Source: Nocardioides luteus
Lineage (GTDB): Bacteria; Actinomycetota; Actinomycetes; Propionibacteriales; Nocardioidaceae
DNA: 64,000 nt
Assembly: GCF_015752315.1 (NCBI RefSeq)
Contig: NZ_JADOVJ010000001.1
Span: 4,270,501 to 4,334,500 of the forward strand
Direction of reading: 5' to 3'
Position numbers and translations under genes: made by a program. Positions 1-64,000 of this stretch are shown here, piece after piece (position 1 is the first letter of the stretch; every line of letters starts with the position of its first letter). Under the pieces are notes generated by a model, which ran no database searches, was not told the origin of the DNA, and was given only the letters and a program-made list of their open reading frames with translations.

Positions 1-534
1 GGCCGGCGGGGCCCCGATCCGCAGGGTCACGGCAGCGCCGTAGCCGGTGTCCAGGACCGCGACACCGGAGGATCGCAGGTCGGTCTCGAGGCGGCCGGCG
101 GCGTCGTACGGCACCTCGATCTCGTACTCGCGAACGAGCTCCCGCCGGAGCGTCCCGACCTCGTCCAACGCGGCGCGGACGGCGTCAGAGTACGCCCGGA
201 CGAGACCGCCCGCGCCGAGCAGCGTCCCGCCGAACCAGCGGGTCACCACCGCGACCGTGTCCGAGACCCCGGCCCCGCGCAGCACCTCGAGCATCGGGGC
301 GCCCGCGGTGCCGGCCGGCTCACCGTCGTCGTTGGAGCGCTCGACCGGCTGCGGCGGCGGACCGATCCGGAAGGCGGAGCAGGTGTGCCGGGCGTCCCAG
401 TGCTGCTTGCGGAGCCGCTCGACCACCGCCCGCGCGTCGGCCTCGTCCTCGACCCGGGCGAGCGTGCACAGGAACCGCGACCGCTTCTCCTCGATCTCGG
501 CTGCGCCGTCGCGGGCGATGGTCAGGTAGTGCAT
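1..534 (-). CDS. yigZ: YigZ/IMPACT family protein (3' end outside window)
   Basis: The frame reading leftward from an ATG at 534 stays open to the window edge, giving 178 visible residues. It carries the family blocks RHTCSAFRIG, SNDDGEPAGTAGAPML and TRWFGGTLLGAGGLVRAY, which are the hallmarks of the YigZ/UPF0029 fold (IMPACT N-terminal domain). The visible part ends in the start of the C-terminal ferredoxin-like domain. The family's role is poorly defined; links to translation control are known for the eukaryotic IMPACT relatives only. The start codon overlaps the stop of the upstream transporter gene (TGATG), so the two are probably translationally coupled. Confidence 0.9.
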   Translation of the reverse strand, partial: MHYLTIARDGAAEIEEKRSRFLCTLARVEDEADARAVVERLRKQHWDARHTCSAFRIGPPPQPVERSNDDGEPAGTAGAPMLEVLRGAGVSDTVAVVTRWFGGTLLGAGGLVRAYSDAVRAALDEVGTLRRELVREYEIEVPYDAAGRLETDLRSSGVAVLDTGYGAAVTLRIGAPPA

Positions 535-1313
535 CACCAGACTCCGAGCACGCTGCCGCCGATGCGGATGATGAACCCGGCGACCACGACGATGAAGAAG
601 ACGCGTACGAACCCGGCGCCCTTGGCCACCGCCGTCCGGGCCCCGAGGTAGCCGCCGATCAGGTTGCACACCCCCATCACCAGACCGGTCTTCCACAGCA
701 CCGCACCCTGCGGGACGAAGACGACCAGGGCAGCGAGGTTGGTGGCGACGTTGGCCATCTTGGCCTTGGCGCTGGCCTCCAGGAAGGAGTAGCCGAGCAG
801 GCCGACCAGCCCGATCACCAGGAAGCTTCCCGTCCCGGGACCCAGCGCACCGTCGTAGAAACCGACCGCGAAGCCAACGACCATCGCCCCGATCACGTGC
901 CGGTGGTCGTCGAACTTCAGCTCCGTCGCCTCCCCGAGCGACGGCTTGAAGAGCACCCACGCCCCCACCAGGATCAGCGCGACCAGCACGATGGGCTCGA
1001 AGACCTTCTCAGGAAGGTACGACGCCACCCCCGCCCCCAGCGCGGACCCGACGAACGCGAGGACCATGAGCGGGACGAAGGTCTTCGGGTCCGGCCCGAC
1101 CCGCCGGTAGTAGGTCGCGGCGCTGATCGAGGTTCCGAAGACCGAGGCCAGCTTGTTGGTCGCCAAGATCTGCACCGGTGCGGCGCCCGGCAGGAACAAC
1201 AGCAGCGCGGGGAGCTGGATCAGCCCACCTCCGCCGACCACGGCGTCCACGTATCCGGCGGCCAGGGCCGCGAGAGCGAGAAGGGCAAGTACGTTCAGCG
1301 TCTCCTCGGGCAC
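534..1313 (-). CDS. TauE/SafE family sulfite/anion exporter
   Basis: This 259-residue protein is almost entirely hydrophobic, with about eight membrane segments, and starts with the typical glycine-rich first helix (AAGYVDAVVGGGGLIQLPAL) of the TauE/SafE (DUF81) permeases. The second half repeats the pattern (GFYDGALGPGTGSFLVIGL), as expected of this internally duplicated family. Members export sulfite, sulfoacetate or related organosulfonates, but the substrate cannot be read from the sequence. It is followed by yigZ with a one-base overlap. A perfect 32-bp palindrome lies 20 bp upstream of its ATG. Confidence 0.88.
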   Translation of the reverse strand: MPEETLNVLALLALAALAAGYVDAVVGGGGLIQLPALLLFLPGAAPVQILATNKLASVFGTSISAATYYRRVGPDPKTFVPLMVLAFVGSALGAGVASYLPEKVFEPIVLVALILVGAWVLFKPSLGEATELKFDDHRHVIGAMVVGFAVGFYDGALGPGTGSFLVIGLVGLLGYSFLEASAKAKMANVATNLAALVVFVPQGAVLWKTGLVMGVCNLIGGYLGARTAVAKGAGFVRVFFIVVVAGFIIRIGGSVLGVW

Positions 1314-1332
1314 GAGCGCAGGCTACGCGGCC

Positions 1333-1364
1333 GGATGTTCACCGAGTTAACTCGGTGAACATCC
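1333..1364. repeat. Perfect 32-bp palindrome, operator or terminator
   Basis: Each arm reads GGATGTTCACCGAGTT and the second arm is its exact reverse complement with no loop (GTTAAC centre). It sits between the stop of the VWA gene (1373) and the start of the TauE gene (1313), both on the minus strand. Without a spacer or T-tract it fits a dimeric-regulator operator for the transporter at least as well as a terminator for the upstream operon. Confidence 0.75.
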
Positions 1365-1372
1365 CAGCACGC

Positions 1373-3388
1373 TCAGCCGGCCCACCAGCCACGACCGCCG
1401 AACGCATCGGGGTAGCCGCCATAGGTGTTCGACGTACGCCGCGCCGTCCTGTCCCCCAGATACGACCCGACCACGGCGGCGCCGAGGTCGTCGAGCTCGG
1501 GCGCGACGACGCGCCCCTCGACGCGGCGGGCCATGGAGTCGATGAACCGGGCCAGGCCGGGATCCTCACCGAGGCGGAAGAAGGTCGTCTGGGCACCGAG
1601 GCGCCGTGAGTTCTCCAGCTCCTCGACGGATCTGGCGATCGTCACCGGGTGCGGCGGGTAGGAGAACCAGACGTCGCCGCCCGGCTCCAGGTGGGCGGTG
1701 GGCTCGCCGTCGGTCACGATGAGCAGCACCGGCTGGGCACCCGGGTGCTTGCGGAAGTGCCGGTTGGCCAGCAGCAGCGCGTGGTGCAGGTTGGTGCCCT
1801 TGTCCCAGATCGCGTCGAGCGCGGTGAGCTTCTCGATCTCCATCGTCTGCGCGTAGCGCCCGAACGAGATCAGCTGCAGGTCGTCGTTGCGGAAGCGGCT
1901 CCTGATCAGGGTGTGCAGCGCGAGCGCGGTGCGCTTCATCGGCACCCACCGGCCGTCCATCGCCATCGAGAAGCTGGTGTCGACCAGGAGGGCGACCGCT
2001 GCCTGCGTACGCGCCTCCGTCTCCTGCACCTCGATGTCGTCGACGGTCAGCCGGACCCCGGGGCCGCGGCGGCCCTCGCCGACCTCGCGGATGACGGCGT
2101 TCGTGATCGTGCGAGGTACGTCCCAGGGTTCCGTGTCACCGAAGGCCCAGGGCCGTGACGAGCCGGAGAGGTCGCCCGCCGCGCCGGCACGCTGCAGGTC
2201 GCGTTCGCCCTGTCGGCCGGAGAGCCGCTGCGCGACGTCGCGGAGCAGGGCCTTGCCGAGCTGGCGCATCGCCTTCGGGGTCAGCCTCAGGTCGCCGTCC
2301 GAGCCGCGCTCGAGCTGGCCGGAGTCGCGCAGCGCCTGCTCGAGCTCCTGCAGGGTGCGCGCGTCGACCGCGGCCTGGTCGCCGAGCTGCCGGGAGAGCG
2401 CGTCGAGGTCGATGTCGTCGAGCCGGCTCCCGGCGTAGGACTGCTGGAGCTGCTCGGAGAGCTGGTCGAGCTCGGCGATGTCCTGCAGCACGCCGGTGCC
2501 GTCGCCGAGACCGAGGCCCTCGCCGCCACCGAACTCCTCCGAGCCGTACCAGTCCTCGCCCGGCCGCGCCGCCTGGAGGTTGGCGTCGAGCTGGGCCATC
2601 TGCTCCATCAGCGCGGGCGACCCGAACGCCTGCGCCGAAAGCTCCATCAGCTCGCGTCGCTGCTCGGCCGACATCGAGTTGAGCATCCGCTGGGCCGCCG
2701 CCGAGCGCTGCGCGAGGGTGTCGAGCAGCTCGTCGATGTTCTGCGGGTTCTCCGGGAAGTACTGGCCGTGCTTGGCCATGAACTCGTCGAAGTCGGCGTC
2801 GGTGTCCTCGCCGCGGTTGTGCTTGTCGAGCAGCTGGTTGAGGTCTCGCAGCATCTCCGCGATCGCCTCACGGTCCTCGTCGGTGGCGCCTTCGAGCGCC
2901 TGCTTCATCCCGGCGAACCGCTGGTCGAGGATCTCGCGGCCGAGCAGGTCCTTGATCTCCTCGTAGGCCTCGCGGGCCTCGCGTGAGGTCCAGTCGTAGG
3001 AGGAGAGCTCGCTGACCGCGGCGGCGGTGTTCGGCGAGAGGCTGTCGATCTGCATCTCCCGGAACGCGCGGTCGCCGTCGTCCATCGTGACGTCGCGGGC
3101 GAGCTGCTTGCGCTCCTCGAGGACGGCCTTGTCCAGCAGCTCGCGCACCTGCTCGAGCGTGCCGTCGAGGTTGTGACGCTGCAGCAGCTCACGGCGCCTC
3201 TCGGCGACCTGCCGGGCGAGGTCGTCGAGGCCGCGCTGGTCCTGTCCGCCGCGCCGCAGGAACTCCCGCATCGCGCGCTCGGGCGAGTAGCCGGACATCA
3301 CGTCCTCGCCGATGGCGTCCAGCGCCTCGGCGATGTCGACCGGCGGAGCGAGCGGGTCGCCCCCGGCGTACTTCTTGTAGCGGCTCAT
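1373..3388 (-). CDS. VWA-domain protein, partner of a MoxR-type ATPase
   Basis: The 671-residue protein has a long acidic, helical N-terminal region (residues 1 to about 440, rich in glutamine and glutamate) followed by a von Willebrand A domain. The metal-ion-dependent adhesion site is intact: DTSFS, the threonine in KGTNLHHAL, and the aspartate in VTDGEPT. Proteins of this layout work with a neighbouring AAA+ ATPase as a chelatase- or MoxR/VWA-type remodelling pair; the target is unknown. The gene starts 18 bp after the stop of that ATPase gene and is the last in the regulator-ATPase-VWA operon. Confidence 0.85.
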   Translation of the reverse strand: MSRYKKYAGGDPLAPPVDIAEALDAIGEDVMSGYSPERAMREFLRRGGQDQRGLDDLARQVAERRRELLQRHNLDGTLEQVRELLDKAVLEERKQLARDVTMDDGDRAFREMQIDSLSPNTAAAVSELSSYDWTSREAREAYEEIKDLLGREILDQRFAGMKQALEGATDEDREAIAEMLRDLNQLLDKHNRGEDTDADFDEFMAKHGQYFPENPQNIDELLDTLAQRSAAAQRMLNSMSAEQRRELMELSAQAFGSPALMEQMAQLDANLQAARPGEDWYGSEEFGGGEGLGLGDGTGVLQDIAELDQLSEQLQQSYAGSRLDDIDLDALSRQLGDQAAVDARTLQELEQALRDSGQLERGSDGDLRLTPKAMRQLGKALLRDVAQRLSGRQGERDLQRAGAAGDLSGSSRPWAFGDTEPWDVPRTITNAVIREVGEGRRGPGVRLTVDDIEVQETEARTQAAVALLVDTSFSMAMDGRWVPMKRTALALHTLIRSRFRNDDLQLISFGRYAQTMEIEKLTALDAIWDKGTNLHHALLLANRHFRKHPGAQPVLLIVTDGEPTAHLEPGGDVWFSYPPHPVTIARSVEELENSRRLGAQTTFFRLGEDPGLARFIDSMARRVEGRVVAPELDDLGAAVVGSYLGDRTARRTSNTYGGYPDAFGGRGWWAG

Positions 3389-3406
3389 GGCCTACCACCT
3401 GCCGGA

Positions 3407-4810
3407 TCAGCCATAGATCGTCTCCCCGTCAGCCGTGTCCTTGCCGATCTTCCTCGCCAGGAACAGGCCCTCCAGGGCCAGCTCGATGGCACTGGCCAGC
3501 TGGCCGTCGTTCTTGGGGCCGCCGGTGGCCTCGTAGACGCGGTCGCCGATCTGGTCGTAGAGGTCGGACTCGCCCAGGACCGGGAGGCCCTCCAGGAAGG
3601 CGCGGGCGGAGACCTTGGTGCCGGTGGTGACCATCCGGCCGTCCTCGATGGCGTCGATGAGCAGCGCGAAGTCGAGGCCGCGGAAGGACTTGCGGACGGT
3701 CTCGGCGATGGCCGTACGCAGCAGGTGGGTGAGGATGTCGGCCTCGCGGCCCTCCTCGCCCGACTCGAACTCGATCTTGCCGGAGAGCACCTCGACGGCC
3801 GTCTCCAGGTCGACGATGCGGGCGACCGCGTCGGCCTCCCCCTGCACGGTGGCCCGGTGGAGCGCAGCGGCGGCGACGGTCTCCGCACCCGCGATGGAGA
3901 AGCGCGCCGACACCCCGGATCGCTGGTCGACCGCGGAGGAGGCACGCAGGTGGCGGGTGAAGACGGCGAGGATCTCGAGGAGGTGGTCCGGTACGTCGGC
4001 GACCAGGGAGGCCTCCTGCCGGATGACCGCCATCTCCGCGGCGAGCTCGCGCGGGTAGTGGGTGCGGATCTCGGCGCCGAAGCGGTCCTTGAGCGGGGTG
4101 ATGATCCGGCCGCGGTTGGTGTAGTCCTCCGGGTTGGCGGACGCCACCACCAGGAGATCCAGCGGCAGCCGCAGCACGTAGCCGCGGATCTGGATGTCGC
4201 GCTCCTCCATCACGTTGAGCATCGCCACCTGGATCCGCTCGGCCAGGTCGGGCAGCTCGTTGATCGCGACGATGCCACGGTGGGAGCGCGGGATCAGCCC
4301 GAAGTGGATCGTCTCCGGGTCGCCCAGCGAGCGTCCTTCGGCGACCTTCATCGGGTCGACGTCGCCGATCAGGTCGGCGACCGAGGTGTCAGGCGTGGCC
4401 AGCTTCTCCGCGTAGCGCTCGGAGCGGTGCTTCCACGCGACCGGCAGCGCGTCACCCTGCTCGGCAGCCGCGCGCTGGGAACCGACCGAGACCGGCTCGT
4501 AGGGGTGCTCCCCGAGCTCGGAGCCCGCGATGACCGGGGTCCACTCGTCGAGCAACCCCACCAACGTACGCAGCAGCCTGGTCTTGCCCTGGCCACGCTC
4601 GCCCAGCAGGACGACGTCGTGGCCGGCGATCAGGGCACGCTCGAGCTGGGGGATGACGGTGTCCTCCAGCCCGTGCAGCCCGGGCCAGGGGTCCTCTCCG
4701 GCTGCCAGCTTGGCCAGCAGGTTGTCGCGGATCTCCTCGCGGAGCGACTTGAACACGTGGCCGCTCGCGCGGAGCTGGCCGAGGGTGCTGATCGTGGGTG
4801 CGGCAGTCAC
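3407..4810 (-). CDS. MoxR/ChlI-like AAA+ ATPase
   Basis: This 467-residue protein has a Walker A motif (GERGQGKTRLL, around residue 70), a Walker B-like segment (GIVAINELPDL) and a sensor-1 region (ASANPEDYTNRG), with strongest resemblance to the magnesium-chelatase I subunit/MoxR group. It would power a remodelling or chelation reaction together with the VWA protein encoded just downstream. The start is a GTG at 4810 that overlaps the stop of the upstream regulator gene by four bases (GTGA), which implies coupled translation. Dedicated chelatase genes (cobN, bchH) are not nearby, so a MoxR-like role is more likely than cofactor metallation. Confidence 0.87.
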   Translation of the reverse strand: MTAAPTISTLGQLRASGHVFKSLREEIRDNLLAKLAAGEDPWPGLHGLEDTVIPQLERALIAGHDVVLLGERGQGKTRLLRTLVGLLDEWTPVIAGSELGEHPYEPVSVGSQRAAAEQGDALPVAWKHRSERYAEKLATPDTSVADLIGDVDPMKVAEGRSLGDPETIHFGLIPRSHRGIVAINELPDLAERIQVAMLNVMEERDIQIRGYVLRLPLDLLVVASANPEDYTNRGRIITPLKDRFGAEIRTHYPRELAAEMAVIRQEASLVADVPDHLLEILAVFTRHLRASSAVDQRSGVSARFSIAGAETVAAAALHRATVQGEADAVARIVDLETAVEVLSGKIEFESGEEGREADILTHLLRTAIAETVRKSFRGLDFALLIDAIEDGRMVTTGTKVSARAFLEGLPVLGESDLYDQIGDRVYEATGGPKNDGQLASAIELALEGLFLARKIGKDTADGETIYG

Positions 4811-7662
4811 GGACGCAACGCTACGCCGCCGCCCAACCCCTGGGCGGCCGTCGCGTCGACGTCCCGATCCTCGGATGGGGCGGGTCCGACGCCGGCGAGC
4901 AGCTCCTCGACCCGCTCCCTGGTCAGTGCGGTGCGGTCGAGCTCACCCACCTCGTCCAGGATCGCGACGACCTCGTGGAGCGTCGCGCGGGCCTGGGCGA
5001 CGCGGTCGGTCTCGCGCTCGATCAGGGCGCGGCGTACGAGGGCGTTGGCCTCGGCCCACCGGTTGCGCTCCTCGACGTGGTGGGCGAGCTCGGGGCGCAG
5101 GTGGCTCTCGGCCTCGGCGTAGCGACCCAGGCCGATCAGGGCGTCGATCAGGGTCATCCGTGGTGAGGCGGAGGAGTCGACGTCGACCGGCCCGTGGCCG
5201 ATCTCCTCCTCAACCAGCCGCACGGCGTCCTCGTAGCGCTCCATCCGGACGTAGACCTCGGCCAGCCCGATCAGGCTGCCGCGGGCACGGTCGTCCATCC
5301 CGGCCGCGTCCGCGACGGCGTAGGCCTCCTCGAGGACGGCGACGGCCTCGTCGAGGGATCCGATCATGCTGAGCGCCTGGCCGCAGTTGGACAGCGCCAT
5401 CTCCAGACCGGCCGCAGTCCCGGCCTCACGGAACACCGCGGCGGCGGCCCGGAACTCCGAGATCGCCCGGGTCAGGTCACCCGCCCGCGCCCGGCTGATC
5501 CCGGCCTGGTTGCGGATGTAGGCCGCGTCGACGTGCTCGCCGGCGCGGAGGGCGGCGTCGAGGCCGAGCTCCTGGAGCGGCAGGGTCTCGGCGGGTGGGT
5601 GCCGCATCGAGAGGGTGAACATCTTGTTGACCAGCTGGTAGGCGGGTCCGAGCAGGCCCGCGCGCACGGCGAGACGTACGGCGCTGCCCATGGTCAGCCA
5701 CTCCCGGTCGCCCCAGGCGCGGGCCTGCTGGGTGGTGGCGAAGCTCAGCGGTGTCACCCCGGCGACGACGGGGTCGAGGCTCATCAGCCGGAAGGACCGG
5801 CCGCCGGCCTCGGAGGCCGCGACCAGGGAGTGGGTGTACCAGCTCACCAGGCGCAGGAGCGCCTCCCCGGACTCCTCCTCGGAGCCCATCTCCAGCGCGT
5901 AGTCGCGGATCAGGTCGTGGAGCACGAAGCGTCCCGGCCGCTGCTCCCGGACCAGGTTGGCATCGACAAGCTTGTCGACCAGACGCCGGGCGGCGGCGAT
6001 GTCGACGCCGAAGAGCGCCGCCATCGCAGGCATCCCGATCTCGTGACCCGGACGAAGGCCGAGGAGCCGGAAGGATCGCCGCGACTCCTCGTCGAGGGAG
6101 TCGTAGGACCAGGAGAAGACCGCGCGCAGGTCGGAGATCGGGTCGAGCGGCGCCTCCAGCGCGGCCAGCCGGCTGGTCTCGCCGTCGAGCTCGGCGAGCA
6201 GGTCGGACAGCGAGAGGTCCGGGTAGCGGCTGCAGCGCTCGGCGGCGACGGCGAGAGCCAGCGGCAGGTGTCCGCACCTGTCCGCCAGGGCGCGTACGTC
6301 CGCCTCGTCCGCCGCCCGGTCGACGAGCCGCTGCTTCAGGAAGGCCGCCGACTCCTCCGGGGCGAGGGTGTCCAGCGCGAGCCGGCGTGCGCCCTCCCGC
6401 GTGGCCAGGCCACGCAGCTGGCTGCGGCTGGTCACCAGCACCAGGGAGTCACCGCCCGGCAGCAGCGGCCGCACCTGGGCGGAGTCACGGGCGTTGTCGA
6501 GCACGAGGAGCATGCGCCGCTGCGCGAGGGTCGTACGCAGCAGCGCCGATGCCGCGTCCACCTCGCCCGGAACCGACGCGACGTCGACACCGAGCCCGAT
6601 CAGCAGGGTCGTGAGCGCCTGCGCGTGCGAGAGCGGCTCACCCGGACCGAAGCCGCGCAGGTCGATGAAGAGCTGGCCGTCGGGAAAGTGCTCGGCCCGG
6701 GTCCGCGCCCAGTGCACCGCCAGCGCGGTCTTGCCCACCGCACCGATGCCGTGCACGGCGACCACGCTCGGCCAGCCGGCGTCGTGGGAGATCGACACCG
6801 CGTCGAGCAGCCGGAGCTCGGCCGTACGCCCGGAGAAGCTGGAGATGTCGGCGGGGAGCTGCCGCGGCACCAGGTCCTCCTCGGAGACCCGCTGGGCAGG
6901 CACCGTCGCCCGGCCCGCGGGCGCCTCGACCTCCGGAGCAAGCGGCGGGGAACCCGCCAGCAGCCGGGTGAACGTCGAGCGCAGCTCCGCGCCGGGGTCG
7001 GCGCCGAGCTCGTCGGCCAGCCGCCCGCGGACCTCCTCGTAGGCCTCCAGCGCCTCGGCCGTACGCCCCGCGGCCTCCAGCGCGTCCAGGAGCACGACCC
7101 ACAGCGACTCCCGCAGCGGATGGTCGCCGATCACCCGGCGCACGTCGGCGACCGCCTTCGTGGCCCGGCCGGCGGCGACGTCGAGCTCGGCACGGCGCTC
7201 CAGCGCGGCGAGGTAGCGGTCGACCAGCCACGGACGGGTGCGCTCGGCCAGCGACTCCCCCGCGGCGTCGTCGAACGGATCGGCGCGCCACAGTGCGATG
7301 GCCTCCTCGAGCCGTTCGTAGGCCCGCGGCCCCTCCGCCGCGTCGAGCAGGTCGATGAAGGCGAGCACGTCCACCGACGAGCGTGGCAGGTCGAGGATGT
7401 AGCCGCCGGCGGCGCGGCGTACGACCTCCTTGCCGAGCACGCGACGCAGCCGCCCGATGTAGGTGTGCAGGCTGCCGCGCGGGTTGTCGGGGAGGTCCTC
7501 GCCCCAGATCCGGTCGGCGAGCAGGTCGGCGGAGACCGGGGTGCCGGCCTCCAGGGCCAGCAGGGCCAGCAGCGTGCGGGGACGTCGTCCCGGGACCTCC
7601 ACGGGCTCGCCTGCACGCGTGACGATCAGAGGGCCCAGCAGACAGATGGTCACATCCGTCAC
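4807..7662 (-). CDS. AfsR/SARP-type regulator: BTAD, NB-ARC ATPase and TPR domains
   Basis: The protein is 951 residues from the GTG at 7662 (another GTG directly precedes it at 7665). Order of domains: an OmpR-like winged helix (1-90, with the RRPRTLLALLAL and NPRGSLHTYIGRLRRVLG blocks), a BTAD domain (about 95-245), an NB-ARC ATPase with P-loop GIGAVGKTALA, a Walker B in MLLVLDNARD and a GHLPLAL motif, then C-terminal TPR-like helices. This is the architecture of AfsR-type activators. Its stop overlaps the ATPase start, so it heads the operon with the ATPase and VWA genes and probably controls it. The open frame extends far upstream of 7662 but that part overlaps the divergent YchJ-like gene and looks non-coding. 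Confidence 0.9.
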   Translation of the reverse strand: MTDVTICLLGPLIVTRAGEPVEVPGRRPRTLLALLALEAGTPVSADLLADRIWGEDLPDNPRGSLHTYIGRLRRVLGKEVVRRAAGGYILDLPRSSVDVLAFIDLLDAAEGPRAYERLEEAIALWRADPFDDAAGESLAERTRPWLVDRYLAALERRAELDVAAGRATKAVADVRRVIGDHPLRESLWVVLLDALEAAGRTAEALEAYEEVRGRLADELGADPGAELRSTFTRLLAGSPPLAPEVEAPAGRATVPAQRVSEEDLVPRQLPADISSFSGRTAELRLLDAVSISHDAGWPSVVAVHGIGAVGKTALAVHWARTRAEHFPDGQLFIDLRGFGPGEPLSHAQALTTLLIGLGVDVASVPGEVDAASALLRTTLAQRRMLLVLDNARDSAQVRPLLPGGDSLVLVTSRSQLRGLATREGARRLALDTLAPEESAAFLKQRLVDRAADEADVRALADRCGHLPLALAVAAERCSRYPDLSLSDLLAELDGETSRLAALEAPLDPISDLRAVFSWSYDSLDEESRRSFRLLGLRPGHEIGMPAMAALFGVDIAAARRLVDKLVDANLVREQRPGRFVLHDLIRDYALEMGSEEESGEALLRLVSWYTHSLVAASEAGGRSFRLMSLDPVVAGVTPLSFATTQQARAWGDREWLTMGSAVRLAVRAGLLGPAYQLVNKMFTLSMRHPPAETLPLQELGLDAALRAGEHVDAAYIRNQAGISRARAGDLTRAISEFRAAAAVFREAGTAAGLEMALSNCGQALSMIGSLDEAVAVLEEAYAVADAAGMDDRARGSLIGLAEVYVRMERYEDAVRLVEEEIGHGPVDVDSSASPRMTLIDALIGLGRYAEAESHLRPELAHHVEERNRWAEANALVRRALIERETDRVAQARATLHEVVAILDEVGELDRTALTRERVEELLAGVGPAPSEDRDVDATAAQGLGGGVALRP

Positions 7663-7775
7663 CACAGCACCCCCGCCGTCCCGAGCCGCCTGCGCCTGAG
7701 AGCCACCCCCACACAATAGTCGTGTCGCTGCGGGCCCACGAAGGGATTCCAGCCATTCCGGTACACAATGGAGAC

Positions 7776-8201
7776 ATGTCCCCCTTCGGCCGCACCTCCG
7801 CCGGATCGACCCTCCAGCAGGAGTGCCCGTGCGGCAGCGGGCGGCGTTACGCGCTGTGCTGCCACCGGCTGCACCGTGGCGGAGCACTGGCCGAGACGCC
7901 CGAGGAGCTGATGCGCAGCCGCTACGCGGCGTACGCCCTCGGGGACTGGGACTACATCTTCCGCACCTGGCACCCGGGCACCCGCCCCGACGATCTCGGC
8001 GTGGCCGCGCCGGACCCGCGGCTGACGTGGACGGGCCTGGAGATCGAGGGATCCGGGCTCGACGACGACACCCACGGCTGGGTGGCGTTCCGGGCCTCGT
8101 ACGAGACGCCGTCGGGAACCGGCGTGCTCGCCGAGCACAGCCGGTTCGAGGTGCGTGCCGGACGGTGGCACTACGTCGACGGCGAGATCGCCGATGAATG
8201 A
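7776..8201 (+). CDS. YchJ-like SEC-C motif protein (UPF0225)
   Basis: The 141-residue product begins with a cysteine cluster (CPCGSGRRYALCCHRL) that is the SEC-C zinc-binding motif, followed by the YchJ core (PEELMRSRYAAYALGDWDYIFRTWHP and a C-terminal FEVRAGRWHYVDG). The ATG at 7776 was chosen because it directly precedes this conserved region; an in-frame GTG lies upstream at 7722. The molecular function of the family is unknown. The gene is divergent from the AfsR-like regulator and separated from the downstream kinase gene by an inverted repeat. Confidence 0.88.
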   Translation: MSPFGRTSAGSTLQQECPCGSGRRYALCCHRLHRGGALAETPEELMRSRYAAYALGDWDYIFRTWHPGTRPDDLGVAAPDPRLTWTGLEIEGSGLDDDTHGWVAFRASYETPSGTGVLAEHSRFEVRAGRWHYVDGEIADE

Positions 8202-8202
8202 C

Positions 8203-8228
8203 CAAACGCACGCATTCGCGTGAGTTTG
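8203..8228. terminator. Imperfect hairpin after the YchJ-like gene
   Basis: Arms CAAACGCACGC and GCGTGAGTTTG pair at 10 of 11 positions around a 4-base loop (ATTC), starting two bases after the YchJ-like stop codon. It could end that transcript or act as an operator for the downstream kinase gene; there is no clear T-tract. Confidence 0.5.
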
Positions 8229-8297
8229 AGGCAGACAGTGGAGAAACTGTTGCCGATATGTGGACGCGAACGGGTGCGGCACGACAGACTCTGACAA

Positions 8298-9989
8298 GTG
8301 ACCACCGACGCGACCGAGGACCTGACCGGTCTCGAGCCATCGGCGCGCTCGCTCTTGGACGCGGTCATCGCGATGTCGAGCGAGCTCGACCTGAGTGCCA
8401 TGCTCGAGCGGATCACGCGCTCCGCCTGCGAGCTGACCGGAGCCGGCTACGGCGCTCTCGGCGTGCTCGACCTCGACGGCAACCTGCAGGACCTGATCAC
8501 CTACGGCCACCAGCAGGAGCCGACGCTGCAGGTCGTGGGCAAGAGCCGCGGCCGCCGTGCGCGGCTCGATTCCGACGCCGATGCCTACGACAGTGCCTAC
8601 GACAGCGCCGATGACGGTGCGGATGACGGTGCAGATGACGACGAGCCGGCATCGACGACCCGGCCCCGGGGGATCACCGCTCCCGATCCTCTGCTGCTGG
8701 TCGCGTCGCGCGGTTCCGAGGGCGGCAGCCACGCGCTGCGTACGGGCGATCCCGGCAAGCGGAAGTTCATCGAGGTGCCGCTGCGGATCAAGGACCACGA
8801 CTTCGGCCACCTGCTGCTGTCCGAGAAGGTAGGCGGCGCCGACTTCACCAGCCACGACGAGCAGCTCGTCGTGGCCCTGGCCCGTGCCGCGGGCGCCCAG
8901 ATCGACAAGGTACGCGAGCTCGAGCTCAGCGAGCAGCGCCGCAAGTGGCTCGAGGCGAGCGCGGAGCTCAGCCGCGTCCTGAGCCCGCCGCTGGACCACA
9001 TGGTCGCGCTCGAGCGGATGTGCGAGACCGCGCTGCCGCTGATGCGGGCGATCGGCGTCGGCGCCGGCACCCGCATCGAGCACGGTCTCGTCTCCGGGGT
9101 CGCGGCCGTCCCCGGTCAGGAGGAGCGCGTCCGCGCGGTGACCGAGAAGGTCCCGCTCCTGATCGACCGCCGCATCATCGAGCCGCTGGACCTCGAGGTC
9201 GACGGGCTCTACGTCGTGGTGGCGCCGGTGCGCTCCTCGCTCGCCGGCCGCGGCGCGCTGCTGGCCATCTACGACAAGGCCCGCGCCGCCCACGACGAGC
9301 ACGAGCGCGAGCTCTTCTTCGGCTTCGCCGGCCAGGCCGCTCTCGCCCTGGACCGCCTCCGCGCGGTCGAGGACCGGGCCGACCTCGCGGTCATCACCGA
9401 CCGCGACCGGATCGCCCGCGACCTGCACGACGTGGTCATCCAGCGTCTCTTCGCGATCGGGCTCCATCTCGAGACCCTGGGCCGCAACCCGGAGCGGATC
9501 GAGAACCTGCCCAAGCGGCTCTCGGAGCAGGTCGACGCGCTGGACCAGACCATCAAGGACGTACGCGGCTCCATCTTCGACCTCAGCAACCACGACACCT
9601 CCTCGCTGCGGGCACAGGTGCGCGAGGTCGTCCGGGAGTACGCCGGTTTCATGGACTTCACCCCGGAGATCAAGATCACCGGGCCGGTCGACACCGCGGT
9701 GCCCGAGACGGTCCGCAACCACCTGCTCCCGGTCCTGCGCGAGGCGGTCTCCAACCTCGCCCGGCATGCCCAGGCCCACAGCGCCCAGATCGAGCTCACC
9801 CTCCAGGACGACGAGATCAAGCTGGTCGTACGCGACGACGGCAGCGGCGTCCCCGAGGAGGCCGAGGAGAGCGGGCTCAAGAACGCCCGCTGCCGCGCGA
9901 CCCAGCTCGGCGGTCAGCTCGAGATCGGCCCACGCTCCCCCAGCGGCACCGAGCTCGTCTGGCAGGTGCCGATCACCGCTGGGGTCTGA
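8298..9989 (+). CDS. DevS-like GAF sensor histidine kinase with Asp-rich insert
   Basis: The 563-residue protein starts at a GTG and contains a first GAF domain (about 17-205), a second GAF domain (about 220-355), a HisKA_3 dimerisation segment with phospho-acceptor His377 (DRIARDLHDVVIQRL) and a HATPase domain (EAVSNLARHAQ, DDGSGVPEE). The layout and many blocks match the DevS/DosT kinases. The first GAF domain is unusual: residues 91-117 form an acidic stretch with repeated DSAYDSADD/GADD units, and the segment where DevS has the heme-ligating histidine (HPPM before FLGVP) reads GDPGKRKFIEVP here. It is convergent with the DevR-like gene, 6 bp apart, and is the obvious partner kinase. It would sense redox or another signal and control the cyd genes. 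Confidence 0.9.
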   Translation: MTTDATEDLTGLEPSARSLLDAVIAMSSELDLSAMLERITRSACELTGAGYGALGVLDLDGNLQDLITYGHQQEPTLQVVGKSRGRRARLDSDADAYDSAYDSADDGADDGADDDEPASTTRPRGITAPDPLLLVASRGSEGGSHALRTGDPGKRKFIEVPLRIKDHDFGHLLLSEKVGGADFTSHDEQLVVALARAAGAQIDKVRELELSEQRRKWLEASAELSRVLSPPLDHMVALERMCETALPLMRAIGVGAGTRIEHGLVSGVAAVPGQEERVRAVTEKVPLLIDRRIIEPLDLEVDGLYVVVAPVRSSLAGRGALLAIYDKARAAHDEHERELFFGFAGQAALALDRLRAVEDRADLAVITDRDRIARDLHDVVIQRLFAIGLHLETLGRNPERIENLPKRLSEQVDALDQTIKDVRGSIFDLSNHDTSSLRAQVREVVREYAGFMDFTPEIKITGPVDTAVPETVRNHLLPVLREAVSNLARHAQAHSAQIELTLQDDEIKLVVRDDGSGVPEEAEESGLKNARCRATQLGGQLEIGPRSPSGTELVWQVPITAGV

Positions 9990-9995
9990 CTCCGC

Positions 9996-10658
9996 TCAGT
10001 TCCCCTTGCGGGGGTGGAGCAGCTCCTTGGCCATCAGCGCCGCCTGGGTGCGCCGCTGCACACCGAGCTTGGCGAGGATGCTGGAGACGTAGTTCTTCAC
10101 GGTCTTCTCGGCCAGGAACATCCGGCCGGCGATCTCGCGGTTGGTCAGGCCCTCGCCGATGAGCGCGAGCAGCCGCTTCTCCTGGGGCGTGAGCGCCTGC
10201 ATCTGCGGCGACTCTCCGTCGGGGTTGCGCATCTTCTCCATGACCTTCGCGGTCATCAGCGGGTCGAGCAGCGAGCCGCCACCGGAGACGGTGCGGATCG
10301 CCTCGACGAGGTCGTTGCCGCGGATGTCCTTGAGGACGTAGCCCTTCGCCCCGGCCATGATGGCCGAGAAGAGCGCCTCGTCGTCGTCATAGGAGGTCAG
10401 GATGAGCGCGAGCATGTCCGGGTAGGCCGCCCGGACCTCACGGCAGACCTCGATCCCCGAGCCGTCGGGGAGGCGGGCGTCGAGCACGCAGACGTCCGGC
10501 TGGATGCGGTCGATGTCCTCTCGCGCCTGGGCGGCGGTGCCACCCTGGCCGACGACAGCGATGTCGTCATGACTGTCGAGCAGCGTCGTCAACCCCTGAC
10601 GGACGACCTCGTGGTCGTCGAGCAGGTAGACCCGGATCGTCCTTGTCTCGGTCAACAC
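9996..10658 (-). CDS. DevR/NarL-family response regulator, last gene of the cyd operon
   Basis: From the GTG at 10658 the protein has 220 residues: a receiver domain with acidic pocket DD14-15 and phosphoacceptor Asp60 (VCVLDARLPDG), and a C-terminal LuxR-type helix-turn-helix. The DNA-binding part (LTNREIAGRMFLAEKTVKNY) closely resembles that of mycobacterial DevR/DosR. The start was chosen because GGGGGAAG lies about 8 bases upstream and homology begins here; the open frame extends further upstream inside cydDC. The first seven bases overlap the end of cydDC, so it is translated as part of the cyd operon. Its kinase gene lies immediately beyond its 3' end on the other strand. Confidence 0.92.
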   Translation of the reverse strand: MLTETRTIRVYLLDDHEVVRQGLTTLLDSHDDIAVVGQGGTAAQAREDIDRIQPDVCVLDARLPDGSGIEVCREVRAAYPDMLALILTSYDDDEALFSAIMAGAKGYVLKDIRGNDLVEAIRTVSGGGSLLDPLMTAKVMEKMRNPDGESPQMQALTPQEKRLLALIGEGLTNREIAGRMFLAEKTVKNYVSSILAKLGVQRRTQAALMAKELLHPRKGN

Positions 10659-13600
10659 CGTCTCACTTCCCCCATTCGTTGAAGGGAGACCACGGTATCG
10701 GTCAACCCCAGTCCGGTCGATGTGTGAGTCATCCACACTACGGTTTTCGTGCCGCCATGCGGACCAAGCTCCGCGCCGTGTTCTCTGCCGGGCTCTGTGT
10801 CAGCTGTCGAGCCATCCTCCCGCGCGAGCACCTCGCGCGCCAGCGACGCGGCGGTCGAGGTGTCCAGATGAGCCAAAGGTTCATCCAGAACCAGGACCTT
10901 GTGCCCGGCCAGCAGCGACCTCGCCACCGCCAGCCTGGCCCGCTCGCCGCCGGAGACCTGGGCCGCGCCGTCGCCGAGCCTGGTCTGCATCCCGGCGGGG
11001 AGGGCGTCGAGCCACTCGCCGAGGCGAGCGCGCCGGAGCGCCTGCTCGACCTCCTCGTCGGTGGCTTCGGGCCGTGCCAGGCGGACGTTCTCGACGAGGT
11101 TGGAGGCGAAGACGTGCGGGTCGTCGTCGACGAGCCCGACGATCTTCCGTACGTCCTGGGGGTCGAGCTCACGCGTCGGCCGGCCGCCGAGCGTGATCGT
11201 GCCGGTGTCCGGGTCGAGGAAGCGCAGCAGCAGCGCGGCGAGGGTGCTCTTGCCGGAGCCGGAGGGGCCCACGATGCCGATCCGCGCGCCCGGCTCGAGG
11301 TGCAGGTCGGGAAGCTCGACGGCGTGGTGGGCACTCGTGTCGCCGCCGGGGTGGGCGGTGACGCCGGTGAGGGTGATCGTGGTGTCGTCGGTGGGCCGCT
11401 CGGGGTGCTCCGGGGCCTCGACCACCGGGCGACGGGTGGTGAGGTCGTCGAGCCGCCGCTGGGCCGCGCGGGTGCGGGCCCGGGCGGCACCGGCGTCGGC
11501 GAGGGTCGCGGCCGGCTCGGCCAGCGCCAGCGGGACCAGCGTGAGGAGCGCCAGCATCGGGCCGTCGCCGACGGTGGTGTAGGCGGCGGTCGCGGCGACG
11601 GCGGCACCGGCGGTGATCAGCACGAGGGCCTTGGCCGCGGAGGCGGCGACCGCTGCGGCCGTGGTCGCTCGGGTGGCGGTACGGGCCAGGCCGTCGAGGG
11701 CGTCCAGCACCGGCTCGCCCGCCTGCCACATCCGGCGCTCGGTCGCCGTCTGGGTCGCCTCGACCACCTGCTCGGACACTCTGGCCCGCACCGTGACCGA
11801 GATGTTCTCGGCACGTGCTGCGCCTGCGTACGCGATCCCGAAGGCGGCCCCCGCGGCCACCACCGTGGCCGCCGTGAAGGCCGCGGCCACCGGGTCGATG
11901 AGCGCGGTCGCCAGGACCGCGAGGAGGGCCACGACGGCGTACTCCCGGATCGGCAGCCGCACCCTCAGCTCCTCGTCGAGCACCGCGTCGACGTCGTCGA
12001 CGACGCTGGCCAGGACATCGCCTCTTCGGCCGGGGAGAGCACCTGGCACCAGCGGCACCAGCGCGTCGTAGATCTCCACCCGCCGTCTGGCGAGCAGGCG
12101 CAGGGCACTGTCGTGGGACCACAACCGCTCCAGGTAGCGCAGCACCGGCCGCGCGATCCCGAACGTACGCACCCCCACCATCGCCGCGACCAGCGTCATG
12201 ATCACCGGGTGGTAGGAGGCCTTGATGATCAGCCACCCCGCCAGCGCCGTCAGCGCCACCCCCGACGCCCAGCTCAGCCCGCCGACCACCGCCGACCCCC
12301 ACAGCGCCACCCGCGCCGAACCGGTAGTTGTGGCAGCCGAATCGGTAGTTGTGGGTGACGAAACTCGACTTTCATCCGCTATTTCTGCAGTGTCGGCCAC
12401 CGCTTCTACGGTCTCGCCTGCCACTTCTACCGTTTCGGCGGAGAGGGTGATGACCTGGTCGGCGATCTCGATGAGGGCCGGGCGGTGGGCGACGAGGACG
12501 ACGGCGCGGTCGCGGGCGAGGTCGGTGACGGTGTCGGCGATGATCCGCTCGGTGTCGGGGTCGAGATGGGCAGTGGGCTCGTCGAGGAGCACCCAGGGGC
12601 GATCGGAGAGTACGACGCGGGCCAGCGCCAGCCGGGCCCGTTCGCCGGCCGAGAGCGAGCGACCGTCCTCGGCCAGGTCGGCGCCGAGCCCGCCGGGCAG
12701 CTCGGCGATCCGGTCGGCGAGCGCGACCCGCTTCAGGACGTGCCACAGGTCGCTGTCCGTCGCCTCCGGCGACCCCAGACGCAGGTTGTCGGCGATGGTC
12801 CCGCCGACGAACACCGGGCGCTGCGGCAGGTAGGCGAATCGCCGCCGCCACTCGTCACCCTCGGCCGGGGTCTGTCCGTCGAGCTCGACGGTGCCGACGT
12901 ACGTCTCGTGGAGGCCCGCGATCGTCGCCAGCAACGTCGACTTCCCGCAGCCGCTCGGGCCGACGATCGCGGTGATCCCCCGCTCCCGGACCGTCGCGGA
13001 GACCGGTGCGAGCGCCGGCCGATCGCGGTCCGGATAGGTCAGTCCCACCCCGTCGAGAGACATGCCGAGACGTCGCTCCCGCGAACCGAGATGGCCGTCA
13101 CTGACCTCTCGGCCGACCGACGTGACGTCTCGGCCGACCGCACCGACCTCTCGGGCGCCGAGGTCGGCGGTGGCCTCGAGCGTGGCGGTTCCCTCGGCGG
13201 CGGCGTGGAACTCGGTCCCGACGCGGCGCAGCGGCCAGTAGGCCTCGGGGGCGAGCAGCAGGACGACGAGGGCGGTCTGCAGGTCGACCGAGCCGGCGGC
13301 GAGCCGTACGCCGATGATGACCGCGACCAGTGCGACCGAGATGGTGGCGACGAGCTCGAGCACGGCCGAGGAGGCGAAGGCGATCTTCAGGGTCTCCAGG
13401 GTGCGGCGGCGGTAGCGGTCGGTGATCGTGGCGATGACCCCCGACTGCGCACGAGCTCGACCGAACGCGACCAGGGTCGGCAGACCCTTCATCACGTCGA
13501 GGAAGTGGCCGGCCAGGGCCGACATCGCCCGCCACTGGCCGGCCGCCTGGTCGCGCGTGGCGAGCCCGACCAGCACCCCGAAGATCGGGATCAGCGGCAG

Positions 13601-14077
13601 CGTGAGTCCCACGATGAGTCCGCTGAGCGGGTCGGTCCAGACGATCACCGCGAGCACCATGACGGGCAGTACGCAGGCCAGCACCAGCGCGGGGACGTAG
13701 CGCGTCAGATACGGCTCGGCGGCGGTGACCCCTCGCGTGGCCAGGGCCGACAACGACCCCGAACGACCCGCCTGCCCGCGCAGGATCGCACCGACCACGC
13801 GGCGCCGCAGGTCCGCACCGACGACCCCGGCAGCCCGGGCACCCGCCACGTCCGAGACCACCCCGACGAGCGCGCGCCCGGCGAAGACGGCCACGACCGC
13901 CAGCGCCCAGCCGCTCACCGACCCGGTGTCGCGGATCGCGGAGATGAGCAGTCCGGTGACGGCGTACGTCTGGACGATCAGCAGCACCGCCCCCACCACG
14001 CCGGCCGCCACCACGACGGCGAGCGGCCGCCGGGCTACCGACAGCTGGGCTCGCAGTCGCGGGTCGTTCGGGCGCAT
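10652..14077 (-). CDS. cydDC: CydDC fusion: ABC exporter for cytochrome bd assembly
   Basis: The 1141-residue protein fuses two complete ABC half-transporters, as is common in actinobacteria. The CydD half has an N-terminal membrane domain, P-loop GPSGCGKST (around residue 372) and signature LSAGERAR; the CydC half has its own membrane domain, GPSGSGKST (around 942), VSGGERAR and the switch histidine in WMTHTS. CydDC exports thiols (glutathione and cysteine in E. coli) and is needed for heme insertion into cytochrome bd. The gene begins one base after cydB. Residues about 304-340 contain an unusual repetitive linker (GREV/GRDV units) encoded by a 21-bp-period DNA repeat. Confidence 0.95.
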   Translation of the reverse strand: MRPNDPRLRAQLSVARRPLAVVVAAGVVGAVLLIVQTYAVTGLLISAIRDTGSVSGWALAVVAVFAGRALVGVVSDVAGARAAGVVGADLRRRVVGAILRGQAGRSGSLSALATRGVTAAEPYLTRYVPALVLACVLPVMVLAVIVWTDPLSGLIVGLTLPLIPIFGVLVGLATRDQAAGQWRAMSALAGHFLDVMKGLPTLVAFGRARAQSGVIATITDRYRRRTLETLKIAFASSAVLELVATISVALVAVIIGVRLAAGSVDLQTALVVLLLAPEAYWPLRRVGTEFHAAAEGTATLEATADLGAREVGAVGRDVTSVGREVSDGHLGSRERRLGMSLDGVGLTYPDRDRPALAPVSATVRERGITAIVGPSGCGKSTLLATIAGLHETYVGTVELDGQTPAEGDEWRRRFAYLPQRPVFVGGTIADNLRLGSPEATDSDLWHVLKRVALADRIAELPGGLGADLAEDGRSLSAGERARLALARVVLSDRPWVLLDEPTAHLDPDTERIIADTVTDLARDRAVVLVAHRPALIEIADQVITLSAETVEVAGETVEAVADTAEIADESRVSSPTTTDSAATTTGSARVALWGSAVVGGLSWASGVALTALAGWLIIKASYHPVIMTLVAAMVGVRTFGIARPVLRYLERLWSHDSALRLLARRRVEIYDALVPLVPGALPGRRGDVLASVVDDVDAVLDEELRVRLPIREYAVVALLAVLATALIDPVAAAFTAATVVAAGAAFGIAYAGAARAENISVTVRARVSEQVVEATQTATERRMWQAGEPVLDALDGLARTATRATTAAAVAASAAKALVLITAGAAVAATAAYTTVGDGPMLALLTLVPLALAEPAATLADAGAARARTRAAQRRLDDLTTRRPVVEAPEHPERPTDDTTITLTGVTAHPGGDTSAHHAVELPDLHLEPGARIGIVGPSGSGKSTLAALLLRFLDPDTGTITLGGRPTRELDPQDVRKIVGLVDDDPHVFASNLVENVRLARPEATDEEVEQALRRARLGEWLDALPAGMQTRLGDGAAQVSGGERARLAVARSLLAGHKVLVLDEPLAHLDTSTAASLAREVLAREDGSTADTEPGREHGAELGPHGGTKTVVWMTHTSTGLGLTDTVVSLQRMGEVRRC
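13097..13159 (-). repeat. Three 21-bp repeat units inside cydD
   Basis: Three adjacent 21-bp units, each with the core GTCGGCCGAGAYGTC on the minus strand (one degenerate), lie at 13097-13117, 13118-13138 and 13139-13159. Because 21 is divisible by three they are translated as successive heptads of the type V-G-R-[ED]-V-x-x between the membrane and ATPase domains of CydD. The same 21-bp family occurs at 35113-35258. Confidence 0.75.
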
Positions 14078-14078
14078 C

Positions 14079-15080
14079 TCAATGAGCGGCGGGGATGTGG
14101 TGGATCGAGATCCGCTTGCGGAAGATCCAGTACGTCCAGGCCTGGTAGCCCACCACGATCGGCGTGAACACCGCCGCGACGATCGTCATCAGCTTCAGCG
14201 TGTAGGGCGTCGCCGCCGCGTTCGTCGTGGTCAGCGAGTTGGCGACGTCGGTGGAGGAGGGCATCACGTCGGGGAAGAGCCCCACGAAGAGCCCGGCCAC
14301 GGCCAGCCCGATCGCGAGGAAGGTGCCGGCGAAGGCGAGCCCCTCACGACCGACGTACGCAGCCCCGAGCCCACCCACGAGCGCGAGCGCCGCCAGGACG
14401 AAGATCACCGCGGTCGCCAGATTGCCGGTGAGCGCCTGGGTCCAGACCAGGAACACGACGGCGAGAACGGCCGCGACGACCCCGGTCTTGAGCGCCAGCG
14501 CGCGAGCCCGGCCGCGGATCTCGCCGTCGGTCTTGAGCGCGATGAACACCGCACCGTGGGTCACGAACAGGGATAGCGTGACCAGACCGCCGAGCAGACC
14601 GTAGGGGTTGAGCAGCGTCAGCACCGTGCCGGTGAACTCGAAGTCGGCGTCGATCGGCACCCCGCGCACGATGTTGGCGAAGGCCACACCCCACAGGAAC
14701 GCCGGGACGTAGGAGCCGAAGATCACCGCACGGTCCCACCAGCCGGCCCAGGTGACCGAGGGTCGCTGGTGGCGGTACTCGAAGGCGACCCCGCGCACGA
14801 TCAGCGCGATCAGGATGAGGAACAGCGGCAGGTAGAAGCCGGAGAACAGCGTCGCGTACCACTCCGGGAACGCCGCGAAGGTCGCTCCACCGGCGGTCAG
14901 CAGCCAGACCTCGTTGCCGTCCCAGACGGGGCCGATCGTGTTGATCATGACCCGCCGCTCGCGGTCGTCGCGGGCCAGCACCGGGAGCAGCATGCCGACG
15001 CCGAAATCGAAGCCCTCGAGGACGAAGTAGCCGATCCACAGCACGGCGATGAGGCAGAACCAGATTGTCGTGAGTTCCAT
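14079..15080 (-). CDS. cydB: Cytochrome bd oxidase subunit II
   Basis: This 333-residue, highly hydrophobic protein has the CydB N-terminus (FVLEGFDFGVGMLLP) and the conserved GPVWDGNEVWLL block, with about eight to nine membrane helices. Together with CydA it forms the quinol oxidase that reduces oxygen to water at high affinity without pumping protons. It lies 10 bp downstream of cydA and one base upstream of cydDC, in the order expected for an actinobacterial cydABDC operon. Confidence 0.97.
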   Translation of the reverse strand: MELTTIWFCLIAVLWIGYFVLEGFDFGVGMLLPVLARDDRERRVMINTIGPVWDGNEVWLLTAGGATFAAFPEWYATLFSGFYLPLFLILIALIVRGVAFEYRHQRPSVTWAGWWDRAVIFGSYVPAFLWGVAFANIVRGVPIDADFEFTGTVLTLLNPYGLLGGLVTLSLFVTHGAVFIALKTDGEIRGRARALALKTGVVAAVLAVVFLVWTQALTGNLATAVIFVLAALALVGGLGAAYVGREGLAFAGTFLAIGLAVAGLFVGLFPDVMPSSTDVANSLTTTNAAATPYTLKLMTIVAAVFTPIVVGYQAWTYWIFRKRISIHHIPAAH

Positions 15081-15090
15081 CGCAGGCTCC

Positions 15091-16599
15091 TCAGTACGCG
15101 AAGTTCATCGGCTCGTCGGCATCCGAATCGGAGCCGCGCAGGGAGGGTGAGGGAGGCTCGACGAACGGGTCCGGAGCCTTCTTCACGTACTTCATCAGCA
15201 GCCCCACCTCGATGACGGCGAGCACCGCGTAGAGCGCCGTGAACCCGAGCAGCGACATCCAGACCTCCCAGGGCTCGACGCCCGGCGAGACACCGTTGGC
15301 GGTGGTCAGCACCCCGAAGACCACCCACGGCTGGCGCCCCATCTCGGTGAAGATCCACCCCATCGAGTTGCCCAGCAGCACCATCACCGGCGCGGAGATC
15401 GCCAGCGCGGGGAGCACCCGTCCCACGAACCCTGTCGGCGTACGTCCCCTGCGGGTCAGCCACAGCACCGCCAGCCCGACGAGGCCACCGACGACGCCGA
15501 GGCCCATCATCCAGCGGAAGGTCCAGTAGGTGACCGGGATGTTGGGGGTGTAGTCGCCGGGCGAGTAGTAGGTCGCACCCGGCGCTGCCCCGTAGGTCTC
15601 GCGGTACTTCTCCTGCAGGTCGTAGATGCCCTCGACCTTGCCGTCGAAGGTGCCGGTGCCGAGGAAGGAGAGCACGCAGGGCACCTCGAGGGCCCACTTC
15701 TCGTGCTTCCCGTCGCGCGTGCCGATGGTCAGGACCGAGAACGGCGCGCACGAGTCCGAGGTCTCCCACAGGGCCTCGGCGGCCGCCATCTTCATCGGCT
15801 GCACCTCGGTCATGATCTTGCCCTGGATGTCACCCGAGACCGCGACCCCGACGCCGGAGAAGACCATGATCCAGGCGGCCAGCACCATGCCACGCCGGTA
15901 CATCGGACGGTCGTCGTTGGCAGTATCCATTGCCTCGGGCTCCGCTTCGGCAGGCCCCGGCCGGCGCAGGTAGAGCCAGCCCAGGATGCCGAGCATGAAG
16001 GCGGCCGAGGTCAGGTACGCCGCGAGGATGACGTGCGGGAACGTACCCAGCTGCACCTTGTTGAACATCACCGCCCAGAAGTCGGTGAGCTCGGCGCGGC
16101 CGGTGACCTCGTTGAACTTGTAGCCGACCGGGTGCTGCATCCAGGAGTTGGCCGCCAGGATGAACCACGACGACGCCAGGGTGCCGAGGTGGACGATCCA
16201 CATGCACGCGTTGTGCAGCGCCCGGGGCAGCTTGTCCCAACCGAAGATCCACAGGCCGAGGAAGGTCGACTCCAGAAAGAACGCCAGCAGTGCCTCGATC
16301 GCCAGCGGAGCCCCGAAGACGTCCCCCACGAACCGGGAGTAGTCCGACCAGGTCATCCCGAACTGGAACTCCTGCACGATCCCGGTGACCACACCGAGCG
16401 CGAAGTTGATCAGGAAGAGCTTGGCGAAGAACTTGGTCAGGCGAAGCCACTCAGGGTTCTTCGTACGCAGCCAGATCGTCTCCAGCACGGCGACGAGCAT
16501 GGTGAGTCCCACCGTGAGCGGGACGAACAGAAAGTGGTAGACGGTCACGATGCCGAACTGCCACCTGGCTAACTCCAGGACGCTGTCCACGCCAGTCAC
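15091..16599 (-). CDS. cydA: Cytochrome bd oxidase subunit I
   Basis: The 502-residue protein contains the CydA landmarks: RWQFGIVTVYHFLFVPLT with the heme b595 axial histidine near the N-terminus, the GxxxEFQFGMTW segment, the QHPVGY block and the periplasmic quinol-binding loop in the middle. It binds hemes b558, b595 and d and oxidises quinol. The GTG at 16599 is taken as the start; a second GTG three codons later is possible. It heads the cydA-cydB-cydDC-response regulator operon. Codons for A-E-A-E-P-E-A are encoded by a 25-base segment that also occurs in a distant intergenic region. Confidence 0.96.
   Translation of the reverse strand: MTGVDSVLELARWQFGIVTVYHFLFVPLTVGLTMLVAVLETIWLRTKNPEWLRLTKFFAKLFLINFALGVVTGIVQEFQFGMTWSDYSRFVGDVFGAPLAIEALLAFFLESTFLGLWIFGWDKLPRALHNACMWIVHLGTLASSWFILAANSWMQHPVGYKFNEVTGRAELTDFWAVMFNKVQLGTFPHVILAAYLTSAAFMLGILGWLYLRRPGPAEAEPEAMDTANDDRPMYRRGMVLAAWIMVFSGVGVAVSGDIQGKIMTEVQPMKMAAAEALWETSDSCAPFSVLTIGTRDGKHEKWALEVPCVLSFLGTGTFDGKVEGIYDLQEKYRETYGAAPGATYYSPGDYTPNIPVTYWTFRWMMGLGVVGGLVGLAVLWLTRRGRTPTGFVGRVLPALAISAPVMVLLGNSMGWIFTEMGRQPWVVFGVLTTANGVSPGVEPWEVWMSLLGFTALYAVLAVIEVGLLMKYVKKAPDPFVEPPSPSLRGSDSDADEPMNFAY
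15927..15951. repeat. 25-nt dispersed repeat, copy within cydA
   Basis: The 25 bases ending in CTCGGGCTCCGCTTCGGC are identical to 48764-48788 upstream of the Wzz/kinase gene, and the 18-base core recurs at 20195-20212 at the start of the small lipoprotein gene. The short GC-rich form resembles a dispersed extragenic repeat that has been captured in coding sequence here. Confidence 0.65.
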
Positions 16600-16641
16600 T
16601 ATGACACTTCCGCATCACCGGCCACACCACCCCCTCCCCTA

Positions 16642-16674
16642 GGCATACGTCCCATGTGTCGTGGCTTACGTCCC
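16642..16674 (-). promoter_or_regulatory. Two DevR-box-like sites upstream of cydA
   Basis: On the minus strand GGGACGTAAGCC and GGGACGTATGCC occur exactly 21 bp apart, that is on the same face of the helix, 43-75 bp upstream of the cydA start. They resemble the DevR/DosR consensus GGGACTTNAGTCCC (11 of 14 positions for the first). Since a DevR-like regulator is encoded in the same operon, this is a plausible autoregulated promoter. The consensus is known; binding here is inference. Confidence 0.55.
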
Positions 16675-16730
16675 TTGTGAATTGCTTCACGAGCTGGACC
16701 GCCACCTGCCCAACTCGGCGCCCATCGCCA

Positions 16731-16972
16731 CAAAGCCCAGCGCTGAAGCGCTCCTCGTCTGGACGCAGCGGAGCGAGGGAGCGAAGCGACTGAGCGCAGC
16801 GGAGGAAGACGAGGATCAAGCGCAGGCGCTGCGCGAATTGCGAAGCAATCGCCCAAAGCACAGCGCTGAAGCGCTCCTCGTCTGGACGCAGCGCAGTGAG
16901 GAGCGAAGCGACGAACGGAGCGGAGGAAGACGAGGATCAAGCGAAAGCGCTCGCGAATTGCGAAGCAATCGC
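16731..16972. repeat. Tandem duplication of a ~123-bp hairpin-forming unit
   Basis: Two diverged copies (16731-16853 and 16854-16972) share long identical blocks such as GCGCTGAAGCGCTCCTCGTC and GGAGGAAGACGAGGATCAAG. Within each copy CCTCGTCT pairs with AGACGAGG about 50 bases later, and each copy ends in a smaller stem-loop (GCGAATTGC-GAA-GCAATCGC). No open frame is conserved between copies. Confidence 0.8.
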
Positions 16973-16980
16973 AAACAACT

Positions 16981-17056
16981 GAGCCCGGCCGCCCTGGGCT
17001 CGAGGTCACGACCGCGGGGGGATGATCGCGACCTCGAGTCCGGGACGGCCGGGCTC
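16981..17056. repeat. Long imperfect hairpin (about 27-bp stem)
   Basis: Outer arms GAGCCCGGCCG (16981-16991) and CGGCCGGGCTC (17046-17056) are exact complements, inner arms CTCGAGGTC (16999-17007) and GACCTCGAG (17030-17038) are exact complements, and the 7-base segments between them pair with one mismatch and wobbles. The loop is 22 bases. It lies between two genes transcribed outward, so it does not terminate either. Confidence 0.7.
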
Positions 17057-17204
17057 TCAGCTCTTCGTGCCACCAGGGCCGCAATCAGATGGGGGAGCTG
17101 ATGCGGCGACCTGGTGGTCACTCAGTGGTGCAGGCCGAGGCGAACCTCAGCCCGTGAGATCACTATCTCATCATCCTGGGCCAGTGGTTGCGGTCGCGGA
17201 CGGA

Positions 17205-17255
17205 CTGTTTACGTACTGTAAACAGGTAACCTGCGTATCAGTAGACCTAATACGC
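17205..17255. promoter_or_regulatory. Cluster of three inverted repeats upstream of the LuxR gene
   Basis: Within 51 bases there are CTGTTTAC-5-GTAAACAG (17205-17225), CAGGT-A-ACCTG (17223-17233) and GCGTAT-11-ATACGC (17233-17255). They overlap end to end, lie 68-118 bp before the ATG of the LuxR gene and are noticeably AT-richer than the surroundings. They are good candidates for operator sites of that regulator. Confidence 0.55.
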
Positions 17256-17322
17256 GGGCGATACAGCGCTCCCACAGAAAATCCGGTATGCATTTGGATG
17301 TACCTTGAGGTGGGGGGTGACC

Positions 17323-19887
17323 ATGTCGGATCGCGAAGGTGTCCTCGCGCGGGTGGTCGACGAGGTCGCCGACTACGTCGGTGCGGGCCTGAGCGTGCAT
17401 CTGGTCGGCCCGCGAGGATCGGGCCGCAGCGAGCTCTGCGCGCTGGTCGCCGACCGGCTCGAGGACGAGGGCCTGTCCGTGTTCCAGCTCAGCGGGCACC
17501 GCGCCTGGCAGAACGAGCCGTTCGCCGCGCTGCTCGCCGCGGGCATCGGCGGCGCGACGCCGCCGGGGCCGCGTAGGACCATCGGCGAGATGACCGCGGC
17601 GCTGAGCAAGCAGCTCGGCAACGGCACCGTCCTGGTGATCGACGACGCCGACGCCCTCGACACCTACTCGGTCGGCGCCCTGCGCAACATCCACCGCCAG
17701 CGGCGCCTGCTGGCGGTGACCAGCAGCCGCCACCAGCACCCGGTCGCCGAGAACACGCTGATGCTGGGCATCGCGCCGTCGGTCCAGGTGCGCTCCCCTG
17801 CGCTCGAGGTCGACGAGGTGCACGAGGTGTGCCGGGCGATCCTGGGCGGCCCGGTCGAGGCCGGGTCGCTGGCCCGGATCACGATGGCGACGGGCGGGCT
17901 GCTCGGCTTGGTCCGGGCCATCGCCACCGTCGGGCCCCGGGCAGGGGTGCTGGAGCAGCTCGACGGGCTGTGGCGGTTGCCGCGGCGTACGGGCTGGGCT
18001 CCTGAGCTGGCCTCGGCCGTCGAGCCGCTGGTCGCCGGGCTCGACCAGGCCGCCTGGGACGGCGCGACCGCGCTCGCGGTGACGGGTCCGGTGCCGCTGG
18101 ACGAGGCCGAGAAGCTGCTCGAGCGCGATGTGCTCGACGCGCTCTTCGCCCACGGGCTGGCGCGCCACAGCGAGGACGGACCGGGCAGCGGCGTCGTGGG
18201 CCTCTACCCGCCGCTCATCGGCGACTACCTGATCACCGAGGGGTCGGCGTTCGGGCTGGTGATCGCACGCAACCACCTCGCCGCCGACCAACGCCTCCTC
18301 GACCACGCCACCCACCGGCCCCGCGGCGCCGATGCCGCCCTCCTCCACCAGCGTTCGCTGCGCCAGATGGCCGACGAGGTCGCCCGCGCGCGCCGCGCCT
18401 GGACCGAGATGCCCTCGCCCGAGACCGCGCTGCCGCTGCTCGTCGCGCTCCGCAACACCGCCGCGCCTCGTGACCAGATCGACGAGGTCGAGCGGCGCAC
18501 CCCGCTGACCGACACCCAGGAGTCGGCCTGGATGCTGGCGTGGTTCGCCACCTGGAAGGCGGTCGAGTTGGGTGGCCTGAAGGAGGCCAAGGCCGTCCTC
18601 GACGACGGGCTGACGCGACTGCCCGCCTTCGCCGCGACGCTCGAGGCCTCCCGGGCCCACCTGCAGTTCCAGACCGAGTACGTCCCCGAGGTGCCCACCG
18701 TCGAGCCCGACCCGCGCGACACGGTCGGCCCGGAGATGCTCGCGGTCGTCGCAGCCGAGCGCCTCCTCTCCGCCGGGATGGTCGAGCAGGCGCGCAACCT
18801 GCTGGAGAGCCAGCAGCCGCAGAACCCGCTGCCTGCGGGGCTGCACGCCTTCCTCGTCGGGCTGGCCGACGTGCTCGGCGGTGATCTCGACCGCGGCATC
18901 GACTTCGCCCGCGAGCAGCTCGAGGCGGCCACCCAGAGCTCGAGCGCGATGCTCATCCAGGCCCACGCCTATCTGTGCGTACTCGGCCTGAGCATCGCCG
19001 GCCGGCTGACCGAGGCGAGCCAGGCGGCCTTCCAGAGCCTCTCGTCCTCGAGCGTCGCCGCCTACCGCGACGTCGCCCACACCGGCATCCTGACCCTCGG
19101 CGCCGAGATCGCGATGGCGCAGGGCCGCCCGGAGTACGCCCGCAGCCTCGCCTCCCAGATCGGTGGCGCGAAGGTGGCCTTCGGCCCGTGGCCCGGGATG
19201 GTGGCGAGCATCATGGCGCCGGCCAACGGCCGGATGCCCAGCCTCAAGGAGCTGTGCGAGCTCGTCGGCCAACGCCTGGACGCCGGCTACGTCACCGGTG
19301 GCATCTTCCTCGCCATCGAGGCGGTCGAGCGCGGCGCCAACGAGAACAAGCACATCACCCGTGCCGCCAGCCTCGCGGCCGGCACCGAGAGCCCGCTGCT
19401 GCAGGGCATGGGGGCGTACGCAGCCGCCACCGCCGCCGGCGACGTCGACGCCCTCCGCGAGGCGATCGTGATCCTCGCCGATGCCGGCGCCCTCGTCTTC
19501 GTGACCCGGGCCGCCATCTCGCTGGCGATCCTGCAGCGTGAGGCCGGCAATCTGACCGAGGCCGCCGAGACGCTCGACCTCGCCTGGGAACGCTCCGAGA
19601 TCTCCGGCAGCCGAGCCGGGCTGTTCCGCCGCGCGGCGACCCACATCGGGCTCTCCGGTCGGGAGAGCGAGGTGCTCCGGCTGCTGCCCGACGGCCCCAC
19701 GACCGCCTCGTTGGCCGCGGACCTCGAGATGAGCACCCGCACGGTGGAGACCCACCTGCACAACATCAGCCGCAAGACCGGGGTCTCCGGGCGCGAGGAC
19801 CTCGCCCGGGTGGCGAGCACCTGGCTGCGGCCGGCACCGAACGGCGACTACTCAGCCGGGGTCAGGCACTTCACCAGCGGCTCGTAG
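17323..19887 (+). CDS. Large LuxR-family ATPase regulator (LAL/MalT-like)
   Basis: The 854-residue protein starts with an AAA-type ATPase domain (P-loop GPRGSGRSE, Walker B in VLVIDDADAL), continues with a long helical repeat region and ends in a LuxR helix-turn-helix (GLSGRESEVLRLLPDG, ADLEMSTRTVETHLHNI). This is the LAL-type architecture of signal-integrating activators. The ATG at 17323 is preferred because GAGGTGG ends about 9 bases before it; in-frame GTG and TTG codons lie 6 and 18 bases upstream. The gene stands alone and overlaps the convergent lipoprotein gene by 40 bp. Its targets are unknown. Confidence 0.88.
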   Translation: MSDREGVLARVVDEVADYVGAGLSVHLVGPRGSGRSELCALVADRLEDEGLSVFQLSGHRAWQNEPFAALLAAGIGGATPPGPRRTIGEMTAALSKQLGNGTVLVIDDADALDTYSVGALRNIHRQRRLLAVTSSRHQHPVAENTLMLGIAPSVQVRSPALEVDEVHEVCRAILGGPVEAGSLARITMATGGLLGLVRAIATVGPRAGVLEQLDGLWRLPRRTGWAPELASAVEPLVAGLDQAAWDGATALAVTGPVPLDEAEKLLERDVLDALFAHGLARHSEDGPGSGVVGLYPPLIGDYLITEGSAFGLVIARNHLAADQRLLDHATHRPRGADAALLHQRSLRQMADEVARARRAWTEMPSPETALPLLVALRNTAAPRDQIDEVERRTPLTDTQESAWMLAWFATWKAVELGGLKEAKAVLDDGLTRLPAFAATLEASRAHLQFQTEYVPEVPTVEPDPRDTVGPEMLAVVAAERLLSAGMVEQARNLLESQQPQNPLPAGLHAFLVGLADVLGGDLDRGIDFAREQLEAATQSSSAMLIQAHAYLCVLGLSIAGRLTEASQAAFQSLSSSSVAAYRDVAHTGILTLGAEIAMAQGRPEYARSLASQIGGAKVAFGPWPGMVASIMAPANGRMPSLKELCELVGQRLDAGYVTGGIFLAIEAVERGANENKHITRAASLAAGTESPLLQGMGAYAAATAAGDVDALREAIVILADAGALVFVTRAAISLAILQREAGNLTEAAETLDLAWERSEISGSRAGLFRRAATHIGLSGRESEVLRLLPDGPTTASLAADLEMSTRTVETHLHNISRKTGVSGREDLARVASTWLRPAPNGDYSAGVRHFTSGS

Positions 19888-20240
19888 AGCTCCTTGCTGG
19901 CCTTCTGGTCGGCCTTCGACAGGTCCTCCGGGCTGATCTTGGAGACGTCCTCGGCCTCGACCAGGAGCCGCACCGCCTCGTCGGAGAGGTCGGACTCGTA
20001 GTAGGTCTTCGCCAGGCACGCGGACTGGTCCTCGGTCACCTGGTCACCGCTGCTCTTGGTGATCTGGCTCTCGATGTCCGCGACGCTGGGACGATCGCTG
20101 CCACTGCTGCTGTCCTGGCCGCCGCCGCAGGCAGTCAGCGAGAACAACGCGAGCAGAGAGGCCGCCGCCAGAGCCGACCGGCGAAATCGACGGTCTCGGG
20201 CTCCGCTTCGGCGCATGTGGGGGTACGCGATCATGACCAC
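19848..20240 (-). CDS. Small secreted lipoprotein, unknown function
   Basis: The product of up to 130 residues has an arginine-rich N-terminus, a short hydrophobic stretch and a lipobox (ALFSLTAC), followed by a GGG/serine linker and an acidic domain with two further cysteines (QSACLAKTYY and VKCLTP) that could form a disulfide. It resembles no family I recognise. The start is uncertain: GTG at 20240, ATG at 20234 and ATG at 20216 are all possible. The 18-base repeat core CTCGGGCTCCGCTTCGGC overlaps the codons just after 20216. The 3' end overlaps the LuxR gene. Confidence 0.7.
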   Translation of the reverse strand: MVMIAYPHMRRSGARDRRFRRSALAAASLLALFSLTACGGGQDSSSGSDRPSVADIESQITKSSGDQVTEDQSACLAKTYYESDLSDEAVRLLVEAEDVSKISPEDLSKADQKASKELYEPLVKCLTPAE

Positions 20241-20291
20241 GCATCATGGCGTACGCCACCCTCCCCCGCTAGAGGGGAGGGTATCGCGGCC

Positions 20292-21692
20292 TCAGGAGCT
20301 GGTCAGGAAGAAGAGCAGGTCCTGACGGGTCAGGACACCGACCGGCTTGCCGTCCTCGTGCACCAGCAGCGCGTCGGAGCTGCCCAGGGTGTGGGCGGCA
20401 TCGTGAGCGTCGGCACCGGAGCCGATCGAGGGCAGTGGCGGCGACATGTGCTCCTCGACGGAGTCGGTGAGCTTGGCCTTGCCGGTGAACAGCGCCTCCA
20501 GCAGGGTGCGCTCCGAGACCGAGCCCGCGACCTCGGCGGCCACGATCGGCGGCTCGGCACGCACGACCGGCATCTGCGAGACGCCGTACTCCTGCAGGAT
20601 GTGCACCGCCTCGGCGATCGTCTCGCCCGGGTGGGTGTGGACCAGGTCGGGCAGCCGGCCGGACTTGCCGCGCAGCACGTCGCCGACGGTCTGCTTCGCG
20701 GCCTCGCCGGTCGCGAAGCCGTACTGCGCCAGCCACTCGTCGTTGAACACCTTGGTCAGGTAGCCGCGCCCGGAGTCGGGCAGCAGCACGACGATCACGG
20801 CGTTCTCGCCCTCCGGCGTGCCGGCCAGCTCCGCGGCGAGCTGCTTGGCGGCGTACGCAGCCATGCCGGCGCTGCCGCCGACGAGCAGCTGCTCCTCGCG
20901 GGCGAGCCGGCGGGTGTAGGCGAAGGAGTCGGCGTCGGAGACCTCGATGATCCGGTCGGCGATGTCGCGGTCGTAGGTGTCCGGCCAGAAGTCCTCGCCG
21001 ACGCCCTCGACCAGGTAGGGCCGACCGGTGCCGCCGGAGTAGACGCTCCCGGCGGGGTCGGCGCCGATGATCTGGACGTCCGGGTTCTGCTCCTTGAGGT
21101 AGCGGCCGATCCCGGAGATCGTGCCGCCGGTGCCGACACCGGCCACGAAGTGGGTGATCCGGCCTTCGGTCTGGCGCCAGATCTCGGGGCCGGTCTCCTC
21201 GTAGTGGGAGCGCGGGTTGTTGGGGTTGGCGTACTGGTTCGGCTTCCAGGCGCCGGGCTGCGAGGCGAGCCGGTCGGAGACGTTGTAGTAGGAGTCGGGG
21301 TGCTCGGGCGGCACGGCCGTGGGGGCGACGACGACCTCGGCGCCGTAGGCCTTCAGCACGTTGCGCTTGTCCTCGCTGACCTTGTCAGGGCAGACGAAGA
21401 TGCACTTGTAGCCCTTCTGCTGGGCGACCATCGCCAGGCCGACACCGGTGTTGCCGGAGGTGGGCTCGACGATCGTGCCGCCGGGCTGCAGCTCACCGGA
21501 GGCCTCGGCCGCCTCGATCATCCGGGTGGCGATGCGGTCCTTCACCGAACCGCCCGGGTTGAGGTATTCCACCTTGGCCAGAACCAGCGGTCCCTGGCCG
21601 GGTTCAGAGGCCCCGGCGCCGTCCAGCGCACGCCCCAGCCGCACGAGCGGAGTGTTGCCAATAAGGTCGAGAAGCGAGTCCACGTACTCCAT
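20292..21692 (-). CDS. cbs: Cystathionine beta-synthase
   Basis: The 466-residue protein has the fold-type II PLP enzyme core with the cofactor lysine at position 51 (NPGGSVKDR), the phosphate-binding SGNTGVGLA loop and GVGTGGTISG, followed by a C-terminal pair of CBS domains (about 335-466). It condenses homocysteine with serine (or O-acetylserine) to form cystathionine. The length and the C-terminal CBS pair fit cystathionine beta-synthase rather than a plain cysteine synthase. It appears monocistronic and divergent from the SGNH hydrolase gene. Confidence 0.93.
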   Translation of the reverse strand: MEYVDSLLDLIGNTPLVRLGRALDGAGASEPGQGPLVLAKVEYLNPGGSVKDRIATRMIEAAEASGELQPGGTIVEPTSGNTGVGLAMVAQQKGYKCIFVCPDKVSEDKRNVLKAYGAEVVVAPTAVPPEHPDSYYNVSDRLASQPGAWKPNQYANPNNPRSHYEETGPEIWRQTEGRITHFVAGVGTGGTISGIGRYLKEQNPDVQIIGADPAGSVYSGGTGRPYLVEGVGEDFWPDTYDRDIADRIIEVSDADSFAYTRRLAREEQLLVGGSAGMAAYAAKQLAAELAGTPEGENAVIVVLLPDSGRGYLTKVFNDEWLAQYGFATGEAAKQTVGDVLRGKSGRLPDLVHTHPGETIAEAVHILQEYGVSQMPVVRAEPPIVAAEVAGSVSERTLLEALFTGKAKLTDSVEEHMSPPLPSIGSGADAHDAAHTLGSSDALLVHEDGKPVGVLTRQDLLFFLTSS

Positions 21693-21770
21693 GGCGACAG
21701 CGTATGTCCACTAGGTGAGATCCCCTATATCCCGATACTGAGTGCCCGGTAATGGGCCGAAGACTTTAGA

Positions 21771-22796
21771 GTGTTCCCCGTGGCGAAGAAGAGTCTGGCT
21801 CGCAAGACCGCGTACGCCGGTGGGGGTGTTCTGGCCGCGACAGCCGCGTTCGCCGGGGTCCTCGTCGCGGAAGCGGCGCTTGCCGTCAGGGCGACCCACC
21901 AGGTGAAGATGCCCGTGGCACCGTCGCCGACGGGGTGGTACGGAGCGCGTCAGCCGGGGCGTCCGATCAACATCGCGCTGCTCGGTGACTCGAGCGCCGC
22001 GGGCTACGGGATGACCGAGGTCGAGGACACGCCCGGCGCCGTCCTCGCCTCCGGCGTCTCCGAGAAGGCACACCGGCCGGTGCGTCTGCACGACCTCTCC
22101 GAGATCGGCGCGAAGTCCTCCGACCTGCACCCCCAGGTCGAGAAGGCGATCGCCGCCGACGCCGACATCGCGGTGATCCTGGTCGGCTCCAACGACGTGA
22201 TCCGCCGGGTGCGCCCGCGGGTCGCGGTGAGCCACCTCGCCCAGGCCGTCATCCGGCTCCAGGAGGCGGGGGTCAAGGTGCTCGTCGGCACCGTCCCCGA
22301 CCTCAGCACGGCCACCCCGATCCTGCCTCCGCTGCGCTCGATCATGCGGGCCTGGTCGATCCGCATCGCCGCCGGACAGATCTTCCACGTCATCCGCGCC
22401 GGCGGCCACACGGTGTCGCTGGGCGACGTCCTCGGTCCGGCCTTCAAGGCCACTCCGGCGTTCTGGTTCGGCGCCGACCTGTTCCACCCCTCCGCTGCCG
22501 GCTACCACGCCCTCGGCGAGGTGCTGGTCCCGCCGACGCTCTCGGTGCTGGGCCTCGTCGGCGACGAGAACGCCATCCTGGAGACCTACAACGGCAAGCA
22601 CGTGATGCCGCTCGCCGCTGCCTCCCTGCGCGCCGTCATCCGGCCGGGAACCGAGATCGACCCGGCGCCGCGTCCGCGTGGACGCTTCGGCAACTGGGCG
22701 CGTGCCCGGTCCTTCGAGAACGAGCAGCGCACGCCTCACCGTGGCGAGCGTCCCTCGGAGACTCCCCCGCTCGCCGAGCGGCAGGCCGCCCGCTAG
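21771..22796 (+). CDS. SGNH/GDSL-family secreted or membrane-anchored hydrolase
   Basis: The 341-residue protein starts with a basic N-terminus and a hydrophobic segment (about residues 13-38) that can act as a signal anchor. It then shows the SGNH blocks: LLGDSSAAGYG with the nucleophile serine, VGSNDV with the block-III asparagine, and ADLFHPSAAGYHALG with the catalytic Asp and His. It is probably an ester hydrolase at the cell surface. Start codons GTG 21771 and GTG 21780 are both possible; neither has a strong ribosome site. Confidence 0.85.
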   Translation: MFPVAKKSLARKTAYAGGGVLAATAAFAGVLVAEAALAVRATHQVKMPVAPSPTGWYGARQPGRPINIALLGDSSAAGYGMTEVEDTPGAVLASGVSEKAHRPVRLHDLSEIGAKSSDLHPQVEKAIAADADIAVILVGSNDVIRRVRPRVAVSHLAQAVIRLQEAGVKVLVGTVPDLSTATPILPPLRSIMRAWSIRIAAGQIFHVIRAGGHTVSLGDVLGPAFKATPAFWFGADLFHPSAAGYHALGEVLVPPTLSVLGLVGDENAILETYNGKHVMPLAAASLRAVIRPGTEIDPAPRPRGRFGNWARARSFENEQRTPHRGERPSETPPLAERQAAR

Positions 22797-22800
22797 CCCC

Positions 22801-22845
22801 GCTGGTCGAGCCGCCGGAGCCGCTATGCGGAGGCGTGTCGAGACC
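22801..22845. repeat. Intergenic repeat with nested inverted symmetry
   Basis: The segment from GCTGGTCGAGCCGCCGGAGC to GCGTGTCGAGACC directly follows the SGNH hydrolase stop. It contains CCGC-TAT-GCGG at its centre and outer TCGA arms. It looks like the short extragenic repeats that are common between genes in Nocardioides-type genomes; that family assignment is from memory. Confidence 0.5.
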
Positions 22846-22867
22846 AACACTGTTGGCATGCGAAACG

Positions 22868-22900
22868 AACCGCCCCGCGCCTTGGAGGCGCGGGGCGGTT
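22868..22900. terminator. Strong bidirectional intrinsic terminator
   Basis: A perfect 14-bp stem (AACCGCCCCGCGCC with its complement) encloses a 5-base loop, followed by TTGTTGCTT on the plus strand and by GTTCGTTT on the minus strand. It lies between the convergent SGNH hydrolase and BI-1 genes and would end both transcripts. Confidence 0.9.
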
Positions 22901-22919
22901 GTTGCTTGTCAGCGGGCGA

Positions 22920-23768
22920 TCAGTCCTGCTGGAAGATCGCCAGCAGGCGGAGCAGGTTGGTGTAGATCCAGACGAGGCTGACGGTCAGGCCGAAGACGGC
23001 GCGCCACGACTCACGCTCAGGGAGCTGGGCGCGGATGCCCTGCTCGATCTGGTCGAAGTCGAGGATCAGCATGAACACACCGAGCGCGAGGCCGGCGATG
23101 GCGGTGACCATGCCCAGCGTGCCGAGGCCGAAGAGGCCGAAGCTGGCGCCGAAGAAGCCGAGCACGAGCTCCATCAGGCTCAGGCCCACCATGCCGAACA
23201 TGGCCGCGATCACGAAGGTGCGGAACTTGTTGCCGACCTTGATGTTGAAGAACTTGTACGCAGCCAGGGTGCCCGCGAACGCGGCGAAGGTGCCGATCAC
23301 GGCCTGGACGACGATGCCGCCACCGATCATGGCGTCGAACGTCTTGCTCAGCGCGCCCAGGGCGACGCCCTCGGCAACGGCGAAGGCAAGGACCAGCGCC
23401 GGGCTGACGACACGCTTGAACGAGTTGACCAGGGACAGGATGAAGGCCGCACCGGCACCGAGGGTCGCGGCCAGGTAGAGCGGCGCGAGGTTGGCGGTGG
23501 AGTCGATGGCGGGGGTCATCACCCAGGTCGCGATGGCGGCGAGGAAGACGACACCGAGGGTGATCGCGCCCTTCTGCACCACCGAGTCGATCGTCATGGG
23601 GGCGCCCGTGGTGGGCGCCTGGGGGGCGCCGGTCGACCACTGGCTCGGGTCCTGCCCGTAGCCGGCGTACGGAGCGCCGTTGCCACCGTAGGTCGCGTTG
23701 CCGTAGGCGTTCTGCGACGGCTGCCCGAAGCCCTCTGCCCTACGGAACACCGGGTTGTTGCTCTGCAT
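22920..23768 (-). CDS. Bax inhibitor-1/YccA family membrane protein
   Basis: From the ATG at 23768, preceded by GAGGAG about ten bases upstream, the protein has 282 residues. A glycine-, tyrosine- and proline-rich cytosolic N-terminus (1-65) is followed by seven hydrophobic helices with the BI-1 core, including MLILDFDQIEQG near the C-terminus, where the family has its conserved aspartates. Members form calcium-leak or stress-related membrane proteins; the bacterial role is not settled. It is monocistronic. Confidence 0.88.
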   Translation of the reverse strand: MQSNNPVFRRAEGFGQPSQNAYGNATYGGNGAPYAGYGQDPSQWSTGAPQAPTTGAPMTIDSVVQKGAITLGVVFLAAIATWVMTPAIDSTANLAPLYLAATLGAGAAFILSLVNSFKRVVSPALVLAFAVAEGVALGALSKTFDAMIGGGIVVQAVIGTFAAFAGTLAAYKFFNIKVGNKFRTFVIAAMFGMVGLSLMELVLGFFGASFGLFGLGTLGMVTAIAGLALGVFMLILDFDQIEQGIRAQLPERESWRAVFGLTVSLVWIYTNLLRLLAIFQQD

Positions 23769-23940
23769 CTGGGGGTCACTCCTCGAAAGCGACGTGAAAG
23801 GTTCCGCCACGGTGGCGGCTCCTGTGGCCAGCGTACCGGCCCTGTGTCTCACTCAACGTCCGGGACGACCCTGAGGTTCCCGCAGTAACGCGACTGTCGG
23901 ACGTCAACGGCAGACAGAGAAGGATGCCATACTGTTTGGT

Positions 23941-24411
23941 ATGCCGGGCCGCACGCGCGGATGGACCGCATCGGATCTCGAAAGAGCCGTGTCCCTCTCG
24001 TTTTCCATTGCCGAGGTCCTTCGTCGACTCGACCTTCGGGCAGCAGGTGGCAACTACGCCACGATCCGCAACGCGATCGATCAAGCAGGCCTGGATACAT
24101 CCCACTTCAGCGGCCAGGCCTGGAGCAAGAACGTCGTGCTCGGGGCGCGGCGGACGCTCGACGCCTACCTCTCCAACGACTATCCGATCAGTTCGCATCG
24201 CCTGAGACTGCGCTTGATCAACGAGGGCGTCATGCCCGCAAAGTGCAACAAGTGTGGCGGCGTGGAATGGTTGGGCCAGCCGATTCCCCTGGAGCTCGAC
24301 CACCGAGATGGCAACTCCAAGAACAACCGACTCGAGAATCTTGAGTTGCTCTGTCCGAACTGTCACGCTCAGACACCCACCTACCGGGGAAAGAATCGCA
24401 AGCGGGCGTAG
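23941..24411 (+). CDS. HNH endonuclease, 3' end overlaps a tRNA-like gene
   Basis: The 156-residue protein has an N-terminal helical domain (LDLRAAGGNYATIRN, GLDTSHFSGQAW) typical of a widespread group of small actinobacterial and phage HNH proteins, then a zinc-bound HNH domain with CNKC, the catalytic LELDHRDGNSKNNR block and CPNCHAQT. It is a candidate homing-type DNA nuclease. Base composition is visibly lower in GC than its neighbours, which suggests transfer. The last ten bases, including the TAG stop, are also the 5' acceptor strand of the tRNA-like gene downstream, an arrangement hard to explain by chance. Confidence 0.9.
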   Translation: MPGRTRGWTASDLERAVSLSFSIAEVLRRLDLRAAGGNYATIRNAIDQAGLDTSHFSGQAWSKNVVLGARRTLDAYLSNDYPISSHRLRLRLINEGVMPAKCNKCGGVEWLGQPIPLELDHRDGNSKNNRLENLELLCPNCHAQTPTYRGKNRKRA

Positions 24412-24480
24412 GCCAACGGCGAGCCGGGGACCTTAAAAGTCCTGTCGAATGTGTGGGTTCGAATCCCACCGCCCGCACCA
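24402..24480 (+). tRNA. Atypical tRNA-Leu(UAA)-like gene
   Basis: A 79-base cloverleaf can be drawn: acceptor GCGGGCG/CGCCCGC (7 bp), a 3-bp D stem with GG in the loop, anticodon stem GGGAC/GTCCT with loop CTTAAAA (anticodon TAA), T stem GTGGG/CCCAC with loop TTCGAAT, discriminator A and encoded CCA. The anticodon would read the leucine codon UUA, which is very rare in such genomes. The variable region is nine bases, too long for class I and too short and unpaired for a normal class II leucine tRNA, so it may be a mobile-element tRNA or a degenerate one. Its 5' end lies inside the HNH gene. Confidence 0.75.
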
Positions 24481-24501
24481 ACCACCCATCAACCGCAGGC
24501 G

Positions 24502-25062
24502 TCATAAGTACGTCTGGCGCTGGTGGAGCGCGTGGGCGCCGGCGACGCGGTCGATGAAGAGCAGACCGTTGGTGTGGTCGATCTCGTGCTGCAGGCAGCG
24601 GGCCTCGAAGGCGTCGGTGACGATCTCGACGGTCTCGCCGGTGACCGGGAGCTGGCCGCGTACCTTCAGCCGGGAGGCGCGCTTCACGTCACCGGTCAGG
24701 TCGGGGACGGACATGCAGCCCTCGCGGGCCTTCTCGTTGCGGCTGGCCTCGACGACCTCGGCGTTGCACAGGACGTACGTCCCGTGGTGGGTGCGCGTCT
24801 TCACGTGGGTGGAGACGTCGACGCAGAAGATCCGGGCCGAGACCCCGACCTGGTCTGCGGCCAGGCCGACGCAGCCGGGCGAGACCCGCATGGTGGCGAT
24901 CAGGTCGGCGGCGAGCTGGACGGTCTCGGGGGCGGCGGGGTCGACGTCCTTGCCGGGGACGGAGAGGACGTGGGCGGGGGCGCGTACGACGTCGAGGACC
25001 TTGCCCTCGACACCCAGCTCGGCTTCCGTCCAGGACAAGACTCGTTCGTTGATCCCGCTCAC
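24502..25062 (-). CDS. def: Peptide deformylase
   Basis: The 186-residue enzyme contains all three deformylase motifs: GCVGLAADQVG (motif I, GxGxAAxQ-like), REGCMSVP (motif II with the metal-binding cysteine) and QHEIDHTNG (motif III HExxH). It removes the N-formyl group from nascent proteins using Fe2+. The GTG start at 25062 overlaps the stop of the upstream ACT-domain gene by four bases, so the two are co-translated. Confidence 0.94.
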   Translation of the reverse strand: MSGINERVLSWTEAELGVEGKVLDVVRAPAHVLSVPGKDVDPAAPETVQLAADLIATMRVSPGCVGLAADQVGVSARIFCVDVSTHVKTRTHHGTYVLCNAEVVEASRNEKAREGCMSVPDLTGDVKRASRLKVRGQLPVTGETVEIVTDAFEARCLQHEIDHTNGLLFIDRVAGAHALHQRQTYL

Positions 25063-25577
25063 AGGTCGTCGGCCTCGATCGGCCGCAGGGTGGCGTCGAC
25101 GCCGAGCTCCTGGGTGACCCGCTTGATCGACGCCTCGAGCACGGCGACGTCGGCGTCCGCCGGCAGCTCGAGCTCGGCGACGACGACATAGAGGTCGCCG
25201 GAGAGACGGGTGGTCAGGTCGGTGATGTTGCCACCGACGGCGGCGATCTCGGCGGTCACCGTGGAGACGATGCCGGGGCGGTCGCCGCCGTGGACGGAGA
25301 GGACGAAGAGCTGGCCGGAGCCGGCCGGGGCCTGCTCCTCGGGGAGCTCGTAGACCGTGACCGTCAAGGTGCCGTCGGACGCGATCGGCTCGAGGTCGGC
25401 TCGGATGGCCTCCGTGGTCGCCTCACCCGCGCAGAGCAGCGTCATCGCGAAGTGACCTCGCAGCCGGGTCATCGTCGAGTCCTCGAGGTTGAGTCCGAGT
25501 CCGGCGAGACGGGCGGTGGTGTCGGCGATGATCCCCGGGCGGTCGTGTCCCAGGACGGTGATGGCGTGGATGGTCAC
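25059..25577 (-). CDS. ACT-domain regulatory protein (GcvR-like)
   Basis: The 172-residue protein consists of two ACT domains (starting HAITVLGHDRPGIIADTTA and VLSVHGGDRPGIVSTVTAEI), the arrangement of glycine-cleavage repressor GcvR-like proteins. ACT domains bind amino acids; here the ligand and partner are unknown. The GTG at 25577 is chosen because conservation begins directly with VTIHAI; the longer open frame upstream is proline-rich noise antisense to the next gene. It is followed by def with a 4-base overlap. Confidence 0.85.
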   Translation of the reverse strand: MTIHAITVLGHDRPGIIADTTARLAGLGLNLEDSTMTRLRGHFAMTLLCAGEATTEAIRADLEPIASDGTLTVTVYELPEEQAPAGSGQLFVLSVHGGDRPGIVSTVTAEIAAVGGNITDLTTRLSGDLYVVVAELELPADADVAVLEASIKRVTQELGVDATLRPIEADDL

Positions 25578-25662
25578 ACAACCATTGTCACCCGCGGCCT
25601 GCCGAACGCAGACCGCGGGTGACGCAGTTGGCCCGCTATGAGGATCAGCGCCGGAGCGCGGA

Positions 25663-26361
25663 TCAGCCGCGGAACCAGTTGTCGGTCTTCTTCTCCTCCG
25701 CGGGGTCGACCGGCTCGGGAGCGTACTCGGGCGTGCCCTCCGGGGTCGGCTTGACCGCGGTGTCGCCGCCGCCCAGGTCGTCGTAGGACGTCTGGTCGGT
25801 GTCGGCCGGAGGGGCCGGCGGGGGCGGGACCTCGGTGGCGTAGGGGTCGGCCGGGTCGATCGGGTCGGTGAGCGGGTCACCGGTGACACCGGCCTGCGGA
25901 GCGGACGGCGCCGGCGGAGCGGGCGGGTAGCCGCCGTACTCGCTGGTCGAGGACGAGCCCGTGGTCGACTCCGGGGCAGCCGGGGCCTCCGAGACGAACC
26001 CGTCGGCGGCAGGCGCCGCGGCGGACTCGGGGGTGGACTCCGGCACCGAGCCGTTCCGGTGCAGCTTGTCGGAGGCGACCCCGGCAGCGGCCGAGACCTT
26101 CTCCTTGGCCTGCTCCGCGTAGGGGCCGGCCTTCTCCTTGACGGTGGCCGCGTAGGGCCCCGCCTTCTCCTTCACGGCCTCGGCATAAGGAGCAGCCTTC
26201 TCCTTCAAGGGCGCCGCCTTCTCCGAGGCGGTCGCGAGGGCCGACTGGACGCGCGGGTCGCTGGTGACCTTGTTCGCGCCGGCCTTCAGCTGCTCAGACT
26301 TGTTCTTGACCAGCACGCCGACACCAGCGGCAGCGATGGCAAGCAGGATGAGCTTTTTCAC
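25663..26361 (-). CDS. Membrane-anchored protein with amphipathic 11-residue repeats
   Basis: From a GTG at 26361, with GGAAGG about eight bases upstream, the protein has 232 residues. A short hydrophobic N-terminus (KKLILLAIAAAGVGVLV) is followed by helical 11-residue repeats (EKAAPYAEAVK, EKAGPYAATVK, EKAGPYAEQAK) and a long proline- and acid-rich tail ending in KKTDNWFRG. It resembles the YtxH-like or apolipoprotein-like helical proteins of actinobacteria in layout. No function can be assigned. Confidence 0.75.
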   Translation of the reverse strand: MKKLILLAIAAAGVGVLVKNKSEQLKAGANKVTSDPRVQSALATASEKAAPLKEKAAPYAEAVKEKAGPYAATVKEKAGPYAEQAKEKVSAAAGVASDKLHRNGSVPESTPESAAAPAADGFVSEAPAAPESTTGSSSTSEYGGYPPAPPAPSAPQAGVTGDPLTDPIDPADPYATEVPPPPAPPADTDQTSYDDLGGGDTAVKPTPEGTPEYAPEPVDPAEEKKTDNWFRG

Positions 26362-26461
26362 TTCTTGACCTTCCGAGAGACAGCATTTGGTTCTGTTTGA
26401 TGGGTACGCCGGTGAACCCAAACCTAGGCGCCAAACACAAAGATCAAGTCCCCCGACATGC

Positions 26462-27385
26462 CTAGTCTCTAACGGACCAGGCGATTCCGTCGAGGATGTC
26501 GGACTCGGAGACGAGGAGAGAGTCGACACGCGTGCGCCTGAGGATCCGGCTGAGGATCACACCGCCCGCGGCGATCACGTCGGCCCGGCCGGGATGCATC
26601 CAGGGCAGCGCCAGCCGCTCGTTGACGGTCATCGCCAGCAGCCGGTCGACGAGCCGGTGGACGTCGTCGGGAGAGACCTCGGCATGGTCGGTGGCGGTGC
26701 GGTCGTACGCAGCCAGCTCGAGCAGCCCCATGGTCAGCTGGATCATGGTGCCGCCGACGGCGACCACGGTGCGGGCGGCGGCCGGGTCGACCGGGCAGTC
26801 GTCGAGGTGGGCGTCGATGTCGCGTACGCAGGCCTCGATCTCCTCCCGCGTCGGCGGATCGGAGCGCAGATGACGCTCATGGAGCCGCACCGACCCGATG
26901 TCCATGCTGTCCGCCGCGCTGACGCCCATCGTGGGGCCGTCGCCGAGGATGAGCTCGGTGGAGCCGCCGCCGATGTCGATCACCAGCACCGGCGGCTCCG
27001 GGGTGCCACGCAGGTTGCGGGCCGCGCCGCCGAAGGAGAGCGCCGCCTCCTCCGCCCCGGTGACGACCTCGGGCGTGACCCCGAGGCGCTCGCGTACGCC
27101 GTCGGTGAAGGTGGCCGCGTTGGCGGCGTCCCGGGTGGCCGAGGTGGCCACGAAGCGCACCCGCTCGACGCCGTGCTCTCGGATCATCGCGGCGTACTCG
27201 TCGATGGCGCCGAAGGCCCGCTCCAGGGCCTCGTCGGCGAGCACACCGGTGCGGTCGACACCCTGGCCGAGGCGGACCATGCGGGCCTCGCGTACGTCCT
27301 CGGTCAGGCCGTCCGCGGTGACCGTGGCGATCAGCAGCTTGATCGTGTTGGTGCCGCAGTCGATCGCCGCGACCCGTTGCGTCAC
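26462..27385 (-). CDS. ppx: Ppx/GppA-type exopolyphosphatase
   Basis: The 307-residue protein starts with VAAIDCGTNTIKLLI and contains VIDIGGGSTELIL and a C-terminal VAVGGTMIQLT block, the nucleotide-binding motifs of the ASKHA-fold Ppx/GppA phosphatases. It has the short, two-domain actinobacterial length. It hydrolyses inorganic polyphosphate and possibly pppGpp. The GTG at 27385 starts four bases after the DUF501 stop, and the order eno-ftsB-DUF501-ppx is the conserved actinobacterial one. Confidence 0.92.
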   Translation of the reverse strand: MTQRVAAIDCGTNTIKLLIATVTADGLTEDVREARMVRLGQGVDRTGVLADEALERAFGAIDEYAAMIREHGVERVRFVATSATRDAANAATFTDGVRERLGVTPEVVTGAEEAALSFGGAARNLRGTPEPPVLVIDIGGGSTELILGDGPTMGVSAADSMDIGSVRLHERHLRSDPPTREEIEACVRDIDAHLDDCPVDPAAARTVVAVGGTMIQLTMGLLELAAYDRTATDHAEVSPDDVHRLVDRLLAMTVNERLALPWMHPGRADVIAAGGVILSRILRRTRVDSLLVSESDILDGIAWSVRD

Positions 27386-27389
27386 AGAG

Positions 27390-27899
27390 TCACTGCTCCT
27401 CGTCCTCGAGGTCGAGGTCCACGCACGGGCCGGACCTCCACCACTCACCGAGGCGCTCGAGCACCTCGTCGCCGAGCGGGTTGACGCCGGGGCCCTGGGC
27501 CAGCGCCTGGCCGGCGAGGACGTGCAGGCACTTGACCCGATTCGGCATCCCACCTGCGGAGATGCCGTGGATCTCGGGCGGGTCGCCGAGCTCGTAGCGC
27601 GCCTCGAGGTAGGCCTCGTGGGCCTTCGCGTAGGCGGCGGCGAGCTCCTCGTCCTCGGCCAGCCGCGCCTCCATGTCCTTCATCACGTGGGTGCCCTCGA
27701 GGGTGCCGATCTTCGAGGCGGCCCGCGGGCAGGTGAGATAGAAGGTCGTGGGGAACGGGGTGCCGTTGGGCAGCCGCGGCTCGGTGGTCACCACATCGGG
27801 CAGCGAGCACGGGCAGCGGTGCCCGACCTCGTGGATCCCCCGGGGCTCGCGTCCCAGCTGTGCCGCGATCGCGGCCACGTCCTTGGGATCGATGGCCAT
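27390..27899 (-). CDS. DUF501 family protein
   Basis: The 169-residue protein from the ATG at 27899 matches DUF501 by the blocks HRCPCSLPDVV, PTTFYLTCPRA and SAGGMPNRVKCLHVL, with several conserved cysteines. The function is unknown. It starts four bases after the FtsB-like gene and is tightly linked to ppx, which is the usual neighbourhood in actinobacteria and suggests a shared role in the envelope or polyphosphate metabolism. Confidence 0.9.
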   Translation of the reverse strand: MAIDPKDVAAIAAQLGREPRGIHEVGHRCPCSLPDVVTTEPRLPNGTPFPTTFYLTCPRAASKIGTLEGTHVMKDMEARLAEDEELAAAYAKAHEAYLEARYELGDPPEIHGISAGGMPNRVKCLHVLAGQALAQGPGVNPLGDEVLERLGEWWRSGPCVDLDLEDEEQ

Positions 27900-27903
27900 G
27901 TCT

Positions 27904-28524
27904 TCAGTCTTTCTTCTGCTTGGGCGGGTCGATCTCCGACTCCGGCCCGTCTCCAGTCTGCTCCGGCGGGTCACCGGCCAGCAGCACGGAGCCCCACGCA
28001 TCGTCCCACCACGCCTTCGGCTGCTCCGCACTGCCCACCGACTTGGGGTCGGTGAGCTCCGGCTCGGTCTGGATGCGCTCGCCGTTCTCGTCGAGGGCGA
28101 CGTACGCCGTCTCCCCCGGCATCACGAAGCCGAACCGCTCCCGGGCCTGCTGCTGGACGTAGGCGGGGTCCTCCCAGCGACGGGTCTGCTCCTCGAGCTG
28201 CTTGATGTGCTCCTTGCGCTGGGCGATCTCGGTCTGGAGCGCGTTGATGTCGTGGCGCTGCTGCAGGTAGGCGCGCAGCGAGGAGGCGTAGGAGATCACC
28301 AGCACCGCGGCCACCACGATGATCATCATCGCCCGGCCGGTCAGCTTGGGCCGGCGCAGCCGCTTGCGCAGGGCGTCGATGCCGGCGCCCGACGGTGGCC
28401 GGACCGGGAGCGGGGCACGCGGCCGTCGCCCCGGACCCTGTGGGGCCCGAGGACCGCGTACGCGCTTGCTCTGACTCTGCTGCCCCGGTCCCTGCGTTGC
28501 CACGTCGCTCATCCTCCCATCCAC
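27904..28524 (-). CDS. FtsB/DivIC-like septum formation protein
   Basis: The 206-residue protein has a basic, proline-rich cytosolic N-terminus, one membrane helix (about residues 66-84) and an extracellular coiled coil (LQTEIAQRKEHIKQLEEQ) followed by the DivIC/FtsB block ARERFGFVMPGETAYVAL, then an acidic tail. It belongs to the FtsB-FtsL-FtsQ divisome complex. The GTG at 28524 is favoured by GGAGG six to seven bases upstream; the ATG at 28512 has its purine tract directly abutting. Confidence 0.9.
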   Translation of the reverse strand: MDGRMSDVATQGPGQQSQSKRVRGPRAPQGPGRRPRAPLPVRPPSGAGIDALRKRLRRPKLTGRAMMIIVVAAVLVISYASSLRAYLQQRHDINALQTEIAQRKEHIKQLEEQTRRWEDPAYVQQQARERFGFVMPGETAYVALDENGERIQTEPELTDPKSVGSAEQPKAWWDDAWGSVLLAGDPPEQTGDGPESEIDPPKQKKD

Positions 28525-28550
28525 GACCTACCTCCGGGCGGCAGACGCGC

Positions 28551-28581
28551 GGCGGCCCGTGTCCTGAGGACACGGGCCGCC
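28551..28581 (-). terminator. Hairpin between eno and the FtsB-like gene
   Basis: A perfect 14-bp stem (GGCGGCCCGTGTCC and its complement) with a TGA loop lies 18 bp after the eno stop. It lacks a T-tract and may only partially terminate, which would let eno be expressed more strongly than the downstream division and ppx genes. Confidence 0.75.
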
Positions 28582-28598
28582 GCGGCGTACGGGATTCC

Positions 28599-29891
<1,293 letters not shown>

Positions 29892-30113
29892 TCAGGAATG
29901 GATTGATGGAGAGAGGGGGTGATGTCCGTCAGCCTATTACTCGGCCGGATGGGCCTGGCGATTGGAACGTTAACCGGACAGTAGGGGTGCCACCGAGGGC
30001 GCCCACCTGGTGTTCATCGGGGAGTCGGCCGGTCGAAACGTACGTGATGCCTCGGCGCGCAGTGCCGCCGAGATCGTTCGTGCCGGCAATGATCTTCCGA
30101 GAGGAACCCCGAC

Positions 30114-32462
30114 ATGCAGCTCCTGCACAACCGACTCACGCTGGCCGGTATCGGCGCCCTGGCCATCGGGGGCCTGGGCGTCTCGATGATGACCGTCCTC
30201 GGCGGCACCGCCGCCGCGGGACCCGGCCGGCACGGCGAGTTCAGCCGGCTCGCGACCTATCCGGTCTTCCAGAACGTGCTGGCCGGGATCGACCCGGCCG
30301 CCGCGACCGTCGCCGAGATCTCGGCGGTCTCCGAGGACGGCAAGACCCTTGCCTACACCGACGCGGCCGGCGGCCGGATCGGCTTCCTGGACATCACCGA
30401 CCCGTCCTCGCCGGAGGGGCTCGGCAGCCACGACGTCTCCGGCGGCAAGGGCGGCTCGCCCACGTCGGTCTCGATCGTGGGCGACCACGCGCTCGTGGTC
30501 GTCGACGAGTCGACGTACCCCGGTCTCGAGGACACCGAGTGGGAGGACGAGGAGCCTGCCGTCGGCACCCGTGCCGGGCGGATCGACGTGATCTCGCTGG
30601 CCGCCCCGCACGAGGAGGTCGCCTCGTACGATCTCGGCGGCCAGCCGGACTCGATCGCGGTCAGCCCGGACGGGACGTACGCCGCGATCGCGATGGAGAA
30701 CCAGCGCAACGAGGCCGCCACCCCTGCCGGTGGCGAGGAGGGCGACCTGCCCCAGGCACCGGCCGGGTCGGTCGCGATCGTCCGCCTCGACGGCGGTCCG
30801 ACCGAGTGGCAGATCACCGACGTGCCGCTGCCCGCCTCGGCGCTGAAGGGACTGGACACACCGGAGGACGCGGAGCCGGAGTACGTCGACATCAACGCCG
30901 ACAACCAGCTCGCGCTGAGCCTCCAGGAGAACAACGGCGTCGCGATCATCGACCTCCCCTCCGCGACCGTCGAGACGGCGTGGAGCGCCGGGAACGCGGT
31001 CGTCCCCGGTGTGGACACGACCAAGGACGGGCGCTTCAACCCGGTCGACACCATCGACGCACCGCGCGAGCCCGACTCGATCCAGTGGGTCGGACCCGGG
31101 CTGGTCGCGACGGCGAACGAGGGCGACTGGAAGGGCGGCACCCGCGGCTGGACCGTCTTCCGCGCCGCGACCGGCGAGGTCGTCTGGGACGCCGGATCCA
31201 GCTTCGAGGACCTCGCCACGAAGTACGGCCTGCACAACGACTCCCGCGCCGCCAAGAAGGGCGCCGAGCCCGAGGGGCTGGCCTTCGAGACCTTCGGCGG
31301 CGTGCCGTACGCCTTCGTGGGCTCCGAGCGCAGCAACTTCGTGGCCGTCTACGACATGCGTACGCCGTCTTCTCCGAAGTTCACGCAGGTGCTGCCGGCG
31401 ACCAACGGGCCCGAGGGGCTGCTGCCGATCCCGTCGCGCAACCTGCTGGCGGTCTCCTCGGAGGAGGACTCGGCCGAGGACCTGGTGCGTGCCACGGTCT
31501 CGCTCTACGGGTTCGGTCGGAAGCGGTCATCGTCCTTCCCGACGGTCGAGTCGGCCTCGCGGAACGGCAAGCCGATCGGCTGGGGCGCGCTGGGTGCGCT
31601 CTCGAAGGTCCCCGGTGAGCCCGGCAAGCTCTACGCGGCCAGCGACGCCGCCTACGCCACCGGCCGCATCTACAGCCTGGATGTCCGCCGCTCTCCGGCT
31701 GTGATCCGCGACGTCCTCGAGGTCACGACCGCCTCCGGCGAGATCGCCGAGGACCTCGACATCGAGGGCCTGGTCGGGCGCCGCGGCGGCGGCTTCTGGG
31801 TGGCGAACGAGGGTGCGACCGGCGCCGGGAACGCGCTGCTCCGCCTCGACCGCGTCGGCCGGATCGCCGAGACGGTCCCGCTGCCCGCGGAGATCGCCGA
31901 GAAGGTCGGCAAGTGGGGCCTCGAGGGCGTCACGGTGACTGGCAGGGGTCGCACCGAGAAGGTGTACGTCGCGCTCCAGCGCCCGCTGTGGGCCGACTCG
32001 ACCGCGAAGAAGCCCGGTGTGGACGGCGCGAGCACGGCCCGGATCGGCCGCTACACCCCGTCCACGGGCACCTGGGAGTGGTTCGGCTACGGCCTGGAGC
32101 CGACCGCGGTGGCCGGCGACTGGATCGGGCTCTCCGAGATCACCGCCGTCGACGAGGACACCCTCGCCGTGATCGAGCGCGACAAGCAGAACGGCACCAC
32201 GGCGGCGATCAAGCGGGTCTACACGGTCGACGTGCCCCGCCACGGCACCACCGGGCTGAGCCCCGTGAGCCCGCTGCGCAAGCGCCTGGCGTACGACCTG
32301 CTGCCCGCGCTGCAGAGCACCCACGGGTGGACCCAGGAGAAGCTCGAGGGATTCACCGTCGGCGCCGACGGCCGCGCCTACGCGGTGACCGACAACGACG
32401 GCCTCGACGACGCCACCGGAGAGACGGTCTTCCTCGACCTCGGCAAGGCGTTCAAGCGCTGA
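30114..32462 (+). CDS. Secreted phytase-like/esterase-like beta-propeller protein
   Basis: The 782-residue protein has a signal peptide (hydrophobic stretch about 9-33, ending GGTAAAG) and a long beta-propeller-like body with repeated strands (VSEDGKTLAYTD, AVSPDGTYAAIAMEN). The C-terminal 300 residues (ALSKVPGEPGKLYAASDAAY, DLDIEGLVGRRGGGFWVANE) fit the 'esterase-like activity of phytase' domain (PF13449). It probably acts on phosphate esters outside the cell, but the reaction is not proven. It stands alone between eno and an HxlR gene, with 237 bp upstream for its own promoter. Confidence 0.82.
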   Translation: MQLLHNRLTLAGIGALAIGGLGVSMMTVLGGTAAAGPGRHGEFSRLATYPVFQNVLAGIDPAAATVAEISAVSEDGKTLAYTDAAGGRIGFLDITDPSSPEGLGSHDVSGGKGGSPTSVSIVGDHALVVVDESTYPGLEDTEWEDEEPAVGTRAGRIDVISLAAPHEEVASYDLGGQPDSIAVSPDGTYAAIAMENQRNEAATPAGGEEGDLPQAPAGSVAIVRLDGGPTEWQITDVPLPASALKGLDTPEDAEPEYVDINADNQLALSLQENNGVAIIDLPSATVETAWSAGNAVVPGVDTTKDGRFNPVDTIDAPREPDSIQWVGPGLVATANEGDWKGGTRGWTVFRAATGEVVWDAGSSFEDLATKYGLHNDSRAAKKGAEPEGLAFETFGGVPYAFVGSERSNFVAVYDMRTPSSPKFTQVLPATNGPEGLLPIPSRNLLAVSSEEDSAEDLVRATVSLYGFGRKRSSSFPTVESASRNGKPIGWGALGALSKVPGEPGKLYAASDAAYATGRIYSLDVRRSPAVIRDVLEVTTASGEIAEDLDIEGLVGRRGGGFWVANEGATGAGNALLRLDRVGRIAETVPLPAEIAEKVGKWGLEGVTVTGRGRTEKVYVALQRPLWADSTAKKPGVDGASTARIGRYTPSTGTWEWFGYGLEPTAVAGDWIGLSEITAVDEDTLAVIERDKQNGTTAAIKRVYTVDVPRHGTTGLSPVSPLRKRLAYDLLPALQSTHGWTQEKLEGFTVGADGRAYAVTDNDGLDDATGETVFLDLGKAFKR

Positions 32463-32474
32463 GAGGCGCCTTCA

Positions 32475-32508
32475 CGCCGGCCCGTCACCGTTCGGTGGCG
32501 GGCCGGTG
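32475..32508. terminator. Convergent terminator hairpin
   Basis: A 15-bp stem with two wobble pairs (CGCCGGCCCGTCACC with its partner) encloses GTTC. It lies between the ends of the phytase-like gene and the HxlR gene and can serve both. Confidence 0.8.
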
Positions 32509-32523
32509 TCGTTCGTGGACCGG

Positions 32524-32877
32524 TCAGTCCTCGGAGCAGTCGCCGGCCGGCAGGTGGGTGCCGGCCCACTCGGTGAGCGCGCCCAGGGTCGGCGCGAGCG
32601 CGGCACCGGAGCCGGTGAGCGCGTAGCGGACCGCCACCGGCGGGCCGGGGTCGACCTCGCGGGCGAGCAGGCCGAGGCCGGCCAGCTCGCTGAGGCGCTC
32701 GGAGAGCATCGAGTCGCTGATCCCGGCCACCGCTCGCTTGAGCTCGGCGAAGCCGAGCGGGCCCTGGGTCAGGCTGCCGAGGATCACGCCGTTCCAACGC
32801 TTGCCGAGGAAGTCGAAGGCCCGCACGAGCGCTGCGTTGCACACCTGTGGATCGTGTGCGGGCTTCGTCGCGGGCAT
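32524..32877 (-). CDS. HxlR-family transcriptional regulator
   Basis: The 117-residue protein has the HxlR winged-helix core: FLGKRWNGVILGSLTQGPLGFAEL, ISDSMLSERLSELAGLGLL and VRYALTGSGAALAP. A single cysteine in the N-terminal arm (PQVCNAALV) sits where thiol-sensing relatives such as YodB and HypR keep their redox cysteine. It is divergent from the nitroreductase gene, 93 bp apart, and very likely controls it in response to electrophiles or quinones. GGGAGG lies only one base before the ATG, so translation may use another mode. Confidence 0.9.
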   Translation of the reverse strand: MPATKPAHDPQVCNAALVRAFDFLGKRWNGVILGSLTQGPLGFAELKRAVAGISDSMLSERLSELAGLGLLAREVDPGPPVAVRYALTGSGAALAPTLGALTEWAGTHLPAGDCSED

Positions 32878-32916
32878 GCCTCCCAGCCTACAGGACTTGC
32901 CTGAATACTGAGGGAC

Positions 32917-32953
32917 TACTATTTTCGAAGTAACCGGAATAATCCTAGTAACC
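32917..32953. promoter_or_regulatory. Candidate HxlR operator between regulator and nitroreductase
   Basis: TACT-ATTTTCGA-AGTA (32917-32932) is an inverted repeat close to the YodB-type operator form TACTAT...AGTA, and AGTAACC occurs twice, 18 bp apart (32929 and 32947). The AT-rich stretch contrasts with its surroundings and lies in the middle of the divergent promoter region. The YodB comparison is from memory. Confidence 0.55.
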
Positions 32954-32970
32954 ACGGAGTTCAGAGCGAC

Positions 32971-33594
32971 ATGACCGAGACCACTGCCCTCGAGACCACC
33001 ACCCTCGAGAAGCTGGACCCCCGCGGCCGCCAGATCGTCTTCACCGGTGCGCGCACGTCCAACACCTTTGCCGACACCCCTGTCACCGACGAGGAGCTCG
33101 CCGACATCTGGGAGCTCACCCGCTGGACTCCGACGATGGCCAACACCCAGCCGCTGCGGGTCGTGTTCGTGCGCACGGCCGAGGGCAAGGAGCGCCTGCT
33201 CCCGCACATCGCCGAGGGCAACGTCGAGAAGACGAAGGCCGCCCCGGCGACCGCGATCGTCGCCTACGACAACAACTGGCACGAGGAGATCCCCAACGTC
33301 TTCCCGATCCGCCCGGAGATGAAGGACTACTTCCACGCCGACGAGGACGCCCGCCACGGTGCCGGCGGCTGGTCCGCCGGCCTGCAGGCCGGCGCCTTCA
33401 TCCTCGCCGTCCGCGCGGCCGGGCTCGCCGCCGGCCCGATCGCGGGCTACGACACCGCGGGCGTCGACAAGGAGTTCTTCCCCGACGGCGACTGGACCGC
33501 GAAGATGATCGTCAACATCGGCCACCCCGGCGAGAACCCCTGGTTCGACCGCCTCCCCCGCGTCGACGCCGACACCGCCGTCAAGTGGGCCTGA
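32971..33594 (+). CDS. Nitroreductase family protein (RutE/HadB-like)
   Basis: The 207-residue FMN-dependent oxidoreductase shows RWTPTMANTQPLRVVFV, the malonic-semialdehyde-reductase-like layout, and a C-terminal IVNIGHPGENPWFDRLPR. It would reduce quinones, nitro compounds or small aldehydes with NAD(P)H. Divergent coupling with an HxlR regulator supports a role in electrophile defence. A very strong terminator follows. Confidence 0.9.
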   Translation: MTETTALETTTLEKLDPRGRQIVFTGARTSNTFADTPVTDEELADIWELTRWTPTMANTQPLRVVFVRTAEGKERLLPHIAEGNVEKTKAAPATAIVAYDNNWHEEIPNVFPIRPEMKDYFHADEDARHGAGGWSAGLQAGAFILAVRAAGLAAGPIAGYDTAGVDKEFFPDGDWTAKMIVNIGHPGENPWFDRLPRVDADTAVKWA

Positions 33595-33613
33595 CCCGCT
33601 GACCTGCCCGGAT

Positions 33614-33650
33614 GAGGCGCTCGCTTGCCGTCACGGCGAGCGAGCGCCTC
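33614..33650 (+). terminator. Intrinsic terminator after nitroreductase
   Basis: A 17-bp stem (GAGGCGCTCGCTTGCCG with its partner, one wobble) with a TCA loop is followed by TGTGTTT. Confidence 0.9.
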
Positions 33651-33705
33651 TGTGTTTCGCGAGCGAGTGGTTTCCGTCACGGACGAAGTGGCCCATGGAA
33701 CACAG

Positions 33706-33718
33706 TTAGCCAAGCTAA
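33706..33718. promoter_or_regulatory. Short inverted repeat before the MFS gene, weak iron-box resemblance
   Basis: TTAGC-CAA-GCTAA lies 12 bp before the ATG of the transporter gene. It partly resembles the inner core of the DtxR/IdeR iron box (TTAGGCTAA) but has an extra base, so the regulator is uncertain. Confidence 0.35.
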
Positions 33719-33729
33719 ACTTTACTTCG

Positions 33730-35196
33730 ATGCCTTCGACCCACAGCCCCCGCCTCACGTTCGCGATCGTCGCCATCGGCGTCTGCTCCTACTCCCTGCT
33801 GCAGTCGGTCTCGGTGCCGACCATGCCGCTGATCCAGACCGAGCTGGAGACCGACCAGGCGACCGGGTCCTGGATCCTGACCGCCTTCCTGCTCTCCGCC
33901 TCGGTGGCGACCCCGATCATCGGCCGGATGGGCGACTCCTTCGGCAAGCGCAGGATGTACGTGTGGAGCCTGGCCGCCCTCACCGCCGGCGCTCTCCTCG
34001 CCGCTGCGGCGCCGAGCATCGAGGTGATGATCGGCGCGCGGGTCCTGCAGGGGCTCGGCGGCGGCACCCTGCCGCTGGCCTTCGCGATCCTGCGCGACGA
34101 GCTGCCCAAGGAACGCGTCGCCGGTGCGATCGCGGTGACCTCCTCGCTGCTCTCGATGGGGTTCGCTGCCGGGATCGTGCTGGCGGGACCGGTCGCCGAG
34201 ACGCTCGGCTTCCGGGCGCTCTTCCTGCTGCCCGCGCTGGTCGCGGCCGCCGCCGCGGTCGGCACGCTGTTGATGGTGCCCGAGTCGCCGGTGATCACCC
34301 GTGAGTCGATCCCGCTGACCCCGGCCGTGCTCCTCGCCGGCTGGCTGGTCGCGCTCCTCCTCGGGGTCAGCCAGGCGCCCTCGTGGGGCTGGACCGCGCC
34401 CGCCACCATCGGCCTGCTCGGCGCCGCCGTCGTGCTCCTGGCGGCCTGGATCCGGGTCGAGTGGACCGTACGCCAGCCGCTGGTCGACCTGCGTCTGATG
34501 GGCCGTCGCGGGGTCTGGACCGCCAACCTGGTCGCCCTGCTGATCGGCATCGCGATGTACGCCTCCTTCGGCTTCATCCCGCAGCTGACCCAGACGCCGT
34601 CGTCAGCCGGCTACGGGTTCGGCGCCTCGGTCACCGTCGCCGGCTACCTGATGCTCCCGACGGCCGTCACCTCGTTCCTGTGCGGACTGGTCAGCGCCCG
34701 GCTCGCCGACCTCATCGGGATGCGCCGCATCCTGGTCATCGGCGGCCTGCTCACCGCGGTCTCCCTCGCCATGGTCGCCTTCGTCCATGACGAGCCGTGG
34801 CAGATGTGCGTCGCCGCAGGACTCTCGGGCTTCGGCACCGGCCTGGTCTTCGCGAACCTCGCCAACGCGGTCGTGGCCGCGGTGCCACCCGAGCACACCG
34901 GCGTCGCCACCGGGATGAACGCCAACATCCGCACCGTCGGCGGCACCATCGGGTCCGCGGTGATGACCTCCGTGGTCACCGCCCACACCCTGCCGTCGGG
35001 CTATCCGACCGAGCAGGGGTACGTCAACGGCTTCGGCTTCCTCGCCGTCGTCGCGCTCGGCGCGGCGCTCGCGGCCATGCTCATTCCCCTGGCACCGCGA
35101 AGGGTCGCCCCCGCCGGCCGAGAGGTCGCGTACGCGGGCCGAGACGTCGCTCCGGTCGGGCGAGAGGGCACCGAGATGCCCTGTCGGCCGACGTAG
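33730..35196 (+). CDS. MFS drug-type exporter (EmrB/QacA-like)
   Basis: The 488-residue protein has about fourteen hydrophobic segments, the MFS motif A (GRMGDSFGKRRMY) and a second motif-like loop (SARLADLIGMRR), fitting the DHA2 drug:H+ antiporters. The ATG at 33730 starts directly before the first helix. The last 26 residues (GREVAYAGRDVAPVGRE and on) are not part of the family fold; they are encoded by three units of a 21-bp-period repeat also found in cydD. Confidence 0.87.
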   Translation: MPSTHSPRLTFAIVAIGVCSYSLLQSVSVPTMPLIQTELETDQATGSWILTAFLLSASVATPIIGRMGDSFGKRRMYVWSLAALTAGALLAAAAPSIEVMIGARVLQGLGGGTLPLAFAILRDELPKERVAGAIAVTSSLLSMGFAAGIVLAGPVAETLGFRALFLLPALVAAAAAVGTLLMVPESPVITRESIPLTPAVLLAGWLVALLLGVSQAPSWGWTAPATIGLLGAAVVLLAAWIRVEWTVRQPLVDLRLMGRRGVWTANLVALLIGIAMYASFGFIPQLTQTPSSAGYGFGASVTVAGYLMLPTAVTSFLCGLVSARLADLIGMRRILVIGGLLTAVSLAMVAFVHDEPWQMCVAAGLSGFGTGLVFANLANAVVAAVPPEHTGVATGMNANIRTVGGTIGSAVMTSVVTAHTLPSGYPTEQGYVNGFGFLAVVALGAALAAMLIPLAPRRVAPAGREVAYAGRDVAPVGREGTEMPCRPT

Positions 35197-35258
35197 GTGA
35201 CGCCTCGGCCGACGGGGGTGACGCCTCGGCCGACGGGGGTGACGCCTCGGCCGACGGG
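35113..35258. repeat. 21-bp repeat array, three coding and three inverted units
   Basis: Units 35113-35133, 35134-35154 and 35155-35175 (core GGCCGAGANGTC) are translated as the tail of the MFS protein. Three identical units of GGTGACGCCTCGGCCGACGGG follow at 35196-35216, 35217-35237 and 35238-35258, in the opposite sense and between the convergent MFS and mazG genes. The opposed halves can pair. Confidence 0.85.
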
Positions 35259-35263
35259 GGCGC

Positions 35264-35692
35264 CTACTCGGCGGGGCGGGCGCGCTCGGCGGCCTTGGCC
35301 GCCGACCAGAGCTGCTCGACCTCTTCGAGGGTGTAGCGGCGACCCGACTCGGCCTCGGGGCCGAAGACGTGGGGGTTGCGGCGCTTCATCTTCTCGGTGA
35401 GGCCGGCGATGACGTCGTCCATGGTGAACTCGCCGGCCTCCTCGGCGATGGCGGCGTGGAAGTAGACCTGGAGCAGCAGGTCACCGAGCTCCTCCTTGAG
35501 GTGCTCGGGGTCCTCCTCGGAGATGGCCTCGAGGACCTCGTCGGACTCCTCGCGCAGGTACTGCGCCAACGACGCGTGGGTCTGCGACGACTTCCACACG
35601 CACCGCTCACGCATCAGCCGCATCAGGTCGAGGAACTCGACGAGCCCCTCCCCCGATGCGTACGTCCTGCCCTCGGCGTCGGCTGAGCTCAA
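35264..35692 (-). CDS. mazG: MazG-type nucleotide pyrophosphohydrolase
   Basis: The 142-residue protein has one MazG domain with the metal-binding EESDEVLEAI and LKEELGDLLLQV helices and the RRNPHVFG block. MazG hydrolyses (d)NTPs or ppGpp-like nucleotides to monophosphates. The start is a TTG at 35692 that overlaps the stop of the upstream gene by two bases; no ATG/GTG lies before the conserved core, but an internal ATG exists in LMRLMRE. The usual CPWD segment reads CVWK here. In mycobacteria this gene sits between mfd and eno, as it does broadly here. Confidence 0.87.
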   Translation of the reverse strand: MSSADAEGRTYASGEGLVEFLDLMRLMRERCVWKSSQTHASLAQYLREESDEVLEAISEEDPEHLKEELGDLLLQVYFHAAIAEEAGEFTMDDVIAGLTEKMKRRNPHVFGPEAESGRRYTLEEVEQLWSAAKAAERARPAE

Positions 35693-36270
35693 TCCAGCGC
35701 CCCGAACGCACTCAGGCACTGCCGCAGCAGGGCGCCGCGGCCACCCTCCATGTCGCCGACGACCTCGTCGGAGGCCGCCTCGGCGGGCGTCATCCAGGAC
35801 AGCTCCAGGGCGTCCTGGCGCGGCTCGCACTCGCCGGTGACGGGGATGACGTAGACCAGCGAGACCGCGTGCTGGCGCGGGTCCTGGTAGCGCTCCCCGG
35901 GCCACGGGAAGTATTCGGCGACCGTCACCGGCACCGTGGTCAGCGGCAGGGTCGGGAACGCGACGGGTCCGAGGTCCTTCTCCAGGTTGCGCATCAGCGC
36001 GTCGCGGATCCGCTCGCCGTGCAGCACACGTCCCGAGACCAGCGACCGGGTGATCGTCCCGGTCGTGGGCGACCCGCGCAGCAGCAGCCCGACCTCGGTG
36101 ACGCGGCCGTCGGGGTCGACACGAACGGGGACCGCCTCCACGTAGAGGATGGGCACCCGCCCGCGGGTCTCGCCCAGCTCCTCCTCGGAGAGCCATCCCG
36201 GCTCGGTGTCCCACTCGTTGCCGAAGGGCTCCTCAGGGAAGGACTGCTCGCCGAACGCCTCCATGGTCAT
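35689..36270 (-). CDS. DUF4916/NUDIX-like protein
   Basis: The 193-residue protein resembles the actinobacterial DUF4916 group, which has a NUDIX-like fold (VEAVPVRVDPDGRVTEVGLLLRG, TRSLVSGRVLHGERIRDALMRNLEKDLG). The canonical NUDIX box GX5EX7REUXEEXGU is not clearly intact, so hydrolase activity is uncertain. Two ATGs (36270 and 36264) are possible starts. It ends within the mazG start codon, suggesting a joint role in nucleotide housekeeping. Confidence 0.75.
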   Translation of the reverse strand: MTMEAFGEQSFPEEPFGNEWDTEPGWLSEEELGETRGRVPILYVEAVPVRVDPDGRVTEVGLLLRGSPTTGTITRSLVSGRVLHGERIRDALMRNLEKDLGPVAFPTLPLTTVPVTVAEYFPWPGERYQDPRQHAVSLVYVIPVTGECEPRQDALELSWMTPAEAASDEVVGDMEGGRGALLRQCLSAFGALD

Positions 36271-36330
36271 GCGTCGATCCTGCCAGACACAGGCGTACGC
36301 CACGGAGCAACGGCGCCGGAGTGTGGACTG

Positions 36331-36723
36331 TCACCGACGCAGAGCCAGGAAGCTGTCGGCCTTGAACACCTTCTCGACCATCCACCACGAGAAGCCGTCG
36401 TAGTAGGGACGCGCCTCCTCGCGGCCGAGGATCCGCGGCTCGGTGGCGGCGTGGTCGCGTCCTTTCCAGGTGATCGTGCACTCGCCGGCCGCCAGCACGT
36501 TGCGGACCCAGTTGGTGCCCGGGCCCCACGGCAGCGTGATCACGAACTCGTCCTCGGTGTGCAGCAGGGCGACCGGGAGGCTCAGCGCTCGTCCGGTCTT
36601 GCGGCCGCGGTGGTGCACCACGGCCCAGAGCGGGAACAGGCGGCGCCCGGCCAGGGTCCGCACCATCGGGGCGGTCGCCTTCGCCATCCGCCAGGAGTCG
36701 TTGCTCGGGGTGATCGTCGTCAT
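36331..36723 (-). CDS. Deazaflavin (F420)-dependent nitroreductase family protein
   Basis: The 130-residue protein has the split-barrel DUF385/Ddn pattern: VVHHRGRKTGRALSLPVALL, EFVITLPWGPGTNWVRNVLA and GECTITWKGR. Members bind coenzyme F420 (or FMN) and reduce small organic molecules; F420 is widespread in actinobacteria. It is a single gene. Confidence 0.88.
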   Translation of the reverse strand: MTTITPSNDSWRMAKATAPMVRTLAGRRLFPLWAVVHHRGRKTGRALSLPVALLHTEDEFVITLPWGPGTNWVRNVLAAGECTITWKGRDHAATEPRILGREEARPYYDGFSWWMVEKVFKADSFLALRR

Positions 36724-36794
36724 GGCTCCACTGTCCCGGGATACCCGGGGTCACCGCTTCCCGGAAGGTGCGCAGCGCAACTGACGGGTTCCCG

Positions 36795-37838
36795 TCAGTC
36801 GGCCCCGTTGCGGATGGCCCAGGCGGTGGCCTCGGCCCGGCTGCGTACGCCGAGCTTGCGGTAGAGGTTGGCCGCATGCCGCTCGACGGTGTGCTCGGTG
36901 ATGCCGAGGTCGCGGGCGACCGAGGCGTTCGTACGTCCCGTGGCGATCAGCCTCAGCACGTCCTGCTCGCGCGTGGTCAGTGCCGACAGGCCCGGCCCGG
37001 GCGCCCCGCGGTGCACCTCGCCGGCCAGGAACCAGCGGCTCACCATCGCGAGGTCGCGGGCTCCGCCCTCGACGAAGAGCGTGGGGGTGCTGCCCTCGAG
37101 CTCGACCAGCCGTCCGTCGCGGACGCCGTCGGCCAGGCTCCGGGACACCTCGACCGGGATCTGGCTCGCGGCCTGGCGGTGCAGCACCAGCGTGGGCGCC
37201 ACGACCCGGTCGAGCAGGTCGCTGACGTCGAGGCGGGCCGCCTCCGCGAACCAGTCGCGGGCGACCGCCGGGGTCGTGGCGGTGCGGAACGCCTCGGCCA
37301 CCCGGCCGGCGTTCTCGCCCGAGCCCCAGCCGAGCCAGGCGGTCGCGGCGGCATCGGCGAAGAGGTCCCAGTCCTGCTCGACCAGCGACAGCAGCGCCTG
37401 CGTCTGCGCCGGGCTCATCGCGTCGCGCATCCGTGCCGCCCCGCCGAAGAGGAGCATCCGGTCGACTCGCTGCGGGTTGGTGGCGGCGTACGCCACCGCG
37501 GTCGCGACCGCGTGGTAGTAGCCGAGCAGGTTGACCCGGTCGGCGCCGACCGCCTCGATGACCGCCTCCAGGTCACGGATGTGTGCCTCGAGCCCGAGGT
37601 CGCCGGCCCGGCGGTCGGAGGAGCCGGTGCCGCGGCCGTCGTAGAGCACGAGGGTCAGGTCCTGGCTCAGCCGCTCGTAGGCCATCCGCAGCGCCGGCAC
37701 CCGCCACTGCGCCCTGATGTTGCTGAGCGAGGGCATCCAGATCGTCACCGGCCCGCTGCCCACTGTCTGATAGGCGATCGCGATGTCGTCGCTGGTCTGC
37801 GCGTAGCGCACCTCTGGCTCGCCGGTCACGCCGCCCAT
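36795..37838 (-). CDS. Alpha/beta-hydrolase-LuxR fusion regulator without nucleophile serine
   Basis: The 347-residue protein has an alpha/beta-hydrolase domain (about 8-265) and a C-terminal LuxR helix-turn-helix (LTTREQDVLRLIATGRTNAS, DLGITEHTVERHAANLYR). The nucleophile elbow, normally G-x-S-x-G, reads G106-Y-Y-H-A110, so the catalytic serine is gone. The hydrolase domain is therefore more likely a ligand sensor than an enzyme. The ATG at 37838 starts the conserved part; a GTG three codons later is possible. It is divergent from a small unknown gene. Confidence 0.85.
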   Translation of the reverse strand: MGGVTGEPEVRYAQTSDDIAIAYQTVGSGPVTIWMPSLSNIRAQWRVPALRMAYERLSQDLTLVLYDGRGTGSSDRRAGDLGLEAHIRDLEAVIEAVGADRVNLLGYYHAVATAVAYAATNPQRVDRMLLFGGAARMRDAMSPAQTQALLSLVEQDWDLFADAAATAWLGWGSGENAGRVAEAFRTATTPAVARDWFAEAARLDVSDLLDRVVAPTLVLHRQAASQIPVEVSRSLADGVRDGRLVELEGSTPTLFVEGGARDLAMVSRWFLAGEVHRGAPGPGLSALTTREQDVLRLIATGRTNASVARDLGITEHTVERHAANLYRKLGVRSRAEATAWAIRNGAD

Positions 37839-37873
37839 TCTTGCGCCTGGGACGCATGAGTAGCGTCGGTGCC

Positions 37874-38251
37874 ATGAACCGAGTGCTCCTGATCGGGCTG
37901 GCGCCCGAGGCAGTCGACCTCTCCGACGCACCGATCGACCTGGCCACGTTGAAGGAGCGGATCGCCGTCGGCAACGCGCAGGTCGCCGACGCCGGCTACG
38001 ACGCGCTCCCCTGCGAGATCGGCACCGATGTCTCCACCGCGTCCGCGCAGGTGCGCGCGGCGCTCGAGCAGCATGCCTGGGACATCGTCATGATCGGCGG
38101 CGGGATCCGGGCGATCCCGGCCCACACCGAGCTCTTCGAGGCGATCGTCAACCTGGTTCACGAGCTCGCGCCCGAGGCCCGCTTCGCCTTCAACGCCGGC
38201 CCCGACACCACCCTCGAGGCGCTGCGCCGGGTCGCAGACGGCAGGGGCTGA
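37874..38251 (+). CDS. Small conserved-looking protein, unknown function
   Basis: The 125-residue protein alternates strands and helices (NRVLLIGLAPEAVDLSD, WDIVMIGGGIRAIPAHTELF, PEARFAFNAGPDTTLEALRR) and reads like a small Rossmann-type domain. I do not recognise a named family. Codon usage is that of a real gene and the ATG at 37874 begins the conserved-looking part. It is divergent from the hydrolase-LuxR gene, 35 bp apart. Confidence 0.72.
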   Translation: MNRVLLIGLAPEAVDLSDAPIDLATLKERIAVGNAQVADAGYDALPCEIGTDVSTASAQVRAALEQHAWDIVMIGGGIRAIPAHTELFEAIVNLVHELAPEARFAFNAGPDTTLEALRRVADGRG

Positions 38252-38255
38252 CGGC

Positions 38256-38708
38256 TCAGACCGCGAGCCGTTCCACGGCGGCGTCGTAGAGCGTCTGTGC
38301 GGCCTCGGCGGCCGCGTCGGCGGCGGCGACGGTGACCGGCTTGCCGAGGTAGTTGTTGGCGTTGCGGTCCAGGCGCATCACGTCGTAGTGGATGGCTGCG
38401 TCCCGCGGGGGCGGGGTGTCGAAGACGGCGGCGAGGAACCGGCCGACCTTGACGTGGCCACCGGCACCGTACGTCGTCTTGTAGCCGTAGGCAGCGAGCA
38501 TGGCCTCGCCGACGTCGTGGGCCGCCTTGTAGGCGAGGTTGTAGCGGTTCTCGGTCCGGGTGACGTTGGGTACGTCGGCAAGGGCCGACTCCGCGCCGCC
38601 GAGGAAGGCGCGGGCCTTCTTCTCGTCGGGTCGCACCGCGCGCAGGGCGCCGGAGCGTACGAGTGCGTCAACCGTCTTCTGCTGCGCCGGCGTCAGCGGC
38701 AGGGCCAT
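38256..38708 (-). CDS. HEPN-like putative toxin of an MNT/HEPN pair
   Basis: The 150-residue all-helical protein shows ENRYNLAYKAAHDVGEAML and a C-terminal MRLDRNANNYLG, patterns typical of HEPN domains of the RxRNxxxY type. HEPN toxins are RNases or ligand-binding partners of nucleotidyltransferases. Its start overlaps the end of the nucleotidyltransferase gene by 41 bp, which fixes it as the second gene of the pair. The spacing R55-x8-H64 differs from the classical R-x4-6-H, so RNase activity is uncertain. Confidence 0.78.
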   Translation of the reverse strand: MALPLTPAQQKTVDALVRSGALRAVRPDEKKARAFLGGAESALADVPNVTRTENRYNLAYKAAHDVGEAMLAAYGYKTTYGAGGHVKVGRFLAAVFDTPPPRDAAIHYDVMRLDRNANNYLGKPVTVAAADAAAEAAQTLYDAAVERLAV

Positions 38709-39306
38709 CCGGTCCTCCTCCGTAGATCTCGATCACCGGGCTGGCCCGGACCTCCTCGAGGAACCCGGTCTGCTCCTCGGCCTCCTCGGGACTCATGATC
38801 GTCGGGTTGACGATCCGCCCGACGCTGTCGGAGACCTCCCGGCAGACCTCGTAGACCGCTCGTACGTCGGGCGTGCCGATCACCATCAGGTCGATGTCGT
38901 TGGGCGGCGGGCCCGGCTCCCCCTTCGCCCGGGCCGCGAACGACCCGAAGATGAAGGCGCGCTCGATCCCGTCGAGACCCTCGAGGGCCTCCCGGAGCAG
39001 CACGGCCGGGCCGGTCACGGTCAGCAGGATCTCCCGCGTCGGCGCGAGCAGCGGGCTCTGCTCGTTGCCCTTCACCAGCCGCGTCCGCCCCACCCGGCGG
39101 TCGGCGAGGAGGCCGGCGTCGAGCAGCCGGGCGACCTCGCGGTGCACCGTCGGATAGGGCAGGCCGACGCGCTCGGCGAGGTCGGTCATGCTCAGCTCCT
39201 CCCCCGGGAGCAACAGCTCCGAGAGCAGCAGCGCCTGCGCCTCCGACCGGAACAGAGGCGCGAGCACCGGAGCCTGACTTCTCACAAAATGGATAATAAC
39301 CTCCAT
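38668..39306 (-). CDS. MNT nucleotidyltransferase antitoxin with winged-helix N-terminus
   Basis: From the ATG at 39306 the protein has 212 residues: an ArsR/MarR-like winged helix (about 20-80; SMTDLAERVGLPYPTVHREV) and a minimal nucleotidyltransferase domain with GS121-122 (FIFGSFAARAKG) and the metal-binding aspartates in NDIDLMVIG. MNT antitoxins neutralise HEPN toxins by transferring AMP groups. A GTG at 39285 is an alternative start. A perfect palindrome covers both start codons, suggesting autorepression by the winged helix. It lies just downstream of mfd. Confidence 0.85.
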   Translation of the reverse strand: MEVIIHFVRSQAPVLAPLFRSEAQALLLSELLLPGEELSMTDLAERVGLPYPTVHREVARLLDAGLLADRRVGRTRLVKGNEQSPLLAPTREILLTVTGPAVLLREALEGLDGIERAFIFGSFAARAKGEPGPPPNDIDLMVIGTPDVRAVYEVCREVSDSVGRIVNPTIMSPEEAEEQTGFLEEVRASPVIEIYGGGPDGPAADAGAAEDG

Positions 39307-39312
39307 TTTGTG
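39283..39312. promoter_or_regulatory. Palindromic operator over the MNT gene start
   Basis: CACAAAATGGA (39283-39293) and TCCATTTTGTG (39302-39312) are exact complements separated by TAATAACC. The element is strikingly AT-rich against its surroundings and overlaps both candidate start codons of the MNT gene. A dimeric winged-helix protein, most simply MNT itself, is the expected ligand. Confidence 0.75.
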
Positions 39313-39325
39313 GATATGTAACCCC

Positions 39326-42300
39326 CTACGTGAGCGGGTCGATGATCGCGTCGATGACGACCCGGGCCCAGTCGAGGAGGTCGGGACCGTCGAGGGGCTT
39401 GGCCGGGAAGCCGGAGGAGACCGGGCGCGGCACCATGATCGTCTCCAGCTGCGGCTTGACCAGCGACTTCGGGTACATCCGGTTGAGCCGGACGACCCGG
39501 GAGTCGGGCAGCGTGACCGGGTGGAAGCGTACGTTCTTGCCGGCCAGGGTGACCTCGGAGACGCCGGCCTGGCGGGCGCGGGCGCGGAAGCGGGCGACCT
39601 GGAGGAGCGAGGAGACCTCCGTGGGCGGCTTGCCGTAACGGTCGAGGAGCTCGGCGGCGACCGACTCGACGTCCTCGTCGGAGCGCACCTCGGCGAGGCG
39701 CTTGTAGATCTCCAGCCGGAGCCGCTCGGAGGGGATGTAGTCGTGCGGGAGATGCGCATCGACCGGGAGCTCGATCCTCACCTCGTTGAGCTCCTCGGCG
39801 GCACCGTCGGGGCCGGCCTTGAACTCGGCGACGGCCTCGCCGACCAGGCGTACGTAGAGGTCGAAGCCGACGTCGGCGATGTGGCCGGACTGCTCGCCGC
39901 CGAGCAGGTTGCCGGCACCACGGATCTCGAGGTCCTTCATCGCGATCGCCATGCCGCCACCGAGGTCGGAGTGCTGCGCCAGGGTGGCGAGGCGCTCGTG
40001 GGCGGTCTCGGTGAGCGGCTTCTCGCCGGGGTAGAGGAAGTAGGCGTAGGCACGCTCGCGGGAACGTCCGACGCGGCCACGCAGCTGGTGGAGCTGGCTC
40101 AGACCGAGGGTGTCGGCGCGCTCGATGATCATCGTGTTGGCGTTGGAGACGTCCAGGCCGGACTCGACCAGCGTGGTGCACACGAGTACGTCGAACTCCT
40201 TCTCCCAGAAGTCGACCATCACCTGCTCGAGCTGCTTCTCGTTCATCTGGCCGTGGGCGACCGCGACCCGCGCCTCGGGCACCAGCTCGCGGATCCGGGC
40301 GGCGGCCTTCTCGATCGAGTTGACCCGGTTGTGGATGTAGAAGACCTGACCCTCGCGGAGCAGCTCACGACGCACCGCGGCGACGATCTGACGGTCCTCG
40401 TAGGCACCGACGTACGTCAGGACCGGGTGTCGCTCCTCGGGCGGCGTGGTGATCGTGGACATCTCCCGGATGCCGGTGATCGACATCTCCAGGGTGCGCG
40501 GGATCGGGGTCGCGGACATCGACAGGAAGTCGACGCTCGTGCGGAGGCGCTTCATGGCCTCCTTGTGCTCGACGCCGAAGCGCTGCTCCTCGTCGATGAT
40601 GATGAGGCCGAGATCCTTGAAACGTACGTCCTTGTTGAGCAGCCGGTGGGTGCCGACGACGATGTCGATGGTGCCGTCGGTGAGGCCGGCCATGACCTCG
40701 GCCGCCTCCTTGTCGGTCTGGAAGCGGGACAGCCCGCGCACGTTGACCGGGAAGCCCGACATCCGCTCCATGAAGGTCGACAGGTGCTGGGAGACCAGCA
40801 GCGTCGTCGGCACCAGCACGGCGACCTGCTTGCCGTCCTGGACCGCCTTGAACGCGGCCCGCACCGCGATCTCGGTCTTGCCGTAGCCGACGTCACCGCA
40901 GACCAGCCGGTCCATCGGCACCGGCCGCATCATGTCCTGCTTGACCTCGTCGATCACGGCGAGCTGGTCGGCGGTCTCCTGGAAGGGGAAGGCGTCCTCG
41001 AGCTCGCGCTGCCAGGGGTTGTCGGGACCGTACTGGAAGCCCTTGGTGGCCTGCCGGGCGGCGTAGAGCTTGATCAGCTCGGCGGCGATCTCGCGGACCG
41101 CCTTGCGCGCGCGGGCCTTCCGCTTCTGCCAGTCGGCGCCGCCGAGCCGGTCGAGGCTGGGCTGCTCACCACCGACGTAGCGAGTCACCTGGTCGAGGGC
41201 GTCGGCCGGGACGTAGAGGCGGTCGGGCGGCGCACCGCGCTTGGAGGCCCCGTACTCCAGGACGAGGTATTCGCGGGTCGCGCCCTGCACCTCGCGCTGC
41301 TTCATCTCGATGAACTGGCCGACGCCGTGCTGCTCATGGACGACGTAGTCGCCGGGCTTGAGCTCGAGCGGGTCGATCTGCTTCTTGCGCCGCGCGGGCA
41401 TCTTCACCATGTCGCGCGTCGACGACTTCTGCCCGGAGATGTCCTCCCCGGTGAGCACCACCAGCTGGTTGGCCTCGTCGAAGAAGCCGTGGGTGAGGCG
41501 GGCGTGGATCACGGTGACGGTCTTGTGGACCGGCTTGGCGGTCTCCTCATCACCTTCTGCCAGGCGAGCCGGGACGTCACGCTCCCCCAGCGCCTCGACC
41601 GTACGCTGCGCCGTGCCGTGGGCGGGCTGGACGACGACCACGCGGCAGCCGTCGTCGCGCCACCGCTCGATGTCCGCCATCGCCGCGGCGGTGTCGCCCC
41701 GGTAGGCCTTCGCGGGCTGCCAGTCGATCTTGCGGACCGGTACGCCGACGACATCGGGATCGGCGAGATCGGACTCACCGTCGTCGAGACCGAACGGGCT
41801 GACCGACCACCACGGCTTGCCCTGCGCGATGGCGTGGGCACGTACGTCGGCGAGGTCGCGGTAGGAGGCGGCGGAGAGGTCGATCGGGGCGACTCCGCCG
41901 CTGGCCGCGGCGGCCCAGGAGGCACCGAGGAACTCCTCGGCGGTGGCGACCAGGTCGTGGGCCCGGCTGCGGATCCGCTCGGGGTCGAGGAGCAGCACGT
42001 GGCTGTCCTCGGGGATCAGGTCGATCAGCAGCTCCATGTCGTCGACGAGGGCGGGTGCGAGCGACTCCATGCCCTCGACCGCGATCCCGGCAGCGATCTT
42101 GTCGGTGAGCTCGATCAGCGTGGGGTGGTCCTCGCCGAGCTTTCGCGCCCGGTCGCGGACCTCCGGGGTCAGCAGGAGCTCACGGCACGGCGGCGCCCAC
42201 AGGCGCTCGGTGGCCCCACCGTGCTCCTCGGGGATGGCACGCTGGTCGGCGACCGCGAAGTGGCGGATCGAGTCGACCTCGTCGCCCCAGAACTCGACGC

Positions 42301-42922
42301 GGACCGGGTGCTCCTCGGTCGGTGGGAAGACGTCCACGATGCCGCCTCGGACGGCGAACTCGCCACGCTTCTCGACCAGGTCGACGCGGGAGTAGGCGGC
42401 GTCGGCGAGCTTCACGACGACGTCGTCCAGGCTCACCTCCTGGCCCTTGATCAACTCCACCGGCTCGAGGTCGCCGAGGCCCTTGACCTGCGGCTGGAGC
42501 ACGCTGCGGACCGGTGCTACGACGACCTTCAGCGGCCCGTGGGCGCCGTCGGCATCAGGGTGGCGGAGGCGACGGAGCACGGCGAGCCGGCGCCCGACCG
42601 TGTCGCTGCGCGGGGAGAGCCGCTCGTGGGGCAGCGTCTCCCAGCTCGGGTAGTAGGCGACCGAGTCGGGCGGGAGCAGGTCGGTGAGGTCGCTGACCAG
42701 ATCCTCGGCCTCACGCGAGGTCGCGGTGACGGCGAGGACGGTGCGCTCCTGGCGTACGAGACCGGTGACCACGAAGGGGCGCAGCGCCTCCGGGCCGGTG
42801 ACGTCGAGCGCCAGCATCCGGCCGCCCTTGGCCTCCGCCATCACCTCGCTCAGGGCGGCATCGCGCAGGACGAGATCGGCGAGCGGGGCGAGGATCACGG
42901 GTGACTCCAAAGTGATGGGCAT
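39326..42922 (-). CDS. mfd: Transcription-repair coupling factor
   Basis: The 1198-residue protein has the full Mfd layout: UvrB-homology region (PSWETLPHERLSP), RNA polymerase-interacting domain (DYVVHEQHGVGQF), RecG-like translocase with P-loop VCGDVGYGKTEIAVRA and DEEQRFG, QLRGRVGRSRERAY motif VI, and the C-terminal autoinhibitory domain. It removes stalled RNA polymerase and recruits UvrA. The convergent shadow frame on the other strand is not a gene. Confidence 0.98.
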   Translation of the reverse strand: MPITLESPVILAPLADLVLRDAALSEVMAEAKGGRMLALDVTGPEALRPFVVTGLVRQERTVLAVTATSREAEDLVSDLTDLLPPDSVAYYPSWETLPHERLSPRSDTVGRRLAVLRRLRHPDADGAHGPLKVVVAPVRSVLQPQVKGLGDLEPVELIKGQEVSLDDVVVKLADAAYSRVDLVEKRGEFAVRGGIVDVFPPTEEHPVRVEFWGDEVDSIRHFAVADQRAIPEEHGGATERLWAPPCRELLLTPEVRDRARKLGEDHPTLIELTDKIAAGIAVEGMESLAPALVDDMELLIDLIPEDSHVLLLDPERIRSRAHDLVATAEEFLGASWAAAASGGVAPIDLSAASYRDLADVRAHAIAQGKPWWSVSPFGLDDGESDLADPDVVGVPVRKIDWQPAKAYRGDTAAAMADIERWRDDGCRVVVVQPAHGTAQRTVEALGERDVPARLAEGDEETAKPVHKTVTVIHARLTHGFFDEANQLVVLTGEDISGQKSSTRDMVKMPARRKKQIDPLELKPGDYVVHEQHGVGQFIEMKQREVQGATREYLVLEYGASKRGAPPDRLYVPADALDQVTRYVGGEQPSLDRLGGADWQKRKARARKAVREIAAELIKLYAARQATKGFQYGPDNPWQRELEDAFPFQETADQLAVIDEVKQDMMRPVPMDRLVCGDVGYGKTEIAVRAAFKAVQDGKQVAVLVPTTLLVSQHLSTFMERMSGFPVNVRGLSRFQTDKEAAEVMAGLTDGTIDIVVGTHRLLNKDVRFKDLGLIIIDEEQRFGVEHKEAMKRLRTSVDFLSMSATPIPRTLEMSITGIREMSTITTPPEERHPVLTYVGAYEDRQIVAAVRRELLREGQVFYIHNRVNSIEKAAARIRELVPEARVAVAHGQMNEKQLEQVMVDFWEKEFDVLVCTTLVESGLDVSNANTMIIERADTLGLSQLHQLRGRVGRSRERAYAYFLYPGEKPLTETAHERLATLAQHSDLGGGMAIAMKDLEIRGAGNLLGGEQSGHIADVGFDLYVRLVGEAVAEFKAGPDGAAEELNEVRIELPVDAHLPHDYIPSERLRLEIYKRLAEVRSDEDVESVAAELLDRYGKPPTEVSSLLQVARFRARARQAGVSEVTLAGKNVRFHPVTLPDSRVVRLNRMYPKSLVKPQLETIMVPRPVSSGFPAKPLDGPDLLDWARVVIDAIIDPLT

Positions 42923-42990
42923 GCACGAGAGCCCCCGGCCGGAGAGAACAGGGGGTGCGGCACCAGTCTAGGAGACGACCGTAAAGACGT

Positions 42991-43021
42991 TTGACTTCGA
43001 GCGCGCGCGAAGCCGGAGCGT
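42991..43021 (+). promoter_or_regulatory. MerR-type promoter of the aldo/keto reductase gene
   Basis: TTGACTTCGAG (42991-43001) is identical to the start of the MerR promoter (reverse strand 44476-44466). It is followed by a GCGCGC symmetric stretch and an elongated spacer of about 19 bp. The ATG at 43029 lies 27 bases after the shared block, against 26 at the MerR gene, pointing to near-leaderless transcripts in both. Confidence 0.65.
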
Positions 43022-43028
43022 GGAAGAC

Positions 43029-44039
43029 ATGCGATACACGACCATCGGATCAGGCGCCGGATCCCGGCGCGTCAGCAAGCTCGCGCTCGGTGTGATGCGG
43101 TTCGGCACCGACACGGACATCGAAACCTCGTACGCGATCCTGGACCGCTTCGTCGAGGCCGGCGGCACCTTCGTCGACACCTCGAACAACTACGCCTACT
43201 GGGCCAACGGCACCCAGGGAGGCGAGAGCGAGACCGTGCTCGGGCAGTGGCGCCGCGACCGCGGCGTCGGCGACGCGCTCGTCATCGGCACCAAGGTCGG
43301 CGCGCGCCCGACGGACGTCGTCGAGCGGGTCGAGAACGGCTGGGAGAACCAGCGCGACCGCCGCTGGGAGGGCTTGGCCCCGGAGAACGTACGTGAGCAG
43401 GCCGACCGCTCCCGCGAGCGTCTCGGTGTCGAGCGGCTCGACCTCTACTACGCGCACGTGCCGGACATGAACGGCGTGCCGCTGGAGGAGTACGCCGCCG
43501 GCTTCGCGGCCCTGGTGAAGGACGGTGTGATCGGCCAGTTCGGGCTGAGCAACCACTGGTCCTGGCAGGTCGAGCGGGCGCGGGCCGTGAACCCGGAGGC
43601 CGCGCGGCCGAGCGTGCTGCAGTATCACCACACCTACCTGCGGATGCGCACCGACATCCCCGACCGGCGGCTCTCGGTCGACGGCGAGATCGGCGTGGCC
43701 GACGCCTCGCTGCTGGCCTACCTGCGGGCGACACCTGGACTCACGCTGGTGGCCTACACACCGCTGCTCAGCGGCGCCTACACGAACCCGTCGAAGCCGC
43801 TCGACCCCGCCTACGACCACCCGGGCACGACCGCCCGGCTGGCGGTGCTCGACGAGGTCGCCGCCGAGACCGGCGCGACCCGCAACCAGGTCGTGCTGGC
43901 CTGGATGCTCGGCGACGCGCTCCCGGTCATCCCGCTGGTCGGGGCGTCGTCGGTGGCCCAGCTCGACGAGAGCCTGGCGGCGATGGATCTGGAGCTCAGC
44001 GAGGAGCAGCGGGCTCGCCTCGACGCTGCTGGGCGATGA
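43029..44039 (+). CDS. Aldo/keto reductase
   Basis: The 336-residue protein has the AKR pattern with KLALGVMRFG, the Asp-Tyr pair (VDTSNNYAYW), the lysine in VIGTKVG and the ASSVAQLDE cofactor segment. It reduces aldehydes or ketones with NADPH. The ATG at 43029 is preferred by promoter comparison with the MerR gene; a GTG at 43020 is possible. It is convergent with the MerR gene (44-bp overlap), and both promoters share an 11-base block, so MerR probably controls both. Confidence 0.9.
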   Translation: MRYTTIGSGAGSRRVSKLALGVMRFGTDTDIETSYAILDRFVEAGGTFVDTSNNYAYWANGTQGGESETVLGQWRRDRGVGDALVIGTKVGARPTDVVERVENGWENQRDRRWEGLAPENVREQADRSRERLGVERLDLYYAHVPDMNGVPLEEYAAGFAALVKDGVIGQFGLSNHWSWQVERARAVNPEAARPSVLQYHHTYLRMRTDIPDRRLSVDGEIGVADASLLAYLRATPGLTLVAYTPLLSGAYTNPSKPLDPAYDHPGTTARLAVLDEVAAETGATRNQVVLAWMLGDALPVIPLVGASSVAQLDESLAAMDLELSEEQRARLDAAGR

Positions 44040-44439
44040 GCTCGGCGTCGGGGTCCGTCTCGCCCACGGCCGCCGCGTAGTAGGCGACCTTGAACTCGAT
44101 CGCGTCCAGATGGGCGGCCGTCTCCTCCAGCTGCGCGCGCACCCGGTCGCGGTGTGCGCGCAGCAGGGCAAGGCGCGCCTCCTCGTTGCCGCCACCGTCG
44201 CGGACCATCTCGGCATAGCGACGGATCTCCCGGATCGGCATCCCGGTCGAGCGCAGCCGGGTGATCAGCGTGATCCAGCCGAGATCGTCCTCGGTGTAGG
44301 CGCGGTGGCCCGAGCCGTTGCGGCCGACGCCGAGCATCAGCCCGTCGCGCTCGTAGTAGCGCAGGGTGTGGGCGGTCAGGCCGGTCCGCTCGGCCACCTC
44401 GGCGATGCTGAGTCCGTTGCTGTGCACCTGCGACGTCAT
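43996..44439 (-). CDS. MerR-family regulator
   Basis: The 147-residue protein has an N-terminal MerR helix-turn-helix (LSIAEVAERTGLTAHTLRYYERDGL, GHRAYTEDDLGWI) and a coiled-coil dimerisation helix ending in PDAELIAQQRR. No effector cysteines are seen, so it likely senses an organic compound or aldehyde rather than a metal. The ATG at 44439 lies right after a MerR-type promoter. Confidence 0.9.
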   Translation of the reverse strand: MTSQVHSNGLSIAEVAERTGLTAHTLRYYERDGLMLGVGRNGSGHRAYTEDDLGWITLITRLRSTGMPIREIRRYAEMVRDGGGNEEARLALLRAHRDRVRAQLEETAAHLDAIEFKVAYYAAAVGETDPDAELIAQQRRGEPAAPR

Positions 44440-44445
44440 GACTCC

Positions 44446-44476
44446 AGTGTCCTGGTTGGAGTGCACTCGAAGTCAA
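44446..44476 (-). promoter_or_regulatory. MerR-type autoregulated promoter
   Basis: On the minus strand TTGACT (44476-44471) and GACACT (44451-44446) are separated by 19 bp, the lengthened spacer typical of MerR-controlled promoters. The palindrome GAGTGCACTC lies within the spacer. The ATG of the MerR gene follows the -10 box by 6 bp, indicating a leaderless mRNA. Confidence 0.75.
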
Positions 44477-44482
44477 GAAGAT

Positions 44483-45238
44483 TCAGAGGGCCGAGCCGCC
44501 GGTCACGTCGAGCGTCTCCCCGGTGACCCAGCGCGCCCGGGGCGAGGCCAGGAACCCGACGGCGTCGGCGACGTCCTCCGCCGTGCCGATCCGGCCGAAC
44601 ACCGACAGCGCCTCGGCCTGCGCCCGCGGCCCGGGCAGGTTGATCCAGTCGGCGTTGATGTCGGTCTCGATCACACCGGGAAGCACCGCGTTGACGGTCA
44701 CGCCGCGTGCGGCGAGCGGCGCAGCCAGGGAGCGGGTGAGGTTGTTGATGCCCGCCTTGGAGGCGGCGTACGTCAGGTGGGTCGGCGCCGCCACCCGGGT
44801 GTATCCCGTCGACACGTTGATGACCCGGCCTCCGTCGCGCAGCCGCGGCGCGAGCGCCTGGGTGAGGAACATCGGTGCCATCAGGTTGACCTCGAGCACA
44901 CGGCGAGCGGTGTCCGGGTCGAGCTCGTGGAGCTCCTGGTTGCCGTTGATGCCGGCGTTGTTGACCAGGATGTCGAAGCCGTCCTCCTCGGCGAGCGCCG
45001 CCTCGGCCCAGGCCGCCGCGACGTCCGCGGCCGCCTGCGCGCCGTCCTTCCCGAGGTCTGCCTCGATCAGGACCGCCCGCGCCCCGGCGGACTCGACCAG
45101 CCTCGCGGTCTCCTCGGCGGCCGCCCGGTTCGAGCCGTAGTGGATGCCCAGCAGGCCGACGCCGTCGGCGGCGAGACGTACGGCGATGGCGCGGCCGATG
45201 CCGCGTGAGGCTCCGGTGACGAGAGCGTTGCGGGTCAT
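44483..45238 (-). CDS. Short-chain dehydrogenase/reductase (FabG-like)
   Basis: The 251-residue protein has the SDR signature: TGASRGIGRAIAVRL for cofactor binding, NNAGINGN, the catalytic serine (INVSTGYT) and YAASK with Tyr and Lys, and the ETLDVTGGSAL C-terminus. It reduces a ketone or oxidises an alcohol with NAD(P). It is divergent from a TetR regulator with a 61-bp spacer and is its likely target. Confidence 0.92.
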   Translation of the reverse strand: MTRNALVTGASRGIGRAIAVRLAADGVGLLGIHYGSNRAAAEETARLVESAGARAVLIEADLGKDGAQAAADVAAAWAEAALAEEDGFDILVNNAGINGNQELHELDPDTARRVLEVNLMAPMFLTQALAPRLRDGGRVINVSTGYTRVAAPTHLTYAASKAGINNLTRSLAAPLAARGVTVNAVLPGVIETDINADWINLPGPRAQAEALSVFGRIGTAEDVADAVGFLASPRARWVTGETLDVTGGSAL

Positions 45239-45299
45239 CTCGTGCTCATTTCTGTAGTAGTCGCTAAATAACTCGGTACGGGATAATGTAGGGATCACT

Positions 45300-45899
45300 A
45301 TGGAAATGCGCAAGGCCTCCCGCGGACGACCGCGCTCCTTCGACGAGGACGCGGTGCTCGATGCCGCGATGCGGGCGTTCTGGGAGCACGGCTACGAAGG
45401 CACGAGCGTCGCGACGCTCGAGGCCGCGACCGGCTTGAAGGCGCCGAGCCTCTACGGGGCGTTCGGCTCCAAGGAGGCGCTCTACCAGTCGGCACTCGAG
45501 CGCTACGCGCGCGAGCACGGCGCGGTGCTGCGGCCCGACGGACCCGTCCGCGAAGCGGTCGCGGAGTTCCTGCTCGACGCGGCCGACCGGTTCAGCGAGG
45601 GCGGGCTGCCGGCGGGCTGCATGATCTCCACGGCCGCGCTCGGGGTCGGCGCCGCTCAGCGCGGGGTCGCCACCCGCCCGGCCAGGATGCGGGCGCAGAC
45701 GCTCGCCGGGATCGAGCAGCGGCTGCGGCGCGCGGTCGACGAGGGTGAGCTGCCCACGGAGACCGACGCCGGCGCTCTCGCCCGCCTGGTCGGCGCCGTG
45801 ATCCAGGGCATGTCGGTGCAGGCGATCGACGGCGCGTCCCGCGCCGATCTGCGTGCCCTCGCCACGGTCGCGATGAACGTCTGGCCCACAGCGGGTTGA
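45300..45899 (+). CDS. TetR/AcrR-family regulator
   Basis: The 199-residue protein has an N-terminal TetR helix-turn-helix (FWEHGYEGTSVATLEAATGL, SLYGAFGSKEALY) and a C-terminal ligand domain (GCMISTAALGVGAAQRGV). It probably represses the divergent SDR gene. The spacer contains ACCGAGTTA, a half-site also present in the palindrome at 1333-1364. A second ATG two codons downstream is a possible start. Confidence 0.9.
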   Translation: MEMRKASRGRPRSFDEDAVLDAAMRAFWEHGYEGTSVATLEAATGLKAPSLYGAFGSKEALYQSALERYAREHGAVLRPDGPVREAVAEFLLDAADRFSEGGLPAGCMISTAALGVGAAQRGVATRPARMRAQTLAGIEQRLRRAVDEGELPTETDAGALARLVGAVIQGMSVQAIDGASRADLRALATVAMNVWPTAG

Positions 45900-46789
45900 A
45901 TGGAGCGGTGAGAACCCGCACGTACCCCGCCGCGCTGGCGGCCCTCGCGCTCGTGCTCGCCGCCTGTGGCGTGGCTTCCGAGGCCGGGCCCGCGCCGAGC
46001 CCGACGGTGGACGCATCGAGATCGGTGTCGGCGGAGCCGTCGCCCAGCGACGTACCGTCGTCTTCTCCGGTTGTCCCGAAGCCGGGGTCGGTGCCGCCGC
46101 CGTGGCTCGGCACGCGGGTGCTGAAGGAGGACGCGCAGGGCTATGGGATCGCCCGGCCGACGCCGCCGGAGCTGCGTCACCGGGCGTGGACGCTGCCGGA
46201 CGTCGTGCCGATGCTGCCCGGCGACGGGTTCGCCGCCGAGGTCGACGTCGCCCCCGACGACGTGATCGAGCGCTCGACCTGGGTGCCGGGATGCCCGGTC
46301 TCACGCCAGCAGCTGGCGTGGGTGCGGATGACGTTCTGGGGCTTCGACGGGGCCCGCCACACCGGGGAGATGCTGATCAACGCCCGGGTCGCCGAGGACG
46401 TCGTCGGGGTCTTCCGGCGTCTGTACGAGGCGCGCTTCCCGATCGAGCAGATGGACATCGCCACGAAGGCCGCCCTGGACGCGCCACCGACCGGCGACGG
46501 CAACGGCACCGGCGGCTTCGTCTGCCGCCCGTCGGTGGGCCAGACCTCGTTCTCCCAGCACGCCTACGGCCTGGCGATCGACATCAACACCTTCCAGAAC
46601 CCGTACGTCAAGGGCGACCGCGTCATCCCCGAGCTCGCCCGCTGGTACCTGAACCGGTCCCGGAAGGCGCCCGGGATGATCCACGCCGACGACGTGGTCG
46701 TCAGGGCGTTCGCCGACATCGGCTGGGAGTGGGGCGGCGACTGGAACTCGCTGAAGGACTACCAGCACTTCTCCGAGAACGGCACCTGA
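45896..46789 (+). CDS. M15/VanY-like D-alanyl-D-alanine carboxypeptidase lipoprotein
   Basis: The protein of up to 297 residues has a lipobox (LALVLAAC), a proline/serine linker (to about residue 70) and an M15 peptidase domain with zinc-binding SQHAYGLAIDIN and DYQHFSE. It would trim peptidoglycan stem peptides outside the membrane. The start is either the TTG at 45896, overlapping the TetR stop by four bases, or the GTG at 45908. A repeat array follows its stop. Confidence 0.87.
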   Translation: MNGAVRTRTYPAALAALALVLAACGVASEAGPAPSPTVDASRSVSAEPSPSDVPSSSPVVPKPGSVPPPWLGTRVLKEDAQGYGIARPTPPELRHRAWTLPDVVPMLPGDGFAAEVDVAPDDVIERSTWVPGCPVSRQQLAWVRMTFWGFDGARHTGEMLINARVAEDVVGVFRRLYEARFPIEQMDIATKAALDAPPTGDGNGTGGFVCRPSVGQTSFSQHAYGLAIDINTFQNPYVKGDRVIPELARWYLNRSRKAPGMIHADDVVVRAFADIGWEWGGDWNSLKDYQHFSENGT

Positions 46790-46795
46790 GACCCC

Positions 46796-46977
46796 GCCGA
46801 CTCGGCGCAACTGTCCCAACATCAACGGCCGACCCGGCACGTCTGCCCCGCAATTCAACGCCGAGTCGGCGCAACTGTCCCAGCGGCCGGTGGGACAGAC
46901 GCGCCGACTCGACCCTCTATGACGGGACAGACGCGCCGGGTCGACCGCTTTCGGCGGGGCAGATGCGCCGAGTCGGC
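46796..46977. repeat. Six copies of a ~22-bp repeat, three in each orientation
   Basis: Forward copies of GCCGACTCGGCGCAACTGTCCC type lie at 46796-46817, 46828-46849 (degenerate) and 46860-46881; reverse copies (GGGACAGACGCGCCGACTCG type) at 46892-46912, 46924-46944 and 46956-46977. The array fills the 190 bp between two convergent genes, spaced 32 bp apart throughout, and can fold into long hairpins. It may serve as a bidirectional terminator. Confidence 0.85.
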
Positions 46978-46979
46978 GG

Positions 46980-47762
46980 TCAGACGGACTCGGCCGCGGC
47001 GAGCTCACGCTTCCACTCGCGGAAGGTCTCCTCGGTGCGGCCGCGGCGCCAGTAGCCGGAGATGGAGAGGTCGGCCTTCGGGACGCCGCGCTCCTTGAGG
47101 AGGTAGGGGCGGATGCCGTGCATGGTGACCGCGGCCTCGCCGTGGACGAAGGCGTGGACCCGGCCCTCGAGCCAGGGCAGCTCGCGGATCGCGGTGACAA
47201 GGGGCTGCTCGTGGCCCTCGGCGTCCTCGGCGGCGTGGTGGGCGTGGCCGCCGGTGACCAGCCAGGTCACCTCGACGCCGTCGGGGTGGTCGAGGGGCTG
47301 CTCGTGGCCGGTGGCGGGGACGTCGATGACCGCGTAGCCGCGGGCGTCGGCCGGCAGCGCGGCCAGGGCCGCACGGATGGCGGGCAGGGCGGTCTCGTCA
47401 CCGGCGAGCAGGTGCCAGTCGGCCTCCGGGGCGGGCGCGTAGGCGCCACCTGGGCCGAGAGCCGTGAGGGTGTCGCCGGGCTGGGCCGCGGCGGCCCAGG
47501 GACCGGCGTAGCCCTCGGTGCCGTGGACGACGAAGTCGATGTCGAGGGTGCCGTCCTCGACCGAGGGGTTGAGCGCGGTGTAGGTGCGCAGCACCGGGCC
47601 GTCCGCCTGCGGGAAGACCAGCTTCACGTAGCGGTCGGTGAACACGCTCGACGAGAAGGCACCGAGGTCCTCGGAACGGAAGCTCACCCGGATCATCGTC
47701 GGACTCAGCCGCTCGGTGGCGGTGACGACGAGGACGGTCTCGGGCTTCGCGGGACGGTTCAT
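46980..47762 (-). CDS. Siderophore-interacting protein (ViuB-like ferric reductase)
   Basis: The 260-residue protein has the SIP FAD-binding block (LRTYTALNPSVEDGTLDIDF) and the NAD(P)-binding block (GDETALPAIRAAL), ending SGYWRRGRTEETFREWKRE. It reduces ferric siderophore in the cytosol to release iron. A putative iron box lies directly before its start codon. Confidence 0.93.
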   Translation of the reverse strand: MNRPAKPETVLVVTATERLSPTMIRVSFRSEDLGAFSSSVFTDRYVKLVFPQADGPVLRTYTALNPSVEDGTLDIDFVVHGTEGYAGPWAAAAQPGDTLTALGPGGAYAPAPEADWHLLAGDETALPAIRAALAALPADARGYAVIDVPATGHEQPLDHPDGVEVTWLVTGGHAHHAAEDAEGHEQPLVTAIRELPWLEGRVHAFVHGEAAVTMHGIRPYLLKERGVPKADLSISGYWRRGRTEETFREWKRELAAAESV

Positions 47763-47778
47763 GTAGGCAACCCTAACT
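47763..47778 (-). promoter_or_regulatory. Putative DtxR/IdeR iron box
   Basis: On the plus strand TAGGCAACCCTAAC abuts the ATG of the siderophore-interacting protein gene. It resembles the right half of the iron box TTAGGTTAGGCTAACCTAA (10 of 12 positions). Position and gene function support iron regulation. Confidence 0.5.
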
Positions 47779-47812
47779 TGCTATCCAATCAGCCACGGTG
47801 AACCAGCCGCGG

Positions 47813-48535
47813 TCAGCCCACCGACCGGTTGGACTGCGTGGAGTGCGTCGGCTGGATCGGCCGGGGCTGGGTGGTCTCGACCGGCTCGGCGGGCGCCGGG
47901 ATGACCGGGGCGGGGCGCTGGGGCTTGCTGACCAGCGAGAGGCTCGGCTCGAGCACCCGCAACAGCGTCTCGACGTGGCCGCGCGCCTCGGTCACCAGCC
48001 GCCGGGCCTCCCGCGGCGACCGCTTCCGCAGGTCGACGAGGTCGTCGTCGGCCGGACGGCGGACCCGCCGACGGGCCCTCTGCAGCGGCGCGAGCTGTAC
48101 CAGCGTACGCAGCCGGGTGGCCGCGTCCGCGTCCGAACCGGCGGGCCCGCCCAGGGCGGTGCGGCCCAGCAGGTCGCCGAGCGCGGCGATCTCGACGAGC
48201 GTGAAGGTGCGCTTGACCGCCGACGGCACGAGTCGGGCGACCTCGCTGCGGTGGGAGCGCTCGGCGGTGATGATCAGGTCGGCGCTCTCGATGTCGTCGA
48301 CGTCGAGCGGGTAGGCCTGGTGCCGGCTCAGCCGGGTGCCGGCGAGAGCCACCTCGGAGGCGATCATCGGGTCCATCTCGTAGCCCTCGAGCGCCTCGCT
48401 GCCCGCCGAGATCACGTTGATGCCGTGGCGCGCGAGCCCGCCGATCTGGCCGACACCCTCGCGGAGCATCGCCTCGATCGCCGGCGATCGTCGCACGTTC
48501 CCGGTGCAGACGACCAGGATCGTCGGGGTGTCCAT
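47813..48535 (-). CDS. Low-molecular-weight protein tyrosine phosphatase with extended tail
   Basis: The 240-residue protein starts with the catalytic P-loop CTGNVRRSP (C-x5-R-S) and has a C-terminal tail (about 150-240) rich in arginine and proline that is not part of the fold. The usual family length is about 150 residues. In exopolysaccharide loci such phosphatases dephosphorylate the BY-kinase; here that kinase is divergently encoded. Confidence 0.88.
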   Translation of the reverse strand: MDTPTILVVCTGNVRRSPAIEAMLREGVGQIGGLARHGINVISAGSEALEGYEMDPMIASEVALAGTRLSRHQAYPLDVDDIESADLIITAERSHRSEVARLVPSAVKRTFTLVEIAALGDLLGRTALGGPAGSDADAATRLRTLVQLAPLQRARRRVRRPADDDLVDLRKRSPREARRLVTEARGHVETLLRVLEPSLSLVSKPQRPAPVIPAPAEPVETTQPRPIQPTHSTQSNRSVG

Positions 48536-48706
48536 GCCTGCCTACCTTCGAGTCGTCTGACGATTCTGGAGCGTGGAACCGCACGTCCACGCGGCCATCC
48601 CCCGAACGTGACGAACAGACATTACGCAGTCGGCGTACGGCCCCCGAAACCGACGGGGGATCAATCCCCCATTTGGGGGAACGGGCCGGACACTCGGCCC
48701 TGTCAT

Positions 48707-48720
48707 CCCCAGAATCGGGT
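48707..48720. promoter_or_regulatory. EPS motif copy 1 (CCCC-N6-GGGT)
   Basis: CCCCAGAATCGGGT lies about 120 bp before the Wzz/kinase start and about 170 bp before the phosphatase start. Three other copies head transcription units in the same locus. Confidence 0.6.
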
Positions 48721-48763
48721 GAGGATGTGCGATGGCCCCGCGGACCTGCCCTGACGGCGCCAC

Positions 48764-48788
48764 CCATTGCCTCGGGCTCCGCTTCGGC
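48764..48788. repeat. 25-nt dispersed repeat, intergenic copy
   Basis: Identical over 25 bases to 15927-15951 within cydA; the 18-base core CTCGGGCTCCGCTTCGGC also occurs at 20195-20212. Confidence 0.7.
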
Positions 48789-48839
48789 GGATGAGCCGCG
48801 GACGAGCAGCCTGGCAAAGACATCGGACGGAGTGACCTG

Positions 48840-50261
48840 TTGGACCTGCGCGACTATGTCGCTGCCCTGCGCAAGCGCTGGTACATCGTCGCTGTGCTCG
48901 CGATCATCGGTGCCGGCGTGGCGTTCGCCCAGGCGCACGCGAGCCCGCCGCAGTACCGGGCGCAGAGCACCGTCTTCGTCTCGATCGCCCGCGGCGCGAC
49001 CACCCAGGAGCTGGTCCAGGGCTCGACCTTCACCCAGGACATCGTCCAGTCCTACGCCAAGCTGGCCACGATGCCGGTGGTGCTCGACCAGGTCATCTAC
49101 GACCTCGACCTCGACACCACGCCCAAGGCGCTGGCCGAGCAGATCACCGCGGAGAACCCGCTCGACACCGTGATCATCGAGATCGACGCGGTGGCGACCA
49201 CCAGCACCGGTGCCTCCGACCTCGCCAACTCGGTCGCCGACGAGCTCACCACCACGATCACCAACCTCTCCCCCAGCTCCAACAAGAAGGCCGCGGTCGA
49301 GGTGACTGTGGTCGCCCGCGCCGACCCGCCGGAGGAGGCGTTCGCGCCGCGTACGCGGCTGGCCGCCCTGGTCGGGTTCACGGCCGGCTTCGGGCTCGGC
49401 GTCGCGATCGCCGTGGTCCGCGCGCTCCTCGACACCCGGGTCCGGACCGCGGCCGAGATCGAGCAGCTCACCGACGTCGGGCTTCTCGGGGCGATCCCCC
49501 GGCGCCGGGGCCAGCGGCGCTCGCGCGGCGCGGTGACCGCCATCGACCCGCACAACGTCGCCGCCGAGGCCTACCGGCGGCTGCAGACCAACCTGCAGTA
49601 CCTCGACGCCTCCTCGCCGGTCCGATCGATCGTCGTGACCTCCTCGATCGGCGGTGAGGGCAAGTCGACGACGTCGATCAACCTGGCGCTGGCGATCGCG
49701 GAGCAGGGCCAGCGTGTGCTGCTCGTCGATGCCGACATGCGCCGCCCGGCGGTCGCCGACTACTGCGGTCTGGAGGGTGCGGCCGGGCTGACCACGGTGC
49801 TGATCGGCAAGGCCGAGCTCGACGAGGTCGTCCAGGTCTGGGGCGACGCCAACCTGCACGTGCTCACCATGGGCGAGATCCCGCCCAACCCCGCGCAGCT
49901 CATCGGCTCGCCGCGGATGGCCGACCTGCTGGAGGAGGCGCGCGCGAGCTACGACGTGGTCATCCTCGACTCCCCGCCGCTGCTCCCGGTCGCCGACGGC
50001 GCGATCCTGTCCCGCCTGACCGACGGTGCCCTGGTCGTCGCCAACTGCCGCACCATCCACCGTCCCCAGGTCCTGGAGGCCATCGACAGCCTCGAGAACG
50101 TCGACGCCCGCTGCCTCGGCATCGTCGCCAACCAGGTTCGCGACACCGCGGCGCACACCTACTACGGACAGCCCGAGCAGGGCTGGCTCGCCCGCCTCCT
50201 CTCCGGTTTCGTACGTCCCCGGGAACCGCGCCAGCAGGGCTACCCCGCCGCCGGGAGCTGA
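48840..50261 (+). CDS. Wzz/BY-kinase fusion (EPS chain-length regulator)
   Basis: The 473-residue protein has a Wzz domain with two membrane helices (about 15-33 and 176-200) and a BY-kinase domain with Walker A SSIGGEGKST, Walker A' VLLVDADMRRP and Walker B VVILDSPP. The usual C-terminal tyrosine cluster is reduced to HTYYGQ. It would set polymer length together with the divergent phosphatase. The start is a TTG preceded by GGACGGAG. It heads the kinase-polymerase-acyltransferase operon. Confidence 0.92.
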   Translation: MDLRDYVAALRKRWYIVAVLAIIGAGVAFAQAHASPPQYRAQSTVFVSIARGATTQELVQGSTFTQDIVQSYAKLATMPVVLDQVIYDLDLDTTPKALAEQITAENPLDTVIIEIDAVATTSTGASDLANSVADELTTTITNLSPSSNKKAAVEVTVVARADPPEEAFAPRTRLAALVGFTAGFGLGVAIAVVRALLDTRVRTAAEIEQLTDVGLLGAIPRRRGQRRSRGAVTAIDPHNVAAEAYRRLQTNLQYLDASSPVRSIVVTSSIGGEGKSTTSINLALAIAEQGQRVLLVDADMRRPAVADYCGLEGAAGLTTVLIGKAELDEVVQVWGDANLHVLTMGEIPPNPAQLIGSPRMADLLEEARASYDVVILDSPPLLPVADGAILSRLTDGALVVANCRTIHRPQVLEAIDSLENVDARCLGIVANQVRDTAAHTYYGQPEQGWLARLLSGFVRPREPRQQGYPAAGS

Positions 50262-50263
50262 GC

Positions 50264-51643
50264 ATGGCCGTCGCGACGGCGGTCCGGGTCCGCACCGGGC
50301 GCAGCGGGCGCACCGGGCGCACCCAGGTCGCCGAGCGCACCGGCTGGGAGGTGCTGACCGCTCTCCTGGCCGGGGCCGCGGCGTTCCTGGCCGGCACCGA
50401 CTTCGACCTCGTCCGTGGCCTCACCGTGGGCGGACTGATGGGCGCGGCCCTGGCGCCGGTCTGGATCCGGGAGGCGGGCCGCTATCGCGGGGCGGCGCTG
50501 GGCGGCGTACTGCTGCTTGCCTGCTTCGTCTCCGCGCTGGCGCTCACCACCTGGCGCTCGGCGACGCATCCGCCGACCGAGGCGGGTGTGCTGTTCGAGC
50601 TGTTCCCGGTCGTCTCGGCCGTGATGTGCGTCGGGGCGCTGCTGTGGGGTCAGCGCGTGCTCTCACCGGGGATCGTGGTGTGCCTCTACGCGCTCGGCTC
50701 GTTCATGACCGCGCCGCTGGGGTCCAGGTTCGCCGAGGAGCCGTGGCGGTTCGGGTTCGCGATGCCGTCGACGATGTTGCTCCTGGGGGCCTGCCTGCTC
50801 ATCCGGCGGCGTCCCCGCAAGCGGCTCCTCGCCGACATCACCGCCCTCGGGGCGCTCACCGCGGTCACGGCGCTGTCCGGGGCCCGGTCGATGAGCGCGT
50901 TCCTGATCATGACCGCCGTGCTGCTGCTGTGGCAGCACCGGCCCAGGACCGCGAAGCGCACCACCTCCGCGCTGCTCTCGCTGGTGCTGGTGGGCGCGCT
51001 GGGCTTCGGGCTCTACCGGGCGCTCGAGGGTGCGGCGCTGGACGGCTACCTCGGCCAGTCGGCGCAGGAACGCACCCAGGAGCAGACCCAGGCCGCCGGA
51101 TCCCTCATCCTCGGTGGCCGGCCCGAGATCGGCGCCACGGTCGCGCTGATGCTGCACGAACCACTCGGCTACGGCGCCGGCACCATGGCCACGCCGACCG
51201 ACATGCAGGCCGCGAAGCAGGGCATGTCCCGGCTGGGCTACGACCCCGACAACGGCTACGTCGAGCACTACATGTTCGGCACCCGGATCGAGGTGCACTC
51301 GCTGATCGGCGACCTCTGGGTCTGGTTCGGGCTCGCCGGGCTGGTGCTGTCAGGGTGGCTGCTGTGGCTCGCCACCATCTATCTGGGCCGCAGCATGGCC
51401 CACCGCACGGGCACCGCGCTGGGCCTCTTCCTCGCCCTCCAGCTCGGCTGGAACCTCTTCTTCGGCCCGATCATCAGCTCGCTGCCGCCGCTCGCGCTCG
51501 CGCTCGGGGTGTTCCTGCTGCAGCGCAAGGAAGCCGATCAGGCCCCGCCGATGCCGCCGCGGCCGCAGCTGCCCCGGCGCCAGGGCGGTCACGGCCAGCG
51601 CGCCCGCCGTCGCTATCTCTCCGGAGGTCCGCAACGTGCGTGA
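50264..51643 (+). CDS. O-antigen ligase/Wzy-like membrane protein
   Basis: The 459-residue protein has about ten to twelve hydrophobic segments and one large extracellular loop (about 275-335, GGRPEIGATVALMLHEPLGYG) typical of Wzy-C/O-antigen ligase proteins. It probably polymerises or attaches the EPS repeat units. It starts two bases after the kinase stop and its C-terminal tail is basic and proline-rich. Confidence 0.8.
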   Translation: MAVATAVRVRTGRSGRTGRTQVAERTGWEVLTALLAGAAAFLAGTDFDLVRGLTVGGLMGAALAPVWIREAGRYRGAALGGVLLLACFVSALALTTWRSATHPPTEAGVLFELFPVVSAVMCVGALLWGQRVLSPGIVVCLYALGSFMTAPLGSRFAEEPWRFGFAMPSTMLLLGACLLIRRRPRKRLLADITALGALTAVTALSGARSMSAFLIMTAVLLLWQHRPRTAKRTTSALLSLVLVGALGFGLYRALEGAALDGYLGQSAQERTQEQTQAAGSLILGGRPEIGATVALMLHEPLGYGAGTMATPTDMQAAKQGMSRLGYDPDNGYVEHYMFGTRIEVHSLIGDLWVWFGLAGLVLSGWLLWLATIYLGRSMAHRTGTALGLFLALQLGWNLFFGPIISSLPPLALALGVFLLQRKEADQAPPMPPRPQLPRRQGGHGQRARRRYLSGGPQRA

Positions 51644-52664
51644 GACCTGGATCGACTCCGCGCGCGGCCTGGCGATCGTCCTGGTGGTGCTCTTCCATGC
51701 CGTGATCAACCTCGACCTGGTCGGCCTCGCCGGGCCGTGGTCACGGCTGGCCTACACCCTCGACACCTTCCGGATGCCGCTGTTCTTCTTCCTCTCCGGC
51801 CTCCTCGCTCCCGCGCTGCTCGCCCGCCCGCTGCGGGAGGTGCTGCGCACCCGCTGCCTGAACCTGATCTACCTCTACCTGCTGTGGTGCCTCCTGCTCG
51901 GCGCCTTCCGCGCGCTCCTGCCACACTCACCACCAGGTGGGGTCGCCGCCGTCGCCCGGGTGCTGGTCGAGCCAAACGTCTACCTCTGGTTCCTCTACTC
52001 GCTGTGCCTGTTCACGCTCGTGGGATGGCTGACCCGCCGGCTTCCCGCGTGGCTCGTCGTCGGCGCCGCGCTGATCGTCTCGGCGGTCTTCGCCGCCGGG
52101 CTGGTCTCCACCGGCGACGTCCCGTGGGACAAGACGTTCCGCTACTGGTTCTTCTTCGTGCTGGCCTCCCGCGCCGCACCCGGGGTGCGCTCGGTCGTCC
52201 CGCGGACGCGGCCGGTCCACGTGGTCGGGCTGGGGGTGGCGTACGTGGTGGTGCTGGGGTTCTTCCTCTACGTCGCCGACGACCGGATCATCTTCGTGCG
52301 GCCGATGCTGGGCCTGCTCGCGGTGGCCGCCGGCTGCGGGCTCGGGGTGATGATCGCCCGGATCCCGGCTCTCGGCTTCGTACGCCACCTCGGCACCCGC
52401 ACGCTGCCGATCTACGTCGTCCACGCCTTCCCGATCACCGCCGCCGCGGCCCTGCTCACCGGCCGCGACGTCGACTGGCCGCCGGGGGCCGGACTGGTGG
52501 CCGTGCCCCTGCTGACCCTGGTCGCGATCGTGCTCGCGCTGGCTCTCGACCGGCTGATCACCGGCCGCGTCCGGGGCATCTTCGACTTCCCGATCCCACG
52601 CTGGACGGCCAAGCGCGATCTGGCGATGCCACCAGCCCCCGCCGGTCGAGGCGGCGAGCGCTAG
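51636..52664 (+). CDS. Acyltransferase family 3 (OafA-like) membrane protein
   Basis: The 342-residue protein has the acyltransferase-3 start (RGLAIVLVVLFHAVINLDL), FRMPLFFFLSGLL and about ten helices. It likely acetylates or succinylates the EPS. The GTG start overlaps the polymerase gene by eight bases. It ends with a 4-base convergent overlap with the GT2 gene. Confidence 0.88.
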   Translation: MRETWIDSARGLAIVLVVLFHAVINLDLVGLAGPWSRLAYTLDTFRMPLFFFLSGLLAPALLARPLREVLRTRCLNLIYLYLLWCLLLGAFRALLPHSPPGGVAAVARVLVEPNVYLWFLYSLCLFTLVGWLTRRLPAWLVVGAALIVSAVFAAGLVSTGDVPWDKTFRYWFFFVLASRAAPGVRSVVPRTRPVHVVGLGVAYVVVLGFFLYVADDRIIFVRPMLGLLAVAAGCGLGVMIARIPALGFVRHLGTRTLPIYVVHAFPITAAAALLTGRDVDWPPGAGLVAVPLLTLVAIVLALALDRLITGRVRGIFDFPIPRWTAKRDLAMPPAPAGRGGER

Positions 52665-53563
52665 CGGGCGTACTCGGACACGTGGGAGCCCCAGGCACCG
52701 CGGAGCATTCCGAGGCCGCGGAGGAGGGTGCGGGTGCCGCGGGCGTGGTGGGGCTGCGAGCCGGTCAGGCGGCCCAGGAGGAGGCGGGCGGAGCCGCCGA
52801 GGACGCGGACGAGGCCGCGAGCGGTGGCTCGCAGCCGGGCGAGCGGGCGGCGACCCGACGGAGCGAGGTGGACCTGCACCCGGGAGTCGGAGTTGCCGAT
52901 GCGGGAGGCGCGGGCGCGTACCCATTCCCGGGTCGCCCGGTCCGCGGGCACCAGGTCGTGCACCGGGGCCTCGTCGCACCACACGATCCGGCCGCCGGCG
53001 GCCGACAGCGTGCGGGTGAAGACGGTGTCGGAGCCACCGGAGAGCCCGAAGCCGAGGTCGAAGCGGAGCCTGCCGACCTGAGTCATGTCGAGTAGGAGGT
53101 TGTTGGTCGCCGCGGTGGTGACGACGGTGCCGGTCGGGTGCCGGAGGCGCCGGAAGAAGCCACCCGCCTCGATCCACGGGTCCAGCGGCCCGTCGAAGTG
53201 GGAGACCACCGGCCCGACCACGGCCGCGGCGCCGGTCTCCTCCCAGCACGCGAGCAGGGTCGGCAGCCACTTCTCCGAGGGCTGCTCGTCGTCGTCGATG
53301 AAGACGACGACCGCCTCGGGGCCGGCCTCGTCCAGCGCCCGGTTGCGGGCCGCGGCGATGCCGGGGGTCGGCTCGTGCACATAGACGACGCGTACGTCCC
53401 CCGCGGCTGCCTCCGCCACGGCGGAGGCAGCGCTGGGCTGCTCGTCGTTGTCGATGACGAGCAGCCGCGCGTCAGGGACCAGATCGAGCTGGGTCCGGAG
53501 CATGCCGACCGCCTCGGCCAACCCCTCGGGGCGCCGATAGGTGAGCATGCAGACCCAGATCAT
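52661..53563 (-). CDS. Glycosyltransferase family 2
   Basis: The 300-residue GT-A enzyme has the nucleotide-binding start (MLTYRRPEGLAEAVGML), LLVIDND, and the divalent-metal motif VVFIDDDEQPSEKW, with an acceptor loop. It transfers a sugar to the EPS repeat unit; donor and acceptor are unknown. Its ATG overlaps the stop of the upstream propeller gene (ATGA), so they are co-translated. Confidence 0.88.
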   Translation of the reverse strand: MIWVCMLTYRRPEGLAEAVGMLRTQLDLVPDARLLVIDNDEQPSAASAVAEAAAGDVRVVYVHEPTPGIAAARNRALDEAGPEAVVVFIDDDEQPSEKWLPTLLACWEETGAAAVVGPVVSHFDGPLDPWIEAGGFFRRLRHPTGTVVTTAATNNLLLDMTQVGRLRFDLGFGLSGGSDTVFTRTLSAAGGRIVWCDEAPVHDLVPADRATREWVRARASRIGNSDSRVQVHLAPSGRRPLARLRATARGLVRVLGGSARLLLGRLTGSQPHHARGTRTLLRGLGMLRGAWGSHVSEYAR

Positions 53564-55200
53564 CTGATCGTGACCGTGACCCAGTCGGAGCGGGAGATGT
53601 TGCCGAGCGGGTCCACTGCCTCGATCTTGTACTTCTGCGACGAGCCGCTGGTGCGGCCGGTGTCGGTGAAGGTCATCGCGGTGTGCTTCCAGAACGGGGC
53701 CGAGACCTTCACGGTCTTGATCGGCGTGGAGTCGAGCGAGCCACGGTAGAGCTTGTAGGTCACCGCCGCGTTGTCCTTGTCCGGGTTGCCCGGCCACTTC
53801 AGCGTGGCCTTGCCTGCGGAGGGCGAGGAGCCGGTCAGCGCCCACTTCGCCCCCTTCAGCGTCGGCCCGACCTTGTTGGGGGCGACATCCTTGACGGCGA
53901 ACCGCACCAGGCCCTGCTGGGCGACGCCGTTGACCTTCAGGAACTCACCGCCGTACAGCACGTAGCTCGCGTTGGCGGTCACGGTCCAGGTCGACTGCTG
54001 GGCGCTGGTGTAGGTGCCGTTGGTCCACTTGGGGTACCACTCCAGGAACTCCGGGCGCGGGGTGCCGGGGTGGTCCGGGTAGCCGTACTTGTCGTCGGCG
54101 ATGTTGGTGCCGCGTACGTCCTGGGTGATGGCGGTCGAGTGATACCAAGCCCGTGGCTTGGTCTCCGGGAAGCCACCGGAGGTGTCGCAGCCGTGCTTGT
54201 GGCTGGCCTGGTAGACCGTCTTGGCGGTCGGCCAGACGGCGTAGGTGTCGCCGTGGCAGTCCTCGAGCCAGGTCAGCTTGCCGGTGGCCCAGTCGGCCTT
54301 GAACGAGCCCTCGAGGTTGCCGGAGCCCGCGTAGTTGTAGCCGGTGCCGTAGAAGCTGGTGCCGTCGGACTCGAGCGAGAGGATCGCCGACTCGGTGCCG
54401 CCGTTGCGGACCTCGTCGTTGACCGGCAGCGCCAGCGAGCTGCCCGAGGAGACCTCGAGCCGAGCCAGGCCGAAGCCCGGCTTGGAGGAGCCGTTGACGC
54501 TGGTGAACGCCCCACCGATCACGATCTTGGTGCCGTCGGAGGAGACCACGATGTCGTTGACGTTGCCACCGGCGACCTTCGGGTTCATCGGCAGCAGGCC
54601 GGTGCCGGTGTCGCTGGGCTTGACCGCGGCCACCTTCGTCCGCGCCGTCTTGTCGGCCGAGGTGAACACACCGCCGTAGAAGACCGCGCTGGACGTGGCC
54701 GCGACCGCGTTGGTGGTCGAGTTGAAGACCGGCCGGAAGCTCGTCGCCTTGCCGGTCGCGAGGTCGATCGCGGCGGCCCGGTAGCGGTTGACGCCGTCGA
54801 CCTGGGTGAAGCCGCCGGCGACGTAGAGCAGCTTCTTGTCGGGCGAGAGCGCCATGTCCTTGACCTGGCCGTTGAACGTCGGCGCGAAGGTGGTGATCAG
54901 CTTCCCGGTGGAGAGCCGGTAGGCGAGCATGTTGGACCGCGGCGTCTCGCTGGTGCCGGCCGCAGCACCCGCCGGCCGGGCGGAGGTGAAGCTGCCGCCG
55001 ACGTAGACGATGTCACCGACGATCACCTGCTTCCAGGCGACGCCGTCGATCTGGACGGTGGGAAGTACGTCGGCCGCGACCGTCGTCGGCAGGTCGGTGT
55101 CGGTCGGCGCGGTGTCCGCGGAGGCGGAGGTCGTCGCCAGGGTCAGGCTCGTTGCCACGAGCACCAGCACAGCCAGGATCGGCTTCATCACATCTCTCAT
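53560..55200 (-). CDS. Secreted beta-propeller protein with FN3 domain (short paralog)
   Basis: The 546-residue protein has a signal peptide, a propeller body with repeated strand units (VYVGGSFTSA, LYVAGGFTQVDG, VFYGGVFTS, IVIGGAFTSVNG) and a C-terminal fibronectin-III-like domain. It is closely related to the 765-residue protein encoded at 55966-58263 but lacks that protein's last 200 residues. Start codons ATG 55200 and ATG 55188 are both possible. It likely acts at the cell surface in EPS handling; no catalytic residues are evident. Confidence 0.8.
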   Translation of the reverse strand: MRDVMKPILAVLVLVATSLTLATTSASADTAPTDTDLPTTVAADVLPTVQIDGVAWKQVIVGDIVYVGGSFTSARPAGAAAGTSETPRSNMLAYRLSTGKLITTFAPTFNGQVKDMALSPDKKLLYVAGGFTQVDGVNRYRAAAIDLATGKATSFRPVFNSTTNAVAATSSAVFYGGVFTSADKTARTKVAAVKPSDTGTGLLPMNPKVAGGNVNDIVVSSDGTKIVIGGAFTSVNGSSKPGFGLARLEVSSGSSLALPVNDEVRNGGTESAILSLESDGTSFYGTGYNYAGSGNLEGSFKADWATGKLTWLEDCHGDTYAVWPTAKTVYQASHKHGCDTSGGFPETKPRAWYHSTAITQDVRGTNIADDKYGYPDHPGTPRPEFLEWYPKWTNGTYTSAQQSTWTVTANASYVLYGGEFLKVNGVAQQGLVRFAVKDVAPNKVGPTLKGAKWALTGSSPSAGKATLKWPGNPDKDNAAVTYKLYRGSLDSTPIKTVKVSAPFWKHTAMTFTDTGRTSGSSQKYKIEAVDPLGNISRSDWVTVTIR

Positions 55201-55212
55201 CGTGGGGGAGGT

Positions 55213-55836
55213 CTATCGCTGGGGTCGGCCCTTGAAGACCACCACGTCGGCGCCGTTGCCCAGATCGAGCTCGACGCGTACGGGGCGGGCTTCCTCGGGG
55301 ATCTGGAAGACGTAGACGCCCTTGGCCGACTCACCGTCGGCGACCGAGGCTGGGAACGGCACCTCGCCGTCGGAGGCGACGCTCACCGCCGGGGTGCGCT
55401 CGCGGCCGTAGTAGGCGTTGACCACACCGAGCGCAAGGTCGAGTTTCTTCCCGGTCTCGTTCTTCACCTTCACGGTGATCGCGAGCGCCGGACCACCGAT
55501 CTCACCGGGCAGGCTCGCGGTGGCCTGGACGGAGTCGATCCTGGCCAGCCGCGCGGTGACGCCCGGGGCCGAGGTCGCCTCGGCCTTCAGCCCGACGGTG
55601 CGGTTGTCGCCCGACGGCTTCCCCGGCTCGGTCTCCTCGGTCTCGGAGGACGATGCGGACTCCTTCTCCGACGGGGTCGCCGTCGGAGAGGGTGCGGCGG
55701 CCACCGTCGAGTCCGACCCGGCGGTGGCCGGGCCGGACGAGCTGCGCACGATGAGCACGACCGCGACGCTCACGAGGGCGACGGCAGCGACAGCTGCCGC
55801 GACGTACATCCTCGAACGCGGGACTTGACTGAGCAT
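55213..55836 (-). CDS. Single-pass membrane-anchored protein in EPS locus
   Basis: The 207-residue protein has an N-terminal membrane anchor (about 9-31), a serine/proline/glutamate linker and an extracellular beta-rich domain (LAITVKVKNETGKKLDLALG, ADVVVFKG) resembling a DUF4352-like immunoglobulin-type fold. The ATG at 55836 has GGAAG upstream. It is 12 bp from the next propeller gene and belongs to its operon. Function unknown. Confidence 0.75.
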   Translation of the reverse strand: MLSQVPRSRMYVAAAVAAVALVSVAVVLIVRSSSGPATAGSDSTVAAAPSPTATPSEKESASSSETEETEPGKPSGDNRTVGLKAEATSAPGVTARLARIDSVQATASLPGEIGGPALAITVKVKNETGKKLDLALGVVNAYYGRERTPAVSVASDGEVPFPASVADGESAKGVYVFQIPEEARPVRVELDLGNGADVVVFKGRPQR

Positions 55837-55935
55837 GGGGGATCTTCCGCGGGCGGGGTCGGACAAAGACATCTGTTCAAAGACGTTGCATTGAAGCCCA
55901 CGTCCGACGCCCGCGGGGGGATCCGCACGCCTACT

Positions 55936-55949
55936 CCCCAAGATCGGGT
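55936..55949. promoter_or_regulatory. EPS motif copy 2 (CCCC-N6-GGGT)
   Basis: CCCCAAGATCGGGT lies 100 bp upstream of the membrane-anchored protein gene that heads the propeller-GT2 operon, between the two propeller units. Confidence 0.6.
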
Positions 55950-55965
55950 ACGTGCGGAGCCAGGC

Positions 55966-58263
55966 CTACGGCTCGATCACCTTCAGATCGTCGTAGCTGA
56001 CCTCCACCGGCGTGGTGCCGATCGTCGAGGAGCCGAAGCCGCGCAGCATCACGCCGCCGGGGACCTGGTTGGCCGCGGTCGAGTCGGAGAGCTCGTACGT
56101 CCAGCCCGACGGCTCCGCCGAGCCGGCCGGCCACACCTTGGCGCGCACGGTCGTGGGGGCGGTGCCGGTGACCTGGAGGCGGACCTTCAGCCGGTCGCCG
56201 GGGGCGACGCTCAGGCCCGGGATGACGTTGGCGCCGACGACCGGGGTGCCGCTGCGTACGAGGTGGAGGCCGACGGTGCCGTCCGGGTTGAACCGGAGCC
56301 GCGAGGCGTAGTGGTCGGCGCCGGAGACGCGGGCGCCGAGGATCGACCAGACGTAGCCGGCGTCGGGGAGCCGGGAGACTCCGACGCTCACGGTCGCGTC
56401 GACATCGCCGGCCGAGACCTCCTGCAGGCGGGACTCGGTGGTCCCGCTGGCGGTGACCGCGTGCCGGCCGCGACCCTCGGAGACCGAGAAGTTGCCCGCG
56501 GTGCCGGTGGTGCGGGTCCAGGTGCCGCCGGTGTCGGCCGCGCCCCAGCCGCTCGTCTCGGCACGCCCGAAGGCGTCCGCGGCGACGATGCCCTCGACGG
56601 GCGGCGCCGGCTCGCCGGCGACGTCGACGGTGACCCACTCGGTGGGCGACTGGTTGCCGAAGGCGTCCTCGGCGACGACGCGGTAGCTCTGGGTGGTGCC
56701 CGGCGGCGCGGCGGTGTCGAGGAAGCTCTGCGTCGTCTGCTTCCAGAACGCCGCGGTGACGGCCTTCGTGTGGATCGGAGCGTCGGCCGATGCCCGGTAG
56801 ACCTTGTAGGTCACGGTCGCGTTGTCCCGGTCGGCGTTGCCGGGCCAGGTCAGCCGGACCTGGCCGTCGGCGGGCGAGGTCGCGGTGAGCCCGAAGTCGG
56901 CGCCGGACAGGGCCGGCCCGACGTCGTTGGGGGCGATGTCCTTGACCGCGAAGCGGACCAGGCCCTGCTGGGCGACCCCGTCGACCTTGAGGAACTCGCC
57001 GCCGTAGACGACGTAGTCGGCGTTGGCCGTCACCGTCCAGGGCGCCTGGTTGGCGCCGGTGAAGGTGCCGGGGGTCCACTTCGGGTACCACTCCAGGAAC
57101 TCCGGCCGCGGGGTGCCGGGGTGGTCGGGGTAGCCGTAGATGTCGCGGGTGTTGGTGCCGCGTACGGACTGGGTGACCGCGGTGGAGTGCTGGAAGCTGC
57201 GCGGGCTGGTCTCCGGGAAGCCGCCGGAGTTGCCGCAGTAGTGCTTGTGGCTGGCCTGGTAGACCGTCTCGGCGGTCGGCCAGATCGAGTAGGTGTCGCC
57301 GTGGCAGTCCTCGAGCCAGGTCAGCTGGCCGGTTGCCCAGCTGGCCTTGAAGGAGCCCTCGAGATTGCCGCCGCTGCCGTAGTGGTAGCCGCTGCCGTAG
57401 AAGCTGGTGCCGTCGGACTCCAGGGCGAGGATCGCGGAGTTGGCGCCACCGTTGCGGACCTCGGTGTTGACCGGGAGCGCCAGCGACGCCCCGGTGGCGA
57501 CCTTGATCCGGGCGAGGCCGTAGCCGGGGCTGGACCAGCCGTTGACCCTCGTGAAGTTGCCGCCGATCACGATGTCGGCGCCGTCGGGCGAGACCACGAT
57601 GTCCTGCACGGAGCCGTTGGAGACGGTCGGGTTCATCGACAGCAGGCCGGTGCCGGTGTCGGTGGGGCTGACGGCCGCCAGCTTCGTACGCGTGGTGTTG
57701 TCGGCGGAGGTGAACACGCCGCCGTAGAAGACCGCGGTGGACGTGGCCGCGACCGCGTTGGTGGTCGAGTTGAAGATCGGCCGGAAGCTGGTCAGTGCAC
57801 CCGTGGCCAGGTTGATCGCGGCGCCCCGGTAGCGGTTGACACCGTTGACCTGGGTGAAGCTGCCGGCGACATAGAGCAGGGATTTGTCGGGCGAGAGCGC
57901 CATGTCCTTGACCTGGCCGTTGAAGCTCGGCGCGAAGCCGGGGATCAGCTCACCGGTGGAGAGCCGGTAGGCCAGCATGTTGGCGCGCGGGGTCTCGTTC
58001 GTACCGGCCGCGGCGCCCGCCGGACGGGCCGAGGTGAAGCTGCCCCCGACGTAGACGGTGTCACCGACGATCACCTGCTTCCAGGCGACCCCGTCGATCT
58101 GCACCGTCGGGAGTACGTCGGCCGAGACCGTCTCCGGCAGCTCGGGGTCGACCGGAGCCGTGTCCGCCGTCGCCCCTCCCGACATGACCAGGCTGCTCAC
58201 CCCGAGAACAGCTGCGGCCGCCCCAGCCGCAAGCAGACGCCACTCGTGAATCCGCGTCATCAT
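55966..58263 (-). CDS. Secreted beta-propeller, FN3 and C-terminal jelly-roll-like protein (long paralog)
   Basis: The 765-residue protein has a signal peptide (LLAAGAAAAVLGVSSLV), a propeller body (about 40-440) with VYVGGSFTSA, LYVAGSFTQVNG and VFYGGVFTS units, an FN3-like domain (about 465-560) and a C-terminal region (AFGRAETSGWGAADTGGTWT onward) resembling a carbohydrate-binding or LamG-like fold. It is probably a surface protein that binds the polymer. Two consecutive ATGs (58263, 58260) could start it. Confidence 0.82.
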   Translation of the reverse strand: MMTRIHEWRLLAAGAAAAVLGVSSLVMSGGATADTAPVDPELPETVSADVLPTVQIDGVAWKQVIVGDTVYVGGSFTSARPAGAAAGTNETPRANMLAYRLSTGELIPGFAPSFNGQVKDMALSPDKSLLYVAGSFTQVNGVNRYRGAAINLATGALTSFRPIFNSTTNAVAATSTAVFYGGVFTSADNTTRTKLAAVSPTDTGTGLLSMNPTVSNGSVQDIVVSPDGADIVIGGNFTRVNGWSSPGYGLARIKVATGASLALPVNTEVRNGGANSAILALESDGTSFYGSGYHYGSGGNLEGSFKASWATGQLTWLEDCHGDTYSIWPTAETVYQASHKHYCGNSGGFPETSPRSFQHSTAVTQSVRGTNTRDIYGYPDHPGTPRPEFLEWYPKWTPGTFTGANQAPWTVTANADYVVYGGEFLKVDGVAQQGLVRFAVKDIAPNDVGPALSGADFGLTATSPADGQVRLTWPGNADRDNATVTYKVYRASADAPIHTKAVTAAFWKQTTQSFLDTAAPPGTTQSYRVVAEDAFGNQSPTEWVTVDVAGEPAPPVEGIVAADAFGRAETSGWGAADTGGTWTRTTGTAGNFSVSEGRGRHAVTASGTTESRLQEVSAGDVDATVSVGVSRLPDAGYVWSILGARVSGADHYASRLRFNPDGTVGLHLVRSGTPVVGANVIPGLSVAPGDRLKVRLQVTGTAPTTVRAKVWPAGSAEPSGWTYELSDSTAANQVPGGVMLRGFGSSTIGTTPVEVSYDDLKVIEP

Positions 58264-58351
58264 CCATCCCTGCACAAGGCGGCCACCTCGGCCGCGACAC
58301 GGCAGTGTCGCGGACATCCGCAGTCATCTGCCCGTCAATCGCCCTCCCCAT

Positions 58352-58365
58352 CCCCTGAATCGGGT
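58352..58365. promoter_or_regulatory. EPS motif copy 3 (CCCC-N6-GGGT)
   Basis: CCCCTGAATCGGGT lies in the divergent spacer about 90 bp from both the long propeller gene and the beta-helix gene. Confidence 0.6.
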
Positions 58366-58452
58366 ATGTGTTGGACCCAGACGCCCAACCCGCGCAAACT
58401 GCGTGGTGCAGACTCCAGCAACGTCAGTAGGCTGCACAGTCCACAGGAAGGC

Positions 58453-59592
58453 ATGCGTCTCTTGGCTGTCCCGCCCGGCCCGTCCCGGATCCTCGTCCTC
58501 GGCATCTCCGCGGTCGCCACCGTCGTCGCGCTGTCCTCCACCTATGTCCTGACCAGGGCTCAGGACGAGGACCCAGCGCCGCGTACGGAGCGGAACTACG
58601 CCAACCTGCCGCCCGACGACTTCGGCGGACCGGTGACCTTGACGCCGGCCCCGTCCTCGTCGGCGTCGCCGTCGGCCTCCTCGACCAGCTCGGTCAGGCC
58701 CTCGCCCGGCGCGACCCCGAGGACGCGGTCCTCGGACCCGGCGAACCGGTCCGGTGACCGGCCGACCGGGCAGGAGCCGCGCGAGGGCGAGCCGCTGGGT
58801 TCACCACCCCCGGGAGCAGGCTCGCCGGGGCCGCGCGACACCGGCGTACCTCCGAAGAAGAAGCTGCGCACCCACCGCGGCGACCTGATCATCAGGACTC
58901 CCGGACAGGTGGTCGACGGTCTCGAGGTGCACGGCCGGATCCAGGTCGAGGCGCCGAACGTGACGATCCGCAACACCTTGGTGATCGTGCCGACCGGCTC
59001 CGAGACCGCCGGGATCTCCAACAACAACGACCGCGGCGCCGGGATGCTGGTCAGCAACGTCGAGGTGCGGGCCGAGAACGCCGCCCCGGGCGTCAACGGA
59101 GTGGTCGGCCACGACTTCACCCTGCAGAACTCGGAGGTCCACCACGTCACCGACCAAGTGCACATCACCGGCAGCAACGTGACCGTGCGCGACAACTGGT
59201 TTCACGACAACTACCACTTCGAGAGCGACCCGTACCAGGACGGCGGCGCCTCCCACGACGACTCGATCCAGATCATCGGTGGCAGCAACATCACGATCGC
59301 GGACAACCGCTTCACCGGTGCCTACAACGCCGGTGTGCAGATCACCCAGAGCATCGGCGACGTCAGCGACGTCACGATCCGCGACAACTTGCTCGGCGGG
59401 GGTGGCTGCACCGTCAACGTCGCCGAGAAGAGCCGTGGCCCGATCCGCGGCGTGGAGATCCGCGACAACCGGTTCCTCAGCGACCAGCGTATCGACGGCT
59501 GCGCGATCATCCACCCGTCCTCCACGAAGATCAGCCACTCCGGCAACGTCTGGGACGACACCGGCCGCCCGGTGACGCTCACCCGCGGCTGA
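58453..59592 (+). CDS. Secreted right-handed parallel beta-helix protein
   Basis: The 379-residue protein has a membrane anchor or signal segment (about 12-33), a long serine/proline linker (to about 135) and a beta-helix of repeated N-x-[TV]-[IV]-[RS]-[DN]-N units (VTVRDNWFHDN, ITIADNRFTG, VTIRDNLLGG). Such folds occur in polysaccharide lyases and epimerases, so it may cleave or modify the EPS. The ATG at 58453 is the true start; the frame is open for 4.8 kb further upstream but that is antisense shadow. Confidence 0.85.
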   Translation: MRLLAVPPGPSRILVLGISAVATVVALSSTYVLTRAQDEDPAPRTERNYANLPPDDFGGPVTLTPAPSSSASPSASSTSSVRPSPGATPRTRSSDPANRSGDRPTGQEPREGEPLGSPPPGAGSPGPRDTGVPPKKKLRTHRGDLIIRTPGQVVDGLEVHGRIQVEAPNVTIRNTLVIVPTGSETAGISNNNDRGAGMLVSNVEVRAENAAPGVNGVVGHDFTLQNSEVHHVTDQVHITGSNVTVRDNWFHDNYHFESDPYQDGGASHDDSIQIIGGSNITIADNRFTGAYNAGVQITQSIGDVSDVTIRDNLLGGGGCTVNVAEKSRGPIRGVEIRDNRFLSDQRIDGCAIIHPSSTKISHSGNVWDDTGRPVTLTRG

Positions 59593-61036
59593 ATCGCCCG
59601 CCGAGCGCACCGCGCACCGTCACCACCAGCGACATCACGTCGCGGCGGATCGGCGGGACGACCAGCAGGAGCGCGTACGCCGCGGACCCGGCCACCACGC
59701 AGACCGGCACCGTGATCCCGGGGTGCTGCCCGTGGAGGGCCTGGGCGGTGGCGTACGCCGCGGCCGCGACGGCACCGGCAACCAGCAGGATGCGGGCAGC
59801 GCCGAGGTAGAGCGGTCCGACGCGGAGCCGGGTGCGGCGGGAGATCCACCACAGCGACAGCGGCCACTCCAGCAGATGGGCGGTCGCGTAGCCGACCGCG
59901 ACGCCGGTGACGCCGTAGCGCACGCCGACGAGCACGCAGACGACCTTCAGCACCGAGGCGACCAGGGTGTAGTGGCGCAGCTCGGTGGTCAGCCCATGGG
60001 CGAGGTAGACCCAGTAGCCGACGTAGGCCAGCGTCTGGAAGAGGCCAGCGCAGGCGAGCAGGGCGAAGATGCCGGCGACGTCCCAGCCCGGACCGAGGAA
60101 GAGGGCGCAGACGGGTACCGCGGCCCCGGCGATCAGGCCGAGGCCCGCGCCGAGGCTGTAGCCGAGCGCGATCTGCCCGCGCTGCACGAACCGCTGGGTC
60201 AGCGCCGGGTTGTCGCGGATCCGGCTCAGCACGGGCAGCGCGACCGTGGTCGTGGGGCCGCGCAGCTGGCCCAACGGGTTCATCAGCAGCTGCCAGGCGC
60301 GGTTGTAGGTGCCGAGCTGATGGGCGCCCAGGCGGGTGCCGATGAGCACGGAGTCGATGTTGCTGGCGGCGTAGTTGATCAGCTGGGTCCCCGCCAGCGA
60401 CCAGCCGAAACGCAGGAACTCGCCCATCTCCACCCCGCGTCGCGGGCGGCCGGGGAGCCAGCCGGCGAAGAGCCCGACGGCCACCAGGGTGACAGCGCCC
60501 TGGAGCAGCTGCTGGACGACCAGGGCCCAGTAGCCGGCGCCGTTGGCTGCTGCGTACGCCGCGACCCCGAGGGCCAGCAGCGGCGCCAGCGTGGAGGCCG
60601 CGGCGAGCCTGGCGAACTGCATCCGGCGGGTGAGGTCGGCGCGATACTGGGCACCCATGCCGTTGAGGACGAACATCCCTGCCAGGGCGGCGGTCAGGGT
60701 CGTCAGGGCCGGTTCGTCGTAGAGGGCGGCGATGAGCGGGGCGGCCGCGACGGCGAGGATCGCGAAGCCGAGGCCGAGGGCGGTGTTGAGCCACCACAGG
60801 TTGGTCTGCTGCTCGCGGCTCAGCTCCTCTGCCTGGACCGCGGCGGTCGAGAGCCCGAGGTCGCGGAAGATCTCGGCGACCGCGATGACCGCCAGCACCA
60901 TCGCGACCAGGCCGTAGTCGCGTGGGCTGAGCAGCCGGGAGAGCACCGCGACGGAGGCGACCTGGACCAGGATGCGTACGCCCTGGCCGCCGAGCACCAC
61001 CATCCCGCCCCGGGCGGCGCTCCTGCCCAGACTCAA
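59579..61036 (-). CDS. Wzx-like polysaccharide flippase
   Basis: The 485-residue protein has about fourteen hydrophobic segments and the polysaccharide-synthesis start (GGQGVRILVQVASVAVLSRLLSP, DYGLVAMV), matching the MOP/Wzx superfamily. It flips lipid-linked EPS units across the membrane. The TTG start overlaps the upstream GT4 stop by four bases (TTGA). The 3' end overlaps the beta-helix gene by 14 bp. Confidence 0.9.
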   Translation of the reverse strand: MSLGRSAARGGMVVLGGQGVRILVQVASVAVLSRLLSPRDYGLVAMVLAVIAVAEIFRDLGLSTAAVQAEELSREQQTNLWWLNTALGLGFAILAVAAAPLIAALYDEPALTTLTAALAGMFVLNGMGAQYRADLTRRMQFARLAAASTLAPLLALGVAAYAAANGAGYWALVVQQLLQGAVTLVAVGLFAGWLPGRPRRGVEMGEFLRFGWSLAGTQLINYAASNIDSVLIGTRLGAHQLGTYNRAWQLLMNPLGQLRGPTTTVALPVLSRIRDNPALTQRFVQRGQIALGYSLGAGLGLIAGAAVPVCALFLGPGWDVAGIFALLACAGLFQTLAYVGYWVYLAHGLTTELRHYTLVASVLKVVCVLVGVRYGVTGVAVGYATAHLLEWPLSLWWISRRTRLRVGPLYLGAARILLVAGAVAAAAYATAQALHGQHPGITVPVCVVAGSAAYALLLVVPPIRRDVMSLVVTVRGALGGRFSRG

Positions 61037-62154
61037 CCGAGCACCTCGGCGGCGATCTCGTCTCGGTAGCGCTCGGCACCGAAGCGCTCCTCGGCGTCTT
61101 TGCGTCCAGTGGACGCCAATTCGGCGGCCAGGGCGGGATCGGCGGCGAGCCGCCGGATCGCTTCTGCCAGATCGTGCACGTCACCAGGGGTCACCAGGAG
61201 ACCCGTCTCGCCGTCGGTGACGATCTCGGCCAGCCCCTGCACCCGGCTCGCGACCAGCGGCCGCTCGGCGAGCAGCGCCTCGACGGCGACGTTGCCGAAG
61301 GGCTCGACCCGGGAGGGCACCAGGACCACGTCGGCCTGCTCGAGCTCTCGGGCAGGCTCGTCGACGTAGCCGAGGAACTCGACGCTGCCGGCGAGGTCGC
61401 TGTCGGAGGCGCGGACGCGGAGCTCCTGCTCGAACCACTCGTAGCCCGCGAAGACCGACCCGCACACCCGCAGCCGGGCGTCGATCCCGCCCCGGCGCAC
61501 CTCGGCGAGCGCTTCGAGGGCCACGTCGGTCCCCTTGCGCGGCGAGAGCCGCCCGACCAGCACCAGCCGCAGCGGCCCGTCCGGCGTCCGGGTGCGCGCC
61601 GCCGTGACGGACTCCGGGCCGGGCACCCCGTTGTAGACGACCGTCGTACGCCGCGCCAGCACCTTCACCGTCCGCACGAGGACGTCGCGCGATGCCCGCG
61701 AGTTGGCCACCACGCGGGTCGCCAGCAGGAGCGGGGCGGTCAGGGCGAGGCGTACGGGCCTCGGCTGGTCGTCCTCGGCCTCGTGCACGTGGCAGACCAC
61801 GGGGACGCGGGCCGCGCGGGCGACGAGGATCCACCACGGGATGGTCACGGTGTTGACCAGCAGGCGGCTCGGCCGGACCCGCCGCCACAGCCGCGCCGCA
61901 CGCACCCAGAAGACCATCAGCGCCGCGGCCAGCCGGACCAGTCCCGTGGGGCTGAGGTAGGCCTTGCGCAGCACCGGGAACGTCATCACCTCGACGCTCG
62001 CGCCGGCGGCCTCGAGCAGCGGGATCAGGGGTCCGTGCTCGGGCACGACCACGGTGACCCGCTGCCCCGCCTGGTGCAGCCCACGCACCGTCTCGACCAG
62101 CTGAAGATCGGAGCCGTAGACGTCCGGTGACGGGTGGGCGACCAACAAACGCAT
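61033..62154 (-). CDS. Glycosyltransferase family 4
   Basis: The 373-residue GT-B enzyme shows the family-4 C-terminal pattern: LVLVGRLSPRKGTDVALEAL, VEFLGYVDEP and the donor-binding EPFGNVAVEALLAERP with its glutamate pair. It adds a sugar from a nucleotide donor to the lipid-linked EPS intermediate. It precedes and is coupled to the flippase gene. Confidence 0.92.
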   Translation of the reverse strand: MRLLVAHPSPDVYGSDLQLVETVRGLHQAGQRVTVVVPEHGPLIPLLEAAGASVEVMTFPVLRKAYLSPTGLVRLAAALMVFWVRAARLWRRVRPSRLLVNTVTIPWWILVARAARVPVVCHVHEAEDDQPRPVRLALTAPLLLATRVVANSRASRDVLVRTVKVLARRTTVVYNGVPGPESVTAARTRTPDGPLRLVLVGRLSPRKGTDVALEALAEVRRGGIDARLRVCGSVFAGYEWFEQELRVRASDSDLAGSVEFLGYVDEPARELEQADVVLVPSRVEPFGNVAVEALLAERPLVASRVQGLAEIVTDGETGLLVTPGDVHDLAEAIRRLAADPALAAELASTGRKDAEERFGAERYRDEIAAEVLG

Positions 62155-62210
62155 GATGAGTAAAGGTAGGCCACCCGAACGGCCCGGGCCGAAGGTCCTG
62201 GCAAAGTCCT

Positions 62211-62224
62211 ACCCAGATCTGGGG
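62211..62224. promoter_or_regulatory. EPS motif copy 4 (reverse of CCCC-N6-GGGT)
   Basis: ACCCAGATCTGGGG, the reverse complement of CCCCAGATCTGGGT, lies 57 bp before the GT4 start and about 90 bp before the CDP-alcohol transferase gene on the other strand. Confidence 0.6.
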
Positions 62225-62310
62225 AGCCAACGGCCTCGGTGACCTGGGAGGACCGAGGGTCCTCTAGGGTCCCGATGTCCCCCCCACGTATCAGCAAAGC
62301 AGGATCGAGC

Positions 62311-63069
62311 ATGGCCGCGACCGGCGCCGAACGCGCCCCCGGCGGGTTCCGTACGCACCTGCAGGCGCTGGGGCAGGCGCAGAAGCCCTCGCTCAACACC
62401 GCGGCCTACTCGCGGCTCGTCAACCGGCCCGCCGGCCGGGTTGTCGCCGCGGCCGCGCACACGCTCGGCGCGACGCCCAACCAGGTGACGGCGCTGAGCG
62501 CGACGCTCTCGGCCGCCGGCCTGGCGGTGCTCGCGCTGGTCGAGCCGCGCTGGTGGACCGGGGTCGTGGTCGCGTTGCTGCTCGCCGCTGGCTACGTGCT
62601 CGACTCCTCCGACGGCCAGCTCGCCCGGCTGCGTGGTGGCGGGTCGCGCTCGGGCGAGTGGCTCGACCACACCATCGACTGCTTCAAGACGGCCGGTCTG
62701 CACCTGGCGGTGCTCGTCTCCTGCTACCGCTTCGGTCCGGACTCCGACGGGTGGCTGCTGGTGCCGCTCGGGTTCGAGGTGGTCGCCGTGGTGACGTACT
62801 TCGGGCTGATCCTGATGCCGACCCTGCGCCCCGCCTCCTCCGGGTCGCCGTCGGCGGCGGTCCACGAGAACCCGCTGCGCAAGTGGGCGCTGCTGCCGAT
62901 GGACTACGGCGCGCAGTGCTGGATGTTCGTGGTGCTCGGGTTCGGGATGCTCATCTGGTGGACCTACGCGCTGGTCTTCGCCTGCAACGCCGCCGCGCTG
63001 GCCGTCGCGCTGCGCAAGTGGTGGCGTGAGCTGCGGGCGCTGGACGGCCCCTCGCAGGTGTCGCGATGA
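62311..63069 (+). CDS. CDP-alcohol phosphatidyltransferase family protein
   Basis: The protein of 252 residues has the CDP-alcohol phosphotransferase motif with DSSDGQLARLR followed by G-x3-D-x3-D (GEWLDHTID), plus several membrane helices. It transfers an alcohol from a CDP donor, perhaps to a lipid or sugar. The ATG at 62311 has AGGA six bases upstream; an ATG at 62275 and a GTG at 62239 are possible longer starts. It overlaps the next gene by four bases. Confidence 0.86.
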   Translation: MAATGAERAPGGFRTHLQALGQAQKPSLNTAAYSRLVNRPAGRVVAAAAHTLGATPNQVTALSATLSAAGLAVLALVEPRWWTGVVVALLLAAGYVLDSSDGQLARLRGGGSRSGEWLDHTIDCFKTAGLHLAVLVSCYRFGPDSDGWLLVPLGFEVVAVVTYFGLILMPTLRPASSGSPSAAVHENPLRKWALLPMDYGAQCWMFVVLGFGMLIWWTYALVFACNAAALAVALRKWWRELRALDGPSQVSR

Positions 63070-64000
63070 GCGACCTCGCCCGGGTTGCCGTGGTCGTGGT
63101 CAGCTACGGCGATCCGGCGCTGCTCGAACGGCACACGACCCGGGTCGCCGCGGCGCTCCGGCCCGCCCGGATCGTGGTGGTCGACAACCACTCGACCGAC
63201 GCCCACCGCGCGGCGGTCCGAGCCCTCTGCGAGCGCGAGGGCTGGACCGGAGTCTTCCCGGGCACCAACACCGGCTTCGGCGCCGGCTGCAACCTGGGCG
63301 CCGCGGCCGCGCTGGCCGCGGGCGCCGAGGTGCTCCTCTTCCTCAACCCGGACGCCACGATCGACGCCGAGTCGGCGGTACGCCTCGTCGCCGCCGTCGA
63401 GGCCGAGCCGCTCCTGCTCGCCGGACCGACCGTGCTCGGCCCGGACGGGTCGGTCGCCTCTGCGGGACTCGATCTCGACCTCGACACCGGGACCATGCGC
63501 CCGTGGCGACGGCGCGCCGAGCATCCGGGGGCGGACACGCTGCCCTGGGTCACCGGGGCCTGCTTCGCGGTCACCCGTGAGCTGTGGGAGCGGCTGGCCG
63601 GCTTCGACGAGCGCTACTTCCTCTACTGGGAGGACGTCGACCTCTGCGCCCGCGTCCGGGCGTTCGGCGGCCGGGTCGCGGTCGTCGACGGTGCCACCGC
63701 GATCCACTCCGGAGGCGGAACCCAGCGCGCCGAGGGCTCCCGCGCCAAGTCGCCGGCCTACTACTACTTCAACATCCGCAACCGCGCCCTCTTCGCGCGG
63801 ACCTGGCTCAGCCAGGAGCAGGAGCGGGCCTGGCGTCGCGGGGCGGTCGGGGCTGCGTACGAGATCCTGATGCGGGGTGGACGTCGTCAGCTCCTGCACC
63901 CGGTACGCCCCGTCTCCGCCGTCCTCCAGGGACTGCGCGACGGCCGCCGCGACCGGCCGGTCCGGGTCATGGAATCGGTCCGCGAGCTGCGCGCGACGAC
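63066..64000 (+). CDS. Glycosyltransferase family 2 (rhamnosyltransferase-like), 3' end outside window
   Basis: The frame from the ATG at 63066 stays open to the window edge with 311 complete codons. It has the GT-A start (VAVVVVSYGDPALLER), VVVDNHSTD, NTGFGAGCNLGAA, a metal motif LFLNPDATID and the acceptor block FDERYFLYWEDVDLCAR, typical of rhamnosyltransferase-like GT2 proteins. Its start overlaps the stop of the CDP-alcohol transferase gene (ATGA), which implies coupled translation. Confidence 0.9.
   Translation, partial: MSDLARVAVVVVSYGDPALLERHTTRVAAALRPARIVVVDNHSTDAHRAAVRALCEREGWTGVFPGTNTGFGAGCNLGAAAALAAGAEVLLFLNPDATIDAESAVRLVAAVEAEPLLLAGPTVLGPDGSVASAGLDLDLDTGTMRPWRRRAEHPGADTLPWVTGACFAVTRELWERLAGFDERYFLYWEDVDLCARVRAFGGRVAVVDGATAIHSGGGTQRAEGSRAKSPAYYYFNIRNRALFARTWLSQEQERAWRRGAVGAAYEILMRGGRRQLLHPVRPVSAVLQGLRDGRRDRPVRVMESVRELRAT

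Follow-up and report, generated by a model that had tools for sequence, protein, structure and literature searches.

The HNH endonuclease gene and the tRNA gene at its 3' end

The window analyzed here, meaning the whole stretch of 64,000 nucleotides of DNA from a Nocardioides luteus genome of 5.82 Mb, contains at 23941-24411 on the plus strand an intact reading frame, ATG to TAG, for an HNH endonuclease of 156 amino acids. The gene ends inside a tRNA gene. ARAGORN places a tRNA-Leu(UAA) of 79 nt, with an encoded CCA and its anticodon TAA at 24434-24436, at 24402-24480 on the same strand, and Rfam model RF00005 scores 52.3 bits at 24402-24477, no other RNA family reaching gathering score in the window. 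Through the overlap (24402-24411, plus strand) the last base of codon 154, codons 155 and 156, and the stop codon double as nucleotides 1-10 of the tRNA; nucleotide 1 is the final base of codon 154, and the TAG at 24409-24411 provides nucleotides 8-10. In the RNAfold structure the acceptor stem has 7 bp and the anticodon and T stems 5 bp each. A sequence-only reading, made earlier from the DNA letters, had described an HNH gene whose 3' end lies inside a 79-nt tRNA-Leu(UAA). ARAGORN, Rfam, and the ORF coordinates confirm that observation, and the encoded CCA and paired acceptor and T stems it reported are seen by ARAGORN and RNAfold as well. It was also right that the HNH gene is GC-poorer, at 61.5% against 71.0% for the window. 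With RF00028, the group I intron, absent from the window at gathering score, we reject both an intron in the window and an intron-encoded HNH gene. No consensus promoter or terminator was found in 23800-24600, a result of little meaning for this organism.

The HNH protein scores 26.4 bits against Pfam family HNH_3, for which the cut-off is 24.8, and matches PHROG 10822, named "HNH endonuclease", with E=8.4e-46; the Pfam and PHROGs matches listed for it include no GIY-YIG family. Its layout is a helical N-terminal part followed by a C-terminal HNH/zinc part. An alignment of 60 sequences was chosen from the window and 160 loci, omitting L091 and L283, whose supplied stretches contain stop codons, and L071 too. 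Residues C102, C105, H121, N133, C138, C141, and H142 are invariant across these relatives. Three of them, H121 (24301-24303), N133 (24337-24339), and H142 (24364-24366), all encoded on the plus strand, are likely the catalytic residues, an assignment made from the general HNH motif, and the predicted catalytic motif of the window protein is intact. An AlphaFold2 model of the protein has a mean pLDDT of 89 and a pTM of 0.57, the latter making the relative placement of its domains unsure. A Foldseek search with this model found no PDB chain at E<=0.001, while 23 viral models, many of them named HNH endonuclease, match at the same threshold.

The short variable loop

Textbook tRNA-Leu belongs to class II. 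The tRNA in the window satisfies the tRNA-Leu traits of UAA anticodon, discriminator A73, and encoded CCA, but where a class II tRNA-Leu would have a long paired variable arm, RNAfold shows a loop of 9 unpaired nucleotides, GUCGAAUGU, at 24444-24452 on the plus strand. The sequence-only reading held that this loop fits neither tRNA class, which is correct for the textbook classes, and treated the oddity as a hallmark of a nuclease-tRNA unit, which does not survive comparison. All 24 Nocardioides loci that lack the HNH gene at this site carry a tRNA-Leu(UAA) of 74-77 nt without a long arm. The HNH gene is therefore rejected as the origin of the short loop, since loci free of it have short loops too.

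Short tRNA-Leu(UAA) genes, with a loop of about 5 nt, recur in many genomes of the same taxonomic class despite the textbook class II status of tRNA-Leu. This length fits many of the matches listed from 246 genomes of the class by a pattern running from anticodon to T loop; the matches were judged by eye, and those listed include chance ones. Within the genome of the window, tRNA-Leu(CAA) is also short, at 76 nt (G000:C1:3420902-3420977, L146), while the UAG, GAG, and CAG tRNAs are long; several other Nocardioides have a long tRNA-Leu(CAA), of 85-86 nt. The genome has two further unusual tRNA genes, a tRNA-Gln(UUG) with a long variable region (L145, G000:C1:801827-801905) and a second tRNA-Pro(UGG) with an odd D arm (L149, G000:C1:5122467-5122539). 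The anticodon arm of the tRNA in the window, GGGACCTTAAAAGTCCT at 24427-24443, is identical in the short viral tRNA-Leu(UAA) genes of L227, L267, and L279, which may be chance.

Association of the HNH family with tRNA-Leu

Relatives of the HNH protein were gathered from named genomes by protein similarity alone, giving 80 loci. ARAGORN finds a tRNA within 150 nt of the HNH gene in 69 of them, so the neighboring tRNA that the sequence-only reading wished to see sought beside homologs is present at most. By comparison, a random position in the genome of the window has about a 0.3% chance of lying within 150 nt of a tRNA. The 69 tRNAs lie mostly 3' of the HNH gene on the same strand (59), with six 3' on the opposite strand and four on the 5' side. 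By isotype, 59 are tRNA-Leu (30 UAA, 19 UAG, and 10 CAA) and ten are not. Eleven loci have no tRNA within 150 nt by ARAGORN, although in one of these, L072, Rfam places a tRNA about 40 nt downstream. A script compared the HNH stop with the 59 tRNAs that are 3' and same-strand, and scored 31 stops as lying within the tRNA, four as beyond it, and 24 as before it; in L107, scored as within, the HNH gene actually ends 4 nt beyond the tRNA, and in L084 the overlap is a single base. The stop offset of the window, -9, recurs in 14 of the 55 named-genome loci where a tRNA-Leu lies 3' on the same strand. When near-full-length rows alone are counted, 43 of 53 have a tRNA-Leu as their nearest tRNA within 150 nt. 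Hosts with a tRNA-Leu beside the HNH gene include members of Actinomycetota, Bacteroidota, Bacillota, Bdellovibrionota, and Pseudomonadota, and several are metagenome-assembled. Because the HNH genes of relatives also adjoin tRNAs, chance is excluded as the source of the overlap in the window.

A profile search of 394 genomes of the class found the HNH family in 41 of them at E<=1e-20, with 57 matches. At the best 30 of these 57 loci, in 30 genomes, the nearest tRNA is in every case a 3' same-strand tRNA-Leu, within 150 nt in 28; the 30 include three carriers of the pair found in the window, and at loci with tandem HNH genes the nearer one was taken. Such tandem arrangements, two HNH genes before a tRNA-Leu(UAG), are frequent in f22 genomes, probably Streptomyces (L390, L392, L393, L396, L400, L404, L406, and others), where the tRNA-Leu(UAG) sequences diverge strongly between species, some being 76-77 nt and some 84-86 nt long. 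Eleven genomes were picked for an HNH gene next to a short tRNA-Leu(UAG); in 10 of them ARAGORN calls no other UAG pattern match a tRNA-Leu, and the exception, G552, has a second, long one. A search of 72,556 plasmid records for the HNH gene gave one partial match.

The association extends to viral contigs. Among the best 80 of 324 viral loci, which include near-copies and so are not independent events, a tRNA lies within 150 nt in 53 (tRNA-Leu in 48, another tRNA in five) and ARAGORN finds none in 27. In 43 of these best 80, a tRNA-Leu is upstream of the HNH gene on the same strand, 29-55 nt away. Near-full-length viral rows alone have tRNA-Leu as the nearest tRNA within 150 nt in 48 of 79. 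The HNH family is constantly tied to tRNA-Leu as a conserved neighbor gene, though not without exceptions.

We built a tree from near-full-length relatives of up to 230 aa without stops, viral copies included (112 rows, 93 of them different; the root is arbitrary). The HNH proteins of Nocardioides and Janibacter form one clade, with viral L217 and L240 nearest (support 100/90), and two Muproteobacteria proteins join this module and viral group somewhat deeper.

Apparent replacement of the resident tRNA

The HNH gene and its tRNA, hereafter the module, fill a cassette of about 613 bp at 23886-24498 on the plus strand, its limits given by homology to the genome of a relative, G001, which stops at 23885 and resumes at 24499. 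On either side lie minus-strand genes that G001 shares, one at 22920-23852, putatively TMBIM/Bax1-like, and one at 24502-25062, presumably the peptide deformylase gene def, which serves as the site marker. Between the same two genes G001 has only about 0.1 kb instead, which holds a tRNA-Leu(UAA) of its own, on the strand opposite to that of the window tRNA. Genome G015 has its native tRNA in the same orientation relative to the deformylase-like gene as G001, but a different gene on the other flank. Flank protein identity to the window is 96% for G001 and 99% for G015, and we checked that neither has the HNH gene at this site. G001 is not free of the family, because elsewhere in its genome a more distant HNH relative adjoins a tRNA-Leu(UAG). 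The 613-bp interval, filled by the HNH gene and tRNA, has no integrase of a tRNA-targeted element.

An alignment separates module from native tRNAs by 27-37 differences, against a median of 11 differences (range 0-21 in 276 pairs) among the native tRNAs themselves. The sequence-only reading had supposed that a conserved, normal tRNA at this locus in HNH-free relatives would point to chance insertion. A tRNA-Leu(UAA) is indeed present there, but it is diverged, and inverted in the two closest relatives compared, which indicates replacement instead. We accordingly reject simple insertion of an HNH gene upstream of an unchanged tRNA, and the HNH and tRNA cassette appears, from these alignments, to have replaced the resident tRNA.

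Carriers of the module

Seven carriers of the module were found: the genome of the window, N. luteus, N. albidus, and Nocardioides strains Root240 and G027, together with Janibacter melonis and J. limosus. In the six with an open HNH frame, the proteins are 62-88% identical and the tRNAs show 0-5 differences. In J. limosus, where the HNH frame is broken, the tRNA has 5-7 differences, among them a paired change in the anticodon stem. Root240 lacks a piece of the N-terminal part of the protein, and its module adjoins the same flank gene but faces the other way; the module of G027 adjoins the other flank gene and is oriented as in the window. We rejected the thought that the tRNAs give clean evidence of HNH activity freezing the tRNA, open-frame carriers differing at up to 5 positions and the broken one at 5-7, a contrast that is weak because inclusion of G027 raises the open-frame differences to 5.

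A tRNA of the module type was found at E<=1e-8 in three of the 394 genomes of the class, all of them HNH carriers. The sequence-only reading had suggested looking for a second tRNA-Leu(UAA) elsewhere in the genome. When this was done, the module tRNA proved to be the single tRNA-Leu(UAA) pattern match in all six carrier genomes searched (N. albidus was not included), and the reversed pattern found no match in the same six. That reading had also offered that the tRNA might supply UUA decoding to the element. The five module HNH genes contain no TTA codon, and we reject the idea. UUA decoding is in use, since the def-like flank gene contains one TTA codon, and the module tRNA serves the host, if anything, because those six carriers show no other tRNA-Leu(UAA) pattern match. 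Since the pair seems to have taken the place of the single copy of this tRNA gene in the cell, it looks like a selfish element that has become part of the protein-making machinery in some soil bacteria.

A simple method gives dN/dS values of 0.10-0.29 among five module HNH copies, several pairs being close to saturation at silent sites. Purifying selection of this kind is unusual in a gene that is purely selfish and already fixed, and is a point against homing. It would suit a domesticated nuclease kept for the host, whether for regulation or maintenance of the tRNA gene or for exclusion of phages that carry tRNA-Leu, as would the persistence of the HNH gene beside sole-copy tRNAs. We consider domestication quite improbable all the same, in view of a patchy distribution (any match in 20 of 96 relatives, full-length in fewer), the broken copy in J. 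limosus, and the shortened N-terminal part in Root240.

N. luteus has about 2.5 kb directly upstream of the HNH gene (L057:490-2964) that is absent in the genome of the window; its ORFs resemble a TetR-type regulator, an aldo/keto reductase, and a membrane protein. Insertions are common at tRNA genes, and it might be argued from this, and from the unrelated stretch just described, that the region is a generic insertion hot spot into which an HNH gene drifted. A chance neighbor would hardly account for linkage that is biased in isotype, extends over several phyla and viral contigs, and is far above expectation, or for a near-identical tRNA that travels with the HNH gene, and we strongly disfavor this explanation, to which we give a very small probability.

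Presence and absence in Hymenobacter

Pattern matches were obtained in 59 of 61 Hymenobacter genomes. Among the 29 tRNA-Leu(UAA) loci read, an HNH gene adjoins the tRNA in 13 and is absent in 16. Where both tRNAs could be placed, the gap between tRNA-Gly(GCC) and tRNA-Leu(UAA) measures 56-173 bp without the HNH gene and 533-620 bp with it. In Hymenobacter as in Nocardioides, closely related genomes differ in whether the HNH gene occupies the site. The alleles compare differently in the two genera: the carrier tRNA differs in Nocardioides, but some Hymenobacter loci with and without the HNH gene, such as L312 and L308, have identical tRNA-Leu. A change of tRNA is therefore not always needed, recoding of the tRNA is unlikely to be the sole way to immunity, and any immunity in Hymenobacter would have another basis.

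Group I introns at viral loci and the nature of the target

Of the 27 viral loci where ARAGORN finds no tRNA within 150 nt, 19 were examined with Rfam, and 9 of them have a group I intron beside the HNH gene; the same search finds none at eight viral loci whose tRNA-Leu is ordinary. At two loci, L223 and L269, the intron splits a tRNA-Leu at the anticodon, the flanking exons reading as tRNA-Leu. L223 and L227 encode an identical HNH protein and share adjoining sequence, yet their tRNA-Leu(UAA) genes are quite different, one being intron-bearing with a long arm and the other intronless and short. L267 and L269 make a second such pair, with HNH proteins identical at 137 of 140 C-terminal positions and one tRNA intron-bearing, the other not.

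These pairs bear on whether the HNH protein might cut tRNA-Leu RNA as a toxin or defense nuclease, the linked tRNA being a cleavage-resistant antidote. Linkage to a single isotype and swapped tRNAs would fit such a system, and the Septu nuclease PtuB is an HNH protein. Yet the best PADLOC match of the window protein is "homing endonuclease" (5.8e-29, residues 74-155), Septu is absent among the nine PADLOC families listed, and the cassette has no room for a partner gene. The intron-split tRNA-Leu of L223, set beside the intronless tRNA-Leu that accompanies the identical HNH protein in L227, also tells against RNA cutting, because an intron would protect DNA and not mature tRNA, and the Hymenobacter tRNA-Leu genes that are identical with and without the HNH gene tell against it again. 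We regard RNA cutting as unlikely; the intron-split viral tRNA-Leu weakly favors a DNA target over cutting of the mature tRNA.

Interpretation and proposed mechanism

We propose, with a probability of roughly 0.7, that the pair in the window is a free-standing HNH homing endonuclease of a tRNA-Leu-directed family, packaged with its own replacement tRNA-Leu(UAA). Sequence comparisons lend support to this through the linkage to tRNA-Leu, the presence and absence of the HNH gene, the apparent inverted replacement, the sole-copy status of the module tRNA, and its occurrence in two bacterial families. The position of viral L217 and L240 as nearest relatives and the introns at viral loci speak for it as well. 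Weighing against it are the Hymenobacter tRNA-Leu genes that are the same with and without the HNH gene, the weak contrast in tRNA differences between open and broken carriers, the loci with no tRNA nearby or with one that is not tRNA-Leu, the HNH relative elsewhere in G001, the purifying selection, and the Foldseek search that matched no PDB chain. The mobile nuclease-tRNA unit that the sequence-only reading envisaged is much what the locus looks like, the nuclease family is tied to tRNA-Leu, and that reading as a whole is partly supported, its loop hallmark and its UUA supply having fallen away.

Under our proposal the HNH protein would nick or cut the resident tRNA-Leu(UAA) gene, and repair from the donor copy would install the nuclease gene and its tRNA together. 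The donor tRNA may be too different to be cut and would take over UUA decoding, a replacement for which the comparison of relatives speaks. Nuclease and tRNA are probably on one transcript, because the HNH reading frame runs into the tRNA and a tRNA promoter of its own would have no space between the two genes. Processing of the tRNA 5' end by RNase P at 24402 would then cut the nuclease message within codon 154, removing its stop codon.

A more far-reaching version, which we put forward tentatively and hold to be possible but rather doubtful, is that the module is a natural home-and-rescue drive on an indispensable tRNA, in which the nuclease destroys the resident tRNA-Leu genes, the recoded tRNA rescues decoding, and tRNA output limits nuclease output because RNase P, in trimming the tRNA, severs the nuclease message ahead of the stop codon. 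In engineered drives the rescue copy is linked and cut-resistant. Engineered home-and-rescue drives aim a nuclease at an essential gene and supply a rescue copy (PMC7968924); the module would be like them in both respects, and unlike them in being natural and bacterial, with a tRNA of putative resistance as the rescue part. If true, such elements would repeatedly overwrite the tRNA-Leu genes of bacteria and phages, explaining the unrelated tRNA-Leu genes beside them. Part of tRNA evolution, including swapped isoacceptors and moved or inverted loci, may then reflect nuclease-driven replacement rather than selection on translation, and the module would offer both a simple natural model of a drive that brings its own rescue and a testable example of tRNA maturation cutting the end of a protein gene.

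Relation to known systems

SegB is a GIY-YIG nuclease, and a paper by Brok-Volchanskaya (2008), going by its title, reportedly concerns SegB and the preferred inheritance of tRNA genes. The module differs from that phage-borne gene in having an HNH nuclease, in its bias to tRNA-Leu, in overlapping the tRNA, and in being chromosomal. What likens the two is that SegB of T-even phages (T4/T6), a homing endonuclease, also has an association with tRNA genes (PMC13096335). T4 MobA-E and the phage HNH-3 homing endonuclease genes are free-standing HNH homing endonucleases (PMC13096335, PMC10448857), and the gene in the window resembles them as an HNH nuclease with a likely DNA-binding part, lacking an intron of its own here and occurring sporadically at a fixed site. 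Unlike them, it is linked to tRNA-Leu, resides in cellular chromosomes, and carries the only copy of the tRNA that was found.

Mycobacterial tRNA clusters, thought to be phage-derived, contain HNH genes beside tRNAs as the module does, and the paper on them also notes a short-loop tRNA-Leu(TAG) (PMC6582537); there, extra tRNAs stand beside normal copies, whereas here a two-gene cassette replaces the sole tRNA. Collaborative and intronless homing are established ideas (PMC3984707). A free nuclease and a group I intron converging on one target, the likeness to collaborative homing, is suggested by L223 and L269, although the window has no intron and the target in our case is inferred. The open-licence literature searched describes no HNH family tied to tRNA-Leu and no chromosomal HNH-tRNA replacement cassette. 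The nuclease type is known, while a tRNA-Leu-linked family with a replacement tRNA was not found described in that literature.

A second HNH gene beside tRNA-Thr

The genome of the window contains a second, shorter HNH gene, at G000:C1:609810-610244 (L153:811-1245), which starts a few nucleotides after a tRNA-Thr(UGU). Among its viral relatives, tRNA-Thr is the nearest tRNA within 150 nt in 8 of 24, which suggests sister HNH families with other tRNA targets. Three viral relatives of this tRNA-Thr type, L381, L379, and L383, lie about 110-230 nt from tRNA calls with a Pyl(CUA) or stop (UUA) anticodon.
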